A stretch of 64,000 bases of DNA from Amaricoccus macauensis. GTDB taxonomy: Bacteria > Pseudomonadota > Alphaproteobacteria > Rhodobacterales > Rhodobacteraceae. Positions 1-64,000 of the stretch are shown in pieces. Position numbers and translations under genes: made by a program. Under the pieces are notes generated by a model, which worked only from the letters and a program-made list of their open reading frames with translations, ran no database searches and was not told where the DNA came from. How positions within the stretch are numbered: the stretch's first letter is position 1; the number at the start of each line of letters is the position of its first letter. The stretch spans positions 62,001 to 126,000 of the forward strand of contig NZ_JACHFM010000003.1 of assembly GCF_014201905.1 (NCBI RefSeq), read 5' to 3'.

Positions 1-252
1 GCGCACTGCGACGGCGGTCTGTACCGCGAGTTCGGTCGCGGCCAGCGCCTCGACGACCGCCTGCGGATCGGCGCGGCCCGCGAGGCCGGCCTTCACGGTG
101 TCCTCGCTTTCGCGCAAGGTCGCCATGAAGTCGCTCGCCGCCGCCTCGAAGGCCTGACCGGCGCTCCTGACGGCGGTGTCCTGCGGCACGGGTTTCGCGA
201 CCGTCCGGGTCTGGGAGTAGATCTGCGAGGCGAGAGTCGTCTTGATGTCCAT
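1..252 (-). CDS. fliE: FliE, flagellar hook-basal body protein (3' end off window)
   Basis: The first 84 codons of FliE are visible, beginning MDIKTTLASQIYSQ. The stop lies beyond base 1. FliE links the MS ring to the proximal rod of the flagellar basal body. The identification rests on its length class (about 100 residues), the Ala/Thr-rich N-terminus, and the stretch FEAAASDFMATLRESE followed by a helical C-terminal half, which is the usual FliE pattern. Its ATG sits 11 bases downstream of the flgC stop, so it is the third gene of a flgB-flgC-fliE operon read leftwards. An AAGAAC tract before the ATG is a weak ribosome binding site. Confidence 0.85.
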   Translation of the reverse strand, partial: MDIKTTLASQIYSQTRTVAKPVPQDTAVRSAGQAFEAAASDFMATLRESEDTVKAGLAGRADPQAVVEALAATELAVQTAVAVR

Positions 253-263
253 GGGGTTCTTTC

Positions 264-674
264 TCAGCGGCGAATGAGATCGAGAAGCGAGCTCGCCATC
301 TGCCGCGCCTGATCGAACATCTTCAGGTTCGCCTCGTAGGAGCGGTTTGCCTCGCGGGCGTCGGCGATCTCGACGAGCAGGTCGACGTTCGAGCCTTCGG
401 TGTAGCCGTCCTTGCCGGCGAGCGGGTTGGTCGGATCGTAGGTGCGCGCGAGCTCGTTCTGGTCGAGCCGGACCGGTCCGGTCACCACGGCGCGGCTGTC
501 GTCGCTGAAGGGTTGCCCGAACGATTGCCCGAACGTCTGCTCGAAGCTGACGGTCTTGCGGTGATAGCCGGGTGTGTCGACGTTCGCGATGTTCTCCGAG
601 CCGAGCCGGATTCGCGCGGCCTGCGCCGCCATCCCGCTCGCCGAGGCGGCCATCGTCTTCATCATCTCGTTCAT
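264..674 (-). CDS. flgC: FlgC, flagellar basal-body rod protein
   Basis: A 136-residue rod protein starting MNEMMKTMAASASGM. The N-terminal block contains LGSENIANVDTPGYHRKTVS, the flagellar rod/hook signature (ENIAN...TPGY). The C-terminus VDLLVEIADAREANRSYEAN is the matching helix of FlgC, with NMFDQARQ-like endings. FlgC assembles the proximal rod with FlgB and FlgF outside the inner membrane and is exported by the type III apparatus. A longer in-frame reading exists upstream, but it overlaps flgB and lacks family similarity. Operon position between flgB and fliE is canonical. Confidence 0.93.
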   Translation of the reverse strand: MNEMMKTMAASASGMAAQAARIRLGSENIANVDTPGYHRKTVSFEQTFGQSFGQPFSDDSRAVVTGPVRLDQNELARTYDPTNPLAGKDGYTEGSNVDLLVEIADAREANRSYEANLKMFDQARQMASSLLDLIRR

Positions 675-693
675 GGGGGAGTCTTTCAGCGGA

Positions 694-1077
694 TCAGCGG
701 GTGGCGACGACGGAACGCAGGATCGCGAGGGACTTGGAGTAGGCGCCGATCGCGAGGCCGTGCGCCTGCTGCACTTCTGCACCCCGCATCATCTGGTCCT
801 CGAGCGAGACCGAATTGCCGTTCGGCGTCTCCGCGCCGAAGCCGGCGGAAAGCTCCGGCTCGAAGCCGTTGATCGTCGAGCCGAACGCCACATGCCCGGG
901 GCGCGTGCGCTTCGCCTCGAAGGCCGGGCCGGTATCGACGAGTTCGCCAAAGGCCCTGATGTCGCGCGCGCGGTAGCCGGGGGTGTCGGCATTCGCCACG
1001 TTCTCCGAGATCACCTGCTGGCGGGCCGATGCGTGGCGGGCAAGCGCGCTTGCGAGGTTCAGGATGTTCAGATCCAT
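694..1077 (-). CDS. flgB: FlgB, flagellar basal-body rod protein
   Basis: A 127-residue rod protein beginning MDLNILNLASALARHASARQ. The signature SENVANADTPGYRARDI sits near residue 24 and the C-terminal helix carries the usual FlgB pattern (QQAHGLAIGAYSKSLAIL). It is the first gene of the leftward flgB-flgC-fliE operon. The 94-bp gap to the divergent fliI holds two TTAAC/TTAACC half-sites near 1115 and 1147. These resemble CtrA half-sites, but the spacing does not match the TTAA-N7-TTAA consensus, so a CtrA link is only a suggestion. The start at 1077 is preferred over an upstream ATG that adds ten atypical Arg-rich residues. Confidence 0.93.
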   Translation of the reverse strand: MDLNILNLASALARHASARQQVISENVANADTPGYRARDIRAFGELVDTGPAFEAKRTRPGHVAFGSTINGFEPELSAGFGAETPNGNSVSLEDQMMRGAEVQQAHGLAIGAYSKSLAILRSVVATR

Positions 1078-1171
1078 CAGTCGGGGGCTCCTGCGTCTCT
1101 GCGTCAACGCGGGCTTAACGCTCGATGGTTGAGAAAGTGTAATCGCTTAACCACGTCCGGGAGCCCTGACG

Positions 1172-2494
1172 GTGCTGACTGACTTCTCCGCCCTCACCGC
1201 CGAGCTCGCCCGCATCCCGAACCAGCGCCGGGTCGGCCGGGTCACGGCTGTCGGCACCGCCGCCCTCGAGATCGCCGGGCTGTCGAACCATGCCCGGATC
1301 GGCGATCAGGTGGCGATCGGCGTCGGCAATGGCGCGGCGCAGGTGAGCGAGATCGGCGGCGAGGTCGTTGGCGTCTCGGAGCAGGTGGTCCGCGCGATGA
1401 CCTACGGGCCGCTCGACGGCGCGGCTGTCGGCAACGCGGCGACGCTTCTCGGCGCCGCCGGCGTCCACCCGGCAGAGACCTGGGTCGGGCGGATCGTCGA
1501 TGCATTCGGCCTGCCGCTCGACGGCCGGCCGCTCTCCCCTGGTGCCGCCAGCGCGACGCTGCGGCGCAGCCCGCCGGCGCCTGCCACGCGCAAGGGCCTC
1601 GGCGGGCGCCTCGCCACCGGCCTCACGGTCTTTGACACGGTGCTGCCGCTCGCCCGTGGTCAGCGGATCGGCGTCTTCGCGGGATCGGGCGTCGGCAAGT
1701 CGACGCTGCTCGGCGATCTCGCCCGCGGCATCGAGGCCGATATCGTCGTCTTCGCCCTGATCGGCGAACGGGGACGGGAGCTGCGCGACTTCGTCGACAA
1801 CGTCCTCGGCCCGGCGGGCATGGCGCGCGCCGTGGTCGTCGCCGCCACCTCGGATCAGGCGCCGCTCATCAAGCGCCGCGCCGCCTGGATGGCGATGGCA
1901 ACGGCCGAGGTCTTCCGCGATCAGGGGCGCCACGTCCTCCTGCTCATCGACTCGCTCACCCGCTTCGCCGAGGCGCACCGCGAGATCGCCCTCACCGCCG
2001 GCGAAGTGGCGACGCTCCGGGGTTTTCCGCCGTCAGTCGTGAACCTCATCGCCGCACTCTGCGAGCGGGCGGGGCCCGGGGCGTTCGGCAAGGGCGACAT
2101 CACAGCGATCTTCTCGGTGCTGGTCGCCGCCTCGGACATGGAAGAGCCGATCGCCGACATCACCCGGGGCGTGCTCGACGGCCACATCGTGCTCGATCGG
2201 GCGATTGCCGAGCGCGGGCGCTTTCCCGCGGTGGACGTGCGGCGCAGCGTGTCGCGCAGCCTGCCCGGCATCGCGAGCGAGGCGGAGAACGCCATGATTT
2301 CCCGCACCCGCCGGGTGCTGACCGCCTACGAGAATGCTGCGCTGATGATCCAGACAGGCCTCTACGCTCCGGGCAGTGACCCCGGCATCGACGAGGCGAT
2401 CCGCGTCTGGCCGAAGCTCGACGCGTTCTTCACCGAACGGGCCCCCGAGGGCGTCGGGCAGAGCTTCGAGCGGCTGGGAGAAGTTGTCGGATGA
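1172..2494 (+). CDS. fliI: FliI, flagellar type III export ATPase
   Basis: A 440-residue ATPase of the FliI/YscN/F1-beta family that powers or gates export of rod, hook and filament subunits through the flagellar type III channel. Walker A is GSGVGKST at residues 171-178. A Walker B-type strand, HVLLLIDSLTRFAEAHRE, follows near residue 254. The N-terminal beta-barrel begins at RVGRVTAVG. The gene starts with GTG at 1172, with a GGGAG element about 7 bases upstream. It is divergent from flgB-flgC-fliE and probably shares their promoter region. Its FliH and FliJ partners are not in the window. Confidence 0.95.
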   Translation: MLTDFSALTAELARIPNQRRVGRVTAVGTAALEIAGLSNHARIGDQVAIGVGNGAAQVSEIGGEVVGVSEQVVRAMTYGPLDGAAVGNAATLLGAAGVHPAETWVGRIVDAFGLPLDGRPLSPGAASATLRRSPPAPATRKGLGGRLATGLTVFDTVLPLARGQRIGVFAGSGVGKSTLLGDLARGIEADIVVFALIGERGRELRDFVDNVLGPAGMARAVVVAATSDQAPLIKRRAAWMAMATAEVFRDQGRHVLLLIDSLTRFAEAHREIALTAGEVATLRGFPPSVVNLIAALCERAGPGAFGKGDITAIFSVLVAASDMEEPIADITRGVLDGHIVLDRAIAERGRFPAVDVRRSVSRSLPGIASEAENAMISRTRRVLTAYENAALMIQTGLYAPGSDPGIDEAIRVWPKLDAFFTERAPEGVGQSFERLGEVVG

Positions 2495-2592
2495 CGGGGC
2501 CTCTACAGATCCGTCACTGCTGAAGTATCGAAGCGCGAAAATCACAGTCGCGGCATTGCCAAGGGTAGGGCCGCGCACTAAGCCCCCTTCTC

Positions 2593-3981
2593 ATGCCGCT
2601 TCTCCCGCTCATCCTCGCGGTCGCTCTTTTCATGGAGCAGATCGACTCGACCGTCATCGCCACATCCCTGCCGGCGATCGCGGCGGATCTCGGGACCTCG
2701 CCGGTCACTCTCAAGCTCGCGGTCATGTCCTACCTCGTCGCACTGGCGATCTTCATCCCGATCTCGGGATGGATGGCCGATCGCTTCGGGGCCAGGAACG
2801 TCTTTCGCGTCGCCATCGGCGTCTTCGTGCTTGGCTCGATCGCCTGCGCCCTCTCCGGCTCGATCCACGCCTTCGTCATCGCGCGTTTCGTTCAGGGCAT
2901 GGGCGGGTCGATGATGACTCCGGTCAGCCGCCTGCTGCTGGTGCGCGGCACGCCGCGCAACGAGCTCGTCGGCGCCATGGCATGGCTCACCATCCCCGCG
3001 CTGGTCGGCCCGATCCTCGGCCCGCCGCTTGGCGGCTTCATCACCACCTATGCCACCTGGCACTGGATCTTTCTCATCAACGTGCCGATCGGCATCGTCG
3101 GCATCATCCTCGTCTCCCGCTATCTGCCTGCCGGCGAGACGGTCGAGCCGCGCCCGATCGACGCCGTCGGGTTCCTGCTCTCGGGTGTGGCGTTCAGCGG
3201 CTTCGTCTTCGGCCTGTCGGTGATGAGCCTCCCCGCCTTGCCGATCGCCTGGGGCTATGCCGCCGTCGCCTCCGGCATCGTCGCGGGCGGGGTCTACCTC
3301 TGGCACGCCCGGCGCACACCCTATCCGCTGCTCGACCCGGCGATGATGCGCTATCCGCTGTTTCGGTCCGCGATCATCGGCGGGTCGCTGTTCCGGATCG
3401 GCATCGGCGCCATCCCGTTCCTGCTGCCGTTGATGCTGCAGCTCGGCTTCGGGCTGTCGCCGTTCCAGTCGGGCCTCATCACGTTCGTGGGCGCGGTCGG
3501 GGCGCTGTTCTCGAAGTTCGGCGTGCAGTGGATCTATCGGACCTTCGGCTTCCGCAACGTCTTCGTCGTCGGGGCGGTGGGGTCGGCGGCGCTCATCGGG
3601 GTCAACGCGCTGTTCTTCCCCGACACGCCGAAGAGCCTCATCATGCTCTGCCTCCTCGTGGGCGGAATCCTCAGGTCGATCTCGTTCACCGGCGTGAACG
3701 CGCTGGTCTTCTCTGACATCGAGGACCGTGACAGCGCGCAGGCGACGACGATCAACGCGGTCTTCCAGCAAGTGTCGCTGGCGGTGGGCGTGGCCCTCGC
3801 CGGCGGAATTCTCGACCTCGCCGCCCGGGTCCACGGCGGCCCGCTGCGGCTTGAGGACTTCCACATCGCCTTCGTGGTGGTTGCCATCGTCGCTTCGCTT
3901 TCGGCAATCGTCTTCCTCCGCTTGCCGAGCGACGCAGGGTCCGCGGTCTCCGGTCATCGCCGGATGCCATCGCGCGCCTGA
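2593..3981 (+). CDS. MFS transporter, DHA2 (EmrB/QacA-like) family
   Basis: A 462-residue integral membrane protein with about 14 predicted hydrophobic segments, the DHA2 drug:proton antiporter layout. The segment MEQIDSTVIATSLPAIAADL is the typical DHA2 motif near TM1 (D-x-T-x-V-x-x-A-L-P). GWMADRFGARNVFR is the loop 2-3 MFS motif A, and ARFVQGMGGSMMTPVSR follows. Export of a toxic compound is the family role; the substrate cannot be told. No membrane-fusion partner (EmrA) or regulator is adjacent. The ATG at 2593 has only a weak upstream ribosome binding site. Confidence 0.85.
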   Translation: MPLLPLILAVALFMEQIDSTVIATSLPAIAADLGTSPVTLKLAVMSYLVALAIFIPISGWMADRFGARNVFRVAIGVFVLGSIACALSGSIHAFVIARFVQGMGGSMMTPVSRLLLVRGTPRNELVGAMAWLTIPALVGPILGPPLGGFITTYATWHWIFLINVPIGIVGIILVSRYLPAGETVEPRPIDAVGFLLSGVAFSGFVFGLSVMSLPALPIAWGYAAVASGIVAGGVYLWHARRTPYPLLDPAMMRYPLFRSAIIGGSLFRIGIGAIPFLLPLMLQLGFGLSPFQSGLITFVGAVGALFSKFGVQWIYRTFGFRNVFVVGAVGSAALIGVNALFFPDTPKSLIMLCLLVGGILRSISFTGVNALVFSDIEDRDSAQATTINAVFQQVSLAVGVALAGGILDLAARVHGGPLRLEDFHIAFVVVAIVASLSAIVFLRLPSDAGSAVSGHRRMPSRA

Positions 3982-4146
3982 AACCTGTCTGTCCGCCAGA
4001 CCGCCGCTGTTCCGCCCGATGCGATCCCGGGCGATTTACGCCGCGCACCGCTCAACAGTCACAAAAGCTGGCGTGCGTTGTCGGAATTCGTGTCATATGC
4101 GCCCCGGGGTCGCCGAATTCCGGCGATGGACACCGGAGCATCAAGG

Positions 4147-4974
4147 ATGGCGAGCATGCTTCTCAAGACAATCGCGGCGGGCGTTCTCGCGCTCGCTCTC
4201 GGCACGGTCGCGCACGCCGAGGATGCGCTCGAGCGGGTCAAGGCGGCCGGCGTGCTGAAGGTCGGCACCGAGACCGCCTTCGCGCCGTTCGACTTCATCG
4301 ACGCGGGCGACCACGCCGGCATGAACATCGACGTCTTCGGCGCGATCGGTGAGGCGCTGGGCGTCAAGATCGAGTGGGTGACGCTGCCGTGGGACGGCGT
4401 GCTTCCGGGCCTCGAGAGCGGCAAGTTCGATATGGTCGCCGGACCGGCAACCATCACCAAGGCCCGCATGGAGCGCTATCGCTGGAGCGTGCCGGTCGCC
4501 GAGGCGACGGTGGCGCTGCTGAAGAAGGCGGGCGATGAAGAGATCACCAAGCCCGAGGACATCGCCGGCAAGACCGTCGGCTCTGGCAAGGCGACGGCAC
4601 AGCTTGCCCAGCTGCTCGAATTCGCCAAGACCCTGCCCGAGCCGATCGAGACCAAGGAGTACGTGAGCTTCAACGAGGCTTACGCCGATCTCGCCGCCGG
4701 GCGCGTCGTGGCGGTGGCGAACTCGTTCCCGAACATCGCCTACGTGGCGCAGCAGCGGCCGGAGACGTTCGAGCTGGTCGAGCCGCCTTTCGGTGCCAAG
4801 ACCTACTTCGGCTACCCGGGCCGCAAGGATCCCGAGTACAAGACCCTGATGGATGCGGTCGACGCGGCGATCCTCGCGATGAAGCAGGACGGCCGCCTCG
4901 CGGAGTTCCAGAAGAAGTGGTTCGGCATCACCTTCGAGACGCCGGACGCGCCCCTGACCGACGCCGCGTTCTGA
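4147..4974 (+). CDS. Polar amino-acid ABC transporter substrate-binding protein
   Basis: About 275 residues with an N-terminal signal peptide (MLLKTIAAGVLALALGTVAHA, cleavage expected before Glu-Asp) and a family 3 periplasmic binding domain: LKVGTETAFAPFDF, a central ALGVKIEWVTLPWDGVLPGL and C-terminal KKWFGI. It would capture an amino acid in the periplasm and deliver it to the two permeases that follow directly. The start at 4147 is supported by GGAG 8 bases upstream; ATG at 4156 is an alternative. It heads a four-gene operon (binding protein, permease, permease, ATPase). Confidence 0.9.
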   Translation: MASMLLKTIAAGVLALALGTVAHAEDALERVKAAGVLKVGTETAFAPFDFIDAGDHAGMNIDVFGAIGEALGVKIEWVTLPWDGVLPGLESGKFDMVAGPATITKARMERYRWSVPVAEATVALLKKAGDEEITKPEDIAGKTVGSGKATAQLAQLLEFAKTLPEPIETKEYVSFNEAYADLAAGRVVAVANSFPNIAYVAQQRPETFELVEPPFGAKTYFGYPGRKDPEYKTLMDAVDAAILAMKQDGRLAEFQKKWFGITFETPDAPLTDAAF

Positions 4975-4984
4975 CGGGCCGGTC

Positions 4985-5629
4985 TTGAGCTGGAAGCTCT
5001 TCCTCCTGCTGCTCGAGGCGGCGCGGCTGACGGTGATTCTCAGCGTCGTCTCGATCGGCGTCATCGGCTTTCTGCTCGCCACCGGGGTCTGTGCCGCGAA
5101 CATGTCGCAGAACCGCTTCGCCCGCGGGGCGGGGTGGCTCTTCGTCAGCTTCTTCCGCGGCACGCCGCTCCTCGTGCAGTTGCTCCTGATCTACTACCTG
5201 CTGCCGTCGATCGGCCTCGATGTGCCTTCCGAGGTGGCGGCGGTCGCCGGCATGTCGCTCTGTACCGCGGCCTATCAGGCCGAGATCATGCGGGGCGGCT
5301 TCGCGGCGGTCCCGACTGGCCTCGTCGAGGCGGCGGACATGGCGGGGATGTCGCGGCTCACCACGTTCCGGCGCATCCGTCTGCCGATCGCGTTCAAGCT
5401 GACGCTGCCCGGGCTCATCAACGAGTGGATCATGATGCTGAAGTCGTCGTCCCTCGTTTCGGTGGTCGGCGTCGTCGAGCTGACCCGCATGGCGCAGGAC
5501 CTCGCGGCCTCGACCTACCGGCCGCTGGAGCTCTATGCGGCGGCGGGGTTCATCTATCTCTGCATCAGCATCGTCGTGGCGCTGGTCGGGCGGGGGCTTG
5601 AGGCGCGGCTCTCATGGGGGCGGCTATGA
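4985..5629 (+). CDS. Amino-acid ABC transporter permease (HisM/GlnP type), first subunit
   Basis: A 214-residue inner-membrane permease of the His/Glu/Gln/Arg type. The start is TTG at 4985, ten bases after the binding-protein stop. The FFRGTPLLVQLLLIYY element and the EAA loop (GLVEAADMAGMSRLTTFRRI) are clear. The EAA loop docks to the ATPase. About five membrane segments are visible. The end overlaps the next permease by ATGA, which suggests translational coupling. The two permeases form a heterodimer, as in the HAAT/PAAT amino-acid importers. The substrate is not determined by the sequence. Confidence 0.9.
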   Translation: MSWKLFLLLLEAARLTVILSVVSIGVIGFLLATGVCAANMSQNRFARGAGWLFVSFFRGTPLLVQLLLIYYLLPSIGLDVPSEVAAVAGMSLCTAAYQAEIMRGGFAAVPTGLVEAADMAGMSRLTTFRRIRLPIAFKLTLPGLINEWIMMLKSSSLVSVVGVVELTRMAQDLAASTYRPLELYAAAGFIYLCISIVVALVGRGLEARLSWGRL

Positions 5630-6288
5630 AGTTCGATTTCAGCCTGATCCTCGCCTCGGCGCCCGACATCCTGCGCGGCATCGGGGTGACCCTGTTTATC
5701 TGGGTGGTCTGCGTCGCGCTCGGGCTCGCGCTCGGGTTCCTGATCGCGGTGGCGCGGCGCTATGGCGGCCGGGTGGCGAACGCGGTGCTCTTCGTGCCGG
5801 TCGAGGTGATCCGGGGCACGCCGTTCCTCGTGCAGGTGTTCCTGCTCTACTACGGCGGTCCGCTGATCGGCCTCAGCCTCGACAACCTGCCGGCCGGGAT
5901 CATCGCGCTGTCGGTCTATGCGGCGGCCTACTATTCCGAGCTCTGGCGTGCCGGCTTCGACGCCATCCCGAAAGGGCATCTCGAGGCGGCGGATTGCGTC
6001 GGGATGGGGCCGGTGCAGACCATGACGCGGATCATGCTGCCGGAGATGACCACGCTCATCCTGCCGGCGATGGTGAACATGACGATCCTCATGCTGAAGG
6101 AGACGGCCATCCTCTCGATCATCTCGGTGCCGGAACTCACGCTGACGGTGAGCGCGCTCGGGACGCAGAACTATGCGTTCGTCGAGAGCTTCACGGTGCT
6201 CGCCCTGATCTACTGGGCGCTCGTCGAAGCCTGCGGCGGCGCCGGGCGCTGGGCGGAGCGGCGGCTGGCGAAGTATCGGTTCGCATGA
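5626..6288 (+). CDS. Amino-acid ABC transporter permease, second subunit
   Basis: A 220-residue partner permease. It shows the same family features: VIRGTPFLVQVFLLYYGG, and the EAA loop GHLEAADCVGMGPVQTMTRI. The ATG at 5626 overlaps the preceding stop (ATGA), so this start is preferred to the in-frame ATG at 5614. The gene is followed not by the ATPase gene at once but by a 300-bp non-coding stretch rich in inverted repeats (6289-6589). Confidence 0.9.
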   Translation: MKFDFSLILASAPDILRGIGVTLFIWVVCVALGLALGFLIAVARRYGGRVANAVLFVPVEVIRGTPFLVQVFLLYYGGPLIGLSLDNLPAGIIALSVYAAAYYSELWRAGFDAIPKGHLEAADCVGMGPVQTMTRIMLPEMTTLILPAMVNMTILMLKETAILSIISVPELTLTVSALGTQNYAFVESFTVLALIYWALVEACGGAGRWAERRLAKYRFA

Positions 6289-6589
6289 TGCGGGAACAGT
6301 CGAGCGAGGCGCGCGCCGAAGGTCCGCGCGAGATCCGGCCCGAGAAGCCGAGGCAATGCCTCGGCCGGGCCGCGGGCTGGAGCGCGGGACGCGCGGAGGG
6401 CCGCAGGGGTGAAGATTTCTGCGGAAGGGCGCCAATCCGGCCGTGTGCGCCCCGGGTGGGCGCGGAAACGCGCCCGCCCCCCGCAGGGGCGTGCGCGGAC
6501 GGATTTGTCACCCGCCAAATCCGTCTGGCGTCGGCGTTGCGACCAGAGGGGCGGCCGAGGTTTCCCTCAGCGAACGAAGGGAGGCGGCC
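6289..6589. other. Non-coding gap with a chain of strong hairpins inside an ABC operon
   Basis: About 300 bases with no convincing gene separate the second permease from its ATPase. The gap holds four inverted repeats. (1) 6337-6372: an 8-bp stem GCCGAGGC/GCCTCGGC around AAT, inside an outer 7-bp stem. (2) 6454-6479: an 11-bp stem with one G-T wobble, capped by a GAAA tetraloop at 6465-6468. (3) 6475-6491: CGCCCC/GGGGCG, which shares bases with the right arm of (2), so the two cannot coexist. (4) 6498-6525: GACGGATTTG/CAAATCCGTC around an 8-nt loop. The last ends 64 bases before the ATPase start. Processing, attenuation or transcript stabilisation are possible roles. Confidence 0.6.
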
Positions 6590-7378
6590 ATGACGCCGGC
6601 AGTTGCGATCAAGGGGCTGGTGAAGGACTTCGGCGAGACGCGGGTGCTCGACGGGCTGTCGTTCGAGGCGGCGCGGGGGGAGGTGACCTGCATCATCGGG
6701 CCGTCCGGGTCGGGCAAGAGCACGGTGCTTCGCTGCGTGGCGTTCCTGGAAGAGGCAACCGGCGGGCTGATCGAGATCGACGGCGAGCCGCTCGGATTCG
6801 GGCCCGGGCCGGGCGGCAAGCGGGTGCGGCTGTCGGCCGGGCAGATCCGGGCGGTGCGCAAGCGGATCGGCATGGTTTTCCAGCAGTTCAATCTCTGGCC
6901 GCACATGACGGCGCTCGGGAATGTCTCGGAGGCGCTGACCCACGTGCTGCGGCTGTCGCGGCGCGAGGCCGAGGTGAAGGCGATGGCGCAGCTGGAGCGG
7001 GTGGGGCTGGCGCACCGGGCGCAGCACTATCCGAGCCAGCTTTCGGGCGGCCAGCAGCAGCGGGTGGCGATCGCGCGGGCGCTGGCGCTGGAGCCGCGGA
7101 TCCTGCTGTTCGATGAGCCGACCGCCTCGCTCGACCCGGAGCTGACCGGCGAGGTTCTGAACGTCATGCGTGACCTCGCGGTGACGGGGATCACGATGCT
7201 GGTGGTGACGCACGAGATCGGGTTCGCGGCGTCGGTGGCATCAAAGATCGTCTTTCTCGACCACGGCAGGATCCTCGTCGAGGGCAGGCCGGGCGAGGTC
7301 TTCGGCAAGCCGCGGAACCCGCGGATCGACCGGTTCCTCGAGACCTACCTCGATCGTGGGGCGGCGACGCTGCTCTGA
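6590..7378 (+). CDS. Amino-acid ABC transporter ATP-binding protein
   Basis: A 262-residue ATPase of the GlnQ/HisP class that energises the preceding two permeases. Walker A is GPSGSGKS at residues 37-44. The Q-loop is [12 protein letters not shown]. The signature [16 protein letters not shown] and Walker [16 protein letters not shown] are intact, followed by the switch histidine in VVTHEIGFA. The ATG at 6590 has a good ribosome binding site (AAGGGAGG, 6 bases away). A longer in-frame reading upstream runs through the hairpin-rich gap and has no family similarity. The 300-bp separation from the permeases is unusual for this operon type. Confidence 0.93.
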
Positions 7379-7420
7379 GCGCGGCGCAGGAGATCAAGCT
7401 ATTGAATAGCTTTCGCTGCG

Positions 7421-7879
7421 TCAGGCGGATCGCAAGGAAGATGATGATCGGCGAGGCTCGACTTGCCCTGCGGCCGGCTCCGGGGCGATGGCGGCGAGCC
7501 GTGCCTCGAGGGCAAGGATGCGGGCTTCGAGCGCGGCGATGCGGTCGCCTGACGGCGAGCTCGCCCCCCGGGCGGGACGTGCTGTGATCCGGCCGATGAG
7601 CGTGGCGCAGTGCCCGGCGAGGCGCGCGGTGCGCTCCGGGGGCAGGGCGGCGATGGCCCAGCCTGCGACCGAGACCGCGCCGATCCAGATGACGAAGCCG
7701 CCGCCGCCGGCAAGGAACGGCAGGGCGAGCCCGGGCAGGAGTGCGACGGCCCAGCCGGCGCGGGGGTGCGACGCCGCCGCCGGTGGCAGGCGGAAGGCCC
7801 GCCGGCGCTTCGGATCGGTGCCGGTGAGCCAGGCGAGCCCGACGAGGCTGAGCGCGATGGCGAGAGCGGTGGCGGCCAT
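7421..7879 (-). CDS. Small membrane protein with C-terminal coiled coil, PepSY operon
   Basis: 152 residues, not assigned to a named family. An N-terminal hydrophobic helix (residues 3-18) is followed by a short basic loop (DPKRRR). Two closely spaced hydrophobic segments lie around residues 43-78. The C-terminal part has a Leu/Ala heptad stretch, IAALEARILALEARLAAI, that should form a coiled coil. It starts 2 bases after the PepSY-protein stop, so the two are surely co-transcribed. Small membrane proteins commonly accompany PepSY transmembrane proteins in iron-uptake loci, which is the only functional hint. Confidence 0.7.
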   Translation of the reverse strand: MAATALAIALSLVGLAWLTGTDPKRRRAFRLPPAAASHPRAGWAVALLPGLALPFLAGGGGFVIWIGAVSVAGWAIAALPPERTARLAGHCATLIGRITARPARGASSPSGDRIAALEARILALEARLAAIAPEPAAGQVEPRRSSSSLRSA

Positions 7880-7881
7880 GG

Positions 7882-9456
7882 TCACTCCGCGGGTTCGGTG
7901 AGAAGGCGCACCACCGGGCGCTTTGGCCGGGCGAACCACCAGAGGCTGGCGCCCGCGATGACGAGCAGGAGGTCGATGGTCACGATGTCGGTCTGGCCGT
8001 GCATCAGCGCCGTCGCCCAGTCCATGCCGCCGGTGGCGAGGCGCAGCACCGGCAGGCCGGCGCAGAGCACCGCCAGCAGTCGTTGTGCCAGCGTACCGTA
8101 GCGCCGTTCGTCGGGCACCCGGAGGCCGAGTGCCACGGCGAGAGCCACGCCGACGACGAAGCCGAGCGGCGTCCAGAAGAACGGGTCGGCGGACGGGCGG
8201 CTCAGGTAGTAGGCATAGCCCGAGGCCAGCATGCCGATCGGCAGGCCGTAGCCCGTGATCTGCACTGCCTGCCCGAAACGGCGCCATGCGGGATCGGCCT
8301 CGCGGCGGCGCACCCAGAGGCGGAAGCCCGAGAGGATCACCACGCACATGGTGACGCCGAGGGCGCCCCAGACGATCCGGGAGAAGACCCCGGCGAAATG
8401 GCCGAAGTGCAGCGGATACATGAGTCCGTAGAGCGTGCCGCCGAGGGAGGGCGCGGTGCCGAGCGGGGCCTGCGCCCCGAGCCAGACGCCGGTCGCGCCG
8501 TCGTACCGATTGACCGGGTAGATCATGCCGCCGTGGCCGGGAGCGTGCCAGACGGTGACGCGGGCATCGCTGCGGCCGAAATGCGCCACGTCGAGATACG
8601 TCGCCTCGCTGTCGGCCCGGGCACGGGAATCGGAAATCATCGCGTTGAGATTGGCGAGCGTCGCGGGCGTCTCGTCGACCGGGGCGGGCGGCTCGAAGAG
8701 CGTGGCGCTCAGCGCCTCCTGATCGCCGCTGAACGCCACCGTCGCGACGAGCGGGAACCCGATGGTGCCCGCGAGGCTGAAGAACGAGCCGGTGAAGGCG
8801 AGCAGGAATGCGAAGGGGATGCTCCAGCTCGACACCAGCGCGTGCCGGTCGCGCGCGCCGACGAGCCGGCCGCCGCCGCGCTCGGCGACGAAGAGGTCGC
8901 GGATCACGTGGCGGTGCATGAGCACGCCGGAGACGACCGCGGCCATCATCGTGAGGCCAAGGATGCCGGTGAGGATGAGCCCCCACGGCGAGGGCAGGTA
9001 GAGCTGGACGTGGAGTTCCACGAGGAAGTGGCGCAGCGCGCTGTCGTCCCACGCCGCCGGGTCGTTCCAGATGAAGCCATCATGCCGGTCGATCACCTTG
9101 CCGGTGACGCTGTCGGCGCGGAACATGGTGCCCTTGTCTTCGAGCACGCCCGTGTCCGGGTTCACCGCGTGGGTGTGGAAGAACGCGAAGAGGTTGCGCC
9201 CCGCGCCGCCCCAGACCGCGACGTCCTCGCGATATTCCGGCTCGACCTCACGGGAGAGGCGGCGGAGGGTGGCGTCGACCGGCTGTTCCAGCGGCGCGGC
9301 GGTGCGCAGGCCACCCGCCGACCAGCGGCCGATTTCCTCGGCGAAGACCGCGACGGCGCCGGTCGCGACCACGACGTAGAGCAGGAGCCCGAGGATCACC
9401 GCCGACCAGCCATGGATCGCGGTCAGGCGCTTCAGTTCGATCTGTCCGATTGCCAT
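7882..9456 (-). CDS. PepSY-associated transmembrane protein (PiuB-like)
   Basis: A 524-residue inner-membrane protein. It has the N-terminal helix after KRLTAIHGWSAVILGLLL, the histidine-bearing segments typical of PepSY_TM proteins (the HFLVELHVQLYLPSPWG area, and SSWSIPFAFLLAFTGSFFS), and a C-terminal group of four hydrophobic segments. Such proteins are often linked to siderophore or heme uptake and periplasmic reduction of iron complexes, but biochemistry is thin. It is the middle gene of a leftward trio with two small membrane proteins. No TonB-dependent receptor or Fur/Irr-type regulator is next to it here. Confidence 0.8.
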   Translation of the reverse strand: MAIGQIELKRLTAIHGWSAVILGLLLYVVVATGAVAVFAEEIGRWSAGGLRTAAPLEQPVDATLRRLSREVEPEYREDVAVWGGAGRNLFAFFHTHAVNPDTGVLEDKGTMFRADSVTGKVIDRHDGFIWNDPAAWDDSALRHFLVELHVQLYLPSPWGLILTGILGLTMMAAVVSGVLMHRHVIRDLFVAERGGGRLVGARDRHALVSSWSIPFAFLLAFTGSFFSLAGTIGFPLVATVAFSGDQEALSATLFEPPAPVDETPATLANLNAMISDSRARADSEATYLDVAHFGRSDARVTVWHAPGHGGMIYPVNRYDGATGVWLGAQAPLGTAPSLGGTLYGLMYPLHFGHFAGVFSRIVWGALGVTMCVVILSGFRLWVRRREADPAWRRFGQAVQITGYGLPIGMLASGYAYYLSRPSADPFFWTPLGFVVGVALAVALGLRVPDERRYGTLAQRLLAVLCAGLPVLRLATGGMDWATALMHGQTDIVTIDLLLVIAGASLWWFARPKRPVVRLLTEPAE

Positions 9457-9468
9457 TCTGTGCCCTCC

Positions 9469-9819
9469 TCAGGCGAGGGAGACGAGGACGGCGGCGACCT
9501 GCACGAGGATCACCGCCGAGAGGATGGCGCTCGCGCGCACGAGGTTCGGGGCGAGCACCGCATGGAAGAACGGCACGGCCCAGAGCAGCGGCATGAGCAG
9601 GATCGGCAGGGCGATGTCGTTCACGCCCGCGGCGCCGGCGGGCATCCAGAGCGGCATGGCGGCCATGGTGGCGAGCGCCGCGAGGATCGCGCCCGGCCCG
9701 GCGAGAAGCCAGCGCACGAGCGCCGGGCGCGCCTCGATCCAGCGGGCTGCGTCGCGCGGCAGGACGCTCCGCCGGCCGGTCCGGTTCGTTTCAAGGGAAC
9801 TCTGCACACGCCACTCCAT
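9469..9819 (-). CDS. Small membrane protein, first gene of the PepSY trio
   Basis: About 116 residues if started at MEWRVQSSLETNRTG; a longer reading to 9870 adds 17 residues. Three hydrophobic segments follow a basic N-terminal part: RWLLAGPGAILAALATMAAM, then ALPILLMPLLWAVPFFHAVL, then a final AILSAVILVQVAAVLVSLA. The size, topology and position fit the DUF3649-like small membrane proteins seen beside PepSY proteins, but that assignment is by context rather than by a motif. The gap to the PepSY start is 12 bases. Confidence 0.65.
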   Translation of the reverse strand: MEWRVQSSLETNRTGRRSVLPRDAARWIEARPALVRWLLAGPGAILAALATMAAMPLWMPAGAAGVNDIALPILLMPLLWAVPFFHAVLAPNLVRASAILSAVILVQVAAVLVSLA

Positions 9820-9942
9820 CGGTTCGGGACAGTGGCTGAGCGCGGGTGCAGCGTTTGGCTGGCCTTTCAATCGAGCAAATCAGTCGAGAATTCAACCCGG
9901 GAGTTGGCTGCCGCCCCGCAGGGAGGCGGCCTTTCGCCGGGA

Positions 9943-10800
9943 TCAGTGCAGGTGGCGGAGCTTGTCGGGGTTTCGGACCACGTAGATCGCAGCGATCCGG
10001 TCGCCCTCGATCTCGAGCGCCGTGGTCTGGAGCTCGCCATCGGCCTCGCGGGTGATGAATCCGGGCAGGCCGTTGACGAAGACCGTGCGCAGCAGCGTCG
10101 AGGCGTTCTTCCGGAAGAAAACCGCGAGCGAAGTCTGCAGGCGCGTCACCGCATCGAAGCCCTCGATCGGCTTGCCGACTGCCGGACGCTTGCCGCCACC
10201 ATCGGCGTGCACGCTCACGTCGGCGGCGAGCATCTCGCCGAGCGCGCTCATGTCACCGCTGCGCGATGCCTGGAAGAACGCTGCCGCGAGGTCGAGGCCT
10301 CGCTGGCGGTCCAGCCGGAAGCGCGGCCGCGCCTCGCGCACATGGCTGCGCGCGCGGGCCGCGAGCTGGCGGCAGGCGGCGGGGTCGCGCTCGATGGTGG
10401 CGGCGACCTCCTCGAAGCCGACGCCGAAGACGTCGTGCAGCAGGAACGCCGCACGTTCGAGCGGCGAGAGGCGCTCGAGCGCCAGCATGAGGGGCAGTGT
10501 GACGTCCTCTGCCTCCTCCTCCTCGATCACCGGCTCCGGGAGCCACGGGCCGACGTAAGTCTCGCGGCGCCTGCGGGCCGATTTCAGCTGGTCGAGGCAG
10601 AGGCGGGTGACGGTGCGGCGCAGGAATGCCTCCGGCTCGCGCACGGCCGCGCGGTCGGCCCGCATCCAGCGGATGAAGGCCTCCTGCACCGCGTCCTCGG
10701 CGTCAGCGACCGAGCCGAGCATCCGGTAGGCGACACGCACGAGCTTCGGTCGCAGGGGGTCGAAGCTCGCCGCCGCGTCATCGTGGCGCAGGCTCGCCAT
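9943..10800 (-). CDS. ECF41-group RNA polymerase sigma factor (SigJ-like)
   Basis: About 285 residues. It has a sigma-2 region (YRMLGSVADAEDAVQEAF), the ECF41 linker YVGPWLPEP, a sigma-4 helix-turn-helix region, and a C-terminal SnoaL-like extension of about 100 residues. The extension carries both ECF41 hallmark motifs, DGGG (in VHADGGGKRPAVG) and NPDKL (in RNPDKLRHLH at the very end). In this group the fused C-terminal domain replaces an anti-sigma factor. The start overlaps the stop of the upstream carboxymuconolactone-decarboxylase-like gene (TGATG), a standard ECF41 arrangement. The inducing signal of the group is poorly known. Confidence 0.92.
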   Translation of the reverse strand: MASLRHDDAAASFDPLRPKLVRVAYRMLGSVADAEDAVQEAFIRWMRADRAAVREPEAFLRRTVTRLCLDQLKSARRRRETYVGPWLPEPVIEEEEAEDVTLPLMLALERLSPLERAAFLLHDVFGVGFEEVAATIERDPAACRQLAARARSHVREARPRFRLDRQRGLDLAAAFFQASRSGDMSALGEMLAADVSVHADGGGKRPAVGKPIEGFDAVTRLQTSLAVFFRKNASTLLRTVFVNGLPGFITREADGELQTTALEIEGDRIAAIYVVRNPDKLRHLH

Positions 10801-11258
10801 CAGGCCGCCTTGCGACCCCGGGCGGGGTCGAGCCAGAGCCCGAAGCCGACGCAAATGCGGTTCCAGCCGTTGATCATGTTGATCATCAGCGTGATTTTCG
10901 TGCGCTCCTCCTCGGTGAACTGCTTTGCCAGCGCGTCGTAGGCATCGAGATGCTCATGGCCTTCGGAGAGCCGGGTGAGCGCCTCGGTCCAGGCGAGCAC
11001 CGCGCGCTCGCGATCATTGTAGCAGGGCGCGTCGCGCCACGCCGGCAGCAGGTCGATGCGCTGGTCGGTCTCGCCGGCCGCGCGCGCCGCGATGGTGTGC
11101 ATGTTGATGCAGTTGGCGCAGGCATTGATCTGCGAGGAGCGGATTTCGATAAGGTGGACGAGCGTCGGGTCGAGACTGGCGCTGACCGCCTGTCCCGTCT
11201 CACGCCAGGCCTTCATGAGGGCGGGCGCGGCGGCGAACGGGTCGAACTTCGGGGTCAT
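10800..11258 (-). CDS. Carboxymuconolactone decarboxylase/AhpD-like protein, ECF41 partner
   Basis: 152 residues with the AhpD-like fold signature. INACANCINMHT supplies the CxxC pair and the following histidine of the peroxidase-like catalytic site. TKITLMINMINGWNRICV is the conserved C-terminal helix. Such proteins are the usual target and genomic partner of ECF41 sigma factors and are thought to act as alkylhydroperoxidase-like reductases. The ATG at 11258 has AAGGA 7 bases upstream. A matching ECF41-type promoter lies just upstream (11292-11318), so the two-gene operon is probably autoregulated. Confidence 0.9.
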   Translation of the reverse strand: MTPKFDPFAAAPALMKAWRETGQAVSASLDPTLVHLIEIRSSQINACANCINMHTIAARAAGETDQRIDLLPAWRDAPCYNDRERAVLAWTEALTRLSEGHEHLDAYDALAKQFTEEERTKITLMINMINGWNRICVGFGLWLDPARGRKAA

Positions 11259-11291
11259 GGTCGGTTCCTTTCTCTTGGGTTCCGACTTCAT

Positions 11292-11318
11292 GACGAGCCT
11301 ACACCCGCCGGTGTGACA
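11292..11318 (-). promoter_or_regulatory. ECF41-type promoter of the decarboxylase-sigma operon
   Basis: On the minus strand the sequence reads TGTCACA (11318-11312), then 16 bases, then CGTC (11295-11292). This is the published ECF41 promoter form: a TGTCACA -35 and a CGTC -10 with about 16 bp between. It lies 33 bp upstream of the ATG of the first gene of the operon, a plausible leader length. The match to the expected target of the sigma factor encoded just downstream makes the call strong. Confidence 0.85.
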
Positions 11319-11363
11319 TGGCCTGCGGTTATTTCGCGCATCTGCTGCCCGCGCGGCGCCGGC

Positions 11364-12734
11364 TCAGTGGGCCTGCCGCGCCTGGGCCGGCTCCGGGTTC
11401 GGGAGGGCCGCGTCGCCCGGTATCGTTCCAGGCAATGCGCCCGACAATGTGCCGGGGATCGCGTTGTGCAATCCGCCGGGGGGCGCGGCCGACACCGGGC
11501 TCGATGCGGAGGCCATCGCGGAGGCCGCCGCGAGGGTCGGCGCGGCAACCGGCATCGCGGCGGGGAGCCTCACTTCGATCAGGTGCGGTTCGGCGCCGCT
11601 TTCGACCGCATGGCGCCGCCGAAGCTCGGCCAGGCGCGCGTCGAGCCCGGGGCTCGAAGCGAGGCCAAGGACGGCGAGCATCTCTGCCCAGCGGTGCGCC
11701 CAGTCATGCCGCGACAGCACGTCGAGGCGGTTCGCGCGCGCGATGGCGGCGTAGCGATCGGCATCGGCTTCGAGCTGTTCGAGGAAGTCGGCCGTCCTGT
11801 CCGGGTCCGTCGGCATGTTGACGATCGCCTCGGGCGAGCTGAACAGCCCCTTGAACTCGGGGATGTCGGGGGTCGAGCCGATCATCACCGCACCGGAGCT
11901 TGCGCCCTCGAAGTAGCGGGTGGTGAGCGTGGTCTCGGCGGCGGCGCCCGTGCCCTTGACCGGCTTCCAAACGACGTAGTGACGCGCCCTGGCGGCGAGG
12001 TCGGCATTCTGCAGGCGCACGGCATCCCAGTCCTTCGCCTTCATCCCGCGCCAGAGGTCGAAGACGTAAAAGCGATTGTCGCGGCCGCAGAGTTCGAGCA
12101 TGCGGCCATGCACCCGATTGAGCCGCCGGCCGATGCAGACGTAGTCGACGCAGCGCTGGCTGACGGTGTAGCGGCTCGCCGGGAGCAGGAGCGTGTCGAC
12201 GGCGGTCGGGAGATAGGTCACCGGGGTGCGGGTGTGCCGCTGGATGAGCGGGACGCTGCCGGCATTGAAGACGAAGACGTGGTCGAACATGTCGAGGTGG
12301 CGGTAGTGCTGGCGCAGCTTCTCCACGTCGCGAGACCAGGTTTCGAGGAGGAAGATGCACGCCTTGCGCGTCCGTTTGCGCCAGCCGGGGACGCAGTTGA
12401 TCTCGCGGATCTCGTGCGGGAACTGGCAGGCGTAGAACGTGAGGTCGAAATCGCCCTCTACCTCGGTTCTGGGTGCCTCGGAAGCAGTCGGCATCGCGGC
12501 GAGCGCGAGGAGCCTCCCCAGCGTGTTCCGCATCGTCTTGCGGCAATTCTTCCAGAACGAACGATTGTACGGGTCGGGCACGACCGGTGCGACGAGTGTC
12601 GCATCTTCCATCCGGCGCACGACGTCCATGAACTCGTAGATGACACCGTTCCACGGAGCAGGAACGAGGTCATGCAATGAGAACAGCAACACGCGACGGG
12701 ATGAACCCGAAGAGCCCGGCGGCAGAACATTCAC
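11364..12734 (-). CDS. Glycosyltransferase-like protein with low-complexity tail
   Basis: 456 residues. The middle part resembles the CgeB/glycosyl transferase group 1 type. It has an N-terminal Rossmann-like strand (RRVLLFSLHDL), a YLPTAVDTLLL segment as in GT-B enzymes, and a C-terminal sugar-nucleotide region with TRYFEGASSGAVMIG and a terminal DWAHRWAEML helix. The last 80 or so residues are Ala/Pro/Ser-rich and probably disordered. It could glycosylate a surface polymer or protein, but acceptor and donor are unknown. It starts with GTG after a GGGGA element. No other polysaccharide genes flank it. Confidence 0.65.
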   Translation of the reverse strand: MNVLPPGSSGSSRRVLLFSLHDLVPAPWNGVIYEFMDVVRRMEDATLVAPVVPDPYNRSFWKNCRKTMRNTLGRLLALAAMPTASEAPRTEVEGDFDLTFYACQFPHEIREINCVPGWRKRTRKACIFLLETWSRDVEKLRQHYRHLDMFDHVFVFNAGSVPLIQRHTRTPVTYLPTAVDTLLLPASRYTVSQRCVDYVCIGRRLNRVHGRMLELCGRDNRFYVFDLWRGMKAKDWDAVRLQNADLAARARHYVVWKPVKGTGAAAETTLTTRYFEGASSGAVMIGSTPDIPEFKGLFSSPEAIVNMPTDPDRTADFLEQLEADADRYAAIARANRLDVLSRHDWAHRWAEMLAVLGLASSPGLDARLAELRRRHAVESGAEPHLIEVRLPAAMPVAAPTLAAASAMASASSPVSAAPPGGLHNAIPGTLSGALPGTIPGDAALPNPEPAQARQAH

Positions 12735-13016
12735 GTCAGAATCCCCACGGAGGCGCCCAGAATACTGGAAAGAGCCCCCCCTCTTTCAAATCAATGGCTT
12801 GACCGTTACCTAACCATGAAGGCAGGCCCCAGACATGCTATAGATTAAAAGTACGTTAGCGCGAGATTCCACGCAAGGAGTGATTTCTCAACATCCACCG
12901 CCTTCAAACCAGCTCAGCCGGAGTTCGGGCGTTCGTGATCGTTTTCGACAACTATAGGGCGTTGTCGCGCGGGATCGGAGGCGGCGCGCCGGGCGACGCC
13001 TCCGGAAGGGCATCGC
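12735..13016. other. Intergenic region with AT-rich promoter area and inverted repeats
   Basis: About 280 bases without a gene. The left half (12775-12860) is AT-richer than its surroundings and contains TATAGATTAAAAG, a likely promoter zone for the leftward glycosyltransferase gene. The right part has two inverted repeats downstream of the GMC dehydrogenase stop: CGGAGGCG/CGCCTCCG at 12976-13004, and CGACAAC/GTTGTCG at 12946-12967. Both could end the dehydrogenase transcript. Confidence 0.45.
12976..13004 (-). terminator. Hairpin after the GMC dehydrogenase operon
   Basis: A perfect 8-bp inverted repeat, CGGAGGCG/CGCCTCCG, with a 13-nt loop, placed 12 bases after the stop of the dehydrogenase large subunit. 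It has no T-rich tail, so it is a terminator candidate or a 3'-end stabiliser rather than a classical intrinsic terminator. Confidence 0.45.
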
Positions 13017-14588
13017 TCAGAGGTTGCCCTTGGAGAGCTCGCCCGCGATGTGGTCGGCCTGCCGGATGGCGAGGGCGACGATGGTGAGCGTCGGATTCTC
13101 CGCCCCGCCAGTGGTGAACTGGCTGCCGTCCGAAACGAAGAGGTTCGCGACGTCGTGGCTCTGACCCCACTTGTTCACCACGCCGTCCTGCGGCTTCTCG
13201 CTCATCCGGTTGGTGCCGAGGTTGTGGGTCGAGGGATAGGGCGGCGTCGGGAACACCCGCGTCGCGCCGACTGCGCGATACATCTCCTCGCCCTTCTTGT
13301 AGGCGTAGTCGCGCATCGCATTGTCGTTCGGATGATCGTCGAAGTGCACGTTCGGCACCGGAAGTCCGTTCGTGTCCTTGACGTCGGTGTTGAGCGTGAC
13401 GCGGTTCGTCTCGCGCGGCATGTCCTCGCCGACGATCCAGAGCCCGGCCATGTTCTGGTACGAATCGAGCGCCGAGGTGAACTCGCGGCCCCAGGCGCCC
13501 GGATCGAGGAACGCCGCGGTGAACGGCAGGCCGAGGGAGAGGGTCTCGAACTCGAAGCCGCCGACGAAGCCACGGTTTGGGTCGTGGTGGCGCTCGTCGC
13601 CGATGTAGCCCGCCATCACCGTGCCGCGCCACATGCTGACCGGCTTGTCGAAGACCGCGTAGACCGAACCGGTGGTGTGACGCATGTAGTTGCGCCCGAC
13701 CTGACCCGAGGAGTTCGCGAGACCGTCCGGGAACATCGACGAGGCCGAGTTCAAAAGCAGCCGCGGGCTCTCGATCGCGTTGCAGGCGACCGAGACCACC
13801 CGCGCCTTCTGGAGCTGCTGCTTGCCGTCCGCGTCGATGTAGACGACCCCGGTCACCTTGCCCTTGTCATCATGCTCGATCTTGACCGCAAAGCAGCGGT
13901 CACGCACTTCGAGGTTGTTCGTCGCCTCGCCGCGCGGGATGTCGGTGTAGGCGGTCGACCACTTCGCGCCCCACTTGCAGCCCTGGAAGCAGAAGCCGGT
14001 CTGCTGGCAGGCGCTGCGTCCGTCGAACTCGGCGGAGTTGATCGCCATCCGCCCGGTGTGGACGTCCTTGTAGCCGATGGCCTTGGCGCCGGCCTCGAAC
14101 ACCTTGTAGTTGTTGCTGGGCGGCAGCCCGGCGCGGTCCTCGGTGCGGGTCACGCCGAGCTTGTGCTCGGCCTTGGTGTACCAGGGGTCCATCTCGGCGG
14201 TGTCGATCGGCCAGTCGAGCAGGTTGGCGTCGGAGATCGGGCCGTAGGTGGTCTTCGCCTTCCACTCGTGGTCCTGGAAGCGCAGGCTGGCGCCCGCCCA
14301 GTGGATCGAGGTGCCGCCGACCGCCTTGACGATCCAGGTCGGCAGGTTGGCGAAGTCACGCGCCACGCGCCAGTCGCCCGAGGTCGTGCGCATGTCGGTC
14401 CAGGCGAGCTGCTGGAAGCTTGCCCACTCGTCGTTGATGTAGTCCTCGGGCAGATAGCGCCCGCCGGCCTCGATCGAGACCACCTTGACGCCCTTCTGCG
14501 CCAGCTCGTTCGCGAGCACGCCGCCACCGGCGCCGGAGCCCACGATCACCACCACGCTGTCGTCGTTGAGATCGAACTTCGCGACCAT
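13017..14588 (-). CDS. GMC-family FAD dehydrogenase, large subunit (gluconate 2-dehydrogenase-like)
   Basis: 523 residues. The FAD-binding GSGAGGGVLANELAQKG lies near residues 16-32. GGTSIHWAGASLRFQDHEW is the GMC substrate-site signature of gluconate/fructose dehydrogenase-type large subunits. The C-terminal THNLGTNRMSEKPQDGVVN and the final FAD strand (NLFVSDGSQFTTGGAENP) are intact. It would oxidise a sugar acid or other alcohol at the periplasmic face with the small Tat-targeted subunit encoded 16 bases upstream. The usual third subunit, a multiheme cytochrome c, is absent here, so the electron acceptor is open. Start at 14588 has GGGAGGA upstream. Confidence 0.85.
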   Translation of the reverse strand: MVAKFDLNDDSVVVIVGSGAGGGVLANELAQKGVKVVSIEAGGRYLPEDYINDEWASFQQLAWTDMRTTSGDWRVARDFANLPTWIVKAVGGTSIHWAGASLRFQDHEWKAKTTYGPISDANLLDWPIDTAEMDPWYTKAEHKLGVTRTEDRAGLPPSNNYKVFEAGAKAIGYKDVHTGRMAINSAEFDGRSACQQTGFCFQGCKWGAKWSTAYTDIPRGEATNNLEVRDRCFAVKIEHDDKGKVTGVVYIDADGKQQLQKARVVSVACNAIESPRLLLNSASSMFPDGLANSSGQVGRNYMRHTTGSVYAVFDKPVSMWRGTVMAGYIGDERHHDPNRGFVGGFEFETLSLGLPFTAAFLDPGAWGREFTSALDSYQNMAGLWIVGEDMPRETNRVTLNTDVKDTNGLPVPNVHFDDHPNDNAMRDYAYKKGEEMYRAVGATRVFPTPPYPSTHNLGTNRMSEKPQDGVVNKWGQSHDVANLFVSDGSQFTTGGAENPTLTIVALAIRQADHIAGELSKGNL

Positions 14589-14604
14589 GATTGCGTCCTC
14601 CCTC

Positions 14605-15126
14605 TCAGAGCCAGCTGATGTCGTCGAAGCCGCGGTGGATGTAGCCGCCCTGGCTGTAGCTCTCACCCTGGTAGCCGAAGATCGGCCAGACCTCTTTCTG
14701 GTTGTAGAGACCGGTGACGAGGCCGCCACGGATCGTCTGGAAGAACGGGCTGTTCTCCATGCCCTTCAGGATCGCGACCCGGTCGCTCTCCCAGCCGACG
14801 GCGAGGTAGTTCGCATACCCCGCGCCCTGAGCCGCGGCGTCGAGCGCGGCCACCCCGGCCTCGATCGCGGCGGCGTCCTCGGCGGTGTCATAGCCCTTGA
14901 CGGCGATGGCATAGAAGTTGTCCGCGACCTTGTCGTGCGGGTAGACGTCGCGCGCCATCTGGATCAGCGTCGCCATCGTCTCGGGCTTCAGGTTTGTCAC
15001 CTCGAGGGCCCATGCGGCGTCGCGTGCGGCGACAAACCCGCTGCCGATCGAGAATGCCGCGCCTGCCACCACCGCGTGCGCAAGCAGCGCGCGACGGGTG
15101 AGGCCGCGCGATCTCAACTCTGTCAT
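14605..15126 (-). CDS. Dehydrogenase small subunit with twin-arginine signal (gluconate 2-dehydrogenase subunit 3 family)
   Basis: 173 residues. The N-terminus has a twin-arginine signal (GLTRRALLAHAVVAGAAFS), so the folded subunit, and probably the large subunit with it, is exported by Tat. The body (NLKPETMATLIQMARDVYPH...) matches the gluconate 2-dehydrogenase subunit 3 family, which holds the FAD-containing large subunit at the membrane side. It lies between a glyoxalase-like gene and the large subunit in a three-gene leftward operon. Confidence 0.85.
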   Translation of the reverse strand: MTELRSRGLTRRALLAHAVVAGAAFSIGSGFVAARDAAWALEVTNLKPETMATLIQMARDVYPHDKVADNFYAIAVKGYDTAEDAAAIEAGVAALDAAAQGAGYANYLAVGWESDRVAILKGMENSPFFQTIRGGLVTGLYNQKEVWPIFGYQGESYSQGGYIHRGFDDISWL

Positions 15127-15178
15127 GATATCCTCCCGACTGGCTCTTGTTATCTGGCTGGCGTGGGTGAGCGGTGCG

Positions 15179-15574
15179 TCAGCGGAAGCGGCCGCCGCGT
15201 TCGATCACCTCGATCATGTATCCGTCCGGATCGGCGACGAAGAAGAAGCGCGCGACGAGTTCACCATTGTTCCTGAAATCGACGAGCTTGCGCGGGGCGA
15301 GGCCCGCCGCCTCGAAGCGGGCGTGCTCCTTGTCCACGTCTTCAACGACGAAGGCGATGTGGCCGTAGCCGTCACCGAGATCGTAGGGCTCGGTGCGATC
15401 CTTGTTGACGGTAAGCTCGATCTCGAAGTCGGCGGCGGCGTTGGAGAGGTAGATGAGCGTGAAGCTGTCAAAATCCAGCCGGTCAGCGATCCCGAGCCCG
15501 AAGGCCTCGCGGTAGAATGCAACCGATCGCGCTTCGTCGAGCACGCGGATCATGCTGTGGACGACCTTGGTCAT
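15179..15574 (-). CDS. Glyoxalase/lactoylglutathione-lyase-like protein
   Basis: 131 residues of the VOC (vicinal oxygen chelate) superfamily, most like glyoxalase I. Metal and substrate residues are at the expected places: HSMIRVLDEARSVAFY at the start, TLIYLSN, then GYGHIAFVVEDVD, and a final FFFVADPDGYMIEVIER with the metal-binding Glu. The likely reaction is glutathione-dependent conversion of methylglyoxal or a related aldehyde. It is the first gene of the GMC dehydrogenase operon, where it may remove reactive carbonyl by-products (inference). ATG at 15574 has GGAGGAAAC directly upstream. Confidence 0.85.
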   Translation of the reverse strand: MTKVVHSMIRVLDEARSVAFYREAFGLGIADRLDFDSFTLIYLSNAAADFEIELTVNKDRTEPYDLGDGYGHIAFVVEDVDKEHARFEAAGLAPRKLVDFRNNGELVARFFFVADPDGYMIEVIERGGRFR

Positions 15575-15638
15575 GTTTCCTCCTGTGCGGGGTTTCAAGC
15601 CCGTTTTGAGAAGGGTAGGCTTCGGGGAAACTGGGCGG

Positions 15639-15656
15639 GTAGTATCCCCATACTAC
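15639..15656. promoter_or_regulatory. Palindromic operator candidate before the dehydrogenase operon
   Basis: GTAGTATCCCCATACTAC is a perfect inverted repeat with 7-bp arms and a 4-bp spacer. It lies about 65-80 bp upstream of the glyoxalase start, the first gene of the GMC dehydrogenase operon. Its AT-rich arms stand out from the GC-rich surroundings. It looks like a dimeric repressor or activator site; no regulator gene is adjacent to suggest which one. Confidence 0.6.
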
Positions 15657-15760
15657 ACCACGTGAACGCACGGACGCCGGAACGCCGGTGATGCGGAACC
15701 CCGTCTCGCGGGCGTCCTGGTTTTCATACTGGCAGAAGCCTATCGGGCAGGGACGAGGGG

Positions 15761-15880
15761 CCCCGCAACAGCGGGGAGAATGAATCCCTGAACGGGCGTC
15801 AGCCCGTGCCGCTGAAGCGAGGCCGCAAAGGCGGCCGACCGACCCGCGCCGGCCGAGCGGGGGCTTGCCCCCCGAGGCCG
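15761..15880. repeat. Array of four short hairpins
   Basis: Four hairpins lie head to tail with centres 29-38 bases apart. CCCCGC-AACA-GCGGGG (15761-15776), ACGGGC-GTCA-GCCCGT (15792-15807) and GGCCGC-AAAG-GCGGCC (15821-15836) each have a perfect 6-bp stem and a 4-nt loop. The fourth (15850-15880) has stem CGGGGG/CCCCCG inside an outer CGGCC/GGCCG. Stem sequences differ but the architecture repeats, which points to selection on structure. Confidence 0.65.
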
Positions 15881-15895
15881 ACGCGCAATCCACGC

Positions 15896-15924
15896 TTGGA
15901 CCCCCGGGCGGGCGCGGCTATAAC
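15896..15924 (+). promoter_or_regulatory. Sigma-70-type promoter of hisB
   Basis: TTGGAC (15896-15901) and TATAAC (15919-15924) are separated by exactly 17 bases, close to the vegetative consensus. The expected transcript start near 15931 would leave a leader of about 27 bases before the hisB ATG at 15958. Confidence 0.7.
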
Positions 15925-15957
15925 CCGCGCGCGTCGTTTCCCCGGAGTTTGCAGACC

Positions 15958-16548
15958 ATGCGTGAAGCCGAAGTCAGCCGCGGCACCGCCGAGACCAATC
16001 TCAGCGTCAGGCTGAACCTCGACGGCACCGGCCGGCACTCTATCGAGACTGGCGTCGGCTTCTTCGACCACATGCTCGACCAGCTCGCCCGCCACTCGCT
16101 CATCGACATCGAGGTTCGCGCCGCCGGCGATCTCCACATCGACGACCACCACACCGTCGAGGACGTGGGTATCGCGCTCGGCCGGGCGCTCGCCGAGGCG
16201 CTGGGCGACAAGCGCGGGATCCGGCGCTACGGCTCGTGCCACCTCGCCATGGACGAGGCGCTGGTGCGCGCCGCGCTCGATCTCTCGGGCCGGCCATTTC
16301 TCGTCTGGAAGGTCGAGTTTCCGGCCGAAAAGATCGGCCGCTTCGACACCGAGCTGGTGCGCGAGTTCTTCACCGCCTTCGCGATGAACGCGCGGATGAC
16401 CCTCAACGTGGCGATGCTCGATGGTGAGAACAGCCACCACATCGCCGAGGCGACGTTCAAGGCCGTGGCACAGGCGCTGCGCACCGCGGTCGAGCCCGAT
16501 CCGCGCAGCAGCGGCATTCCCTCCACCAAGGGGACGCTCTCGGAGTGA
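15958..16548 (+). CDS. hisB: Imidazoleglycerol-phosphate dehydratase
   Basis: 196 residues, the monofunctional IGPD form used by alphaproteobacteria. It dehydrates imidazoleglycerol phosphate to imidazoleacetol phosphate, step 6-7 of histidine biosynthesis, with Mn ions. Both metal-binding motifs are present: [14 protein letters not shown] near residue 62 and [10 protein letters not shown] near residue 160. The segment [17 protein letters not shown] is the family signature. ATG at 15958 with CGGAG 10 bases upstream is preferred to longer in-frame readings, which would run into the promoter. It is followed after 7 bases by hisH. Confidence 0.95.
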
Positions 16549-16555
16549 CCGCCCC

Positions 16556-17197
16556 ATGACCACGATCATCGTCGACTACGAGAGCGGCAACCTGCACTCG
16601 GCGGAGAAGAGCTTCCAGCGCATGGCGGCGGAGACCGGGCAGGGTGGCCGGGTCGTCGTCAGCGCCGACCCCGAGGCGGTGCTGAAGGCCGAGCGCATCG
16701 TGCTGCCCGGCGTCGGGGCGTTCGGGGACTGCCGTGCCGGGCTTGCGGCGATCCCCGGTCTCTTCGAGGCGATCGAGACCCGCGCGATCCGGCAGGGGGC
16801 GCCGTTTCTCGGCATCTGCGTCGGCCAGCAGATGATGGGGACCGTCGGGCGTGAATTCGGCGATCACGCGGGCTTCGGCTGGATCCCGGGCGAGGTCGTG
16901 CGCCTCGCGCCGACGGATCCGGGGCTGAAGGTGCCGCACATGGGCTGGAACGCGCTGGAGCTGAGCGGCGAACATCCGGTGCTTGCCGGCATCGCCACCG
17001 GCGATCACGCCTATTTCGTGCATTCCTATCACCTGATCCCGGAGGATCCGGCGCACCGGCTGGCCACCGCCGATCACGGTGGCCCGGTGACGGCGGTGAT
17101 TGCCCGCGACAACCTGATCGGCACGCAGTTTCATCCGGAGAAGAGTCAGGCGACGGGCTTGCGGCTGATCGCGAACTTCCTCGCCTGGCGGCCGTGA
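16556..17197 (+). CDS. hisH: Imidazole glycerol phosphate synthase, glutamine amidotransferase subunit
   Basis: 213 residues. HisH hydrolyses glutamine and channels ammonia to HisF. The nucleophile Cys lies in FLGICVGQQMMG near residue 85. The His/Glu of the triad are in GTQFHPEKSQ near the end. VDYESGNLHSAEKSFQRM is the usual N-terminus. It normally works with HisF, which is commonly encoded a gene or two downstream with hisA. Neither follows here: a GNAT gene overlaps the hisH stop instead. Confidence 0.93.
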   Translation: MTTIIVDYESGNLHSAEKSFQRMAAETGQGGRVVVSADPEAVLKAERIVLPGVGAFGDCRAGLAAIPGLFEAIETRAIRQGAPFLGICVGQQMMGTVGREFGDHAGFGWIPGEVVRLAPTDPGLKVPHMGWNALELSGEHPVLAGIATGDHAYFVHSYHLIPEDPAHRLATADHGGPVTAVIARDNLIGTQFHPEKSQATGLRLIANFLAWRP

Positions 17198-17652
17198 GGA
17201 TCCGGCCGGCCGTCGCCTCGGACGCGCCGGCGGTCCGTGGCTGCGCCGAGGCGGCATATGCCCGCTATGTGGCGGCGATCGGCCGCCGGCCCGCGCCGAT
17301 GGACACCGACGTCGCCACCGCCATCGCGGCGGACCAGATCCATGTGGCTGAGCTGGAGGGTACCGTCGCGGGCTACCTCCACATCAATCCGGCCGGGGAC
17401 GAACTGCTGCTCGATGCCGTCGCCGTGCTGCCGGAGTTTGCGGGCGAGGGCATCGGCAAGGCGCTCATTCGGTTTGCGGAGGACGAGGCGCGGCGGCTCG
17501 GGCTCGGATGGGTGCGGCTCTACACCAACGCGAAGATGGTGGAGAACGTCGCGATCTACCCGCATCTCGGCTACGTCGAGACCGGCCGCCGCCGCGATGA
17601 GGGCTACGACCGGGTGTTCTTCGAGAAGCGCATCCCCCGGCGCGACTACTGA
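17194..17652 (+). CDS. GNAT-family N-acetyltransferase
   Basis: 152 residues beginning with GTG at 17194, overlapping the hisH stop (GTGA), so it is translationally coupled to the his genes. The acetyl-CoA-binding segment is VLPEFAGEGIGKALIRFAED. The end, HLGYVETGRRRDEGYDRVFFEK, is a typical GNAT C-terminus. Substrate is unknown. It ends by a 7-bp overlap with the stop of a convergent sugar permease gene. Confidence 0.85.
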   Translation: MRIRPAVASDAPAVRGCAEAAYARYVAAIGRRPAPMDTDVATAIAADQIHVAELEGTVAGYLHINPAGDELLLDAVAVLPEFAGEGIGKALIRFAEDEARRLGLGWVRLYTNAKMVENVAIYPHLGYVETGRRRDEGYDRVFFEKRIPRRDY

Positions 17653-18560
17653 TAGCGCCGGAGCCGCCGCTGGATGCCGAAGAGGTAGGCCGACACGCCG
17701 ACGAGGATGATCGCGAACATCGCGGTGGCGATGGCAGCGCCCATGTGCGGGTCGCCGAGCTGGAGCTGGAAGCCGAAGAACGTCCGGTAGAGGAACGTGC
17801 CGAGGATGTCGGTGGCGAAGTTTGGCCCGGCGAGGGCGCCCTGACTGACATAGATGAGGTCGAAGGCGTTGAAGTTGCCGACGAATGTCAGGATCGAGAT
17901 GATGCCGATCGACGGCAGGATCATCGGCAGCTTGATCTTCCAGAACTGCGACCAGCCGGTGATCCCGTCCATGTCGGCGGCCTCCAGCACCTCTTCGGGA
18001 ATCGAGATCAGCGCCGCGTAGATCAGCATCATCGGGATGCCGACGAACTGCCAGACCGAGATGAGCGCGAGGGTGGTGAGGGCGGTGCCTTCCTTGCCGA
18101 GCCACGGCTGGAACAGGGACTTCAGCCCGACCGCGTCGAGCATCGACGGCGCGATGCCCCAGACCGGCGACAGGATCAGCTTCCAGACGAAGCCGACGAC
18201 GACGAAGCTGAGGACCGTCGGCACGAAGATCGCCGAGCGGTAGAACGCCGCGAAGCGGAGCCGCGGCGCGGAGAGCAGGGCAGCGAGCAGGATGCCGATC
18301 GGATTCTGCACGATCATGTGGATCAGGAAGAACCAGAAGTTGTTGCCGAGCGCGTTCCAGAAGCTTGCCGACCAGCGCGGATCGCCGAAGAGCGTGCGGA
18401 AGTTGTCGAGCCCGACGAACTTCTGCACGTCCTCCACCACGCGGAAGAGCGAGAGCTGGAGCGTCCCGAACAGCGGAACGATCATGACGGCGGTGTAGAC
18501 GATCACCGCCGGTGCGAGGAACACCGCGACATGCCAGGGGAAGGGGCGGCGTTCGGTCAT
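17646..18560 (-). CDS. Carbohydrate ABC transporter permease (MalF/UgpA-like)
   Basis: 304 residues with six membrane segments and the EAA loop of sugar importers (IPEEVLEAADMDGITGWSQF). Motifs such as NALGNNFWFFLIHMIVQNP are typical of the MalF/UgpA side of the heterodimer. It starts 4 bases after the Nramp-like stop, so it is read with it. Sugar importers of this class need a second permease (MalG type) and an ATPase; neither is adjacent. The downstream neighbour is a convergent gene from the his operon, so the operon is truncated at this point or its partners are elsewhere. Confidence 0.85.
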   Translation of the reverse strand: MTERRPFPWHVAVFLAPAVIVYTAVMIVPLFGTLQLSLFRVVEDVQKFVGLDNFRTLFGDPRWSASFWNALGNNFWFFLIHMIVQNPIGILLAALLSAPRLRFAAFYRSAIFVPTVLSFVVVGFVWKLILSPVWGIAPSMLDAVGLKSLFQPWLGKEGTALTTLALISVWQFVGIPMMLIYAALISIPEEVLEAADMDGITGWSQFWKIKLPMILPSIGIISILTFVGNFNAFDLIYVSQGALAGPNFATDILGTFLYRTFFGFQLQLGDPHMGAAIATAMFAIILVGVSAYLFGIQRRLRRYQ

Positions 18561-18564
18561 TTCA

Positions 18565-20001
18565 TCACGATCCTGTCCAGAGTTTCGGAATCTGCTGCAC
18601 GAGCGTGAGGATGGAGAGTATGCCAAAAAGCACAAAAGCCCAAGCGAGTGCTGCGACCCGACCGATGCCGGGACGGATCGCGGGGACGAGCACGCGCCGG
18701 TTCAGGATGATGAGCAGAGCGGAGTAGATGAACATCATCAACCCGCCGACGCAGGCGGAGATGACGAGGAGCACGAGCGGCTGCGCGGCGCCGAAGACCA
18801 GCACGAGGATGCCGATCAGCACGAGCCCCCAGACCAGAAAGAAATAGAGCCGGCTCTCGTTCGCGCGCTTCATGTACGAGGTGCGCAGAACGTCCGCCGC
18901 CAGCCGACTCGTGTAGTCGACGATGCCGGTCGCGGCGGCGAAGAGCGAGAACGCTCCGATGAACCAGAAGAGATAGCCGAACCAGGAGCCGACGCGCTCT
19001 TGCAGGACCTGCCCCTCGTTCAGCACGAAGCCGATGCTGTTCGCGAGCCCCGCCTGTCCGTAGACGGTGGCGTAGGCGAGAAGGGACGTGAAGGTGATGG
19101 TGACGAATGTGATGAGCACGAAGGTCGAGAGCTGCTCGACGTTGGCGAAGCGCCACCAGCGCTGCCAGCGGGCAAGGTTCTCGGTCGTCGGTTCGAACAC
19201 GTAGCCGGTGCTCGGTGTCGCCTCGGGCTCGCCGGTGATCGGGCTCTTGATGTGCGGCACGTACTTGCCCATGCCGAAGCCCTTGTCGCGGATCCAGTTG
19301 GACTGGCAGAGATTCTGTCCGCCGCCCGCGCCGGCGAAGGCGAGCGCGCCGAGCAGCACGGCAAAGCCGAGTTCCTGCGCGGGGATCCGCGCCTCGGTGA
19401 CGATCTGCGGCAGGGCCGCCCAGTCGTCGGCGGTGATGACGAAGATGCCTGCGACGATGATGAGCAGGCCGACCGCCGCCACCTTCACCATCTGCATCCG
19501 CTCGAGCATCACGTAGACGACCGGCGCGAGCGTCAGGATGAGCCCGATGGTGATCAGCATCCCGACGGCAATCCACTTCGGGTCGCCGCCGACGATATAG
19601 GTGAGCATGGTGGCCGAGCTCGTCGCCCAGCCGGGCCAGAGGTTGGCGAAATAGGTCATGACCGCGAAGACCAGGCCCCAGTGCCGCCAGAAGCGGCTGA
19701 AGCCCGTCAGCACGGTCTCACCGGTCGCGAGCGTGTACCGCTCGATTTCCATGTTGAGGAAGAACTGGGTCATCACCCCGAGGAGCGCGGCCCAGACGAA
19801 GACGAGGCCGACCTGGCTTGCGATGTACGGGTAGAGAACGAACTCCCCCGACGCGAGCCCCACACCGGCCGCGATGATGCCGGGGCCGATGATCTTCGCG
19901 GTATCTGCCGGTGGCGCGGGCAGCTCGCGGACTTCCGGCCGCCCGAGGACGTGCGTCGGAAAGAGATCTGCGGCCGAAGCGCCGGGCTTGTGGTGTGCCA
20001 T
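18565..20001 (-). CDS. Nramp-related transporter lacking the DPGN motif
   Basis: 478 residues with about 11-12 hydrophobic segments and overall Nramp-family layout (start IIGPGIIAAGVGLASGEF). In Nramp metal transporters the first membrane helix has a DPGN motif that binds the metal. Here the same place reads ASGE, and helix 6 has GAGGGQNLCQSNWI rather than the usual M-P-H motif. A large insertion of about 60 residues, with ITGEPEATPSTGYVFEPTTE, follows helix 6. Divalent metal transport is therefore uncertain. It sits between a sugar-binding protein gene and its permease, an odd location. Start ATG follows a GGGGGGGGA tract. Confidence 0.7.
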   Translation of the reverse strand: MAHHKPGASAADLFPTHVLGRPEVRELPAPPADTAKIIGPGIIAAGVGLASGEFVLYPYIASQVGLVFVWAALLGVMTQFFLNMEIERYTLATGETVLTGFSRFWRHWGLVFAVMTYFANLWPGWATSSATMLTYIVGGDPKWIAVGMLITIGLILTLAPVVYVMLERMQMVKVAAVGLLIIVAGIFVITADDWAALPQIVTEARIPAQELGFAVLLGALAFAGAGGGQNLCQSNWIRDKGFGMGKYVPHIKSPITGEPEATPSTGYVFEPTTENLARWQRWWRFANVEQLSTFVLITFVTITFTSLLAYATVYGQAGLANSIGFVLNEGQVLQERVGSWFGYLFWFIGAFSLFAAATGIVDYTSRLAADVLRTSYMKRANESRLYFFLVWGLVLIGILVLVFGAAQPLVLLVISACVGGLMMFIYSALLIILNRRVLVPAIRPGIGRVAALAWAFVLFGILSILTLVQQIPKLWTGS

Positions 20002-20063
20002 TGACGGTGTCCCCCCCCCTGGAAATCGTCATGCGGCAAGGCTGCTGTCCGCTTGTCGAATCG

Positions 20064-20495
20064 TCAACCAGCCCGGCGATCCACCAGCCCGCGACGGGCA
20101 AGGGTGACCTCTTCCGGCGCGTAGCGCGGGCGGAACCATGGCAGATAGGTCGCGACCGGGGCGTGAACCTGCGGCGGAACCGTCCCGCGGGGCTCCGCGC
20201 GCGATCTCTCGATGGTGGCGATCCTGGCGCTGCGGACGACCGGGGGGATCGGCAGGCCGGTCGCGTCGTCGTCGGGAACCGCCAGGTCACCCCTCCAGCC
20301 ACGGTTCGCGGCGGACGTGATCATCACCACCCGGAGCAGAGGTGTCCTCTCGCCCGCCCGAGGCCCGATTTCCGCGACCACGATCGCGGGACGGTACTGG
20401 CTGGTCCGGCCGTCGGTGTTGGCACCGGACCGATCGTGCCGGGCCGGCACGAGAGACCAGAAGCCGGCATGTCCGGCCGCATCCGCCGGTGTCAT
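20064..20495 (-). CDS. Orphan PemK/MazF-like toxin-family protein
   Basis: 143 residues. The run RPAIVVAEI, then VVMITSAANRG, GDLAVP, and PPVVRSARIATIERSRA matches the conserved strands of the PemK/MazF endoribonuclease fold in order and spacing. MazF-like toxins cleave mRNA and are normally preceded by a small antitoxin gene. Here the gene starts right after a strong terminator of the sugar-binding protein and no antitoxin-like ORF is beside it. The N-terminus (MTPADAAGHAGFW...) lacks a clear ribosome binding site. It lies within a disrupted sugar ABC operon. Family call is by motif pattern only. Confidence 0.65.
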   Translation of the reverse strand: MTPADAAGHAGFWSLVPARHDRSGANTDGRTSQYRPAIVVAEIGPRAGERTPLLRVVMITSAANRGWRGDLAVPDDDATGLPIPPVVRSARIATIERSRAEPRGTVPPQVHAPVATYLPWFRPRYAPEEVTLARRGLVDRRAG

Positions 20496-20513
20496 GAGGA
20501 ATTTGCTTACATT

Positions 20514-20544
20514 GGAAAGCGCCGCCCTGCGGGCGGCGCTTTCC
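20514..20544 (-). terminator. Strong hairpin terminator after the sugar-binding protein gene
   Basis: A perfect inverted repeat with 14-bp arms (GGAAAGCGCCGCCC and its complement) around a 3-nt loop. It begins 8 bases after the sugar-binding protein stop. It should end most transcription, or leave a stable 3' end that favours the binding protein over downstream genes, a common arrangement in ABC operons. A T-tract is lacking. Confidence 0.75.
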
Positions 20545-20551
20545 GCAGACC

Positions 20552-21814
20552 TTACTGGCCGGCCGGCTTGAACCAGGTTTCGAGGCCTTCCTGCAGGCGC
20601 TTCGCGGCGGCCTCGGCGGTCTCGGTGCCGCGGATCACGTTGGCGGCGGCGTTCCAGGTCTCGTTTTCGAGGTTCGGCGTGCCGCGCGACAGGATCTGGT
20701 AGGTGGAGCGGATCGTCGACGCGCAGGTCTCGCGCCAGGACAGGAACTCCTGTGCCAGCGGATCGTCGATCTTCACCGTCTCCTTCTGCAGCGGGAAGAA
20801 GCCTGGCAGCGCGTTGCCGTAGATCGTCGCGAACTCGGCCGTGCCGACCCATTCGAGGAACTGCTTTGCCGCGTCGGCATTCTTCGACGCCGCGTTCAGC
20901 CCGAGCGCGATGTCGGGGTGGTCGGAGATGTAGCACTTGTCACCCTCGGCCGGGACCGGGGGCGGGAAGGCGCCCATTTCGAAGGCGTCGGCGATCTGGG
21001 TGCGGAACGGCGAGATTTCCCAGCTGCCGGCCGGATAGATCGCGGCGCGTCCGAGGGTGAAGAGGTTCTGGCTGTCGGGGTAGGTCTGCGCCTCGAAGCC
21101 GTCGCCGAGGTAGTCCCGCCACTTCGCGAGTTCGCGGAACGGTGCCACCCAGCCCTCGTCCGTCAGCTTCTGGGTGCCGTTGAGGAGCGCGAGCCGGCCC
21201 TCCTCGCCCTTCCAGTAGTTCGGCCCGATGTTCTGGTAGCCCATCGTCGCGGCTTCCCACTGGTCGTTGGTGCCCATCGCCATCGGGATATAGCTGCCGT
21301 TTTCCTTGATCTTCTCCAGCACGGCGAAGAACTCGGCCTCGGTCTTTGGCGGCTCGACGCCGACTTCGGTGAACGCGGCCTTGTTGTAGATGAAGCCGTG
21401 GATCACGCTCGCCATCGGCACGCAGAAGGTTTTCGTTCCGTCGTCGGTCGACCAGGCGGCCTTGGCGACGTCGGAGAAGTTCGCCATTGCCGTGAGGCTG
21501 GTCAGGTCGGCGATCTTGCCCTTGTTGAAGAGTTCGAGGCTCGCGTCGAATGGCCGGCAGGTGATGAGATCGCCCGCGGATCCGGCGTCGAGTTTCGAGT
21601 TCAGTACGGCGTTGTATTCGGTCGGCGCCGATGGCGCGAACGCCACCTTGACGCCGGGGTGCGACGCCTCGAAGGCGGGAATGATCTTCTCCTGCCAGAT
21701 CGCGAGATCGTCGTTGCGCCAGCTCTCGATCGTGAGCGTCACATCCTGAGCGGACGCTGCGCTGCCGGCGAGAAGCGTGGTCCCTAGAAGGAGACCTTTC
21801 AGTCCGATGTGCAT
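20552..21814 (-). CDS. Carbohydrate ABC transporter substrate-binding protein
   Basis: 420 residues. It has a signal peptide (GLLLGTTLLAGSAASA) and a family 1 extracellular solute-binding domain: VTLTIESWRNDDLAIWQ, FEASHPGVKVAFAPSAPTEY, and a mid region AAIYPAGSWEISPF. It would bind a sugar in the periplasm. The divergent neighbour is a GlcNAc-kinase, SIS deaminase and NagA operon, so an amino sugar or chito-oligosaccharide is a reasonable guess. Its permease (17646-18560) is separated from it by two unrelated genes. Confidence 0.88.
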   Translation of the reverse strand: MHIGLKGLLLGTTLLAGSAASAQDVTLTIESWRNDDLAIWQEKIIPAFEASHPGVKVAFAPSAPTEYNAVLNSKLDAGSAGDLITCRPFDASLELFNKGKIADLTSLTAMANFSDVAKAAWSTDDGTKTFCVPMASVIHGFIYNKAAFTEVGVEPPKTEAEFFAVLEKIKENGSYIPMAMGTNDQWEAATMGYQNIGPNYWKGEEGRLALLNGTQKLTDEGWVAPFRELAKWRDYLGDGFEAQTYPDSQNLFTLGRAAIYPAGSWEISPFRTQIADAFEMGAFPPPVPAEGDKCYISDHPDIALGLNAASKNADAAKQFLEWVGTAEFATIYGNALPGFFPLQKETVKIDDPLAQEFLSWRETCASTIRSTYQILSRGTPNLENETWNAAANVIRGTETAEAAAKRLQEGLETWFKPAGQ

Positions 21815-22040
21815 GTTTTCTCTCCCTGCGTCCGATGAGCCTAGCGCCGGGTTTTCGTGCCGTCGAGTGTACCGCTCTTCTCGTGCGCGAGGCGCGATCG
21901 ATCTCTTGTCTAGGAATGTCGGAGTGAGCGAGAATGGTGCGCCGAGCGCCGCTGCCCCCCGACGCGCGCCCGGCCCGGCCGGCGATTCGCTGCGCCGGGA
22001 TGCGCCTCGCGGGGGCTCGGATCAATCGCGGGGTTGCGGC
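21815..22040. promoter_or_regulatory. Divergent promoter region of the amino-sugar genes
   Basis: 226 bases separate the divergent sugar-binding protein and kinase genes and must contain both promoters. The left two thirds are less GC-rich (for example CGATCTCTTGTCTAGGAATG around 21895-21920), while the right part has dense GC runs. No perfect palindrome of a known GntR or ROK operator type was recognised, and no regulator gene is adjacent. Confidence 0.35.
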
Positions 22041-22895
22041 ATGACCAGCGGGCAGCTCTTTCTCGGTGTCGACGGCGGCGGCACGGGGTGCCGTGCGGCG
22101 CTCGCGGACGAGACGGGGCGCATTCTCGGGGAAGGCCGGGGCGGGCCGGCGAACGTGGTGAGCGATCCCGACATGGCGCTTGCGAGCGTCCTCGAAGCCG
22201 CCTCCGGCGCCATGACCGCGGCACAAGAGGGCCGTGATCTCACCCGGCTGACGGCGGTGCTCGGGCTTGCGGGCGCCAATGTGGTCGAGGCCGCGGCCGC
22301 GTTTCGCGCGCGCCTGCCGTTTGCCAGCTCGCGCGTGGAAAACGATGTGGTGGTGGCGGTGAAGGGGGCGCTCGGGGCCGACGACGGGATTGTCGCCGCG
22401 ATCGGCACCGGCGCGGTCTACGGCGTACAGCGCGCGGGCACGGTGCGGCTCGCCGGCGGCTGGGGGCTCATTCTCGGTGATCACGGCTCGGGCGGATGGA
22501 TGGGGCGCGGACTCTTTGAGGCGGCGCTGCTGGCCCATGACGGTTTCGTCGAGAAGACGCCGCTGCTTGCGGCCATCCTGCGCGAGATGGGCTCGCCCGA
22601 CGCCATCGTCGCCTTCGCAAGGCGCGCGACGCCGGCCGACTTCGCCCGGGCCGCGCCGCGCATTCTCGATGCGGGCGACGACGCGGCGGCGCAGCGGATC
22701 CTCGGCGCCGCCGACGCGGGGATCGCCCGTGCCCTTGACCATCTCGAGTCCGACGGGGCGCTTCCCATCGTCTTCACCGGCGGGCTCGGACCCCTGTTCG
22801 CTGCCCGTCTCGGGCATCGTTATCCGAGCCTCATTCACCTCGCCAAGGGCTGTGCCCTCGACGGGGCTCTCGCGCTGGCGCGCGGTCTCGTCTAG
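22041..22895 (+). CDS. N-acetylglucosamine kinase-like ATPase (BadF/BadG/BcrA/BcrD family)
   Basis: 284 residues of the ASKHA fold. FLGVDGGGTGCRAAL near the N-terminus is the phosphate-1 motif. GIVAAIGTGAVYGVQ is phosphate 2, and VFTGGLGPLFA the adenosine motif. GGWGLILGDHGSGGWMGR matches N-acetylglucosamine kinases. It would phosphorylate imported N-acetylglucosamine to the 6-phosphate, the substrate of NagA two genes downstream. It begins an operon of three closely spaced genes, 9 bases before the next start. The ribosome binding site is weak. Confidence 0.85.
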   Translation: MTSGQLFLGVDGGGTGCRAALADETGRILGEGRGGPANVVSDPDMALASVLEAASGAMTAAQEGRDLTRLTAVLGLAGANVVEAAAAFRARLPFASSRVENDVVVAVKGALGADDGIVAAIGTGAVYGVQRAGTVRLAGGWGLILGDHGSGGWMGRGLFEAALLAHDGFVEKTPLLAAILREMGSPDAIVAFARRATPADFARAAPRILDAGDDAAAQRILGAADAGIARALDHLESDGALPIVFTGGLGPLFAARLGHRYPSLIHLAKGCALDGALALARGLV

Positions 22896-22904
22896 GAGCG
22901 GTTC

Positions 22905-23936
22905 ATGACACAACAGACCAAAATGGCGGCCGAGGTTGCGGAGATCCCCGCCGCCGCCGCGCGTTTCCTGACCGAGGCGGCGGACGCCACCGCTGCGGCG
23001 GGGGAGGCGATGCGCGAGATCGACCCGCGGCTGCTCGTCACCGTCGCGCGCGGCTCGTCCGATCATGCGGCGACCTATCTCAAGTACGCCGTCGAGATGA
23101 CGGCGGGCATCCCGGTCGCGTCGGTCGGCCCCTCGGTCGCCTCGGTCTACGGCCGGCGCCTGCGGCTCGACGGCGCGGCCTGCCTCGGCATCTCGCAGTC
23201 GGGACAGAGCCCGGACATCGTCGCGATGATGGAGAGCGCGCGGGACAGCGGCGCGCTGACCGTCGCGATCACCAACACCGCCGGCGCGCCGATGTCGCTC
23301 GCCTGCGATCATACGCTGGCGCTTCATGTGGGGCCGGAGCTGTCGGTCGCGGCGACGAAGACCTTCGTGGTCTCGGTGCTCGCCGGGCTCGCGCTTCTCG
23401 CCGAGTGGCGGCAGGACGACGACCTGCGCGAGGCGGTGGCCGAGTTGCCGTTGCAGTTCGACCGGGCGCTCGCCTGCGACTGGACGCCGCTGGCGGATCG
23501 CCTCGTGCGGGCAAACCAGGCGTTCGTCCTCGGCCGCGGCCCCGGCTTCGCCATCGCCGCGGAAATGGCGCTGAAGTTCAAGGAGACCTGCGCGATCCAC
23601 GCCGAGAGCTATTCGGCGGCGGAGGTTCTGCACGGGCCGGCGGCGCTGGTGCAGGCGAGCTTCCCGATTCTCGCGCTCGGTGTCGCGGATGCGGCGCTGG
23701 GCCAGGTCATCGCCACCGCCGAGCGGCTGGCGGGGCAGGGGGCGGATGTCTTTCTCACCGCGCCGGGCGCCCGGCCGCCGGTGACACCGCTGCCCTCGGT
23801 GGAGGGCGTCCATCCGCTGACCGCGCCGCTGGTCGCCGCGGTGTCGTTCTACCGTTTCATCGAGGCACTCGCCCGCCGCCGCGGCTTCAATCCCGACACG
23901 CCGCCGCACCTGCGCAAGGTCACGGAGACGCGATGA
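22905..23936 (+). CDS. SIS-domain glucosamine-6-phosphate deaminase/isomerase (NagB-II type)
   Basis: 343 residues with two SIS (sugar isomerase) domains. VARGSSDHAATYLKY and LGISQSGQSPDIVAMMESA form the first phosphosugar site. AFVLGRGPGFAIAAEMALKFKE and the ESYSAAEVLHGPAALV stretch form the second, as in GlmS isomerase domains and NagB-II. The glutamine amidotransferase domain of GlmS is absent, so deamination of GlcN-6-P to fructose-6-P is the likely reaction. It overlaps nagA by ATGA. It fills the deaminase step between NagA and glycolysis. Confidence 0.88.
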   Translation: MTQQTKMAAEVAEIPAAAARFLTEAADATAAAGEAMREIDPRLLVTVARGSSDHAATYLKYAVEMTAGIPVASVGPSVASVYGRRLRLDGAACLGISQSGQSPDIVAMMESARDSGALTVAITNTAGAPMSLACDHTLALHVGPELSVAATKTFVVSVLAGLALLAEWRQDDDLREAVAELPLQFDRALACDWTPLADRLVRANQAFVLGRGPGFAIAAEMALKFKETCAIHAESYSAAEVLHGPAALVQASFPILALGVADAALGQVIATAERLAGQGADVFLTAPGARPPVTPLPSVEGVHPLTAPLVAAVSFYRFIEALARRRGFNPDTPPHLRKVTETR

Positions 23937-25075
23937 GCATCACCGTTTTCGAAGGCGCCTCGATCTTCGATGGCGATCGGTTACATGCCACGTCGACGCT
24001 GGTGGTCGAGGATGGCACGGTCGTGGATATCCTGCCCCCCGACGAGGCGCCGCTCGGGCCGCGCGTGCTGCTGAAGGGGGGCACGCTGGCGCCGGGCTTC
24101 ATCGACCTGCAGGTGAACGGTGGCGGCGGCATCCTGCTCAACAACGCGCCGAGCGTCGCGGGCATCCGCACGATCTGTGAGACCCACGCGCGTCTCGGCA
24201 CGCTGGGGCTGCTGCCGACGCTCATCACCGACGCGCCCGAGACTACGCGCGCGGCGATTGCCGCGGGGGTCGCCGCGGCGGCGGAGGGCGTGCCGGGCTT
24301 TCTCGGCCTGCACCTGGAGGGGCCGCACCTCGATCCGCGCCGCAAGGGGACGCACGACCCGAAGCTGATCCGGCCGATGACGGCGGAGGATCTCGCGGTT
24401 CTGGAAGACGCGGCGCGGCGCCTGCCGGCGCTTCTCGTGACACTTGCCCCCGAGGCGGCCGACGTGGGCCAGATCGCGGCGCTGACGGCCGCCGGCGCCA
24501 TCGTCAGCCTCGGCCACAGCGACGCGAGCGCCGAGGTCGCGGCCGCCGGGTTCGCGGCCGGGGCCGGCGTCGTCACGCATCTCTTCAACGCCATGAGTCA
24601 GTTCGCCTCGCGCGCGCCCGGCCTCGTCGGCGCGACGCTTGCTGCCGAGGGCGTGCGCGCCGGGCTGATTGCCGACGGCGTCCACGTCGATCCGCTCGCG
24701 ATCCGCGTGGCGCTCGCGGCGAAATCGGCACCGGACACGATCTTTCTCGTGACGGACGCAATGGCGGTCGCCGGCACCGATGCCATGAGCTTCACGCTGA
24801 ACGGCCGCACGATCTCGCGGCGCGACGGTCGCCTGACGCTCGCGGACGGCACCTTGGCCGGGGCGGATATCGACATGGCGGCGAGCCTCAGGGTGCTGAC
24901 CCGCGACGTCGGGCTGACCCTCGGACAGGCGCTGCGCATGGCGACGGTGGCGCCCGCGCTCGCCCTCGGGCGCCCGGATTTGGGGCGGCTGAGCGCGGGA
25001 AGTGCGGCCGATCTCGTGCATCTCGACACGGACCTGTGTCTCACGGGTGTCTGGCGCGGGGGCGTGCCGCTCTGA
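23933..25075 (+). CDS. nagA: N-acetylglucosamine-6-phosphate deacetylase
   Basis: 380 residues of the amidohydrolase superfamily. APGFIDLQVNGGGG is the NagA N-terminal motif. GLHLEGPHL supplies the metal-binding Glu, LGHSDA and THLFNAMSQF the histidines, and LVTDAMAVAGTD the catalytic Asp. It removes acetate from GlcNAc-6-P to give GlcN-6-P for the preceding SIS enzyme. The ATG overlaps the upstream stop. A longer in-frame reading inside the upstream gene is not the start. Confidence 0.93.
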   Translation: MSITVFEGASIFDGDRLHATSTLVVEDGTVVDILPPDEAPLGPRVLLKGGTLAPGFIDLQVNGGGGILLNNAPSVAGIRTICETHARLGTLGLLPTLITDAPETTRAAIAAGVAAAAEGVPGFLGLHLEGPHLDPRRKGTHDPKLIRPMTAEDLAVLEDAARRLPALLVTLAPEAADVGQIAALTAAGAIVSLGHSDASAEVAAAGFAAGAGVVTHLFNAMSQFASRAPGLVGATLAAEGVRAGLIADGVHVDPLAIRVALAAKSAPDTIFLVTDAMAVAGTDAMSFTLNGRTISRRDGRLTLADGTLAGADIDMAASLRVLTRDVGLTLGQALRMATVAPALALGRPDLGRLSAGSAADLVHLDTDLCLTGVWRGGVPL

Positions 25076-25092
25076 GCGTGGAGCCGCGCTTG

Positions 25093-25108
25093 AAGCCCCG
25101 TGGGGTTT
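25093..25108 (+). terminator. Terminator candidate after nagA
   Basis: AAGCCCCGTGGGGTTT forms a compact stem (with one G-T pair) followed by a pyrimidine-rich TTTCCCTT tail, 17 bases after the nagA stop. It is the most intrinsic-terminator-like site in the window, though the loop is small. Confidence 0.4.
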
Positions 25109-25148
25109 CCCTTAGAGGAAGGGCCAAACGCCCGGGGGGTAAGAGACG

Positions 25149-25979
25149 ATGGCAACCGGACTGATGAGCGGCAAGCGCGGCCTGATCATGGGGGTCGCCA
25201 ACGACAAGTCCATTGCCTGGGGCATCGCCAAGGCCTGCCACGACGCGGGCGCGGAACTCGGGTTCACCTATCAGGGCGACGCACTCGGCAAGCGGGTGCA
25301 GCCGCTGGCGGCCAGCGTCAACTCCGACATCGTCATTCCCTGTGACGTGAGCGACGAGGCGTCGATGGACGCGACCTTCGCCACCGTGGCGGAGCGCTGG
25401 GGCAAGCTCGACTTTCTCGTCCACGCCATCGGCTTCTCGGACAAGAACGAGCTGCGCGGCTCGTACACCGACATGACGACGGCGGCGAACTTCCAGCAGA
25501 CCATGCTGATCTCGGTCTACAGCTTCACCGCCGCGGCGCAGCGGGCGGCGAAGCTCATGCCCGAGGGCGGCTCGCTGCTCACCCTCACCTACTACGGCGC
25601 CGAAAAGGTCATGCCGCACTACAACGTCATGGGCGTGGCGAAGGCCGCGCTCGAGGCGTCGGTCAAGTACATGGCCATGGACCTCGGACCGCGCGGCATC
25701 CGGGTGAACTCGCTCTCCGCCGGCCCGATCAAGACGCTTGCGGCGTCGGGCATCGGCGATTTCCGCTACATCATGAAGTGGAACGAGCTGAATTCGCCGC
25801 TGCGGCGCAATGTCACGCAGGCCGACGTCGGCAAGTCGGCGCTCTATCTGCTCTCCGATCTTTCCTCCGGCGTCACCGGCGAGACGCATCACGTCGATGC
25901 CGGCTATCACGTGGTCGGCATGAAGGCCGAGGACGCGCCCGACATCGACGTGGTGTCGGGTCGCAAGGAGGCCCCGTGA
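25149..25979 (+). CDS. fabI: Enoyl-[acyl-carrier-protein] reductase (NADH)
   Basis: 276 residues. FabI reduces the trans-2 double bond in fatty-acid elongation. GLIMGVANDKSIAWGIA is the FabI-type nucleotide-binding start. The catalytic Tyr-x6-Lys is in YNVMGVAKAALEAS, with an upstream Tyr at YYGAEKVMPHYN. LSAGPIKTLAASGI is the substrate-loop region. It starts an operon with lysE-like, gpt and DUF2127 genes; the end overlaps the next gene by GTGA. An in-frame Met at residue 6 is an alternative start. Confidence 0.95.
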   Translation: MATGLMSGKRGLIMGVANDKSIAWGIAKACHDAGAELGFTYQGDALGKRVQPLAASVNSDIVIPCDVSDEASMDATFATVAERWGKLDFLVHAIGFSDKNELRGSYTDMTTAANFQQTMLISVYSFTAAAQRAAKLMPEGGSLLTLTYYGAEKVMPHYNVMGVAKAALEASVKYMAMDLGPRGIRVNSLSAGPIKTLAASGIGDFRYIMKWNELNSPLRRNVTQADVGKSALYLLSDLSSGVTGETHHVDAGYHVVGMKAEDAPDIDVVSGRKEAP

Positions 25980-26590
25980 CGATCGCAGGCTTCGCCGCGA
26001 TTGCGTTTCTCTCACTGATGGCCGCGCTCAGCCCGGGGCCGGCGGTGATGCTGAGCGCGCGCACCGGCCTGACGGAAGGGATGCGCGCGGGCGCCTGTCT
26101 CGCGGTCGGCATCGGCATCGGTGCCACCATCTGGGCGGCGGCGGCATTCTTTGGCCTCGCCATCGTCTTCAGCCTTGCGCCGACGCTGCTCGTCGGGCTC
26201 AAGATCGTGGGCTGTGCCTATCTGCTCTGGACCGCCTGGCATCTCTGGCGCAACGCCGACCTGCCGCTGGTCGACGCGGGCGCGCCCCGTGCGCCGCGCA
26301 GCTCGTTCGCGGCATTCCGCCACGGTCTGCTGATGCAGCTTGCCAATCCCAAGACCGCGGTCATGTTCTCGGCGATCTTCGTCGGTATCGTGCCGCCGGG
26401 GACGCCGCTGGCCGTCAAGGCCGCGCTGCTGGCCGTCGTGTTTCTGAACGAAACGCTCTGGAACGTCTTCGTCGCCCGCATCTTCTCGCTCGAGCGCTCG
26501 CGTGCCGCCTATTTGCGGCTCAAGGGCGTGATCGACCGGGCGTTTGGCGGGTTGATCGCGTTCCTCGGCGTGAAGATCATCGCCACCTGA
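25976..26590 (+). CDS. LysE-family amino-acid exporter
   Basis: 204 residues with about six hydrophobic segments and the LysE/RhtB signature near the start ([21 protein letters not shown]). [20 protein letters not shown] is the conserved central motif. Export of an amino acid or homoserine lactone-type compound is the family role; the substrate is not determined. It begins with GTG overlapping the fabI stop, preceded by AAGGAG at 6-7 bases, so it is well translated with fabI. Confidence 0.88.
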
Positions 26591-26600
26591 GGTCCCCCCG

Positions 26601-27107
26601 ATGAACGACCGCCTGCCGCATGAAAAGGGCTTTCACGTCTCCTGGGACCAGATCCACCGGGACAGCCGGGCGCTGGCCTGGCGGCTCGACAAGCGGGGTC
26701 CGGGCGAGGGCGGGGAGTGGCGCGGGATCGTCGCCATCACCCGCGGCGGCATGGCCCCGGCGATGATCATCGCGCGTGAACTCGACGTGCGCACCGTCGA
26801 TACGATCAGCGTCAAGTCCTACGACTGGCAGAAGCAGGCCAGCGAGGCGACGGTGCTGAAGGCCCCTGACCCGAAGCTGATGGGCGACGGCACCGGGATC
26901 CTCGTGATCGACGATCTCGTGGACAGCGGCAAGACGCTGGAGGTCGTGCGCAAGATGTACCCCAAGGCGCATTTCGCGACGGTCTATGCCAAGCCGCATG
27001 GCCGGGAGATGGTCGACACCTACATCACCGAGGTGAGCCAGGACACCTGGATCTTCTTCCCGTGGGACATGGCGCTGCAGTACGTGCGGCCGTTCCGCGG
27101 CGACTAG
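26601..27107 (+). CDS. gpt: Xanthine phosphoribosyltransferase
   Basis: 168 residues close to the enterobacterial Gpt pattern: [32 protein letters not shown], the PRPP-binding [29 protein letters not shown] and a C-terminal [11 protein letters not shown]. It salvages xanthine and guanine to XMP and GMP using PRPP. It lies 10 bases after the exporter gene with a CCCCCG spacer. Its stop region has been duplicated in the next gene's start (see 27096-27149). Confidence 0.93.
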
Positions 27108-27149
27108 TCGGATGGCGGAGCCCGCGGCGACCAGTCGGATGGCGACGCC
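27096..27149 (+). repeat. 27-bp tandem duplication at the gpt stop / DUF2127 start
   Basis: Two adjacent 27-base copies with 3 mismatches (27096-27122 and 27123-27149). The first contains the gpt TAG stop and the ATG at 27112. The second has CAG instead of TAG and carries a second in-frame ATG at 27139. The duplication gives the downstream gene two candidate starts. Confidence 0.75.
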
Positions 27150-27654
27150 CGCGGTGGCGCATGGCAGCGGTGAGACGCACGAGCGGTTCGACCGGCTGGC
27201 ACATGAGACCTTCGAGGGGGCGATCCTGCTCAAGGGCGGTTTCGCGGTGCTTGAGGCGGCCGCGGGGCTCATGCTCTGGCTGATCGGGCCGACGCCGATC
27301 CTGAAGCTCATCGCCCGGATCAACGCGGTGCATCCCGCGCAGCACGGCGACTGGCTGGTGACGACGCTGCTGCATGCGGCCGCGAGCTTCTCGGTGCAGG
27401 CCGAACACTTCTTCGCCATCTACCTGATCGCGCATGGCGCAGTGAAGCTCGTGCTGGTGCTTGGTCTCTTCCTGCGCAAGCGGTGGGCCTATCCGACGTC
27501 GATCGTCGTCACGGCGATGTTCGTCGTCTACCAGATGTGGCGCTTCGACATGACCCACGGGCTCGGGCTGCTGGCGCTCAGCGTTTTCGATACGATTCTC
27601 ATCGCCCTCATCTGGCGTGAGTGGCGGCGGCTGCCGGCGCGCAAGGTGGCGTGA
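27112..27654 (+). CDS. DUF2127 membrane protein
   Basis: Up to 180 residues with four hydrophobic segments: FEGAILLKGGFAVLEAAAGL, the HFFAIYLIAHGAVKLVLVLG segment, AYPTSIVVTAMFVVYQMWRF, and a final FDTILIALIWREW. This is the DUF2127 pattern; the function is unknown. The start may be 27112 or 27139. Neither has a strong ribosome binding site and the first eleven residues are encoded by the 27-bp duplication, so 27139 could be the ancestral start. It ends the fabI operon. Confidence 0.75.
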   Translation: MAEPAATSRMATPAVAHGSGETHERFDRLAHETFEGAILLKGGFAVLEAAAGLMLWLIGPTPILKLIARINAVHPAQHGDWLVTTLLHAAASFSVQAEHFFAIYLIAHGAVKLVLVLGLFLRKRWAYPTSIVVTAMFVVYQMWRFDMTHGLGLLALSVFDTILIALIWREWRRLPARKVA

Positions 27655-27744
27655 CGCGGTTGCTTCAGCTTCGGGTTGAAACGGGTTCTTAAGCAAGGCG
27701 GGCGATGGATCAGACCGTGCTGACGGCTGACCGGAAGGCCCAGA

Positions 27745-28629
27745 ATGTCCCGACTTCGGAGCTCAAGCGACGTTGAGGCGGCGGCGTGCCTCGCGGACTA
27801 CCGGGCGAAGTTCGAGCGGCTGCACGCGGAGACCGCGGCGGAGTTCGGCTGGCGGGCGGTGGCGCCGGAGGCCGTGTCGATGATCGCCGTGCTGATGGCC
27901 TCGCTGCCGATGCTGGCGCTGTTCCTGCCGGACGGGCCGGGCGATCCCGCGGTCTGGCAGGTCGGGGTCGCGGAGATCGGGGTCTGGATCACGGCGTTCC
28001 GGCTGCAACGACCGCGCCATGAGGCCTACCTTGCGGAACTCGCCCGGAGGACGGCGCGGCTCGGCGCGCTTGAGGGGCGCTTGCCCGAGCCCGCCGTGGT
28101 GTTGCGTTCAGTACGGCAGATCAGCGCAGACGACGGGCGAGCGGGCAGCCTTGAAGGTGTGGGTCTGGGTGGTGCCGTCGGCGAGGTCGATGGCGAGGCC
28201 GAGGGTCTCGTCACTGACGACGACCACCTCGGCATTGATGTTGACGCCGTCCTCTTCCCAGACGATGCGCGCGTCGGAGACCCAGCGCCAGGGCGCCAGC
28301 CGGTAGGTCTCGACGCAGCTCGTCATCAGGAGCGTGCCGTCGGAGAGGAACGCCCGCAGGGTGCCGGGAGCCACGCCGGGGGACTCGTCGAGCCAGACGC
28401 GGTCGCGCAGCAGCTCTTCCATCCCCTCGTTGCCGGAGCCAGGCATCGCCGGGCTCGGCAGGCCGACCCAGGAGCAGCCGGCCGGCAGGGCGAGCAGGGC
28501 GCAGAGCGCCAGCCGGCGGAGCCATCGGGCAGCAACTGGCCGGCGCAGGCGATCGGCACGGGGACCGACGGCGGAGACGGGCATCGGGGTGTTGCGCGGC
28601 ATAAGTCCTCCTCTTGCGCGCGACGATAG
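27745..28629 (+). CDS. Hypothetical membrane protein; 3' half antisense to a lipoprotein gene
   Basis: The start at 27745 has GGAAGG 6 bases upstream. The first 115 residues look like a real protein: a charged N-terminus, a hydrophobic segment (VSMIAVLMASLPMLALFLP), a second one (VAEIGVWITAFRL), and a basic tail HEAYLAELARRTARLGAL. From about base 28108 the frame lies codon-for-codon opposite the lipoprotein gene, and the translation becomes Gly/Asp/Arg-rich and unlike a folded protein. So the N-terminal half is likely genuine, and the extension probably reflects a lost stop or an artefact. No family recognised. Confidence 0.4.
   Translation: MSRLRSSSDVEAAACLADYRAKFERLHAETAAEFGWRAVAPEAVSMIAVLMASLPMLALFLPDGPGDPAVWQVGVAEIGVWITAFRLQRPRHEAYLAELARRTARLGALEGRLPEPAVVLRSVRQISADDGRAGSLEGVGLGGAVGEVDGEAEGLVTDDDHLGIDVDAVLFPDDARVGDPAPGRQPVGLDAARHQERAVGEERPQGAGSHAGGLVEPDAVAQQLFHPLVAGARHRRARQADPGAAGRQGEQGAERQPAEPSGSNWPAQAIGTGTDGGDGHRGVARHKSSSCARR
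28108..28602 (-). CDS. Putative lipoprotein
   Basis: 164 residues. A basic N-terminus is followed by a hydrophobic helix and a lipobox (ALLALPAGC, with the lipid-bearing Cys near residue 43). The mature part has an alternating beta-type sequence, SDGTLLMTSCVETYRLAPWR and then DARIVWEEDG, resembling META/HslJ-type or OB-like lipoproteins, but no family is certain. GAGGAGG lies 4-5 bases before the ATG. Its 3' end faces the convergent gene that starts at 27745. Confidence 0.7.
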   Translation of the reverse strand: MPRNTPMPVSAVGPRADRLRRPVAARWLRRLALCALLALPAGCSWVGLPSPAMPGSGNEGMEELLRDRVWLDESPGVAPGTLRAFLSDGTLLMTSCVETYRLAPWRWVSDARIVWEEDGVNINAEVVVVSDETLGLAIDLADGTTQTHTFKAARSPVVCADLPY

Positions 28630-28708
28630 CCGCTGAGCGCCGGGCGCGGTAGTCCGTGCGACGGCTCGCGTCGGGATCCCGCCGTCGGCGGCACAACTCC
28701 GCCCCGGG

Positions 28709-29035
28709 CTACCGTCTCCGGGGGCCGAAGCTCGGGGGGCGGCCGAAGCTGACGAGCGAGACGCCGTCGCGCAGCGCATCCGGCAGGCGGGAGAGCGGCA
28801 GCGCCCGCTCACCCCCGGCGAGGACACCGCCCTCGCGATCGAGTTCGAGGCGCCGGCCGACGAGTGCCTCAAAGCGGGCGGGGCCGGCGGCCACCGAGAA
28901 GGAGCCGCCGACCGCTGGCCCGGTCTCGAAGCCGGCGTGGCGCCAGGCGACGCGCACGCGCTCCACGCGGCCCTGATCACCGTTGCCGGCCACCAGCACC
29001 TGTGCGGAGACGATGTCGGGAAGTTCTGGGGGCAT
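28709..29035 (-). CDS. Small hypothetical protein, subtilase operon
   Basis: 108 residues beginning MPPELPDIVSAQVLVAGNGD. The sequence alternates short hydrophobic and polar stretches, as in a small beta-rich protein, and ends Arg-rich. No signal peptide or membrane segment and no recognised family. It begins 9 bases after the subtilase stop, so it is almost certainly co-expressed; it could be an inhibitor, chaperone or substrate of the protease. Confidence 0.55.
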   Translation of the reverse strand: MPPELPDIVSAQVLVAGNGDQGRVERVRVAWRHAGFETGPAVGGSFSVAAGPARFEALVGRRLELDREGGVLAGGERALPLSRLPDALRDGVSLVSFGRPPSFGPRRR

Positions 29036-29044
29036 GGGGCTTGC

Positions 29045-30601
29045 CTATCCTTGCCGCTGCGGTCCGGTCAGAAGGTCTGCGAGCCGACCGGCCTCTTCTG
29101 GGGTGAGTGGCTGCACGCCGGGCGCGCCGAGGCCGCGAAGTTTTGCCGCCATTACCGCGCGGCCCGCGTCGATCAGCCCGGCGCCGGTCGCGAGATCGTG
29201 CCCGGTGCGCGCCCTGTTGGACTGGTTCGGGTGGCAGCGTCCGCGTTTCACGTCTCGCGCCGTGCCGACGAGGATCGAGCGGACCTCATGCGGCGTCAGG
29301 CTCGGGCAGGCCTGCAGCACCAGTGCGGCGGCGCCGGCGAGCTGGGGCGCGGCCGCCGAGGTGCCGCTGATCGCAGCCCAGCCGTCATGGCCGGTGGTCT
29401 CGTCGGCATGGGGGTGCCGCCCGCCGGCACGGACGTCGTCGATGCGGCAGCCCTTTGGCATCGGCAGCATGATGTAGGCGGCCTTCGGCAGCATCCCGAC
29501 GAGGCCGCAGAGGTCCGGGACGTGGCGCCCGGGATAGACGTAGCCGGCGTTGAAGCCGCTCGCGTAGTCCGATGCGCGGAGCCGGCCGTCCTGCCCCATG
29601 AAGACGCCGCCCGCCGAGATCACGTCCGGGTGCATGCCGGGAAAGCCGAACTCGCCGTTGCCGGCCGAGACGACGACGACGATCCCGGCCTGTACCGCGG
29701 CGGAGACAGCAGCGGCGAGCGCGAAGTCCGGGGCTTCGAGCGTCGCGGGTGGCTTCAGGTTGCCGCCCCAGCTGAGCGAGATGATGTGCGGGTTGAGGCT
29801 CACCGCCACGTTGAAGGCGGCGGCGGTGTTCACCATCGACGCCTTGACCGGCACGAGCTCCGCGTCGGGCGCGAGAGCGAAGATGTTGGCGCTCTCGGAG
29901 GTGCCGTGGCCGTCGGTGTCACGCGAGGGCTCGGTGGCGCCGGGGCCGAGGACGACCGGTGCCACGCGGAAGCCGTGGCGGGTGAAGAAGGGATGGGCCT
30001 CGTGGCCGGTGTCGACCATGGCAATGCGGATGCCGCGTCCGGTGATGCCGGCGCGATGCGCATGGGTGGCGCGGCTCGCGACGGCGACGCCGTCCGGCAC
30101 GTCGAGGTGCCAGTAGTCCACCGCCGGCGGCACGGGGTTGGGCTTGCCCATGAGGAAGCGCGGTGCCTCGAGCGCGACGCCTTCGAGCGCCTGGGCGAAA
30201 CGGCCGCGCCGGGTCGCGACGAGGCCGCGGCGCTCGGTGTTGCGGCAGTCGAGGAAGGTCGCGGTGGTGTGGACCTGTCCGGGCTTGATGACCTCGCGTT
30301 CCTCGGTGACGATCGGCGCGCCGAAGGCATCGGCGAAGAGCCGGGGCGGCCCGGCGAAGTTGATGGTGATCCGGTCGGGATGCGCGCGCAGGATGGTAAA
30401 GCCCGCGCGCCGGAGGTCCTCGATGGCGCGGTCGCAGATCTTCGCCTCGGAGCGGAAGTCATCGACGTTCGAGGCGTCGAGCCGGCCGTCGGCCTCGAAC
30501 AGCGACCGGCCGCCCAGCGAGTGCGGCGAGGCCTGCGCGAACACCATCTTCGGCAACGGAGACGGCGAGGGAGCGGGACTCCGGCGGTTCTTGCCTGCCA
30601 T
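29045..30601 (-). CDS. S8-family serine peptidase (subtilase)
   Basis: 518 residues. The catalytic triad is complete: Asp in IRIAMVDTGHEAH, His in DTDGHGTSES, and Ser in AISGTSAAAPQLAGAAALVL. The oxyanion Asn is in VVVVSAGNGEFG. An N-terminal region of about 190 residues precedes the protease core and may be a propeptide or substrate-binding domain. There is no clear signal peptide, so it may act in the cytoplasm. DCRNTERRGLVATRRGR lies in the pre-domain. The ATG at 30601 is preferred to an upstream reading. A small unknown gene follows 9 bases later. Confidence 0.85.
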   Translation of the reverse strand: MAGKNRRSPAPSPSPLPKMVFAQASPHSLGGRSLFEADGRLDASNVDDFRSEAKICDRAIEDLRRAGFTILRAHPDRITINFAGPPRLFADAFGAPIVTEEREVIKPGQVHTTATFLDCRNTERRGLVATRRGRFAQALEGVALEAPRFLMGKPNPVPPAVDYWHLDVPDGVAVASRATHAHRAGITGRGIRIAMVDTGHEAHPFFTRHGFRVAPVVLGPGATEPSRDTDGHGTSESANIFALAPDAELVPVKASMVNTAAAFNVAVSLNPHIISLSWGGNLKPPATLEAPDFALAAAVSAAVQAGIVVVVSAGNGEFGFPGMHPDVISAGGVFMGQDGRLRASDYASGFNAGYVYPGRHVPDLCGLVGMLPKAAYIMLPMPKGCRIDDVRAGGRHPHADETTGHDGWAAISGTSAAAPQLAGAAALVLQACPSLTPHEVRSILVGTARDVKRGRCHPNQSNRARTGHDLATGAGLIDAGRAVMAAKLRGLGAPGVQPLTPEEAGRLADLLTGPQRQG

Positions 30602-30743
30602 CGGATAGGGACCTCGACACTGGTGCCACGAAAACAGCACGGGAAAAAAGACTTGGGCTCAATCGGCACCGCAAATGGGGCGCGGGTCCAAGCCTAGCAG
30701 AAGTCCGGGTCTCTCGGGAGTCCTGTCGTCGGGTGCCCGGACG

Positions 30744-31502
30744 TCAGACCCAGCCACCGTCAATCACGACGGTCTGGCCGGTGATCGCGGAGGCGTCTTC
30801 GGAGGCGAGAAAGACCGCCGGCCGGGCGATGTCCTCGGGCACGAGGCGGCGCGCGAGGCATTGGCGCTCGGCGCGCGTGGCGTCGGCCTCGGGGGTGAGC
30901 CAGAGCGTCTTCTGTCGCTCGGTCATGATCCAGCCGGGCGCGATCGCGTTCACCCGGATGTTGTGCTGGCCATAGTCGCGCGCCAGCGAGCGCACGAGGC
31001 CGACCACGGCCGACTTCGAGGCGGAATAGACGGGCATCCCGCCGATCCCGGCCAGCGGCACGATCGACGAGAGGCTGATGATCGCGCCGCCGCCAAGTCC
31101 GATCATGTCGGGAAGTACGGCCTGCGAGGCGAAGAAGTGGTGGCGGAAGTTCGTGGCGATGCGTTCGTCGAAATAGTCGGGTTCAACGTCTTCGGTCGGG
31201 TGCCGGTCGTCGCGCGCGGCATTGTTGACGAGCGTGCCGACCGGCCCGAATGCCTCGCGGACGGACGCGATCGCCGCACGCAATGCCGGGATGTCGCGCA
31301 GGTCGACCGGCTCGAACCGGACGGTGGCGTCTTCGCCCGCGAGGCGGTCGGCGAGGGCCGCGCCCGCCTCGATGTCGAAGTCGAGAAAGCCGACGCGCGC
31401 GCCCTGTGCCGCGAAGGCGGCGACGATCGCCGCGCCGATGCCGGAAGCGCCGCCGGTGACGATGACGGTGCGGTCACGAAGGTCGGGGTAGGTGGCGGGC
31501 AT
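30744..31502 (-). CDS. Short-chain dehydrogenase/reductase
   Basis: 252 residues. The Rossmann motif is TVIVTGGASGIGAAIV. NNAARDDRH lies in the substrate pocket, the catalytic Tyr-x3-Lys is YSASKSAVVG with Ser in SLSSIVPLAG, and NAIAPGWIMT follows. Closest in pattern to sugar or polyol dehydrogenases such as xylose dehydrogenases, but the substrate is uncertain. It begins just after the iron-type alcohol dehydrogenase stop, so the two oxidoreductases are co-transcribed. A GTG at 31520, overlapping that stop, is an alternative start; AGGA supports 31502. Confidence 0.85.
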   Translation of the reverse strand: MPATYPDLRDRTVIVTGGASGIGAAIVAAFAAQGARVGFLDFDIEAGAALADRLAGEDATVRFEPVDLRDIPALRAAIASVREAFGPVGTLVNNAARDDRHPTEDVEPDYFDERIATNFRHHFFASQAVLPDMIGLGGGAIISLSSIVPLAGIGGMPVYSASKSAVVGLVRSLARDYGQHNIRVNAIAPGWIMTERQKTLWLTPEADATRAERQCLARRLVPEDIARPAVFLASEDASAITGQTVVIDGGWV

Positions 31503-31516
31503 CGTGTCTCGTCCTG

Positions 31517-32635
31517 TCACATGGCTTCGGCAAGCAGGCGGCGGTAGTCCGACGCGCTCGCCTCGCGCGGGTTGGTGGCGTGGCTGTGATCGGCCAGCGC
31601 GCGCTCGATCACCAGATCGAGGCGGTCGGGCGTCACACCAATTGCCGCGAGACCAACCGGCAGGCCGAGGCGCTGGTTGAGCGCGGCCACCGCTTCGGCG
31701 AGATCGGTATCGGCGGCGAGCCCCATGGCGGCGGCCAGCCGGGCGAGCTTCTGGCCGACGACCGGCGCATTGAACCGGAGCACCGGCGGCAGGAGCAGGG
31801 CATTGAGGGTGCCGTGGTGCAGCTTCAGATCGCCGAGGCTGCCGAGGGCGTGGCTGAGGGAGTGCACCGCGCCGAGGCCCTTCTGGAACGACAGGCCACC
31901 CTCCAGCGCGCCCATCATGAGGTCGGTGCGCGCCGGCAGGTCGGCGGGGCTTTCCACCGCCGTCTCGAGATTGCGCCAGATCCGCCCGGCCCCGTCGAGG
32001 GCGATCGCCTCGGCGGGCGGGTTCAGGCGCGGCGAAAGGAACGTCTCGATGCAGTGCGAGAGGGCGTCGAGCCCGGTGGCGGCGGTCAGCCAGCCCGGCA
32101 GGCCGAGGGTGAGTTCGGGGTCGCAGATCGCCCGCTTCGGGATGAGGTGCGGGCTGATGAAGCCGAGCTTCCGGCCGTCGTCGAGGCTGAGGAGGGCGGC
32201 GCGGCCGACCTCGGCGCCGGTACCCGAGGTGGTCGGGATGGCGATGACCGGCGCCACCGGGCCGATGCGGTCGATCCCGCCGAGGATGGCGGCGTAGTGT
32301 TCGAGCGGTGCCTCGTGCGTCGCGAGGAGGGCCACGCCCTTCGCGAGGTCGATGGGCGAGCCGCCGCCGAGCGCCACGATGCCGTCGCAGTCCTCGCGCC
32401 GATAGACCTCGAGCGCGGCGTTGACCGCCGTCTCGGTCGGGTTTGTCGGCGTGTCGAGGAAGACCGCGGCGGCGGGCATCAGCGGTCGCACCCGCTCGAT
32501 CAGCCCGGCGGCCGCGAGCCCCTGGTCGGAGACGAGAAGAGGCCGGCGGATGGAAAGCTCGGCACAGGCGGCGGTGAGGGCCGAGACTTCGCCCGGGCCG
32601 AAGTCGATGGTGGTGAGATAGACGATGCGGGCCAT
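31517..32635 (-). CDS. Iron-containing alcohol dehydrogenase (type III)
   Basis: 372 residues. [18 protein letters not shown] is the NAD-binding glycine-rich loop. [18 protein letters not shown] follows, and metal ligands are in [10 protein letters not shown] and the [20 protein letters not shown] stretch. It oxidises an alcohol or reduces an aldehyde. The start lacks its own ribosome binding site. A 20-codon ORF with a strong one ends 2 bases upstream, which suggests translational coupling. It is followed in the operon by an SDR. Confidence 0.88.
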
Positions 32636-32637
32636 GG

Positions 32638-32700
32638 TCAGGCCACGCGGCAGGTGGTCGGCGCGCGGAATGCGGGCGCGGTACGGGGTGCGGTGAGCAT
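32638..32700 (-). CDS. Small ORF (20 residues) coupled to the alcohol dehydrogenase
   Basis: [20 protein letters not shown], preceded by AAGGGAG at an ideal 6-base spacing and ending TGA two bases before the ATG of the dehydrogenase. The dehydrogenase start has no visible ribosome binding site of its own. The peptide is too short for family assignment. It may serve as a coupling or leader peptide. It is in a different frame from the dehydrogenase, so it is not an N-terminal extension. Confidence 0.5.
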
Positions 32701-32821
32701 GGATCTCCCTTCGGAACGCGCGGATTGCCTCCGCGTCCGGCTGTCGCCCGATGCTGCGGCTCAGGCGCGGAATGTCAAGGTCACCGAAGCGGATGAGAGG
32801 CGCGCGATTGCCGGAAGCGCC

Positions 32822-33694
32822 TCAGAGCATCGGCCGGCCGCCGGTGACGGGGATGACGGCGCCGGTCATGTAGCTGCCTTCGTCGGAGGCGAGCAGCACG
32901 TAGGCGCCGGCGAGTTCGGCCGGCTGGCCCGGCCGTCCGAGGGAGGTGTCGCCGCCGAACTCCCGTACCTTTTCCTCCGGCATCGTCGAGGGAATGAGCG
33001 GGGTCCAGATCGGACCCGGAGCGACGGCATTCACCCGGATCCCGCGCGGCCCGAGCATCGCTGCGAGCCCGGCGGTGAAGTTCGAGATCGCCCCCTTGGT
33101 CGTGGCGTAGGCGAGAAGTCCGGGCGAGGGAGACTTGGACTGGATCGAGGACGTGTTGATGATCACCGCGCCCGGCTGCATCACCTGCACCGCGGCCTTC
33201 GAGAGGTAGAACATCGCGTCGAGGTTGGTGCGCATCGTGCGGCGCCATTCCTCGTCGTCAATCTCCTCGATCCGGTCGATGGTCGCCTGATGGGCGGCGT
33301 TGTTGACGAGGATGTCGAGGCGTCCAAACGCCTGCACCGAGCGGTTGATGAGGGCGCGGCAGTGGTCGGCATCGCCCACGTCGCCGGGCAGGAGCAGGGC
33401 CTGGCGTCCGGCCGCCTCGACCCACGCCGCGGTTTCCTGTGCGTCGGCGTCCTCCTCCAGGTAGGAGATGACGACGTCGGCGCCTTCCCGGGCGAAGGCG
33501 ATGGCGACGGCGCGGCCGATGCCGCTGTCGCTGCCGGTGATGAGCGCGACGCGCCCGGTCAGCCGCCCGTTGCCGCGGTAACTTTCTTCGCCGTGATCGG
33601 GGGGCGGCACCATCGCGGCGGTCTCGCCGGGCATCTCCTGCTGCTGCTCGGGCTGCGGCGGGCTCGGGTGCAGCGTCGTCGGATCGGGGGGCAT
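32822..33694 (-). CDS. SDR-family oxidoreductase, general stress protein 39-like
   Basis: 290 residues. A Pro/Gln-rich N-terminal extension of about 45 residues (PSPPQPEQQQEM...) precedes the SDR core. The Rossmann motif is VALITGSDSGIGRAVAIAF, NNAAHQATID follows, and the catalytic segment is NTSSIQSKSPSPGLLAYATTKG with Tyr-x3-Lys. The N-terminal extension and the SYLEEDADAQET stretch are typical of the stress-associated YdaD/Gsp39 group. The ATG at 33694 has AAGGA 6 bases upstream. It lies alone between the alcohol dehydrogenase and EamA genes on the same strand. Confidence 0.85.
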   Translation of the reverse strand: MPPDPTTLHPSPPQPEQQQEMPGETAAMVPPPDHGEESYRGNGRLTGRVALITGSDSGIGRAVAIAFAREGADVVISYLEEDADAQETAAWVEAAGRQALLLPGDVGDADHCRALINRSVQAFGRLDILVNNAAHQATIDRIEEIDDEEWRRTMRTNLDAMFYLSKAAVQVMQPGAVIINTSSIQSKSPSPGLLAYATTKGAISNFTAGLAAMLGPRGIRVNAVAPGPIWTPLIPSTMPEEKVREFGGDTSLGRPGQPAELAGAYVLLASDEGSYMTGAVIPVTGGRPML

Positions 33695-33764
33695 CACGTG
33701 TCCTTTGGAACTCACTCGGGGCTTGGAGTGAAAACCGCTTCCCGTGCCCTTCGTTCCAGCCGTC

Positions 33765-34637
33765 TCAGGCGGGGATGCGCGGCTTGCCCGTCCGCATGTT
33801 CACGAGGTTGCCGGCGATGATGATCGCGGCACCGACGAAGACCGCGACGCGCAGTTCCTCGCCGTAGAGCAGGGCGCCAACCGCGGTGATGAGCGGCAGG
33901 CGCAGGAATTCCATGGGGGCGACGATCGTTGCCGGCGCATAGGTGAGCGCCGAGGTCAGCGCGTAGTGCGCAGTGAGGCCGGTGAGCCCGACGATGAAGA
34001 TCCACGGCATCACCGCGAGCGAGGGCAGCGGGATGCCGCCCGGCGCCGACAGGCCGAGGCTGAGCAGCGCCTGGATCAGCGTCATCCAGAACGTCACGCA
34101 GAGCACGCTGTCGTGCGCCATGATCCGCTTGGTGAAGATGGTGTTGAGCGCGAAGCAGATCGCCGATGCGAGCGCCGCCGCGTGGCCGATCTCGAGGGGC
34201 GAGCTGCCCGGCTGCGCGACGACGAGAACGCCGATGAAGCCGAGGATTGCGCCGAAGATCCGCGCCCGGGTCAGGTGCTCGCCGAGCAGGAACGGCGCGA
34301 GGAGGGCGACCCAGATCGGGTTGGTGAACTCGAGCGCCACGAGCTGGCTGAGCGGGACCAGCATCAGCGCGAAGAACCAGAGATTCTGGCCGGTGTAGTG
34401 GAAGATGTTGCGCTTCAGGTGGAGGTCGAAGCGGCTGGTGCGAATCTGCGCGAAGCCCTTCGGACTTGCGGCCAGAGCCACGAGGACGATGAGAAAGCCG
34501 ACCGTCGAGCGGTAGAGCATGAGCTCGAAGGTGTTCATCTCGACCTGAATCGCACGGCCGGAGATCGCCATCAGGACGAAGGAGAAGATGGCGCCGAGCA
34601 TCCAGAGGCCGGCCTTGGTGTAATTCACCTGTTGCAT
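33765..34637 (-). CDS. EamA/DMT-family transporter
   Basis: 290 residues with ten membrane segments in two five-helix EamA repeats. The FMLVPLSQLVALEFTNPIWV-type region and the repeat end LITAVGALLYGEELRVAVF are typical. Family members export amino acids or metabolites; the substrate is unknown. The ATG at 34637 faces the divergent Kef-type gene across about 100 bases, a likely shared promoter region. Confidence 0.85.
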   Translation of the reverse strand: MQQVNYTKAGLWMLGAIFSFVLMAISGRAIQVEMNTFELMLYRSTVGFLIVLVALAASPKGFAQIRTSRFDLHLKRNIFHYTGQNLWFFALMLVPLSQLVALEFTNPIWVALLAPFLLGEHLTRARIFGAILGFIGVLVVAQPGSSPLEIGHAAALASAICFALNTIFTKRIMAHDSVLCVTFWMTLIQALLSLGLSAPGGIPLPSLAVMPWIFIVGLTGLTAHYALTSALTYAPATIVAPMEFLRLPLITAVGALLYGEELRVAVFVGAAIIIAGNLVNMRTGKPRIPA

Positions 34638-34741
34638 GGTGCATCGGTAGCCTGCCCGGTCGCGGGACGGAAGGGGCGTTGCCCGGTGGCACGCACCTGC
34701 CTAACATCGCCTCGGCCCGTACTCGTCAGGAAACGATTCCG

Positions 34742-36570
34742 ATGGCCGACGTCTCTCAAGCTGCGGAAGTGGCCGCCCATGGCCCAGATCTGGTCAGCAT
34801 CGTGGTGCTGCTCGCGGCCGGCGTCGTGGGTGTGCCGCTCTTCAGGCGGCTCGGCCTCGGCTCGGTGCTGGGCTACCTTGCCGCCGGCCTCGCCATCGGA
34901 CCGTTCGGGCTCGGGCTCTTCTCGGACCCGCAGACGATGCTCCATGTGGCCGAGCTGGCGTCGTGCTCTTTCTCTTCATCATCGGCCTCGAGATGCGGCC
35001 GTCGCGGCTCTGGTCGATGCGGGGCGAGATCTTCGGGCTCGGCCTCGCGCAGGTCGGGCTCTGCATGCTGATGCTCTGGACCGTCGGGATCACGCTCGGC
35101 TATCCGCTGGCAACGGCGCTGATCTCCGGGACGGGGTTCGTGCTGACCTCGACGGCGATCGTCATGCAGGTGCTCGACGAGCGGGGCGAACTGAACCTGG
35201 CGCCGGGGCGGCGGATCATCGCGATCCTCCTGCTCGAGGATCTGGCGATCGTGCCGCTTCTCGCGCTGGTGGCCTTTCTCGCGCCGGGTGGTGGCGAGGC
35301 GGTGACCCTCGCCGAGCGGATCCAGAGTGTCGTCATCGGTCTTGCGGCCATCGCGGCGCTGATCGCGGCCGGACGCTGGCTGCTCGATCCGTTGTTCCGG
35401 GTGCTGGCGAATGCTCGGGCGCGGGAGGTGATGACCGCCGCCGCGCTGCTCATCGTGCTCGGGTCGGCGCTTCTGATGCAGTCGGCCGGGCTCTCGATGG
35501 CCATGGGGGCGTTCCTCGCCGGCGTCATGCTCTCGGAGTCGACCTATCGCCATCAGCTCGAAGCCGACGTCGAGCCGTTCCGGGGCATCCTGCTCGGGCT
35601 GTTCTTCCTCAGTGTCGGCATGTCGCTCGACCTCGCGGTGGTCTGGAAGAACCTCTGGCTCATTCTCGCGAGCGTGGTGGCCTTCATGATCCTGAAGGGG
35701 CTTGGCATCTACCTGGTGGCGCGGGTGGCGCGCGCCAGCCGGGCCGAGGCGCTGCAACGGGCGGTCCTGATGATCCAGAGTGGCGAGTTCGCCTTCGTGC
35801 TCTACGCCGCGGCGGTGGGCGTCGGGTTGCTCACGCCGGAGGAGAACGCCAACCTCACGGCAATCATCATCCTGTCGATGGCGCTGACGCCGCTGCTCGT
35901 CATGCTGCACGACCGCTTCGCCACTCGCCAGACGGTCGTCTCGGCCGAAGGGCTCGATGTTCCGGACGGGCTGGAGGGCAGCGCGCTCATCATCGGCTTC
36001 GGGCGGGTTGGCCAGATCGTCAGCCAGCCGCTGCTTGGCCGGGACTGCTCGATCAGCATGATCGAGACCGACCCGGAGATGATCCAGGCGGCGGCGGAGT
36101 TCGGCTTCAAGGTCCACTACGGCGACGGAACCCGGCTCGACATCCTGCGGGCGGCGGGGGCGGCGGAGGCGGGGGTGATCGTGGTCTGCGTCGAAGAGCC
36201 CGAAACGCAGCTCCGCATCGTCGAGCTCGTCAAGGCCGAGTTCCCGATGGTGCCAGTGCTGTCGCGCGCCTACGACCGGCAGTCGGCGCTGGCGCTGGAG
36301 GCGGCGGGGGTGGATTTCGAGGTGCGCGATACCTTCGAGGCGGCGCTGGCGCTTGGCGAGAAGGCGATCCTGACTCTCGGAGCCGACCCCGCGCGCGTGC
36401 CCGAGATCATGCAGGACGTGCGCGAGCGGGACGCCGAGCGCTTCGAGCGCCAGCTCGTCGGCGGCATCACCGCGGCGCGCGATCTCATCCGCGGCAACAT
36501 CCCGGGCTGGCCGGGCAACCGCCGTACCGATGACGAGGCCCGCCGCGCGATGGGGGAGCCTGCGCCGTGA
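34742..36570 (+). pseudogene. Kef-type cation:proton antiporter, broken by a one-base frameshift
   Basis: The gene should encode a CPA2 monovalent cation/proton antiporter of about 609 residues with a C-terminal RCK/TrkA-N domain (GSALIIGFGRVGQIVSQPLL). The start at 34742 is in one frame (LGYLAAGLAIGPFGLGLF...LHVAEL). From 34963 the protein continues in another frame (LFLFIIGLEMRPSRLW). The family sequence there is E-L-G-V-V-L-F-L-F, so one G appears to be missing in the run at 34957-34958. Everything after the break looks intact. Either the gene is a recent pseudogene or the base was lost in sequencing. Confidence 0.8.
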
Positions 36571-36594
36571 CCCGCTGCGCCATCGCTGCCGGCG

Positions 36595-36626
36595 CTGGCG
36601 GGACGGGCGCCTGGCGGGACGGGCGC
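36595..36626 (+). repeat. Exact 16-bp tandem repeat
   Basis: CTGGCGGGACGGGCGC occurs twice without interruption between the Kef-type gene and the DUF1697 gene. It places repeated sequence just before the GTG start of the latter, so the true start there is less certain. Confidence 0.7.
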
Positions 36627-36631
36627 CTGAG

Positions 36632-37174
36632 GTGACGCGGCACGTGGCGCTGCTCTACTCGATCGTCCTCGGTCCGGGGCGGCGGGTGATCATGGCTGAG
36701 TTGCGCGCCCTCGCGGCGGAGCTCGGGTTCGCCGCGCCGCAGACGCTGCTCGCGAGCGGGAACCTGATCCTCGACGCGGAGACGGAGGATCCGCGCGAGG
36801 TCGAGGCGCGGCTTGAGCCGGGGTTCGCGGCGCGGTTCGGCAAGGCGATCCCGATCATCGTCCGGCGCGGCGATGCGTGGCCCCGCCTCGTGGCCGGCTG
36901 CCCGTTTCCCGAGGCGGCGGCCAGCATGCCGTCCTGCGTCGCGGTGCGGGTGATGCGCGTGCCGCTTGCCGGCGGCGCCGAGACGGCGTTTGACCGCTAC
37001 CGGGTGCCGGGTGAGGAGCTTCGGGTGGTCGACGGCGATCTCTGGGGCCTGTTTCCGCATGGGCAGGGAAACTCGAAGCTCGCGGCCGCCCTCACCCCGG
37101 CGCGGACCGGCGGCGTGGGCACGTTTCGCAACTGGAACACCGTCCGGAAGGTCGACGCGCTGCTTCGGGGCTGA
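36632..37174 (+). CDS. DUF1697 family protein
   Basis: 180 residues. HVALLYSIVLGPGRRVIMAEL at the N-terminus, TLLASGNLILDA, and the C-terminal FRNWNTVRKVDALLRG match the DUF1697 pattern (family start ALLRGINVGGKN...; end RNWNTV.KL). Function unknown. The proposed GTG at 36632 gives the usual family length; longer readings add a Arg-rich segment encoded by the 16-bp tandem repeat. It lies between an antiporter and an RNA methyltransferase gene. Confidence 0.8.
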   Translation: MTRHVALLYSIVLGPGRRVIMAELRALAAELGFAAPQTLLASGNLILDAETEDPREVEARLEPGFAARFGKAIPIIVRRGDAWPRLVAGCPFPEAAASMPSCVAVRVMRVPLAGGAETAFDRYRVPGEELRVVDGDLWGLFPHGQGNSKLAAALTPARTGGVGTFRNWNTVRKVDALLRG

Positions 37175-37206
37175 CCGCGGCGTTCGCGGCGGCTAAGAGG
37201 CAAGGC

Positions 37207-38322
37207 ATGGAAAGCCCCGGTTCCCTCGATATCCTTCTCGTCGCGCCGCCCGGTCTCGAGCCGGTGCTGGCCGAGGAGGCGCGCAGCCGCGGCTTCGCGC
37301 CGGCCGAACCGGGCCCGGGCGGAGTGCGCATCACCGGCGGCTGGCCCGAGGTCTGGCGCGCGAACCTGGAACTTCGCGGCGCCACCCGGGTGCTGGCGCG
37401 GATCGGCGCGTTCCGGGCGATGCATCTGGCACAGCTCGACAAGCGCGCGCGCCGCTTCCCCTGGGGCGAGACGCTGCGGCCGGACGTGCCCGTGCGGGTG
37501 GAGGCGAGCTCGACCCGGTCGCGGATCTATCATGCCGGTGCCGCCGCCGAACGGGTGTCGCGCGCCATCGCCGAGACGCTGGGCGCCCCGGTCAGCGACG
37601 ATGCCATGGTGGTGGTGAAGGTCCGGCTCGACGATGATCTCTGCACGATCAGCGTGGATACCTCGGGCGAGTCGCTGCACAAGCGCGGCCACAAGGTTGC
37701 GGTCGGCAAGGCTCCGATGCGCGAGACGCTGGCGGCGCTCTTCCTGCGCCAGTGCGGCTATGCCGGGACCGAGCCGGTGGTCGATCCCATGTGCGGCTCG
37801 GGGACGTTTCTGATCGAGGCGGCCGAGATCGGGCTCGGGCTGCTGCCCGGGCGGACGCGGAGCTTTGCGTTCGAGAGCCTCGCGACCTTCGATGCCGCCG
37901 TCTGGGAGCGGATGCGCACGCAAGCGGCGCCGCCCGCGCCGCCCTTGCGCTTTCTCGGCGCCGACCGTGACGCCGGCGCGATCCGCATGGCCGAGGCGAA
38001 CGCCGGGCGTGCCGGGGTCGAGGGCGTCATCGACTTCCGGCGGCAGGCGATCTCCGATCTGGTGGCGCCGGAGGGGCCGAAGGGGCTCGTCATGGTCAAT
38101 CCGCCCTATGGCGGGCGGATCGGCGAGCGGGAGTTGTTGCGCGGGCTCTATGGCACGCTCGGCAAGGTGCTGCGCGCGGGCTTCTCCGGCTGGCGGGTCG
38201 GGATCGTGACGAGCGAGCCGGCGCTGGCCCGCGCCACCGGCCTGCCGTTCCTGCCGCCGCTGCCGTCAGTGCCGCACGGCGGGCTGAAGATCGGGCTGCA
38301 CCGGACCGGACCTCTGCCCTGA
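37207..38322 (+). CDS. THUMP-type class I RNA methyltransferase (RlmL/Trm-like)
   Basis: 371 residues. It has an N-terminal ferredoxin-like/THUMP region (LDILLVAPPGLEPVLAEEA...) and a C-terminal Rossmann methyltransferase. VDPMCGSGTFLIEAAEI is the SAM-binding and UPF0020 motif, and MVNPPYGGRIG the N-P-P-Y catalytic motif for base N-methylation. HKRGHKVAVGKAPMRETLAAL is the family signature. It probably methylates a guanine in 23S rRNA or a tRNA. It is convergent with the phytochrome kinase gene, 13 bases away. Confidence 0.9.
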   Translation: MESPGSLDILLVAPPGLEPVLAEEARSRGFAPAEPGPGGVRITGGWPEVWRANLELRGATRVLARIGAFRAMHLAQLDKRARRFPWGETLRPDVPVRVEASSTRSRIYHAGAAAERVSRAIAETLGAPVSDDAMVVVKVRLDDDLCTISVDTSGESLHKRGHKVAVGKAPMRETLAALFLRQCGYAGTEPVVDPMCGSGTFLIEAAEIGLGLLPGRTRSFAFESLATFDAAVWERMRTQAAPPAPPLRFLGADRDAGAIRMAEANAGRAGVEGVIDFRRQAISDLVAPEGPKGLVMVNPPYGGRIGERELLRGLYGTLGKVLRAGFSGWRVGIVTSEPALARATGLPFLPPLPSVPHGGLKIGLHRTGPLP

Positions 38323-38335
38323 CCGCCTCGCGGGG

Positions 38336-40853
<2,518 letters not shown>

Positions 40854-40861
<8 letters not shown>

Positions 40862-41063
40862 GGACGGCGACGTCTCGCGCCCCGGCGTCCAGTTCGGCGA
40901 AGGCACCCCGGGCGGCGGCGAACGCGGCTTCCGCTGCCGCCACCCCGCGCAGATAGCGCCGATAGCCGGCGAGACTGTCGAGGAGGCCGACAGTCTCGTC
41001 GAGAGCCGCGTGAGAGTTCGCGGTATGGTTGCGCAGCTGATGGCGTCGGTTCGAGGGGGGCAT
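40854..41063 (-). pseudogene. Truncated heme oxygenase (BphO-like) remnant
   Basis: 69 residues. The N-terminal stretch LRNHTANSHAALDETVG matches the start of bacterial heme oxygenases, with the heme-ligand histidine, and AGYRRYLRGVAAAEAAF the next helix. Heme oxygenases are about 190 residues; this frame stops after 69, inside the start of the phytochrome gene. It should supply biliverdin for the phytochrome, so its truncation matters. It appears cut at the C-terminus by the junction with the phytochrome gene rather than by a single stop. Confidence 0.6.
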
Positions 41064-41103
41064 GGTCTCGTTCCCTGCTGGCGGGCGCGAAGCGAGGCGC
41101 CGC

Positions 41104-41676
41104 TCAGTCCTCCTCGTCAGCCGTGACCACGTTCTGCACCGGCTCGCCACGGGGCGGCCGGCCGATCACTTCGCGCAGTTCATCGAGTTCAATGAAGTTG
41201 TCGCACTGGCGGCGCAACTCGTCCGCAATCATCGGAGGCGAGCTGCGGATCGTCGAGACAACCGACACTCGCACACCTTGACGTTGAAGCGATTCAACCA
41301 GCGGGCGGAAGTCGCCGTCGCCGGAGAACAGCACGATGTGGTCCACATGCGGTGCCATTTCCATGGCATCGACTGCAAGTTCGATGTCCATGTTCCCCTT
41401 GACCTTGCGTCGGCCCGCCGAGTCCGTGAACTCCTTGGCCGGCTTCGTCACCATCGCGAAGCCGTTGTAGTTCAGCCAGTCGACAAGCGGACGGATCGGG
41501 GAATACTCTTCGGTCTCGAGCAGCGCGGTGTAGTAGAATGCCCGTAACAGCTTGCCACGGCGCATGAACTCGGTGCGAAGCAATTTATAGTCGATGTCGA
41601 ACCCGAGCGCGCGTGCTGCAGCGTAGAGGTTGGCACCGTCGATGAACAGGGCAAGCCGTTCGTCGCGGTAAAACAT
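41104..41676 (-). CDS. NYN/LabA-like PIN-fold ribonuclease family protein
   Basis: 190 residues of the NYN (LabA/DUF88) group. Acidic active-site residues are in LALFIDGANLYAAAR, VKGNMDIELAVDAM and HIVLFSGDGDFRPLVESL. These form a PIN-like nuclease site, so an RNase role is expected. The C-terminus is acidic (TADEED). It is a common neighbour of folK in alphaproteobacteria and lies divergent from it. Confidence 0.88.
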   Translation of the reverse strand: MFYRDERLALFIDGANLYAAARALGFDIDYKLLRTEFMRRGKLLRAFYYTALLETEEYSPIRPLVDWLNYNGFAMVTKPAKEFTDSAGRRKVKGNMDIELAVDAMEMAPHVDHIVLFSGDGDFRPLVESLQRQGVRVSVVSTIRSSPPMIADELRRQCDNFIELDELREVIGRPPRGEPVQNVVTADEED

Positions 41677-41794
41677 TGCTTGTAAATCCTCCAGAGGAAG
41701 AACGTGGGGGGCTCAAGGGCCAAGCGGCTCCCTTGAGTGGATTGTTCGCGTTATACGGTGCAGCGGTGCGACGGGGAAGCCCTAGGGGGAAAAG

Positions 41795-42355
41795 TTGACG
41801 TTGGACTATCTGATAGCGATAGGCGCAAATCTGCCGATCGACAACCGATCATCTCGTGAGACTCTGGAACTTGCGCTCAGGGAACTTGGCGCCGAGGACA
41901 TGCGGGTCATTCGCCGCAGCAGATGGTACCGGACACCGGCCTGGCCACCAGGTTCAGGGCCGGACTACGTCAATGGCGCGGCCGCGATCGAGGCCGAAGC
42001 AGGGCCTGAGGATGTGCTCGCGGCGCTGCATCGCGTTGAGGCACGGCTGGGGCGCGAGAGGGCAGAGCGCTGGGGGGCGCGCGTCTGCGATCTTGATCTT
42101 ATTGCGAGTAGTTCGGCGGTCATCCCGGACGCGGCGACGGTGCGGGCGTGGATGGACCGGGTCGGCGACGCGCAGCGCGAGGTGCCTCCCCGGCTGCTCC
42201 TGCCGCACCCGCGCCTGCACGAGCGGGCGTTCGTGCTGGTGCCGCTCGCGGACGTGGCGCCGGAGTGGCGCCACCCGCTGCTCGGGCGGACGGTGCGCGA
42301 CCTTGCGGCCGCGCTTCCGCCCGATGTCCGGGCCGAGGTGGTTCCGCTCGACTGA
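41795..42355 (+). CDS. folK: 2-amino-4-hydroxy-6-hydroxymethyldihydropteridine pyrophosphokinase
   Basis: 186 residues. HPPK transfers pyrophosphate from ATP to the pterin in folate synthesis. [15 protein letters not shown] at the start is the family N-terminus. [20 protein letters not shown] and the metal-binding RVCDLDLIA near residue 100 follow. [20 protein letters not shown] is the folK signature. The start is TTG at 41795 with GGGGGA just upstream. rpoZ, often the next gene in related genomes, is not here; a convergent pirin gene follows. Confidence 0.92.
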
Positions 42356-42361
42356 CGCGGC

Positions 42362-43300
42362 TCAGCGATCGGGCAGCGGGATGAACTCGGAGTCGTCCCC
42401 CGGCGGCAGCTGGAAGCGCCCGTGTGCCCAGTCCCCCTGACGCCACGCTTCCTTGGCCGCCTCGATGCGCTCCTTCGAGGAGGCGACGAAGTTCCACCAG
42501 ATGTAGCGCGGTCCGCCGAGCGTCTCGCCGCCAAGCAGCATGATCCGCGCGCCCGCCGGTCCGGCGGTCACCGACAGCCGGTCGCCGGGGCGGAACGTCA
42601 TCATCTGCATGGACTCGAAAGTCTGGCCTGCGACGATCACGCTGCCCGACACCACGTAGAGCCCGCGGTCCTCGTGCCCGTCCGGCAGCGGCACCTTGGC
42701 GCCGGGGGCAAGCTCGACGTCGGTATAGAACATGTCGGTGAAGGTCTTCACCGGCGCCCGCTCGCCCCACGCGGTTCCGAGGATCAGCCGGGCCTTCACC
42801 CCCTCGGCATCGAGGTAGGGCAGGGCTTCCTTGCCAACGTGCTCGAACGACGCCCCGTCGTCCTCGGAGCGTTCCGGCAGCGCCACCCACGTCTGGATGC
42901 CGAAGAGCGAACTCGGATGCTGGCGGGTCTCGGCGCTGGTGCGCTCCGAGTGCGTGACACCCTGTCCGGCGATCATCCAGTTGACCGCGCCGGGATAGAT
43001 CATCTGGTTCGAGCCGAGGCTGTCGCGATGCTGGAACTCGCCGCGGAAGAGGTAGGTGACGGTCGCAAGCCCGATGTGCGGATGCGGCCGCACGTCGATG
43101 CCCTGACCGGTCAGGAACTCCGCCGGGCCCATCTGGTCGAAGAAGATGAACGGCCCGACCATCTGGCGCTTCGGTGCGGGCAGCGCCCGGCGCACCTCGA
43201 AGCCGCCGAGATCACGGGCACGCGGCACGATGAGAGTCTCGATCGAGTCGACCGACTCCGCGTCGGGGCAGGTCGGATCGAGTGTCGGATTCCAGCTCAC
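42362..43300 (-). CDS. Pirin family protein
   Basis: 312 residues of the double-cupin pirin family. Metal-binding residues are in RPHPHIGLATVTYLFRG and QGVTHSE, with a Glu further on. Some bacterial pirins oxidise quercetin, others modulate enzymes; the role here is unknown. The GTG start at 43300 overlaps the stop of the upstream acetyltransferase (GTGA) and has an excellent AGGGAGG site 6 bases before it. A longer ATG reading is thus unlikely. Confidence 0.9.
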   Translation of the reverse strand: MSWNPTLDPTCPDAESVDSIETLIVPRARDLGGFEVRRALPAPKRQMVGPFIFFDQMGPAEFLTGQGIDVRPHPHIGLATVTYLFRGEFQHRDSLGSNQMIYPGAVNWMIAGQGVTHSERTSAETRQHPSSLFGIQTWVALPERSEDDGASFEHVGKEALPYLDAEGVKARLILGTAWGERAPVKTFTDMFYTDVELAPGAKVPLPDGHEDRGLYVVSGSVIVAGQTFESMQMMTFRPGDRLSVTAGPAGARIMLLGGETLGGPRYIWWNFVASSKERIEAAKEAWRQGDWAHGRFQLPPGDDSEFIPLPDR

Positions 43301-43602
43301 GAGTTGCCTCCCTGCAAAAGATCGGCCCACTCCGGGTGCCGACGAAACTGTGCCGCGGCGAACGGGCAGAGCGGCAGCACCTTCACGCCGGCGGCGCGAA
43401 AGTCTGCCACGCCCCTTGCCACCAGAGCCGCGCCGACGCCCTGGCCCCGGAAGGCGTCAGGCACTTCGGTGTGGTCGATGATGATGAGACTTTCGCCGGC
43501 GCGGGTGAAGGTCATTTCCGCCTCCGCACCATCGGCGCGGTAGACGTAGCGGCCCTTGGAGCCGTTGTCCTCAAAGGTGATGTCGCTCGGATCGATCGCC
43601 AT
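43297..43602 (-). CDS. Small GNAT-like acetyltransferase (YjdJ/Gcn5-related, CG type)
   Basis: 101 residues of the minimal GNAT type. EAEMTFTRAGESLIIIDHTE, then VPDAFRGQGVGAALVARGV, with the acetyl-CoA loop RGQGVG, and KVLPLCPFAAAQFRRHPEW with the catalytic Cys. Family members are thought to acetylate small molecules or proteins. It overlaps the pirin gene and lies 76 bases after a hydrolase gene on the same strand. Confidence 0.88.
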   Translation of the reverse strand: MAIDPSDITFEDNGSKGRYVYRADGAEAEMTFTRAGESLIIIDHTEVPDAFRGQGVGAALVARGVADFRAAGVKVLPLCPFAAAQFRRHPEWADLLQGGNS

Positions 43603-43678
43603 GGCTCTCCTCCTTCATGCGTGTGGGGCTTCATGCGTGTCGGGCCGGCGCGCCCGGTCCGGCGCGCCGTGCGTGGGG

Positions 43679-44293
43679 TCAACGCAGGAACTGCGCGATC
43701 GCCGAGATCTCGCCCCGGCTGATCTCGTGGCCGCCGGGCTCCCATGCGGTCTCGACCGGGGTGCCCTGCGCGCGGAACCAGCTGTCGAGATCCCGGGTCG
43801 CCTGGGGCGGGCAGATCGGATCGCGCTCACCGGCGGTGATCAGGATCTCGGTCGTCACCGCTTCCGGCGCGGGCGTCCACGGGATGTAGGGGTGCATGAG
43901 CACCGCCTTGGTGAAGAGCTTCGGCCGGGCGAAGATCAGGCTCGCGAGGATGTTCGCGCCGTTGGAATAGCCAAGGCCGATCACCTCCGACGGCTTCGCG
44001 GCCGCCACGTGCGCCTCGACGAACGCGGCCATCGCCTCGGTTCGCGTGGCGAGATCCGCCATGTCGTAGCGCCCCATCCCGAGGCGGCGGAAGAAGCGGA
44101 GGGCGCCACCCTCGTTCACGTCGCCGCGCGGGGCGACGATGGCGGCACCGGGCCGGAGTTCCCGCATGAGCGGAACGAACTGCGTTTCGGTGCCCCCCGT
44201 GCCGTGGAAAACGAAGGCCAGATGGCGTCCTTCGGCAAGGCCCTCGGCGTGGTAGATGTAGCTCTCGGCTGCGTCGGCGCTCTTGGTCGTCAT
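43679..44293 (-). CDS. Alpha/beta hydrolase (phospholipase/carboxylesterase-like)
   Basis: 204 residues of the small serine-hydrolase type. FVFHGTGGTETQF is the oxyanion region, GLGYSNGANILASL the nucleophile elbow with Ser, GERDPICPP the Asp and EPGGHEISRG the His. Substrates of such YpfH-like enzymes are short esters. It precedes the acetyltransferase and pirin genes. The start at 44293 is preferred over an upstream ATG because of length and context, though the ribosome binding site is weak. Confidence 0.85.
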   Translation of the reverse strand: MTTKSADAAESYIYHAEGLAEGRHLAFVFHGTGGTETQFVPLMRELRPGAAIVAPRGDVNEGGALRFFRRLGMGRYDMADLATRTEAMAAFVEAHVAAAKPSEVIGLGYSNGANILASLIFARPKLFTKAVLMHPYIPWTPAPEAVTTEILITAGERDPICPPQATRDLDSWFRAQGTPVETAWEPGGHEISRGEISAIAQFLR

Positions 44294-44396
44294 GGCCCCG
44301 TCTCGTTGAGTGATTGTTGTCACGCAACATAGAGCCGATCAGACCGGATACAAACCGAGCAAGCGTTAGACGGTGTGTTGACGGATCCGCTACAGA

Positions 44397-45467
44397 TCAG
44401 GCGGTGAGGCCGAGCGCGGCGAGGAGCGCGAGGCTGACTGCGGCGAGCCCGGCGAGGGAGAGAACGACCGCCGCCGTCACCCGGCCGCCGGCCCGCGCGA
44501 GGGCTCGAACGTCGGTTCCGAGGCCGAGGCCGGCCATGGCGAGCACCGTCAGGAAGGTGGCGATCCGGCCGATCTCGGGCAGGGCCGCGTCGGGGATGAG
44601 ACCGGCGGAGCGGCAGAGCACCAGCGCGAGAAAGCCGAGCACGAACCACGGCATCACCTGCCCGAGGCTCGGGCGCCGAGCCGTGTCGGTGGCGGGCGCG
44701 CCGGGGCGGCCGCCGAGACGCGGGGCGAGCATCGCGAGGGCGAGGCAGACCGGCCCGAGCAGCGAGACACGGACGAGCTTCACCAGCGTGCCCATCTGCA
44801 CCGCCACGGCGCCGAGGGGCGCCGCCGCGGCGATGACCTGCGGCACGGCGTAGACGGTCAGCCCGGCGAAGGCGCCGTAGGCGAGCGGGTTCATCCCGAG
44901 CGCGATCCCGAGGATCGGCAGGCCGAGCACCACCACGATGCCGAGAACCGCGGTGAAGGCAATCGCCGCTGCCACGTCCTCGCCGTCGGCGTCGATCACC
45001 GGCGCGACCGCGGCAATCGCCGAGTTGCCGCAGATCGAGTTGCCGCAGGCCACGAGCAGCGCCATTCGCGGCGGAAGCCGGAGGCAGCGCCCGATCAGGA
45101 AGCTGACGATGATCGCCACGACGACAACCCCGGCGATACCGGCGAGCAGCGCCGGTCCGGCGGCGAGCACCGTCCCGATGCCGAGCGAGGCGCCGAGCAT
45201 CACCACGGCGACCTCGAGCGGATACTTCGCCGCGAAGCTCGCGCCCGCCCGCCAGCGCGGCCCGGTCAGAAGCAGGCTCCGCACCAGCGTCCCGAGCAGG
45301 ATCGCGAGGACCAGCGCCTCGAGCCAGGCTCGGCCGAAGAGCGCTGTCTCCACTGTCTCGAGCCCGTAGGCGACGGCGGTCACGGCAAGCGCGAGGCCGA
45401 GGCCGGGCAGGAGGGGGCCGAAGGTTTCGGTGAAGGTTTCGGTGCGGCGGGGGAGGGCGAGCTTCAT
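44397..45467 (-). CDS. YeiH-family putative membrane transporter
   Basis: 356 residues with about ten hydrophobic segments and the YeiH/UPF0324 signature LVACGNSICGNSAIAAVAPV around the middle, then GLTVYAVPQVIAAAAPLG. YeiH proteins are thought to export sulfate or sulfite-like anions or to act in organosulfur metabolism; evidence is limited. The divergent LysR gene next door is the usual partner and probable regulator. The start at 45467 is preceded by a GGATACCCCCC region. Confidence 0.88.
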   Translation of the reverse strand: MKLALPRRTETFTETFGPLLPGLGLALAVTAVAYGLETVETALFGRAWLEALVLAILLGTLVRSLLLTGPRWRAGASFAAKYPLEVAVVMLGASLGIGTVLAAGPALLAGIAGVVVVAIIVSFLIGRCLRLPPRMALLVACGNSICGNSAIAAVAPVIDADGEDVAAAIAFTAVLGIVVVLGLPILGIALGMNPLAYGAFAGLTVYAVPQVIAAAAPLGAVAVQMGTLVKLVRVSLLGPVCLALAMLAPRLGGRPGAPATDTARRPSLGQVMPWFVLGFLALVLCRSAGLIPDAALPEIGRIATFLTVLAMAGLGLGTDVRALARAGGRVTAAVVLSLAGLAAVSLALLAALGLTA

Positions 45468-45519
45468 GGGGGGTATCCTTTCGAAGCCGTCTCTACCGCG
45501 CTGCGGTATGTTCCATCCA

Positions 45520-45545
45520 ACCGAACGTTTCGATGGTTTCAATCG
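45520..45545. promoter_or_regulatory. LysR-type operator candidate between yeiH-like and lysR genes
   Basis: CCATCCAACCGAACGTTTCG continuing to GATGG holds an imperfect dyad (CCATC...GATGG around a GAACGTTTC core). It sits in the 112-bp divergent region between the YeiH and LysR genes, where a LysR T-N11-A site is expected. Weak evidence, positional mainly. Confidence 0.35.
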
Positions 45546-45579
45546 ACTGATCCGAACGAATGTGGCAGGATGGCCGGCA

Positions 45580-46482
45580 ATGACACTCGACCAGCTCCGG
45601 ATCTTCGTGGCGGTGGCGGAGCGGCAGCACGTGACCGCGGCCGCCCGTGCCCTCAATCTCACCCAGTCGGCGGTCTCGGCGGCCGTGGCGGCGCTCGAGT
45701 CGCGCCACGATGTCCGGCTGTTCCACCGGGTCGGGCGCGGGATCGTGCTGACCGACGCGGGCCGGCTGTTTCTCGGCGAAGCGCGACAGGTGCTCGCGCG
45801 CGCCGAGGCGGCGGAACGGGCGCTCGACGATCTCGGGAGCCTGCGGCGCGGGACGCTGCGGGTGGTGGCGAGCCAGACGACTGCCGCTTACTGGCTGCCG
45901 CCGATCCTCGCGCGCTATCACCGGCTCTATCCCGGGATCGAGCTCGACCTGGCGCTTGGCAACACCGAGCAGGCGGCGGCGAAGGTCCGCGACGGCGAGG
46001 CGGATCTCGGGATCGTCGAGGGTGTGGTCGATGATCCTGTGCTCGCCCACTGGCCGGTGGGGGCGGATCGGCTGATCCTCGTGCAGTCGCTGCCGTGGGA
46101 TGCGCGGCCGATCGACGCCCGCTGGCTCGCGGCGGTGCGATGGGTGCGGCGCGAGCCCGGGTCTGGCACCCGATCGACGATCGACGCGGTGCTCGAAGCG
46201 CTCGGGCTCGACCCTGACGCGCTCGACGCGCTCGTCATGCCGTCGAACGAAAGCGTGCGCACGGCCGTCGAGGCCGGGGCGGGGATTGCCGCGCTCTCCT
46301 CGCTCGTGGTGGGCCCGGCGCTTGCCGCCGGCACGCTCCATGCGTTGCCGTTCGACCTCGGCCCGCGGCCGTTTCACGCGCTCCGGCACAAGGAGCGCTA
46401 CAGCCCGCGCGCCGCCGATGCGCTGGTCGAGCTCCTCGCGGGCGAGGGCGTGCTGAAAGACGTGACGGGCGAGAAGACGTGA
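45580..46482 (+). CDS. LysR-family transcriptional regulator (YeiH-linked)
   Basis: 300 residues. The N-terminal winged helix-turn-helix is clear: MTLDQLRIFVAVAERQHV, ALNLTQSAVSAAVAALE, and FHRVGRGIVLTDAG. The C-terminal half is a periplasmic-binding-like effector domain. It is divergent from the YeiH gene and is its probable regulator, with autoregulation likely. A GCAGGA element precedes the ATG. Known members of this group respond to cysteine-pathway intermediates; here that is inference. Confidence 0.92.
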   Translation: MTLDQLRIFVAVAERQHVTAAARALNLTQSAVSAAVAALESRHDVRLFHRVGRGIVLTDAGRLFLGEARQVLARAEAAERALDDLGSLRRGTLRVVASQTTAAYWLPPILARYHRLYPGIELDLALGNTEQAAAKVRDGEADLGIVEGVVDDPVLAHWPVGADRLILVQSLPWDARPIDARWLAAVRWVRREPGSGTRSTIDAVLEALGLDPDALDALVMPSNESVRTAVEAGAGIAALSSLVVGPALAAGTLHALPFDLGPRPFHALRHKERYSPRAADALVELLAGEGVLKDVTGEKT

Positions 46483-46697
46483 CGGGCGAGCGGCGCAGAC
46501 CCCGCTAACCGCGCCTTAAGCTTTCCGCCTCACCTTGGCCCGGCGTCGCGTTGGCCAGAAGCAGGGTCGGAAAGCAGCAGGTTTCTCGAGTCTGTTTTCG
46601 GCGGGTTCAATCCCGCTGCGTATGGCTGCTGCGTGCCCGGACCCGTCGGGGCCCGGGTACGCGCCTCCGATCCGGGACCAACGTGACGCGCCCCCGC
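46483..46697. other. Intergenic region between lysR and hemF with folded segments
   Basis: 215 bases between convergent genes. A TGGCC/GGCCA repeat lies at 46536-46557. A 7-bp stem, GCAGCAG (46573-46579) with CTGCTGC (46626-46632), encloses a smaller GCGGG-TTCAAT-CCCGC hairpin. A GC-rich dyad CCCGG...CCGGG follows near 46637-46657 and could terminate both genes. The enclosed hairpin resembles a tRNA T-arm and part of the region resembles the SRP RNA core, but neither holds up on inspection. Confidence 0.4.
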
Positions 46698-47582
46698 TCA
46701 GGGCCACTTGGCCTCGGGCGGGAGCGACATCAGCACCGCCTCGACGTTGTGGCCGGTTTCGAGGCCGAACTTCGTCCCACGGTCGTAGATCAGGTTGAAC
46801 TCGGCGTAGAAGCCGCGCTTCACCAGCTGGATCTCGCGCTCGGCATCCGTCCACGCCTCGCCCATCCGCCGCCGGGTGAGCTCGGGGAATACCTTCAGGA
46901 ATGCCCGGCCCACGTCCTGCGTGAAGGCGAAATCCGCCTCCCAGTCACCGGTGGCGAGGTCGTCGTAGAAGATGCCGCCGACGCCGCGCGCCACGCCACG
47001 GTGGCGGATGAAGAAGTACTCGTCCGCCCACGCCTTGTACCGCGGGTAGTAGGCCGCGTCGTGCGCATCGCAGGCGCCGCGCATGGCGGCGTGGAAATCC
47101 GCGGTGTCCTCGGGGATCTCGATCATCGGGTTGAGATCGGCGCCGCCGCCGAACCAGGCGGCGCCGGGCGTCCAGAACATCCGGGTGTTCATGTGCACCG
47201 CCGGTGCCCGGGGCGAGCGCATGTGCGCGACGAGGCTGATGCCTGAGGCCCAGAACCGCGGATCCCCGCTGAGGCCGGGGATTTCCTTGCGCGCGGTCAG
47301 GCTGCGCTGTGCGGGCTCCGCGAGTTCGCCGTAGACGGTCGAGATGTTCACCCCGACCTTCTCGAACACCCGGCCACCGCGCATCACCGACATGACGCCG
47401 CCGCCGCCCTTGCCACCGTCCCGCGTGGTCGCCTTGCGCTCGAAGCGCCCCGCCGGCAGGTCTGAGAACGGTCCCTCCGTCCGGGCGTCCTCGATCGCCT
47501 CGAAGGCCGCGCAGATCCGGTCGCGCAGTTCCTCGAACCAGAACGCCGCCCGCGCCTTCTCGGCCTCGCCGATCGCTGCCAT
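46698..47582 (-). CDS. hemF: Oxygen-dependent coproporphyrinogen III oxidase
   Basis: 294 residues. HemF decarboxylates coproporphyrinogen III to protoporphyrinogen IX using oxygen in heme and chlorophyll synthesis. GGRVFEKVGVNIS, then HMNTRMFWTPGAAWFGGGAD, then FYDDLATGDWEADF, and RRGRYVEFNLIYDRGT-like motifs (here RGFYAEFNLIYDRGTKFGL) are the family hallmarks. The start at 47582 gives MAAIGEAEKARAAFWF. A GC-rich region with dyads ends the transcript next to lysR. Confidence 0.95.
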   Translation of the reverse strand: MAAIGEAEKARAAFWFEELRDRICAAFEAIEDARTEGPFSDLPAGRFERKATTRDGGKGGGGVMSVMRGGRVFEKVGVNISTVYGELAEPAQRSLTARKEIPGLSGDPRFWASGISLVAHMRSPRAPAVHMNTRMFWTPGAAWFGGGADLNPMIEIPEDTADFHAAMRGACDAHDAAYYPRYKAWADEYFFIRHRGVARGVGGIFYDDLATGDWEADFAFTQDVGRAFLKVFPELTRRRMGEAWTDAEREIQLVKRGFYAEFNLIYDRGTKFGLETGHNVEAVLMSLPPEAKWP

Positions 47583-47822
47583 TCCGATCACCGCTTCCCG
47601 TGGAAATTCACTGTCCCGCACGGCTTAAGTGTCATCGGCGGTCGTTGTCCAGCAGTGCGGGCCGGTTTCAGCAGACCGCCGGCTGAAGCGCCGGGGCCAC
47701 GACGCGGCGGAAATGCGCGATGCCGCGACGGTGGCCATCGCCTTGCCACATGCTCTCGGCTAGCGTCCGGACGATGCGGCCCAGGGCGGCCGACACCCCC
47801 CTCAGCGAGACCCCGCACACCG

Positions 47823-48167
47823 ATGCCGATCTCTCCCTATGTTCTGCCCATCGTCCTGCTGATCGCCTCGAACGTCTTCATGACGTTCGCCTGGTACGGC
47901 CACCTGCGCTACGCGACGTCGCCGCTCTGGATCGCGGTCATCGTCTCGTGGAGCATCGCGTTCTTCGAGTACTGGCTGGCGGTGCCGGCGAACCGGATTG
48001 GCCACACGGTCTATTCCGCCGCCCAGCTCAAGACGATGCAGGAGGTGATCACCCTCGCGGTCTTCGCCGGGTTCTCGGTCCTCTGGCTGAAGGAGCCGCT
48101 CGGCTGGAACCACGCGGCGGGGTTCGCGCTCATCGCCTGCGGCGCGGCGCTGATCTTCAAGTGGTAG
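47823..48167 (+). CDS. DMT-superfamily (DUF486) membrane protein
   Basis: 114 residues with four membrane helices. MPISPYVLPIVLLIASNVFM, FAWYGHLRYATSPLW, and EYWLAVPANRIGHTVYS followed by LKTMQEVITLAVFAGFSVLW are typical of the DUF486 group. Small DMT proteins of this kind have no assigned substrate. The start at 47823 is judged by family length; there is no strong ribosome binding site. It lies between divergent hemF and a convergent hydrolase. Confidence 0.85.
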   Translation: MPISPYVLPIVLLIASNVFMTFAWYGHLRYATSPLWIAVIVSWSIAFFEYWLAVPANRIGHTVYSAAQLKTMQEVITLAVFAGFSVLWLKEPLGWNHAAGFALIACGAALIFKW

Positions 48168-48207
48168 CACCGGCCGGCGAGCGTCGGGCTCGCCGGCCGG
48201 CGACCGG

Positions 48208-49263
48208 TCAGCGGGCGAGGATCTCGCGCAGCGCGTCGTCGATCATCTTGATGTCCGGGCTCGTTCCGCGCGGATCGCCGCCGAAGTGGCCCCAGTCGGT
48301 TTCACAGACGCGCAGCTCCGCGTTCGGCATATGGGCAACCTCGTATTCGCTGTCCGCCGGCGGGAAGTAGAGATCGCTCGATCCGGGGATGACGATGGCA
48401 TCGGCCTTGATGCCGGCAAGCGCCTTGTCGAAGTCGCCGCCGTACTGCGGATCGGCGGAGATGTCGGCGTTCTGCCAGGTCCAGATCATCGCCAGCAGGT
48501 CGTTCGCGTCCTTGGGCAGGAAGAAGCCCTCCCAGAAGTAGACGAGGAAATCCTCGAGCGATGAATAGCCCCACGGCACGTCGGCCGGCTTGCCGCCAAA
48601 CGGCCGCTCGATCGTCGCGAGGTCGAGCTTCTTGCGGTAGAACGTCTGCGAGAAGCCCCAGCCGGCATAGACCCGCGCGGCGGCGCGCAGGCCCCGGCGC
48701 GGCGGCTCGTCGTACCAGCCGTCCTTGAAGGCGCCGTCCGCCGTCAGGGCCGCCTTCACCCCTTCGAGGAAGACGAAGTTGTGCCGCGAGCAGCGGGCGG
48801 CGCCCATGAACGGCACGATGCGCTCGACCATGTCGGGGAAGGACGCGCCCCACTGGAAGGACTGCGCCGCGCCCATCGACCAGCCGGTGACGAGGCGGAT
48901 CTTCTGAATGCCGAACTTCTCGGTCACCAGTCGATGCTGAAGCTGCACGTTGTCGTAGACGGTGACGTTCGGGAAGCGCGCCCGGTCGTAGGGTTCGGAC
49001 GTGTTGCTCGGCGAGGTCGACACGCCGTTGCCGAGCGCGTTCGGGATGATGATGAAATACTTGCTCGGATCGATCGCCGTATCCTCGCCGATCATCCACT
49101 CGTTGTCCTTGTGGTTCGCCGAGTACCACGTGGGAAAGACGATCACGTTGTCCTTGGCGGCGTTCAGCGTGCCATAGGTCTTGTACGCGAGCTGCGCTCC
49201 GCGAAGCGTCAGTCCTGACTGGAGAACGATGTCTCCGAGCTCGAAGGTCTCGTGGTCGGTCAT
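48208..49263 (-). CDS. MetX-like alpha/beta hydrolase (homoserine O-acetyltransferase family)
   Basis: 351 residues. FPTWYSANHKDNEWMIGE is the oxyanion region of MetX-like proteins. The nucleophile Ser is in VTGWSMGAAQSFQWG, the Asp in IPGSSDLYFPP and His in TDWGHFGG. The family includes homoserine acyltransferases and other hydrolases; the active pocket in this subfamily differs from true MetX, so it may be an alpha/beta hydrolase of unknown substrate. A good GGAGGAAACC site precedes the ATG. A 13-bp direct repeat lies just upstream. Confidence 0.8.
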   Translation of the reverse strand: MTDHETFELGDIVLQSGLTLRGAQLAYKTYGTLNAAKDNVIVFPTWYSANHKDNEWMIGEDTAIDPSKYFIIIPNALGNGVSTSPSNTSEPYDRARFPNVTVYDNVQLQHRLVTEKFGIQKIRLVTGWSMGAAQSFQWGASFPDMVERIVPFMGAARCSRHNFVFLEGVKAALTADGAFKDGWYDEPPRRGLRAAARVYAGWGFSQTFYRKKLDLATIERPFGGKPADVPWGYSSLEDFLVYFWEGFFLPKDANDLLAMIWTWQNADISADPQYGGDFDKALAGIKADAIVIPGSSDLYFPPADSEYEVAHMPNAELRVCETDWGHFGGDPRGTSPDIKMIDDALREILAR

Positions 49264-49280
49264 GTGAGGTTTCCTCCTTT

Positions 49281-49364
49281 AGCGTGAAAGATCAGGCAGC
49301 GTGAAAGATCGGGGCTCCGCCTAAGCCCGCCGGGCCGGCGATCTGCGAGCGGTTCAGCCCCGAT
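49281..49364 (-). promoter_or_regulatory. Direct repeat and long hairpin upstream of the MetX-like gene
   Basis: AGCGTGAAAGATC occurs twice (49281-49293 and 49298-49310), 17 bases apart. It adjoins a 9-bp stem ATCGGGGCT/AGCCCCGAT (49308-49316 with 49356-49364) enclosing about 40 bases. The direct repeat ends 10 bases from the MetX-like ribosome binding site. It could be a tandem operator. The hairpin could be the LysR terminator. Confidence 0.45.
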
Positions 49365-49379
49365 GGGTCGGAACGAGCA

Positions 49380-50309
49380 CTAGTGAAACGGGCTCCCCTT
49401 GTGCGCATCCGACCAGGTCGTCGGATCGGGCCTGTCGTCGACCGGGTCGCGGCCGGGGCAGAGGCAGGACCGCAGGTAGTCGTAGAGCACATCGACCGCC
49501 GCTGACGGCCGCTCGGCCGGGGTGCGGTAGAGCAGGAGGTCGACCGACGGCAGCGGCGGCAGTCCCGCCTCGGGCGGCACCTGCCGGAGCCCCGGCACCA
49601 GCGCGTCCTCGACGAGCACGGTGACCGCCATGCCCGAAAGCACCGCGGTCTGAAGCCCGCTGATGCTGTCGCTGACGCAGGCGATCTGCCAGTCGCGGCC
49701 CGCCCGGTCGAGCGCCTCGATCGCGTGCTCGCGGAAGATGTTGCCGGGCGGCAGCAGCGCCACCGGAAGTGGCGTCTCCTGATGGGCGAAGGAGGTCGAT
49801 CCGGTGAGCCACACGAGTTGCTGACGGCCCACCACCTCGCCGCCGCTGAACCCCGCCATCCGGGTCACGAGCGCAACGTCGATGCTGCCCTCGCGGATGC
49901 GCCCGAGCAGGGGCCGCGACAGCGCGCAGCAGAGCTCGAGGCGGATGTCGGGATGCTCGCGCCGGAAGCCGCCGAGGATCTGCGGCAGGAGGAAGGCGGC
50001 GTAGAGGTCGGGCACGCCGAGGACGACCGGCTTGCGCCCCTGCCGGGCCGAGAGCGCGCCGACGCATTCGTCATGCTGCGCGAGGATTTGCCGGGCATGA
50101 GACAACAGGATCGTACCGTGCTCGGTCAGCTCCGTGCCGCGCCGCGTGTCGTGGAAGAGCTTCTTGTCGAGGAGCAGCTCGAGCTTCTGGATCTGCTGGG
50201 TCACCGCCGACTGCGTCCGGCCCATCCGCCGCGCCGCCTCGGTCGCGCTGCCGGTCTCGATCGTCAGGACAAAGGCCCGGAGTGCGCGAATATCGAGATA
50301 GATCGACAT
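49380..50309 (-). CDS. LysR-family transcriptional regulator (amide/urea-channel linked)
   Basis: 309 residues. DIRALRAFVLTIETGSATEA, MGRTQSAVTQQIQKLE and FHDTRRGTELTEHG form the winged helix-turn-helix; the effector domain has the usual LysR spacing (VVLGVPDLYAAFLLPQIL). It starts 32 bases after the AmiS/UreI-type gene and is probably in the same transcript. A palindromic operator lies before that gene, at 50896-50914. The natural regulation target is likely its own operon. Confidence 0.9.
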   Translation of the reverse strand: MSIYLDIRALRAFVLTIETGSATEAARRMGRTQSAVTQQIQKLELLLDKKLFHDTRRGTELTEHGTILLSHARQILAQHDECVGALSARQGRKPVVLGVPDLYAAFLLPQILGGFRREHPDIRLELCCALSRPLLGRIREGSIDVALVTRMAGFSGGEVVGRQQLVWLTGSTSFAHQETPLPVALLPPGNIFREHAIEALDRAGRDWQIACVSDSISGLQTAVLSGMAVTVLVEDALVPGLRQVPPEAGLPPLPSVDLLLYRTPAERPSAAVDVLYDYLRSCLCPGRDPVDDRPDPTTWSDAHKGSPFH

Positions 50310-50341
50310 GGTTTGCTCCGCTGCAAATGGACCGGCTCGTG

Positions 50342-50857
50342 TCAGGATACGTGGCCGTTCAGCAGAAGATACCCCGGCAGGAACCCGGTCACGAGGCTGT
50401 TGAAGAGCGCCATCCAGCCGGTCGGGCCGGCGATCGGCGCGCCCCGCACGAGGAGCAGGAAGAACATCGCGTAGAGGATGGCCCAGAGCAGGCAGCAGAT
50501 CGCGAACCAATACCCCCAGGTCGAGGTCGCCGCCCCGAAGCCCTCGGCCGCGATCGGCAGCAGCAGGATCGCAACCGAGAGGCAATACCACCCGAGGCCC
50601 CGGCCGTCGTGCTCGCTCCGCTGGTTGAGCGCCACCCAGAGGAAGGTGATGCCGAAGAGCAGGATCACCGCCGAGGACCGGACCGCGTCGATGGTCACGC
50701 CGTTGCCGACGACAAGCAGCAGGCTGACGGTCGCAAGGACCGCGCCGGAGAAGATGTTGGGGATCACGACTTCCTTCGAGGTAATCCGGCTGTGTAACCA
50801 CAGACCATTCTGAAACAGAACGATTCCGACATAGAGCAAAACCAGTCCTGTCAGCAT
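50342..50857 (-). CDS. AmiS/UreI-family amide or urea channel
   Basis: 171 residues with six hydrophobic segments. LTGLVLLYVGIVLFQNGLWL, VGNGVTIDAV and GYWFAICCLLWAILYAMFFL match the AmiS/UreI family: urea or short-amide channels. No urease or amidase genes are present next to it. The ATG at 50857 has GAGGAAA 6 bases upstream. It precedes a LysR regulator gene, so amide or urea uptake may be under its control (inference). Confidence 0.8.
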   Translation of the reverse strand: MLTGLVLLYVGIVLFQNGLWLHSRITSKEVVIPNIFSGAVLATVSLLLVVGNGVTIDAVRSSAVILLFGITFLWVALNQRSEHDGRGLGWYCLSVAILLLPIAAEGFGAATSTWGYWFAICCLLWAILYAMFFLLLVRGAPIAGPTGWMALFNSLVTGFLPGYLLLNGHVS

Positions 50858-50895
50858 GATGTTTCCTCGGAGGACCACAGACCTGTCTGACGGCG

Positions 50896-50914
50896 CGCAA
50901 GAATGTTTCTTGCG
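50896..50914. promoter_or_regulatory. Palindromic operator or leader hairpin before the AmiS/UreI-type gene
   Basis: CGCAAGAATGTTTCTTGCG is a perfect inverted repeat with 8-bp arms and a 3-nt centre. It sits 39 bases upstream of the channel start, close to where the transcript leader would be. It could bind the LysR protein encoded downstream or another dimeric regulator, or fold as an RNA hairpin. Confidence 0.55.
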
Positions 50915-50989
50915 ACCTATGTGCGTTTCGGTCTGATTTTGGGTTGACGTTCAAGTATCTGAATACAGTCGGTGATACGCCGTGTAAAA

Positions 50990-51229
50990 TTAGAAATCGT
51001 AATCTCCGGGATTAGGGATGTCCCGGAAGCGGATCTCGCAGGCGCCACGGTTGTCGGCGGTTGTGCCGTGTGACGTTCCGGCATACCGCGTTCGTCCGGG
51101 ATTCCCGTCGGTCGGGGACGCGGTGCCGGCCTTCGCCGTCTTTCCGGCGCGGAGTTTCCGGTAACGGCGGGAAGACGAAAGCCATGCGGATCCGCTTCTG
51201 CGGATCTGCTTCTTTGGCGACAGCTTCAC
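50990..51229 (-). CDS. Doubtful small ORF upstream of the AmiS/UreI-type gene
   Basis: 79 codons starting MKLSPKKQIRRSGSAW, rich in Arg, Ser and Gly, and ending ACEIRFRDIPNPGDYDF. The C-terminal half reads more like protein than the N-terminal half. No family, signal or membrane segment is recognised and no clear ribosome binding site exists. Could be spurious. Confidence 0.2.
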   Translation of the reverse strand: MKLSPKKQIRRSGSAWLSSSRRYRKLRAGKTAKAGTASPTDGNPGRTRYAGTSHGTTADNRGACEIRFRDIPNPGDYDF

Positions 51230-51301
51230 CCACGGCGATGGCGAGGCCGGCCGATCGCGCGTGGGCGGGGATCTGAGCCTGCGTACTCGGGACGCGTTGC
51301 C

Positions 51302-51937
51302 TCACCCGTCGGTGTTCGCCACCTCGAAATCCGCCGGCACCGAGCTTGCACTGACCAGACGCGCGTTCGGCAGGTCATTGCCTTCGCACTTCTCCCGCAC
51401 TGTCCCCGCGTCCATGCCGTAGCCTTCCCAGCGAGCAGAGAGGCGGCGCGTCAGCTCGGCCTCGGGCACCCGCAGGAAGACCGTGCGGTCGAAGAACGGC
51501 CGAAGCTGCGCCCATGCCGGGTCATCGAGCAGGAGGTAATTGCCCTCGACGATCACGAGCCGCGTCGCCGCCGGAATGATCCGGGCGCCGGCGCGGGCGA
51601 TCTCGATCGAGCGGTCGAAGACCGGCACCGCCACATCGCGCCCGTCGTCGGCGCGCAGACGCGCGAGCATCGCGGCGAAGCCGTCCACGTCGAAGGTGTG
51701 CGGCGCCCCCTTGCGCGCCCGGTGGCCGCGCGCGTTCAGCACGATGTCATCGTAGTGGTAGCCGTCCATCGGCAGCACCTCGGCCGCCACCTGTTCCGCC
51801 AGCGCCGCGTGCAGCCGCTCGGCGAAGGTGCTCTTGCCTGAACCGGGGGCGCCAGCCACTGCCACGAGCCGGCGCGCCGCGCCCTGCTCCGCGACGAGGC
51901 GGGCGGCGAGGCCCGCGAGATCGACCATCTGCGTCAT
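51302..51937 (-). CDS. Nucleoside/nucleotide kinase family protein (PRK/UPRTase-like P-loop)
   Basis: 211 residues. Walker A GAPGSGKSTF is near residue 29. VLPMDGYHYDDIVLNARGHR is the substrate loop of the YggC/PanK-like kinases. VEGNYLLLDDPAWAQLRPFF follows, then VFLRVPEAELTRRL. These kinases phosphorylate nucleosides, fructose or pantothenate-like compounds; the exact substrate is unknown. The ATG at 51937 is chosen by length. It diverges from crcB across about 200 bases. Confidence 0.85.
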   Translation of the reverse strand: MTQMVDLAGLAARLVAEQGAARRLVAVAGAPGSGKSTFAERLHAALAEQVAAEVLPMDGYHYDDIVLNARGHRARKGAPHTFDVDGFAAMLARLRADDGRDVAVPVFDRSIEIARAGARIIPAATRLVIVEGNYLLLDDPAWAQLRPFFDRTVFLRVPEAELTRRLSARWEGYGMDAGTVREKCEGNDLPNARLVSASSVPADFEVANTDG

Positions 51938-52142
51938 GTGCGTGCTCCACCGAGGCCCCGGCGCGGGCTGTTCCCGCAAGCTCTCGGGGATCGGGGCAGC
52001 CGGCGCAAGCCTGCTTGCACCACCCCGACCCGCGTCCTACCGTTCCGGCGGAGGCACCCGCGCCCGACCCGGGGGCCAGCCACCGCTGCGGGAGTGCCGC
52101 GGCCCGGGGTCGAGGTTCCCACCGCCACGTCAGGGAGCGCGC

Positions 52143-52574
52143 ATGTCCTTCACATCCTGCCTCATCGTCATGCTGGGCGGCGCGCTCGGTACCCTCGGCC
52201 GCTACGCCGTGTCGGTGCTCGCGGCGCCGATCAGCCGCGACATGCCGTGGGGCACGATCATCGTCAACGTCACGGGCTCGCTCCTCATCGGCTTCTTCGG
52301 CACGCTGACGCTCGCGTCGGGCCGCTATCCGGCGTCGGAGAACCTGCGCCTCTTCGTGATGATCGGCATCTGCGGCGGCTACACCACCTTCTCGTCGTTC
52401 AGCCTGCAGACGCTCGACCTGCTGCGCGCCGGCCATCCCGCACGCGCCGGTTTCAACATCGCGGTCTCGGTCATCACCTGCGTCGCCTTCGTGGCGCTCG
52501 GCCATGTGCTGGCCTCGCGGCTGAACGGCGGCGCAACCGCCATCGCCCAGTCGGCCATCGAGGAAGACGTCTGA
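52143..52574 (+). CDS. crcB: Fluoride ion channel CrcB/Fluc
   Basis: 143 residues with four membrane helices. GGALGTLGRYAVSVLAAP, the WGTIIVNVTGSLLIGFFGTL helix with its Asn, and GICGGYTTFSSFSLQTLDLL with the Phe-box residues are the Fluc hallmarks. It exports fluoride as a dual-topology dimer. GGGAGCGCGC lies upstream of the ATG. The leader has no recognisable fluoride riboswitch motif. It neighbours a PaiB-like gene in convergent orientation. Confidence 0.93.
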   Translation: MSFTSCLIVMLGGALGTLGRYAVSVLAAPISRDMPWGTIIVNVTGSLLIGFFGTLTLASGRYPASENLRLFVMIGICGGYTTFSSFSLQTLDLLRAGHPARAGFNIAVSVITCVAFVALGHVLASRLNGGATAIAQSAIEEDV

Positions 52575-52576
52575 CG

Positions 52577-53197
52577 TCAGTCGGGGATCAGCCGCCCGAC
52601 CGCGCGGTCGCCCTCGCGCTCACTCGCACCGAGCCCCGCCACCACCCCGGCCCGGTCGGCGGCGGGGCGGTTCTGGCTGAGCTTGCGCTTGCCCTCGAGC
52701 CGCGCGATCCGCATCCGCAGGCCGACGATGCCGCGGAGTTGCGACTGCACGAACGCCTCCGGCGCGTCGGAGACCGCCCAGGGCTCGGGGCGCGCGGCTT
52801 CATGCAGTTCGGTCAGCCGCGTCACCACGTCGAGCAGGCGACCGGCGTCCTCGAAGAATTCGACCGGACCGCTCGCGTGAACGGCGACGTAGTTCCACGT
52901 CGGGACCACCTTGCCGGTCTCGGCCTTCGTCGCATACCACGACGGCGTGACGTAGGCGTTCGGCCCGGTGAAGACCGCGAGTCCCTCGGTCGTTCCGCCA
53001 CGCCACTGCGGATTGGCCCGCGCCACGTGGCCAACCAGCGTGCCGAACTCGCCCTCGCCCGGATCGAGCAAGAGCGGCAGCGGCGTGCCGATGAGACCCT
53101 CCGCCCCGCAGGTCACCAGCGTCGCGAAAGGCGCCGCGCGCATCGCCGCGTGGATGCTGGCGCGGTCGTCCTCGCGGAAGGCTGGGGGCGTGTACAT
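52577..53197 (-). CDS. FMN-binding negative transcriptional regulator (PaiB family)
   Basis: 206 residues. FATLVTCGAEGLIGTPLPLLL, then AVFTGPNAYVTPSWY, then KVVPTWNYVAVHASGPVEF are the PaiB signatures, placing it in the FMN-binding split-barrel group. Members are called repressors of sporulation and protease genes in Bacillus, but in proteobacteria an FMN or heme-linked function is possible. Its stop lies 2 bases from the crcB stop. Confidence 0.88.
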   Translation of the reverse strand: MYTPPAFREDDRASIHAAMRAAPFATLVTCGAEGLIGTPLPLLLDPGEGEFGTLVGHVARANPQWRGGTTEGLAVFTGPNAYVTPSWYATKAETGKVVPTWNYVAVHASGPVEFFEDAGRLLDVVTRLTELHEAARPEPWAVSDAPEAFVQSQLRGIVGLRMRIARLEGKRKLSQNRPAADRAGVVAGLGASEREGDRAVGRLIPD

Positions 53198-53311
53198 CGG
53201 CGGTCCTCGCGACAGGCAGTGTCCCGTCCTAGGAGCGACTCGGCCCTGCCGGCAAGTCCCGGGGTGACAGCGCGGTGATTCTGCGGTAAGGACCGCGCAT
53301 TCCGCCTGCCT

Positions 53312-53358
53312 GAGGAGTCACTTGCATGAAGCCAGTCTGGTCCCCCGCGTTCATCTGA
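53312..53358 (+). CDS. Leader-peptide ORF (10 residues) before the first ABC exporter
   Basis: The ATG at 53326 follows GAGGAG (53312-53317) at an 8-base spacing. The peptide is MKPVWSPAFI with a TGA at 53356-53358. The exporter itself (53432) has only a weak site. Two hairpins that exclude each other follow: GGCCC/GGGCC (53361-53377) and CGGGCC/GGCCCG (53372-53387). The layout is like a translational attenuator, although the coordinates here include the ribosome binding site. It is a candidate only. Confidence 0.45.
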
Positions 53359-53431
53359 CCGGCCCTGACCACGGGCCCGCCGGCCCGCGCTTCTGCATCT
53401 GCCTCGGCTTCCTCACGCCCCGGATATTCCC

Positions 53432-55285
53432 ATGTTCCGTTTCTTCGAGTCGCTCGTCGACCCCTACGCGCCCTATGCGGAGCGCGACACGCCCCCCTCG
53501 CGGCTGTGGCCGTTCCTGAACGCCTACCTGCGGCCGGCGCGCAAGGTGATGGCCCTTACCATCGTCTCGGTCTTCGCCGTGGCGGTCGTGGAGATCTGGC
53601 TGATCTGGTACGCCGGCCGCATCGTCGATGTTCTGGGCGACACGACGCCGGCCGAGGTGTGGGCGCGCCACGGGCTCGAGCTTCTCGGCGTTGCCGCCTT
53701 CATTCTGGTGGCGCGGCCGTTGATTCAGACGGTCTCGGCCGCGCTCCTCAACCAGTCGCTGATGCCGAACGTCGGCACCATCGTGCGCTGGCGGGCGCAC
53801 CGGCACGTGCTGCGCCAGTCGGTCGGCTGGTTCCAGAGCGACTTTGCCGGGCGCATCGCCAACCGGATGATGCAGACCGCGCCGGCGGTGGGCGAGGCGA
53901 CGTTCCAGACCTTCGACGCCATCGTCTACTCGATGGTCTACCTCGCGGGCGCACTGTGGCTGCTCTCGGGCACCGACGTGCGGCTGGCGGTCCCGCTCGT
54001 CGTCTGGCTCGGGCTCTACATCTGGCTGGTCGCCTGGACGATCCCTCGCGTCGGCCGGGCCTCCAAGGCGTTCTCGGATGCCCGCTCGGCGATCACCGGG
54101 CGCATCGTCGACAGCTACACCAACATCCAGTCGGTGAAGCTCTTCGCGCACACGAGCACCGAGGAAGACTACGCCGGCGAGGCGATCGAGCACGCGCGGC
54201 GCACGTTCATGGACCAGATGCGGATCATCACCCTCATGGACCTCGGACTGACGGTGCTGAACGGCTTCCTGATCGTCGCGGTCATCGGCCTCGCGCTCCT
54301 GCTCTGGCAGGGCGGACATGCCACGATCGGTGCCGTGGCGGCAGCCTCGACGCTGACCTTGCGGCTCAACGCCATGACCGGCTGGATCATGTGGTCACTG
54401 TCGTCGCTGTTCCAGAACGTCGGCGTGATCCGCGAGGGGCTCGAGACCATCGGCCAGCCGCTCGATCTGACCGATGCGAAGGACGCGGCGGAACTCGACG
54501 TGACGAAAGGTGAGATCGTCTTCGACCACGTGCGCCACCACTACGGCCGCGGGTCGGGGGGGCTGGCCGACGTGTCGCTGACGATCCGCCCGGGCGAGAA
54601 GGTCGGCCTCGTCGGTCGCTCCGGCGCGGGCAAGTCGACGCTCGTCAACCTGATGCTGCGCTTCTTCGACACCGAGGGCGGCGCGATCCGCATCGACGGG
54701 CAGGACATCCGGTCGGTCACGCAGGACTCGCTCCGGCGCCAGATCGGCATGGTGACGCAGGACCCCTCGCTCCTGCACCGCTCGGTCAGTGCCAACATCC
54801 TCTATGGCCGTCCCGAGGCGTCGGAGGCCGAGGTGATCGCCGCCGCCGGGCGCGCCGAGGCGCACGCGTTCATCCTCGGCCTCGCGGATGGCAGCGGGCG
54901 CTCGGGCTACGACGCGCAGGTGGGCGAGCGGGGCGTGAAGCTCTCGGGTGGCCAGCGCCAGCGCATCGCGCTCGCCCGGGTGATCCTGAAGGACGCGCCG
55001 ATCCTCGTGCTCGACGAGGCGACGAGCGCGCTCGACTCCGAGGTCGAGGCGGCGATCCAGGAGACGCTTTACGGCGTCATGCAGGGCAAGACGGTGATCG
55101 CGATCGCGCACCGCCTCTCCACCATCGCCCGGATGGACCGCATCGTCGTCCTCGACGATGGCCGCATCGCCGAGGAGGGCACCCACGCCGATCTGCTGGC
55201 GAGGGACGGCCTCTACGCCCGGTTCTGGACGCGCCAGTCCGGGGGGTTCCTCGACCTCGGGCAGGGGACCGAGGCGGCCGAGTAA
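53432..55285 (+). CDS. ABC exporter (fused membrane and ATPase domains), first of a pair
   Basis: 617 residues: an N-terminal ABC membrane domain with six helices (first after RKVMALTIVSVFAVAVVEIW) and a C-terminal ATPase. Walker A is GRSGAGKST. The signature is LSGGQRQRIALARVILK, Walker B ILVLDEATSALDSEV and the H-loop AIAHRLSTI. Such half-transporters export lipids, peptides or drugs as homo- or heterodimers. The tandem second exporter has a closely similar ATPase end, so the two may form a heterodimer. ABC neighbours are PaiB-like and serS. Confidence 0.93.
   Translation: MFRFFESLVDPYAPYAERDTPPSRLWPFLNAYLRPARKVMALTIVSVFAVAVVEIWLIWYAGRIVDVLGDTTPAEVWARHGLELLGVAAFILVARPLIQTVSAALLNQSLMPNVGTIVRWRAHRHVLRQSVGWFQSDFAGRIANRMMQTAPAVGEATFQTFDAIVYSMVYLAGALWLLSGTDVRLAVPLVVWLGLYIWLVAWTIPRVGRASKAFSDARSAITGRIVDSYTNIQSVKLFAHTSTEEDYAGEAIEHARRTFMDQMRIITLMDLGLTVLNGFLIVAVIGLALLLWQGGHATIGAVAAASTLTLRLNAMTGWIMWSLSSLFQNVGVIREGLETIGQPLDLTDAKDAAELDVTKGEIVFDHVRHHYGRGSGGLADVSLTIRPGEKVGLVGRSGAGKSTLVNLMLRFFDTEGGAIRIDGQDIRSVTQDSLRRQIGMVTQDPSLLHRSVSANILYGRPEASEAEVIAAAGRAEAHAFILGLADGSGRSGYDAQVGERGVKLSGGQRQRIALARVILKDAPILVLDEATSALDSEVEAAIQETLYGVMQGKTVIAIAHRLSTIARMDRIVVLDDGRIAEEGTHADLLARDGLYARFWTRQSGGFLDLGQGTEAAE
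54977..55116 (+). repeat. 140-bp segment identical to 57095-57234
   Basis: This stretch of the first exporter's ATPase region is identical base for base to the matching stretch of the second exporter (offset 2118). The surrounding ATPase regions differ by scattered substitutions, and the membrane domains differ widely. Gene conversion between the tandem genes is the likely cause. Confidence 0.85.
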
Positions 55286-55537
55286 CTGCGGGGGGCGCCG
55301 GCCGCAGGGCCGGTGCCTGTCCCCGACGAGCGCAACCAGACACGCACCTCGTCGGGCCGTGATACGGCCACGGCCCGGCTTCTGAAACCAGCAACGGAGA
55401 TATTCCAGATGTCGAACCGGGACAGCACCCGCATTCGCCGGCACGCCCGCACCTGCATGGGCCACGTCACGAAAATTCCTCACCGGCTCCGAGCCTGATC
55501 CCGCCGGGACAGGCGAGCCGATCAGCGAGACTTCGTC
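55286..55537. other. Gap between the two ABC exporters with a small ORF and hairpins
   Basis: 252 bases. Three inverted repeats lie at 55295-55316 (CCGGCC/GGCCGG with flanking pairs), 55322-55356 (CCCGACGAG/CTCGTCGGG) and 55355-55375 (GGCCGTG/CACGGCC). A 29-codon ORF (55409-55498) with GGAG 8 bases upstream follows. The second exporter's own ribosome binding site is weak. Confidence 0.5.
55409..55498 (+). CDS. Small Arg/His-rich ORF (29 residues) before the second ABC exporter
   Basis: Peptide starting MSNRDSTRIRRHARTCMGHV, about 25 percent Arg plus three His. ATG at 55409 follows GGAG with an 8-base spacing; the TGA is at 55496-55498, 39 bases before the second exporter's start. No family match is possible at this length. 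Whether it is translated is unknown. Confidence 0.3.
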   Translation: MSNRDSTRIRRHARTCMGHVTKIPHRLRA

Positions 55538-57403
<1,866 letters not shown>

Positions 57404-57512
57404 TCCCGCCGCCGCGGTGGGAGGCGCCTCGCCCGCGATCCTCGCGGCAAGGCGCTTTTCATCGCGGCGGTTGTCGGCGATAACCCGGCCGGAACCGACG
57501 AAAGCCCGAGCA

Positions 57513-58805
57513 ATGCACGACATCCGACTGATCCGCGAAACCCCCGATGCCTTCGACGCCGCCCTCGCGCGGCGGGGGATCGCGCCCGTGTCGTCGGAAG
57601 TGCTCGCGATCGACGAGGGGCGGCGGGCACGCATCGCCGCCGCCGAGGCTGCGCTCGCCGAGCGCAACGCCGCGAGCCGCGAGGTCGGTGCCGCGAAGGC
57701 GAAAGGGGACGACGCGGAGTTTCAGCGCCTGCGCGCCCTCGTCGCCGAGAAGAAGGACGAGATCGCCCGTCTCGAGGCCGAAGCGGGCGCCGCCGACGGC
57801 GCGCTCCGCGAGACGCTGATGGGCATCGCGAACCTGCCCTATGACGACGTGCCCGATGGCGCCGACGAAAGCGGCAACGTCGAGGTTCGCCGCTGGGGGA
57901 CGCCGCGCAGCTTCGAGGGCAAGCCGCTCGAGCACTACGAGATCCCGGGCGCGAAGGCCGGGTTCGACTTCGAGGCGGCGGGCCGGCTCTCCGGCGCGCG
58001 CTTCGTGGTGCTGCGTGGCGGGCTGGTGCGCGTCCATCGCGCGCTCGCCCAGTTCATGCTCGATACCCATGTGGACAAGCACGGCCTGACCGAGATGTGG
58101 ACGCCGGTGCTGGTGCGTGACGAGGCGATGGTCGGCACCGGCCAGCTTCCGAAATTTGCCGAGGACAGCTACCAGACCACCAACGGCTGGTGGCTGGTGC
58201 CGACATCGGAAGTGACGCTGACGAACCTCCTCGCGGGGGAGATCGTCGACGGGGCGAGCCTGCCCCGGCGGATGACTGCGCACACCCAGTGCTTCCGCTC
58301 CGAGGCAGGGTCCGCCGGCAAGGACACCGCAGGCATGCTGCGCCAGCATCAGTTCGAGAAGGTCGAGATGGTCTCGATCACCCGGCCTGAGGAGAGCCGC
58401 GACGAGCAGGAGCGCATGGTCGGCTGCGCCGAGGCGATCCTGCAGGGGCTCGGGCTTCCCTACCGCGTGGTCATGCTCTGCACCGGCGACATGGGCTTTT
58501 CCGCGCGGCGGACCTACGACCTCGAGGTCTGGTTGCCCGGGCAGGACACCTACCGCGAGATCTCGTCGGTGTCGGACTGTGGCGACTTTCAGGCCCGGCG
58601 GATGAACGCTCGTTTCCGCCGCGAGGAGGGCGCGCGACCGGAGTTTGTCCACACGCTGAACGGGTCGGGCCTCGCGGTCGGCCGGACGCTCATTGCGGTG
58701 CTGGAGAACGGGCAGCAGGCGGACGGTTCGATCAGCCTGCCCGAAGCGCTCCACCCTTACCTCGGGGGGCGGACGCGGCTCACGCCGACGGGTGAGCTTG
58801 CCTGA
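57513..58805 (+). CDS. serS: Seryl-tRNA synthetase
   Basis: 430 residues. A long N-terminal coiled-coil arm (residues 30-105, with [20 protein letters not shown] and [16 protein letters not shown]) binds tRNA-Ser. The class II catalytic core has motif 2 ([20 protein letters not shown]) and motif 3 ([17 protein letters not shown]). It charges tRNA-Ser (and initiates selenocysteine synthesis where present). The ATG at 57513 is chosen by family start (MHDIRLIRE). A duplicated hairpin element lies after its stop. Confidence 0.96.
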
Positions 58806-58821
58806 GGGGCGTGCGGCTCGA

Positions 58822-59066
58822 CAATCGTGGTTAACGGCGCAGCGCCCCTAATCATGAGCGTAGGGGCGGCGGACCGGCCGGGGAAGCCGCCGCGTTTGCC
58901 GATGGTTAACGGTCCTGGCGGCGGAAGCGCGCTCCTCGGGCGGGGGGGCGCATTGTCCCTATCCCGGCCACGCTGCCAATCGTGGTTAACGCAGCCGCCC
59001 CCCCGATCATGAGCGTGGGGGCGGCCGAGCTTCTGTGGAAGCCGTCGCGGTTCCGGTTGGTACCGG
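58822..59066. repeat. Tandem ~90-bp element with a conserved-loop hairpin
   Basis: Copies at 58822-58912 and 58977-59066 (offset 155) share CAATCGTGGTTAACG at the start and a mid-hairpin with an identical 10-nt loop, ATCATGAGCG. The first stem is CGCCCCTA/TAGGGGCG (58843-58850 and 58861-58868). The second is 10 pairs with a 2-base bulge (58994-59005 and 59016-59025). T-A in the first becomes C-G in the second, so the stem is kept while the bases change. Confidence 0.75.
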
Positions 59067-59137
59067 TGGAGACTTCACGGGGGGGGGAGAACAGGGCGGC
59101 TCCCGGTCTCATGTCGCGCGGCGCCGGGGCGAGACGT

Positions 59138-59157
59138 GCCCGGGCGAGACCCCGGGC
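59138..59157 (-). terminator. Hairpin terminator after phoB
   Basis: A perfect 7-bp dyad GCCCGGG/CCCGGGC with a 6-nt loop lies 15 bases after the phoB stop on its strand. No T-rich tail is present. Confidence 0.45.
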
Positions 59158-59171
59158 AACGGCGCCCGGGT

Positions 59172-59867
59172 TCAGTTGCCGTAGGTCTCGTCGAGGGCAT
59201 ACCCCGAGGAACGCACGGTTCGGATGGGATCGCGGTCGCCGCTGCGATTGAGCGCCTTCCTCAAGCGGCCGATGTGGACGTCGACAGTGCGGATCTCCAC
59301 GTAGACGTCCTGTCCCCAGACCCGGTCGAGGAGCTGTTCGCGCGAGTAGACCCGGCCCGGGCGCTGCATCAGCGCGTCGAGCAGGCGGAATTCGGTGGGG
59401 CCGAGATGGATGTCGCGCTTGCCGCGCCGGACGCGGCACTGCTGCCGGTCGAGGACGATGTCGGCGAAGGTCGCCACGTCGCCGGCGAGGGCGGGGGCCG
59501 AGCGCCGCAGCACGGCGCGCATCCGGGCGACGAGCTCCGACATGGAGAAGGGCTTGGTCACGTAGTCGTCGGCGCCGACGTCGAGGCCGCGCACCCGGTC
59601 TTCTTCCTCACCGCGCGCGGTGAGCATGATGACGGGTAGTTCACGGGTGTTCGGACGGGCGCGGAGCTGCCGGCAGAGCTCGATGCCCGAGACGTTCGGC
59701 AGCATCCAGTCGAGCAGCACGAGGTCGGGAAGTTCCTCCTCGAGGGCGACGAGCGCCTCGTCGCCGTCGCCGGCGACCCTGACGGTGAAGCCCTCCTTTT
59801 CGAGGTTGTAGGCGAGAAGCTGGGCGATCGCCTCTTCGTCCTCGATCACCAGAACCTTGGCTGCCAT
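59172..59867 (-). CDS. phoB: Phosphate regulon response regulator
   Basis: 231 residues. The receiver domain has the phospho-acceptor Asp near residue 53 (LVLLDWMLPNVSG), an acidic pocket (VIEDEE) and Lys near 105 (VTKPF). The C-terminal winged helix (GPTEFRLLDALMQRPGRVYS, then VDVHIGRLRKALNR) is of the OmpR/PhoB type. It activates phosphate-starvation genes. It is read after phoU with 7 bases between. The histidine kinase PhoR and the pst genes are not nearby. Confidence 0.92.
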   Translation of the reverse strand: MAAKVLVIEDEEAIAQLLAYNLEKEGFTVRVAGDGDEALVALEEELPDLVLLDWMLPNVSGIELCRQLRARPNTRELPVIMLTARGEEEDRVRGLDVGADDYVTKPFSMSELVARMRAVLRRSAPALAGDVATFADIVLDRQQCRVRRGKRDIHLGPTEFRLLDALMQRPGRVYSREQLLDRVWGQDVYVEIRTVDVHIGRLRKALNRSGDRDPIRTVRSSGYALDETYGN

Positions 59868-59874
59868 CTACCTT

Positions 59875-60576
59875 TTACTCCCGAACGAACTCGATGCCCG
59901 CCGGCTCGCCCTTCGGGCGGTCGTCGCCGAGCGACTTGCCGGTGGTGATGTAGTAGACCATTTCGGCGATATGCGTGCTGTGGTCGCCGATGCGCTCGAG
60001 GTTCTTGGCGATGAACATGAGCTGGGCACCGGCGCCGATCAGACGGCTGTCCTCGACCATGTAGGTCACCACCTCGCGGAAGATGGCATTGTACATCTCG
60101 TCGAGTTCGACGTCCTGATTCCAGATCTGGATCGCGAGATCCACGTCCCGCGCCGCATGGGCGTTCAGGACGTCGGAAAGCTGGGCGAGCGTCTGGCGCC
60201 CCATGCGGACGATCGAGGCGGTGGGCTTGATCGGCCGGGCGGACGACAGCGGGATCGCCCGCTTTGCGACGTTCTTCGCGAGATCGCCGATCCGTTCGAG
60301 GGTCGAGGCGATCTTCATTGCGGCGATGAGCACACGCAGGTCGGAGGCGACCGGCTGGCGCTGGGCGATGAGCTTCACCACGCTTTCCTCGACCGCGATC
60401 TCCATGGCGTCGAGGATCTTGTCGCGTTCGATCACGCTGCGGGCGAGGGCGGCGTCACGGCTTTGCATCGACTCGAGGGCGCGGGCGAGCAGCTCCTCGC
60501 TCAGACCGCCCATCTCCGAGATCCGGGCCTGGATCTGGACGAGCTCCTCGTCGAAGGCCGAGACGATATGCACCAT
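59875..60576 (-). CDS. phoU: Phosphate transport/signalling regulator PhoU
   Basis: 233 residues in two PhoU repeats of three helices each. The metal-binding E-x3-D-x3-x-like clusters are clear: IASTLERIGDLAKNVAKRA and IAKNLERIGDHSTHIAEM. PhoU restrains the PstSCAB-PhoR system when phosphate is plentiful. The ATG at 60576 gives MVHIVSAFDEELVQIQ, the usual N-terminus. It is followed by phoB. A Pho-box-like sequence is found 64 bases upstream (60640-60657). Confidence 0.93.
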   Translation of the reverse strand: MVHIVSAFDEELVQIQARISEMGGLSEELLARALESMQSRDAALARSVIERDKILDAMEIAVEESVVKLIAQRQPVASDLRVLIAAMKIASTLERIGDLAKNVAKRAIPLSSARPIKPTASIVRMGRQTLAQLSDVLNAHAARDVDLAIQIWNQDVELDEMYNAIFREVVTYMVEDSRLIGAGAQLMFIAKNLERIGDHSTHIAEMVYYITTGKSLGDDRPKGEPAGIEFVRE

Positions 60577-60639
60577 GGCGGTCGGTCTGCTCCTGTCGCT
60601 GGCCGCGCGGACGCGGCGCGCTACCCATGTCACAATTAT

Positions 60640-60657
60640 CCGACAGTTTCATGACGA
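60640..60657 (-). promoter_or_regulatory. Pho-box-like site upstream of phoU-phoB
   Basis: On the minus strand the 18 bases read TCGTCATGAAACTGTCGG, compared with the Pho box pattern CTGTCAT-AAAA-CTGTCAT. About 13 of 18 positions agree, including both half-site cores. It lies 64 bp before the phoU start, a reasonable place for PhoB autoregulation. An obvious -10 was not identified. Confidence 0.45.
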
Positions 60658-60684
60658 CGGGCGGCAAAAGTATGACGCGCTGGC

Positions 60685-61437
60685 CTACGTCATGATCAGC
60701 CGCGCCCCCGACGCGAGGAGAATGGCGGCAAGGACGAGGCGGAGCGCGCGCTCCGGCAGATATCGCGCGCCCAGCGTCGCGCCGAGGAGCCCGCCGATTG
60801 CGACCGCAAGCGCCCAGATGGGCAGGTGGGGTGGCAGGACGGGCATTGCCGCATAGTTGCCGGCGAGGGCGGCAGCCGAGAGGACGAGATTGCAGACGGC
60901 GGCGAGGGCGGCGGTCTGCCGGATGTCGAGCCAGCCGAGAGCCAGGACGGCCGGCGCGAGAAAGACACCGCCGCCGGTGCCGGTGATGCCGGCCCCGAGC
61001 CCGACCGCCGCGCCGAGCCCGACGGCCGGCCAGAATGGCGGCACGCGCGGGCGGGGTCCGTCGCTCCCCCGGGGCCGGAGCGCGGTCCGCCCCATCTGGA
61101 GCGCGGCGAAGATGAGAATGACGCCAACCACGGGGTAGAAGGTCGCTGCCGGCAGATGCACTGCGCCGCCGAACGCGGCGAGCGGCAGGCCGAGCAGGGC
61201 GAAGGGCATGATCGCGCGCCACGAGAGCCTGCCGAGGCGCGCGAACTGGAAGGTGCCGATGCCCGACACCACGAGGTTGAGGGCGAGCGCCGTCGGCTTC
61301 GCCACCACGGGATCGAGCCCGAGGATACCCATGACGGCGAGGTATCCTGTCGCCCCGGCCTGGCCCACCGTGGCATAGAGCCCGGCGACTGCCAGAAGGA
61401 TGATGACAAACCCCGGCCCCGCGGCGAAGTCGGTCAT
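60685..61437 (-). CDS. TSUP (TauE/SafE) family membrane permease
   Basis: 250 residues with about eight hydrophobic segments. GQAGATGYLAVMGILGLDP, then PTALALNLVVSG, then GITGTGGGVFLAPAVLALGW are the TSUP pattern (the two G-x-G-G-G repeats). The family moves sulfonates, sulfite or organic anions. It lies upstream of phoU on the same strand, about 100 bp away; a link to phosphate is not evident. Confidence 0.88.
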   Translation of the reverse strand: MTDFAAGPGFVIILLAVAGLYATVGQAGATGYLAVMGILGLDPVVAKPTALALNLVVSGIGTFQFARLGRLSWRAIMPFALLGLPLAAFGGAVHLPAATFYPVVGVILIFAALQMGRTALRPRGSDGPRPRVPPFWPAVGLGAAVGLGAGITGTGGGVFLAPAVLALGWLDIRQTAALAAVCNLVLSAAALAGNYAAMPVLPPHLPIWALAVAIGGLLGATLGARYLPERALRLVLAAILLASGARLIMT

Positions 61438-61459
61438 CGTGGCCGGTCGGTCAGCGCGC

Positions 61460-63277
61460 TCAGGCCTCCATCGCCTCGAGCTCGTCGATCATGCCCGAGA
61501 TCAGCGACAGCCCCTTGTCCCAGAAGGTCGGGTCGCTCGCATCGAGGCCGAACGGCGCCAGCAGCTCCTTGTGGTGCTTCGAGCCGCCGGCCTCGAGCAT
61601 GGCGAAGTACTTGTCCTGAAAGCCCGGGTCGCCTTCCTCGTAGACGGCGTAGAGCGCGTTCACGAGGCCATCGCCGAAGGCGTAGGCGTAGACGTAGAAC
61701 GGCGAGTGGATGAAGTGCGGGATATAGGTCCAGAACGCCTCGTAGCCCGGCATGAAGTCGAAGACCGGCCCGAGGCTCTCGTGCTGTACCGCGAGCCAGA
61801 TCGCGTTGATGTCGTCCGGGGTGAGTTCGCCCTCGCGGCGCGCGGCGTGGACCCGGCATTCGAAGTCGTAGAAGGCGATCTGGCGCACCACCGTGTTGAT
61901 CATGTCCTCGACCTTGGAGGCGAGGAGGATCTTGCGCGCCTTCGCGTCCGGCGCGTTGTCGAGCAGGCGGCGGAAGGTCAGCATCTCGCCGAAGACGCTG
62001 GCGGTCTCGGCGAGGGTCAGCGGCGTCGAGGACAGGAACTCGCCCTGCTTCGCGGCGAGGCGCTGGTGGACGCCGTGGCCGAGCTCGTGGGCGAGGGTCA
62101 TCACGTCGCGGGTCTTGCCGAGGTAGTTCAGCAGCACATAGGGGTGCGCGTCGGTCACCGTCGGATGCGCGAAGGCACCGGGCGCCTTGCCGGGTGTTGC
62201 GGGGGCATCGATCCAGCCCTTGTCGAAGAACGGTTGCGCGAGCTCTGCCATGCGCGGATCAAACGCGCCGTAGGCGCCAAGCACGGTCTCCTGCGCTTCA
62301 GGCCAGCGGATCTTGCGATCATCGTCCTTCGGCAGCGGCGCGTTGCGGTCCCAGACCGCGAGCTTGTCGAGGCCGAGCCACTTCGCCTTCAGCGCATAAT
62401 AGCGGTGGGAGAGGCGGGGGTAGGCTGCAACCACCGCGTCGCGCAGCGCCTGCACCACCTCGGGCTCCACATCGTTCGCCAGATGCCGCGAGGCCTGCGG
62501 GGTCGGGAACTTGCGCCACCGGTCCTCGACCTCCTTCTCCTTGGCGAGCGTGTTGGTCACGCGGGCGAAGAACGGCAGCTTCTCGGTGAAGACTTCCGCC
62601 AGCGCCTCGGCGGCGGCCTGCCGCTTGGCGCGATCGGTGTCCGAGAGCCGGTCGAGCGTCGCCTCGATGGCGAGCTGCTCGCCGTCGATCTCGAAGCGCA
62701 GGCCCGCCATCGTCTCGTCGAAGAGTCGATTCCACGCGGCGGCGCCGACCACCGACTGGTCATGCAGGAAACGCTCGAGCTCGTCGGAGAGCTGGTGCGG
62801 CTTCATCTTGCGGATGCGATCGAGGATCGGCCGGTAACGGGCAAGCTCGGCGTTCTCGGCGAGCAGGGCGTCGAGATGCGCGTCATCGACCCGGTTCAGT
62901 TCGAGCGTGAAGAACACGAGCGGCGCCGACGCATCGGTCAGCCGGGTCTGGATGTCGCCGAAGGCCTTGGCACGCTCGGGGTCGATGGTGAGCTGGTAGT
63001 AGCGCAGGCCGGCGTAGCTGCCGAGCCGTCCCGCCACCTGGTCGATGCGTTCGTGCCGCTGGATCGCCGCGAGCAGGCCGGCGGCGTCGAGGCTCGAGAG
63101 CTTGCCCTCGTAGTCGGCGGCGAAGCCTTTCGCCTCGGCTTCGAGCCAGTCGAGGTCACGGGTGATCTCGGGCGCATCGGGAGCGGTGTAGAGATCTGTC
63201 AGGTCCCAGACGGGAAGGGTCCCGAGGTCTTCGCCGCCAGCGGGGTCGCGGGCGTCGCGGGTCAGGGTCGAATGCAT
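61460..63277 (-). CDS. M3-family oligoendopeptidase (PepF-like)
   Basis: 605 residues. The zinc site HELGH is at residues 397-401 (DVMTLAHELGHGVHQ), with the third ligand Glu in LAETASVFGEML. Oligopeptide cleavage in the cytosol is the PepF role. C-terminal HSPFYVYAYAFGDGLVNALY is typical. The ATG at 63277 gives MHSTLTRDARDPAG and is preferred over an upstream ATG by length. It lies 22 bases upstream of the TSUP gene on the same strand. Confidence 0.93.
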   Translation of the reverse strand: MHSTLTRDARDPAGGEDLGTLPVWDLTDLYTAPDAPEITRDLDWLEAEAKGFAADYEGKLSSLDAAGLLAAIQRHERIDQVAGRLGSYAGLRYYQLTIDPERAKAFGDIQTRLTDASAPLVFFTLELNRVDDAHLDALLAENAELARYRPILDRIRKMKPHQLSDELERFLHDQSVVGAAAWNRLFDETMAGLRFEIDGEQLAIEATLDRLSDTDRAKRQAAAEALAEVFTEKLPFFARVTNTLAKEKEVEDRWRKFPTPQASRHLANDVEPEVVQALRDAVVAAYPRLSHRYYALKAKWLGLDKLAVWDRNAPLPKDDDRKIRWPEAQETVLGAYGAFDPRMAELAQPFFDKGWIDAPATPGKAPGAFAHPTVTDAHPYVLLNYLGKTRDVMTLAHELGHGVHQRLAAKQGEFLSSTPLTLAETASVFGEMLTFRRLLDNAPDAKARKILLASKVEDMINTVVRQIAFYDFECRVHAARREGELTPDDINAIWLAVQHESLGPVFDFMPGYEAFWTYIPHFIHSPFYVYAYAFGDGLVNALYAVYEEGDPGFQDKYFAMLEAGGSKHHKELLAPFGLDASDPTFWDKGLSLISGMIDELEAMEA

Positions 63278-63346
63278 CCTCGGTCCTCCTCGAAGCTCGC
63301 GGCGAGACTTAAGCACTCCGCCGCGGGCTGTCGAGGTGGGCGCGCG

Positions 63347-63727
63347 TCACGCCCGCTTGTTGTCGAGCGCGAAGGCGCCGGGACCGGCGAAGACGAGATA
63401 GAGGAAGACGAAGCAGAACAGGATCGCCGCGTCGCCGCCGTTGTTGACCGGGAAGAAGCTCTGCGGCGCGTGGGCCATCCAGTAGGCGGCCGCCATCAGG
63501 CCGGAGAGGATGAAGGCGGCGGGACGCGTCCAGAGACCGATGAGGACAAGCGTGCCGCCGACAATTTCGAGCACGCCGGCAATCCACGGCAGCGAGAACG
63601 CCGGCGGATGCATTTCGCTCACCGGGAAGTTCAGGAGCTTGGCGGCGCCATGCTCGATGAAGAGGAGGGCGGCCACGATCCGCAGAATCCCGAGTACGGT
63701 CGGGGCATACGCCTGGAGCTGTCGCAT
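63347..63727 (-). CDS. DoxX-family membrane protein
   Basis: 126 residues with four hydrophobic segments. GILRIVAALLFIEHGAAKLL is the DoxX N-terminal motif, followed by AGVLEIVGGTLVLIGLWTRP and AAAYWMAHAPQSFFPVNNGG. The DoxX fold is found in quinone-oxidase subunits and in membrane stress proteins; the role here is unknown. Not linked to the neighbouring genes except by position. Confidence 0.88.
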   Translation of the reverse strand: MRQLQAYAPTVLGILRIVAALLFIEHGAAKLLNFPVSEMHPPAFSLPWIAGVLEIVGGTLVLIGLWTRPAAFILSGLMAAAYWMAHAPQSFFPVNNGGDAAILFCFVFLYLVFAGPGAFALDNKRA

Positions 63728-63781
63728 CCGTCACTGTCTTTCATTCTGGCCCAGGCGTCGTGCGCGGGCGGCTGGTGTGGG

Positions 63782-64000
63782 TCAGTCGCTCGCCTTGGTC
63801 AGGAGCTCGACATCGTCGGGTGAGAGGGTGAGTTCGGCCGCCCGCGCAAGGCTCGCGAGCTGGTCGAGGTTGGTCGCGCTCGCGATCGGCGCGGTGATGC
63901 CCGGCTGTGCGGCGATCCATGCAAGCGAGATCTCGGCCGGGGTGGCGCCGGTGCGAGCGGCGATCTCGTCGAGGGCGCCGAGGATCGAGAAGCCGCGCGG
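63782..64000 (-). CDS. Aldo/keto reductase (3' part; start off window)
   Basis: The last 72 codons of an aldo/keto reductase. RGFSILGALDEIAARTGATP leads into EISLAWIAAQPGITAPIASA, the late helix and NADPH-binding strand of the AKR barrel, and the end is TNLDQLASLARAAELTLSPD-type. The N-terminus with the catalytic Tyr lies beyond base 64000. It would reduce an aldehyde with NADPH. Confidence 0.85.
   Translation of the reverse strand, partial: PRGFSILGALDEIAARTGATPAEISLAWIAAQPGITAPIASATNLDQLASLARAAELTLSPDDVELLTKASD

Follow-up and report, generated by a model that had tools for sequence, protein, structure and literature searches.

The intergenic DNA separating serS from phoB contains a short duplicated element, and the question that it raises is whether this element is maintained as an RNA structure, as was proposed when the locus was first inspected, or is recognised in some other way. 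That inspection (the sequence-only reading) described two copies of ~90 bp, 155 bases apart and starting alike, between convergent genes, and on each of these points it was confirmed: the copies (58822–58906 and 58977–59061) are 85 nt each, 79% identical and 155 bp apart from start to start, both open with CAATCGTGGTTAACG, and both neighbouring genes were verified by NCBIfam (Table 1). A third TGGTTAACG, overlooked at that stage, proved to be the far end of copy 1; in copy 2 the corresponding end is degenerate, reading GGTTGGTACC in place of GGTTAACG. The window, meaning the whole 64 kb stretch of DNA that was analysed, contains only three GTTAAC sites, all of them within these copies, the first of which starts 22 bp past the serS stop codon.

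Table 1. Positions of the two element copies, their component motifs and the flanking genes, numbered from the first letter of the window.
Feature	Position	Strand	Remarks
Element copy 1, GTTAAC-bounded module	58828..58911	+	Top family-model match, E 8e-19; TGGTTAACGGCGCAGCGCCCC first
Element copy 2, local duplicate	58983..59061	+	Family model E 1.5e-12
Copy 1 first TGGTTAACG box	58828..58836	+	
Copy 1 second TGGTTAACG box	58903..58911	+	75 bp from first box
Copy 2 first TGGTTAACG box	58983..58991	+	
Copy 1 conserved block GCGCAGCGCCCCTAAT (family SCGnAGCGCCCCTGAT)	58837..58852	+	From column counts
Copy 1 -10-like hexamer TACGCT (family TAnnnT)	58857..58862	-	
Copy 1 -35-like hexamer TTCCCC	58880..58885	-	17 bp from -10-like hexamer
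Copy 2 -10-like hexamer CACGCT	59012..59017	-	
Copy 2 -35-like hexamer TTCCAC	59035..59040	-	
Copy 1 hairpin, CCCCTA - ATCATGAGCG - TAGGGG	58845..58866	.	Inverted repeat across -10-like site
Copy 2 hairpin, CCCCCG - ATCATGAGCG - TGGGGG	59000..59021	.	
serS	57495..58805	+	3' end precedes element; TIGR00414, E 3e-144
phoB	59172..59867	-	Convergent neighbour; TIGR02154, E 9e-105

BLASTN searches detected weaker copies elsewhere in the same genome (G000), the alignment of which revealed a common plan: an element of ~82 bp, TGGTTAACG-(G)CGnAGCGCCCC-TGAT...GAnnnTAG...GGGAA...GGTTAACG, in which two direct GTTAAC boxes lie ~75 bp apart with the boundaries GGTTAAC ... GTTAACG. The frame pattern GGTTAAC N60-80 GTTAAC matched the genome 19 times, several of the matches being one copy read twice, and the reversed control gave none. 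A primary-sequence model of the family returned 17 matches with E-values from 8e-19 to 2e-11, the next match appearing only at 0.006; 16 of the 17 were the copies on which the model had been trained, and the remaining one (L190, E 1e-12) was found by the model itself. The pair is consequently more than the chance local duplication envisaged by the sequence-only reading for the event that no copies occurred elsewhere, since 15 further copies bring the total to 17 at E < 1e-10. A search of a plasmid collection gave no meaningful match to the element.

Over the 17 copies the conserved columns comprised TGGTTAACG (the first box being present in 16 of 17), CGnAGCGCCCC, TGAT, GA, TA(G), GGAA and the second GTTAAC, with the spacers near background. 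Mean pairwise agreement in the 35 unconserved columns was 31.5%, compared with the 28.8% expected from composition, and the corresponding values for the window pair and the second-best pair were 74% and 52%, respectively. The window pair is regarded as a true local duplication because it agrees so closely where the other copies are at chance. Those other copies, alike at little but their motif positions, would be of great age, or else each would be maintained by selection on the motifs; discrete conserved motifs separated by columns at chance argue that the copies are probably joined by constraint, not by recent ancestry.

The claim that structure is selected did not survive the extension from two copies to many. 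The loop ATCATGAGCG is identical in the window pair (58851–58860 and 59006–59015), as had been stated, but it is not fixed in the family, and was discarded as a family hallmark: 16 of its 18 occurrences in the genome are without any surrounding element. The compensating changes described for the stem (T-A to C-G and A-T to G-T) are correct for the window pair. Across 16 aligned copies the hairpin positions were paired in 63% of cases against 60% in shuffled alignments, and pairs changed on both sides numbered 3 against 2.0 expected, a value reached by 119 of 500 shuffles. The percentage paired was matched by 8 of 500 shuffles and the covariation score by 3 of 500, low counts that carry little weight because two of the same copies had supplied the structure, a circumstance that can alone yield such values. 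RNAalifold, applied to the 16 copies, gave no internal helix, only a GUUAAC-GUUAAC closing helix without covariation.

A structured RNA, whether hairpin terminator or small RNA, can call upon the pairing of the window copies, which survives two changes, upon the ability of four other copies (L181, L182, L184 and L185) to form a related inverted repeat, and upon the folding of copy 2 (z about -2.5; -2.4 on the plus strand and -2.7 on the minus strand), the only member of the window pair clearly more stable than its shuffles (copy 1, -0.8 and -1.1). Against it are the failure of the hairpin to persist across the 16 copies, family mean folding z values of only -0.7 (+) and -1.2 (-), the absence of a T-run after the stem or of any terminator-like site in 58800–59170, and the lack of a match to any curated Rfam family; it was judged the least probable of the explanations considered. 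The small-RNA gene suggested at the outset is unlikely as a structured species, there being no family-wide fold. The bidirectional terminator suggested alongside it fared better in its position than in its hairpin: like intrinsic bidirectional terminators between convergent genes, the element lies just past stop codons and mostly between convergent pairs, but it has neither a conserved G+C-rich stem nor a T-run. Pairing seen in two copies was thus weak evidence of RNA structure; once 16 copies were considered, the covariation weakened and motifs at the DNA level came to light.

Placement relative to genes proved far more consistent. Calls made with a home-made, codon-based scorer indicated that the 3' end of the right-hand gene faced the element in 17 of 17 copies, and that of the left-hand gene in 14 of 17, equivalent to 13 of 16 loci with the window pair counted once. 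The proportion of convergent loci (13/16) compares with 7/51 in a small baseline of intergenic regions 110 bp or longer, taken from the window and from unrelated loci of the same genome (binomial p about 2e-9). The gaps were themselves asymmetric, mostly 8–49 bp on the left and 50–260 bp on the right (Wilcoxon p 0.0015), and the element usually starts ~20 bp after the stop codon of the left gene. Neighbouring genes included homologues of tex, purK and phaC, identified by Pfam, and hemB-, glmM-, yebC- and zapE-like genes, identified by inspection of translations. Three copies (L179, L185 and L190) occupied tandem-gene positions, where their units could be the ordinary promoter of the next gene. 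The explanation preferred, at a probability of roughly 0.4, is that the element would be a DNA module marking gene 3' ends in its 17 copies, and recognised by a protein, not folded as RNA; it is favoured by the oriented spacing from stop codons, by conservation at the DNA level and by a periodicity of about one helical turn in relatives (see below).

Read on the opposite strand, the same conserved columns take the form TTCCCN, a spacer, TAnnnT and then 7–8 bp to GGGGCGCTnCGCCGTTAACCA, a sigma-70 geometry in which the spacer between the hexamers measures 17 bp in all but one of the 17 copies, where it is 18 bp. The promoter-geometry score of 4.98, against 1.93 ± 0.19 in 500 shuffles (maximum 2.44), is more description than test, having been devised after the pattern was seen. 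The most constant positions are those of greatest weight in a -10 element. As in sigma-70 promoters with flanking operators, the element has 17 bp spacing (within a range of 16–18 bp), conservation at -12, -11 and -7, and a conserved block over the predicted start; unlike them, it presents TTCCC at -35 in place of the consensus TTGACA, and most units face a gene 3' end, not a start codon. The hexamers of window copy 2 are weaker. In copy 1 the conserved block listed in Table 1 would correspond either to the first stretch transcribed from this minus-strand promoter-like unit or to its operator.

A regulon of real promoters might account for this arrangement, the minus-strand unit being transcribed into short or antisense RNAs at the ends of genes under the control of a regulator, perhaps of the OmpR family such as CtrA, bound to the two GTTAAC boxes. 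The rigid 17-bp geometry and the block over the predicted start both accord with such a regulon, as do the three copies lying upstream of a gene in the correct direction and the motif GTTAACCA, which resembles the CtrA half-site TTAACCAT. A promoter alone, however, leaves unexplained the ~20 bp spacing from the stop codon of a gene on the opposite strand; furthermore, the same-frame elements of relatives are not promoter-like and a common RNA fold is absent. This explanation, which overlaps with the preferred gene-end reading, is considered distinctly unlikely.

Two further promoter-like features were noted in the course of this analysis. A candidate plus-strand EcfG-type promoter (GGAAC, 16–17 bp, CGTT) gave a rough fit by eye at spacings of 16–18 bp and was rejected, its -10 being mostly GGTT and its spacing more variable than that of the minus-strand unit. 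Between the two window copies a separate pair, TTGGCA-N16-GACAAT (58979–58952, minus strand), is directed toward copy 1 and serS, and may be meaningless since about one such site per 14 kb is expected by chance.

Comparison with relatives was conducted across considerable distances, SerS matches, by which the genome was placed in the Rhodobacteraceae, reaching 76–79% at most and same-genus relatives being deeply diverged. The strict motif of G000 was absent from 40 relatives, its exact pattern had no match in a GTDB contig collection that may omit the genome itself, and no element was found in the region after serS in relatives (30 loci, own locus included). The family model identified one convincing copy, in G009 (E 3e-7), together with a similar, weaker copy (L217) in the same genome. 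Looser searches matched elements with the same frame 41 times in G002, 28 times in G003 and five times in G019, and G096 yielded at least 40 matches among 114 candidates. The interiors of these elements consist of 3–4 direct repeats every 11 bp, the word of which differs by genome: GGGTATCGAAA in G002, ATGCACGACCC in G003, GTATGGAAACC in G008 and G093, GTCATACAAAA in G171 and TGACATCCGGC in G096. The lag-11 periodicity was pronounced (z of 19.6 in G002 and 22.9 in G003), and recognition as DNA is favoured over recognition as RNA because the period is about one helical turn. No 11-bp array was present in the G000 copies when these were checked for one.

Response regulators of the OmpR/PhoB family bind direct 7-mers that recur every 11 bp. 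The relatives' elements resemble such sites in having an interior of 3–4 direct repeats at that period, but differ in that the repeat word varies by genome and that placement is at gene ends, not upstream of genes; G000 differs in having no array. The periodic arrays, the fixed GTTAAC frame and the dispersal of the copies would suit the binding of a protein that organises the nucleoid or chromosome, tolerates only intergenic gene ends and has no role in transcription. Tight, oriented spacing from stop codons is unnecessary for such a role, and this explanation is thought very improbable.

The relation of the relatives' elements to genes varied between genomes. In G096 and G002 most elements had a stop codon close to one end: 20 of 26 G096 elements had a left gene directed at them, the right gene running either way, and 18 of 30 G002 elements had the end of the right gene no more than about 17 bp away. 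The G003 elements had no clear link to stop codons with the gene calls used. Two variant forms were recorded in G096 (L098-L105 and L149-L176), one with extra TTAA boxes past the second GTTAAC (GTTAACGCGCGTTAAGGTTAA), and the other with an arm of similar length (40 bp) terminating in GGTTAAC.

Four positions were each common to two species. Three of the five G019 copies lay next to a gene or gene pair that also adjoins one of the 26 G096 copies compared, with different interiors, and copies L321 of G003 and L081 of G008 had both neighbours in common and different 11-bp words. These shared positions argue against random insertion, which would not yield common neighbours. Among the genomes compared, no flanking genes were common to G000 loci and relatives' elements; persistence of position is seen in the relatives' pairs (G019/G096 and G003/G008), not in G000.

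The strongest rival to a gene-end module is a MITE- or REP-like mobile repeat, non-autonomous and copying itself into intergenic DNA behind genes as the least harmful site, with GTTAAC as its ends or target and a separate population in each lineage. Such a repeat, a possibility already raised by the sequence-only reading and still a live one, would be consistent with tens of dispersed copies per genome of lineage-specific sequence, with a post-serS location not common to relatives, and with the local duplication in the window. It is also consistent with a G003 subfamily (L302, L306, L308, L309, L311, L313, L323 and L324) in which similarity continues at least 25 bp past both boxes, which suggests that the repeated unit is longer or has spread recently. 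Mobility accords less well with G000 copies that are saturated between motif positions and have no close kin except the window pair, with an orientation to the adjacent stop codon that is largely fixed, with the positions common to two species, and with the absence of terminal inverted repeats beyond GTTAAC itself, although direct and inverted ends are indistinguishable where the box is its own inverse. On balance, a mobile repeat seems somewhat unlikely.

Repeats dispersed through intergenic DNA are already known. REPs, for example, are palindromic 16-mers in inverted doublets that form hairpins (REP/REPIN with RAYT transposases; PMC3116915). The element resembles REP/REPIN in being short, dispersed, extragenic and present in tens or more per genome with lineage-particular sequence types, but differs in its direct boxes, its lack of a conserved palindrome save GTTAAC and its random inter-motif positions. 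Integron attC sites have RYYYAAC ... GTTRRRY boundaries and occur in a cassette array; the element shares with them a similar length, a location behind stop codons and GTT...AAC boundaries able to pair, whereas its own boundary is GTTAAC and it is flanked by housekeeping genes at scattered locations, not by cassettes. Palindromes starting GTAGG were observed near some relatives' gene ends (L131, after the G009 serS, and L102 and L149 of G096), examples being GTAGGGCGGACCTCGGTCCGCC, in an inverted pair, and CGTAGGCCGGGCTTCAGCCCGGC; they look like true REPs, separate from the GTTAAC elements.

Under the preferred reading of a protein-recognised module at gene ends, RNA polymerase leaving a gene would meet a protein at the GTTAAC boxes and/or the polymerase of an opposing promoter, and stop; at serS, transcription would be kept from running antisense into phoB. 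The signal at the gene end would then be provided by a bound protein or an opposing polymerase, not by an RNA hairpin. The relatives appear to have the same GTTAAC frame with an 11-bp site array replacing the promoter-like unit, and a single mechanism for both is an extrapolation, given interiors that are not promoter-like in the relatives and the absence of the array from G000. A broader proposal, and one regarded as doubtful, is that these elements might constitute a class of protein-dependent gene-end elements in Rhodobacteraceae, with a fixed GTTAAC frame, an interior replaced genome-wide in each species, positions kept, and cis-sites co-evolving with a rapidly changing DNA-binding factor by which transcription is ended or insulated. 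Lineage-wise replacement of interiors at sometimes conserved places would represent an unusual co-evolution of dispersed control sites. In the open-licence papers searched, no description was found of a fixed GTTAAC frame combined with a lineage-specific interior and gene-end placement, nor was the element found described in the literature on Rhodobacteraceae repeats and mobile promoters.

Two minor observations were made in the vicinity of serS genes. Among 80 named serS loci, that of Oceanicola sp. isolate m2 (L278:1358) has a GTTAAC-bounded element with an 11-bp array just upstream of serS. Within the window itself, an internally repetitive minus-strand shadow ORF of 969 aa (54395–57304) lies opposite apparent tandem ABC-exporter genes, one of which (55538–57403) matched MsbA-like families.
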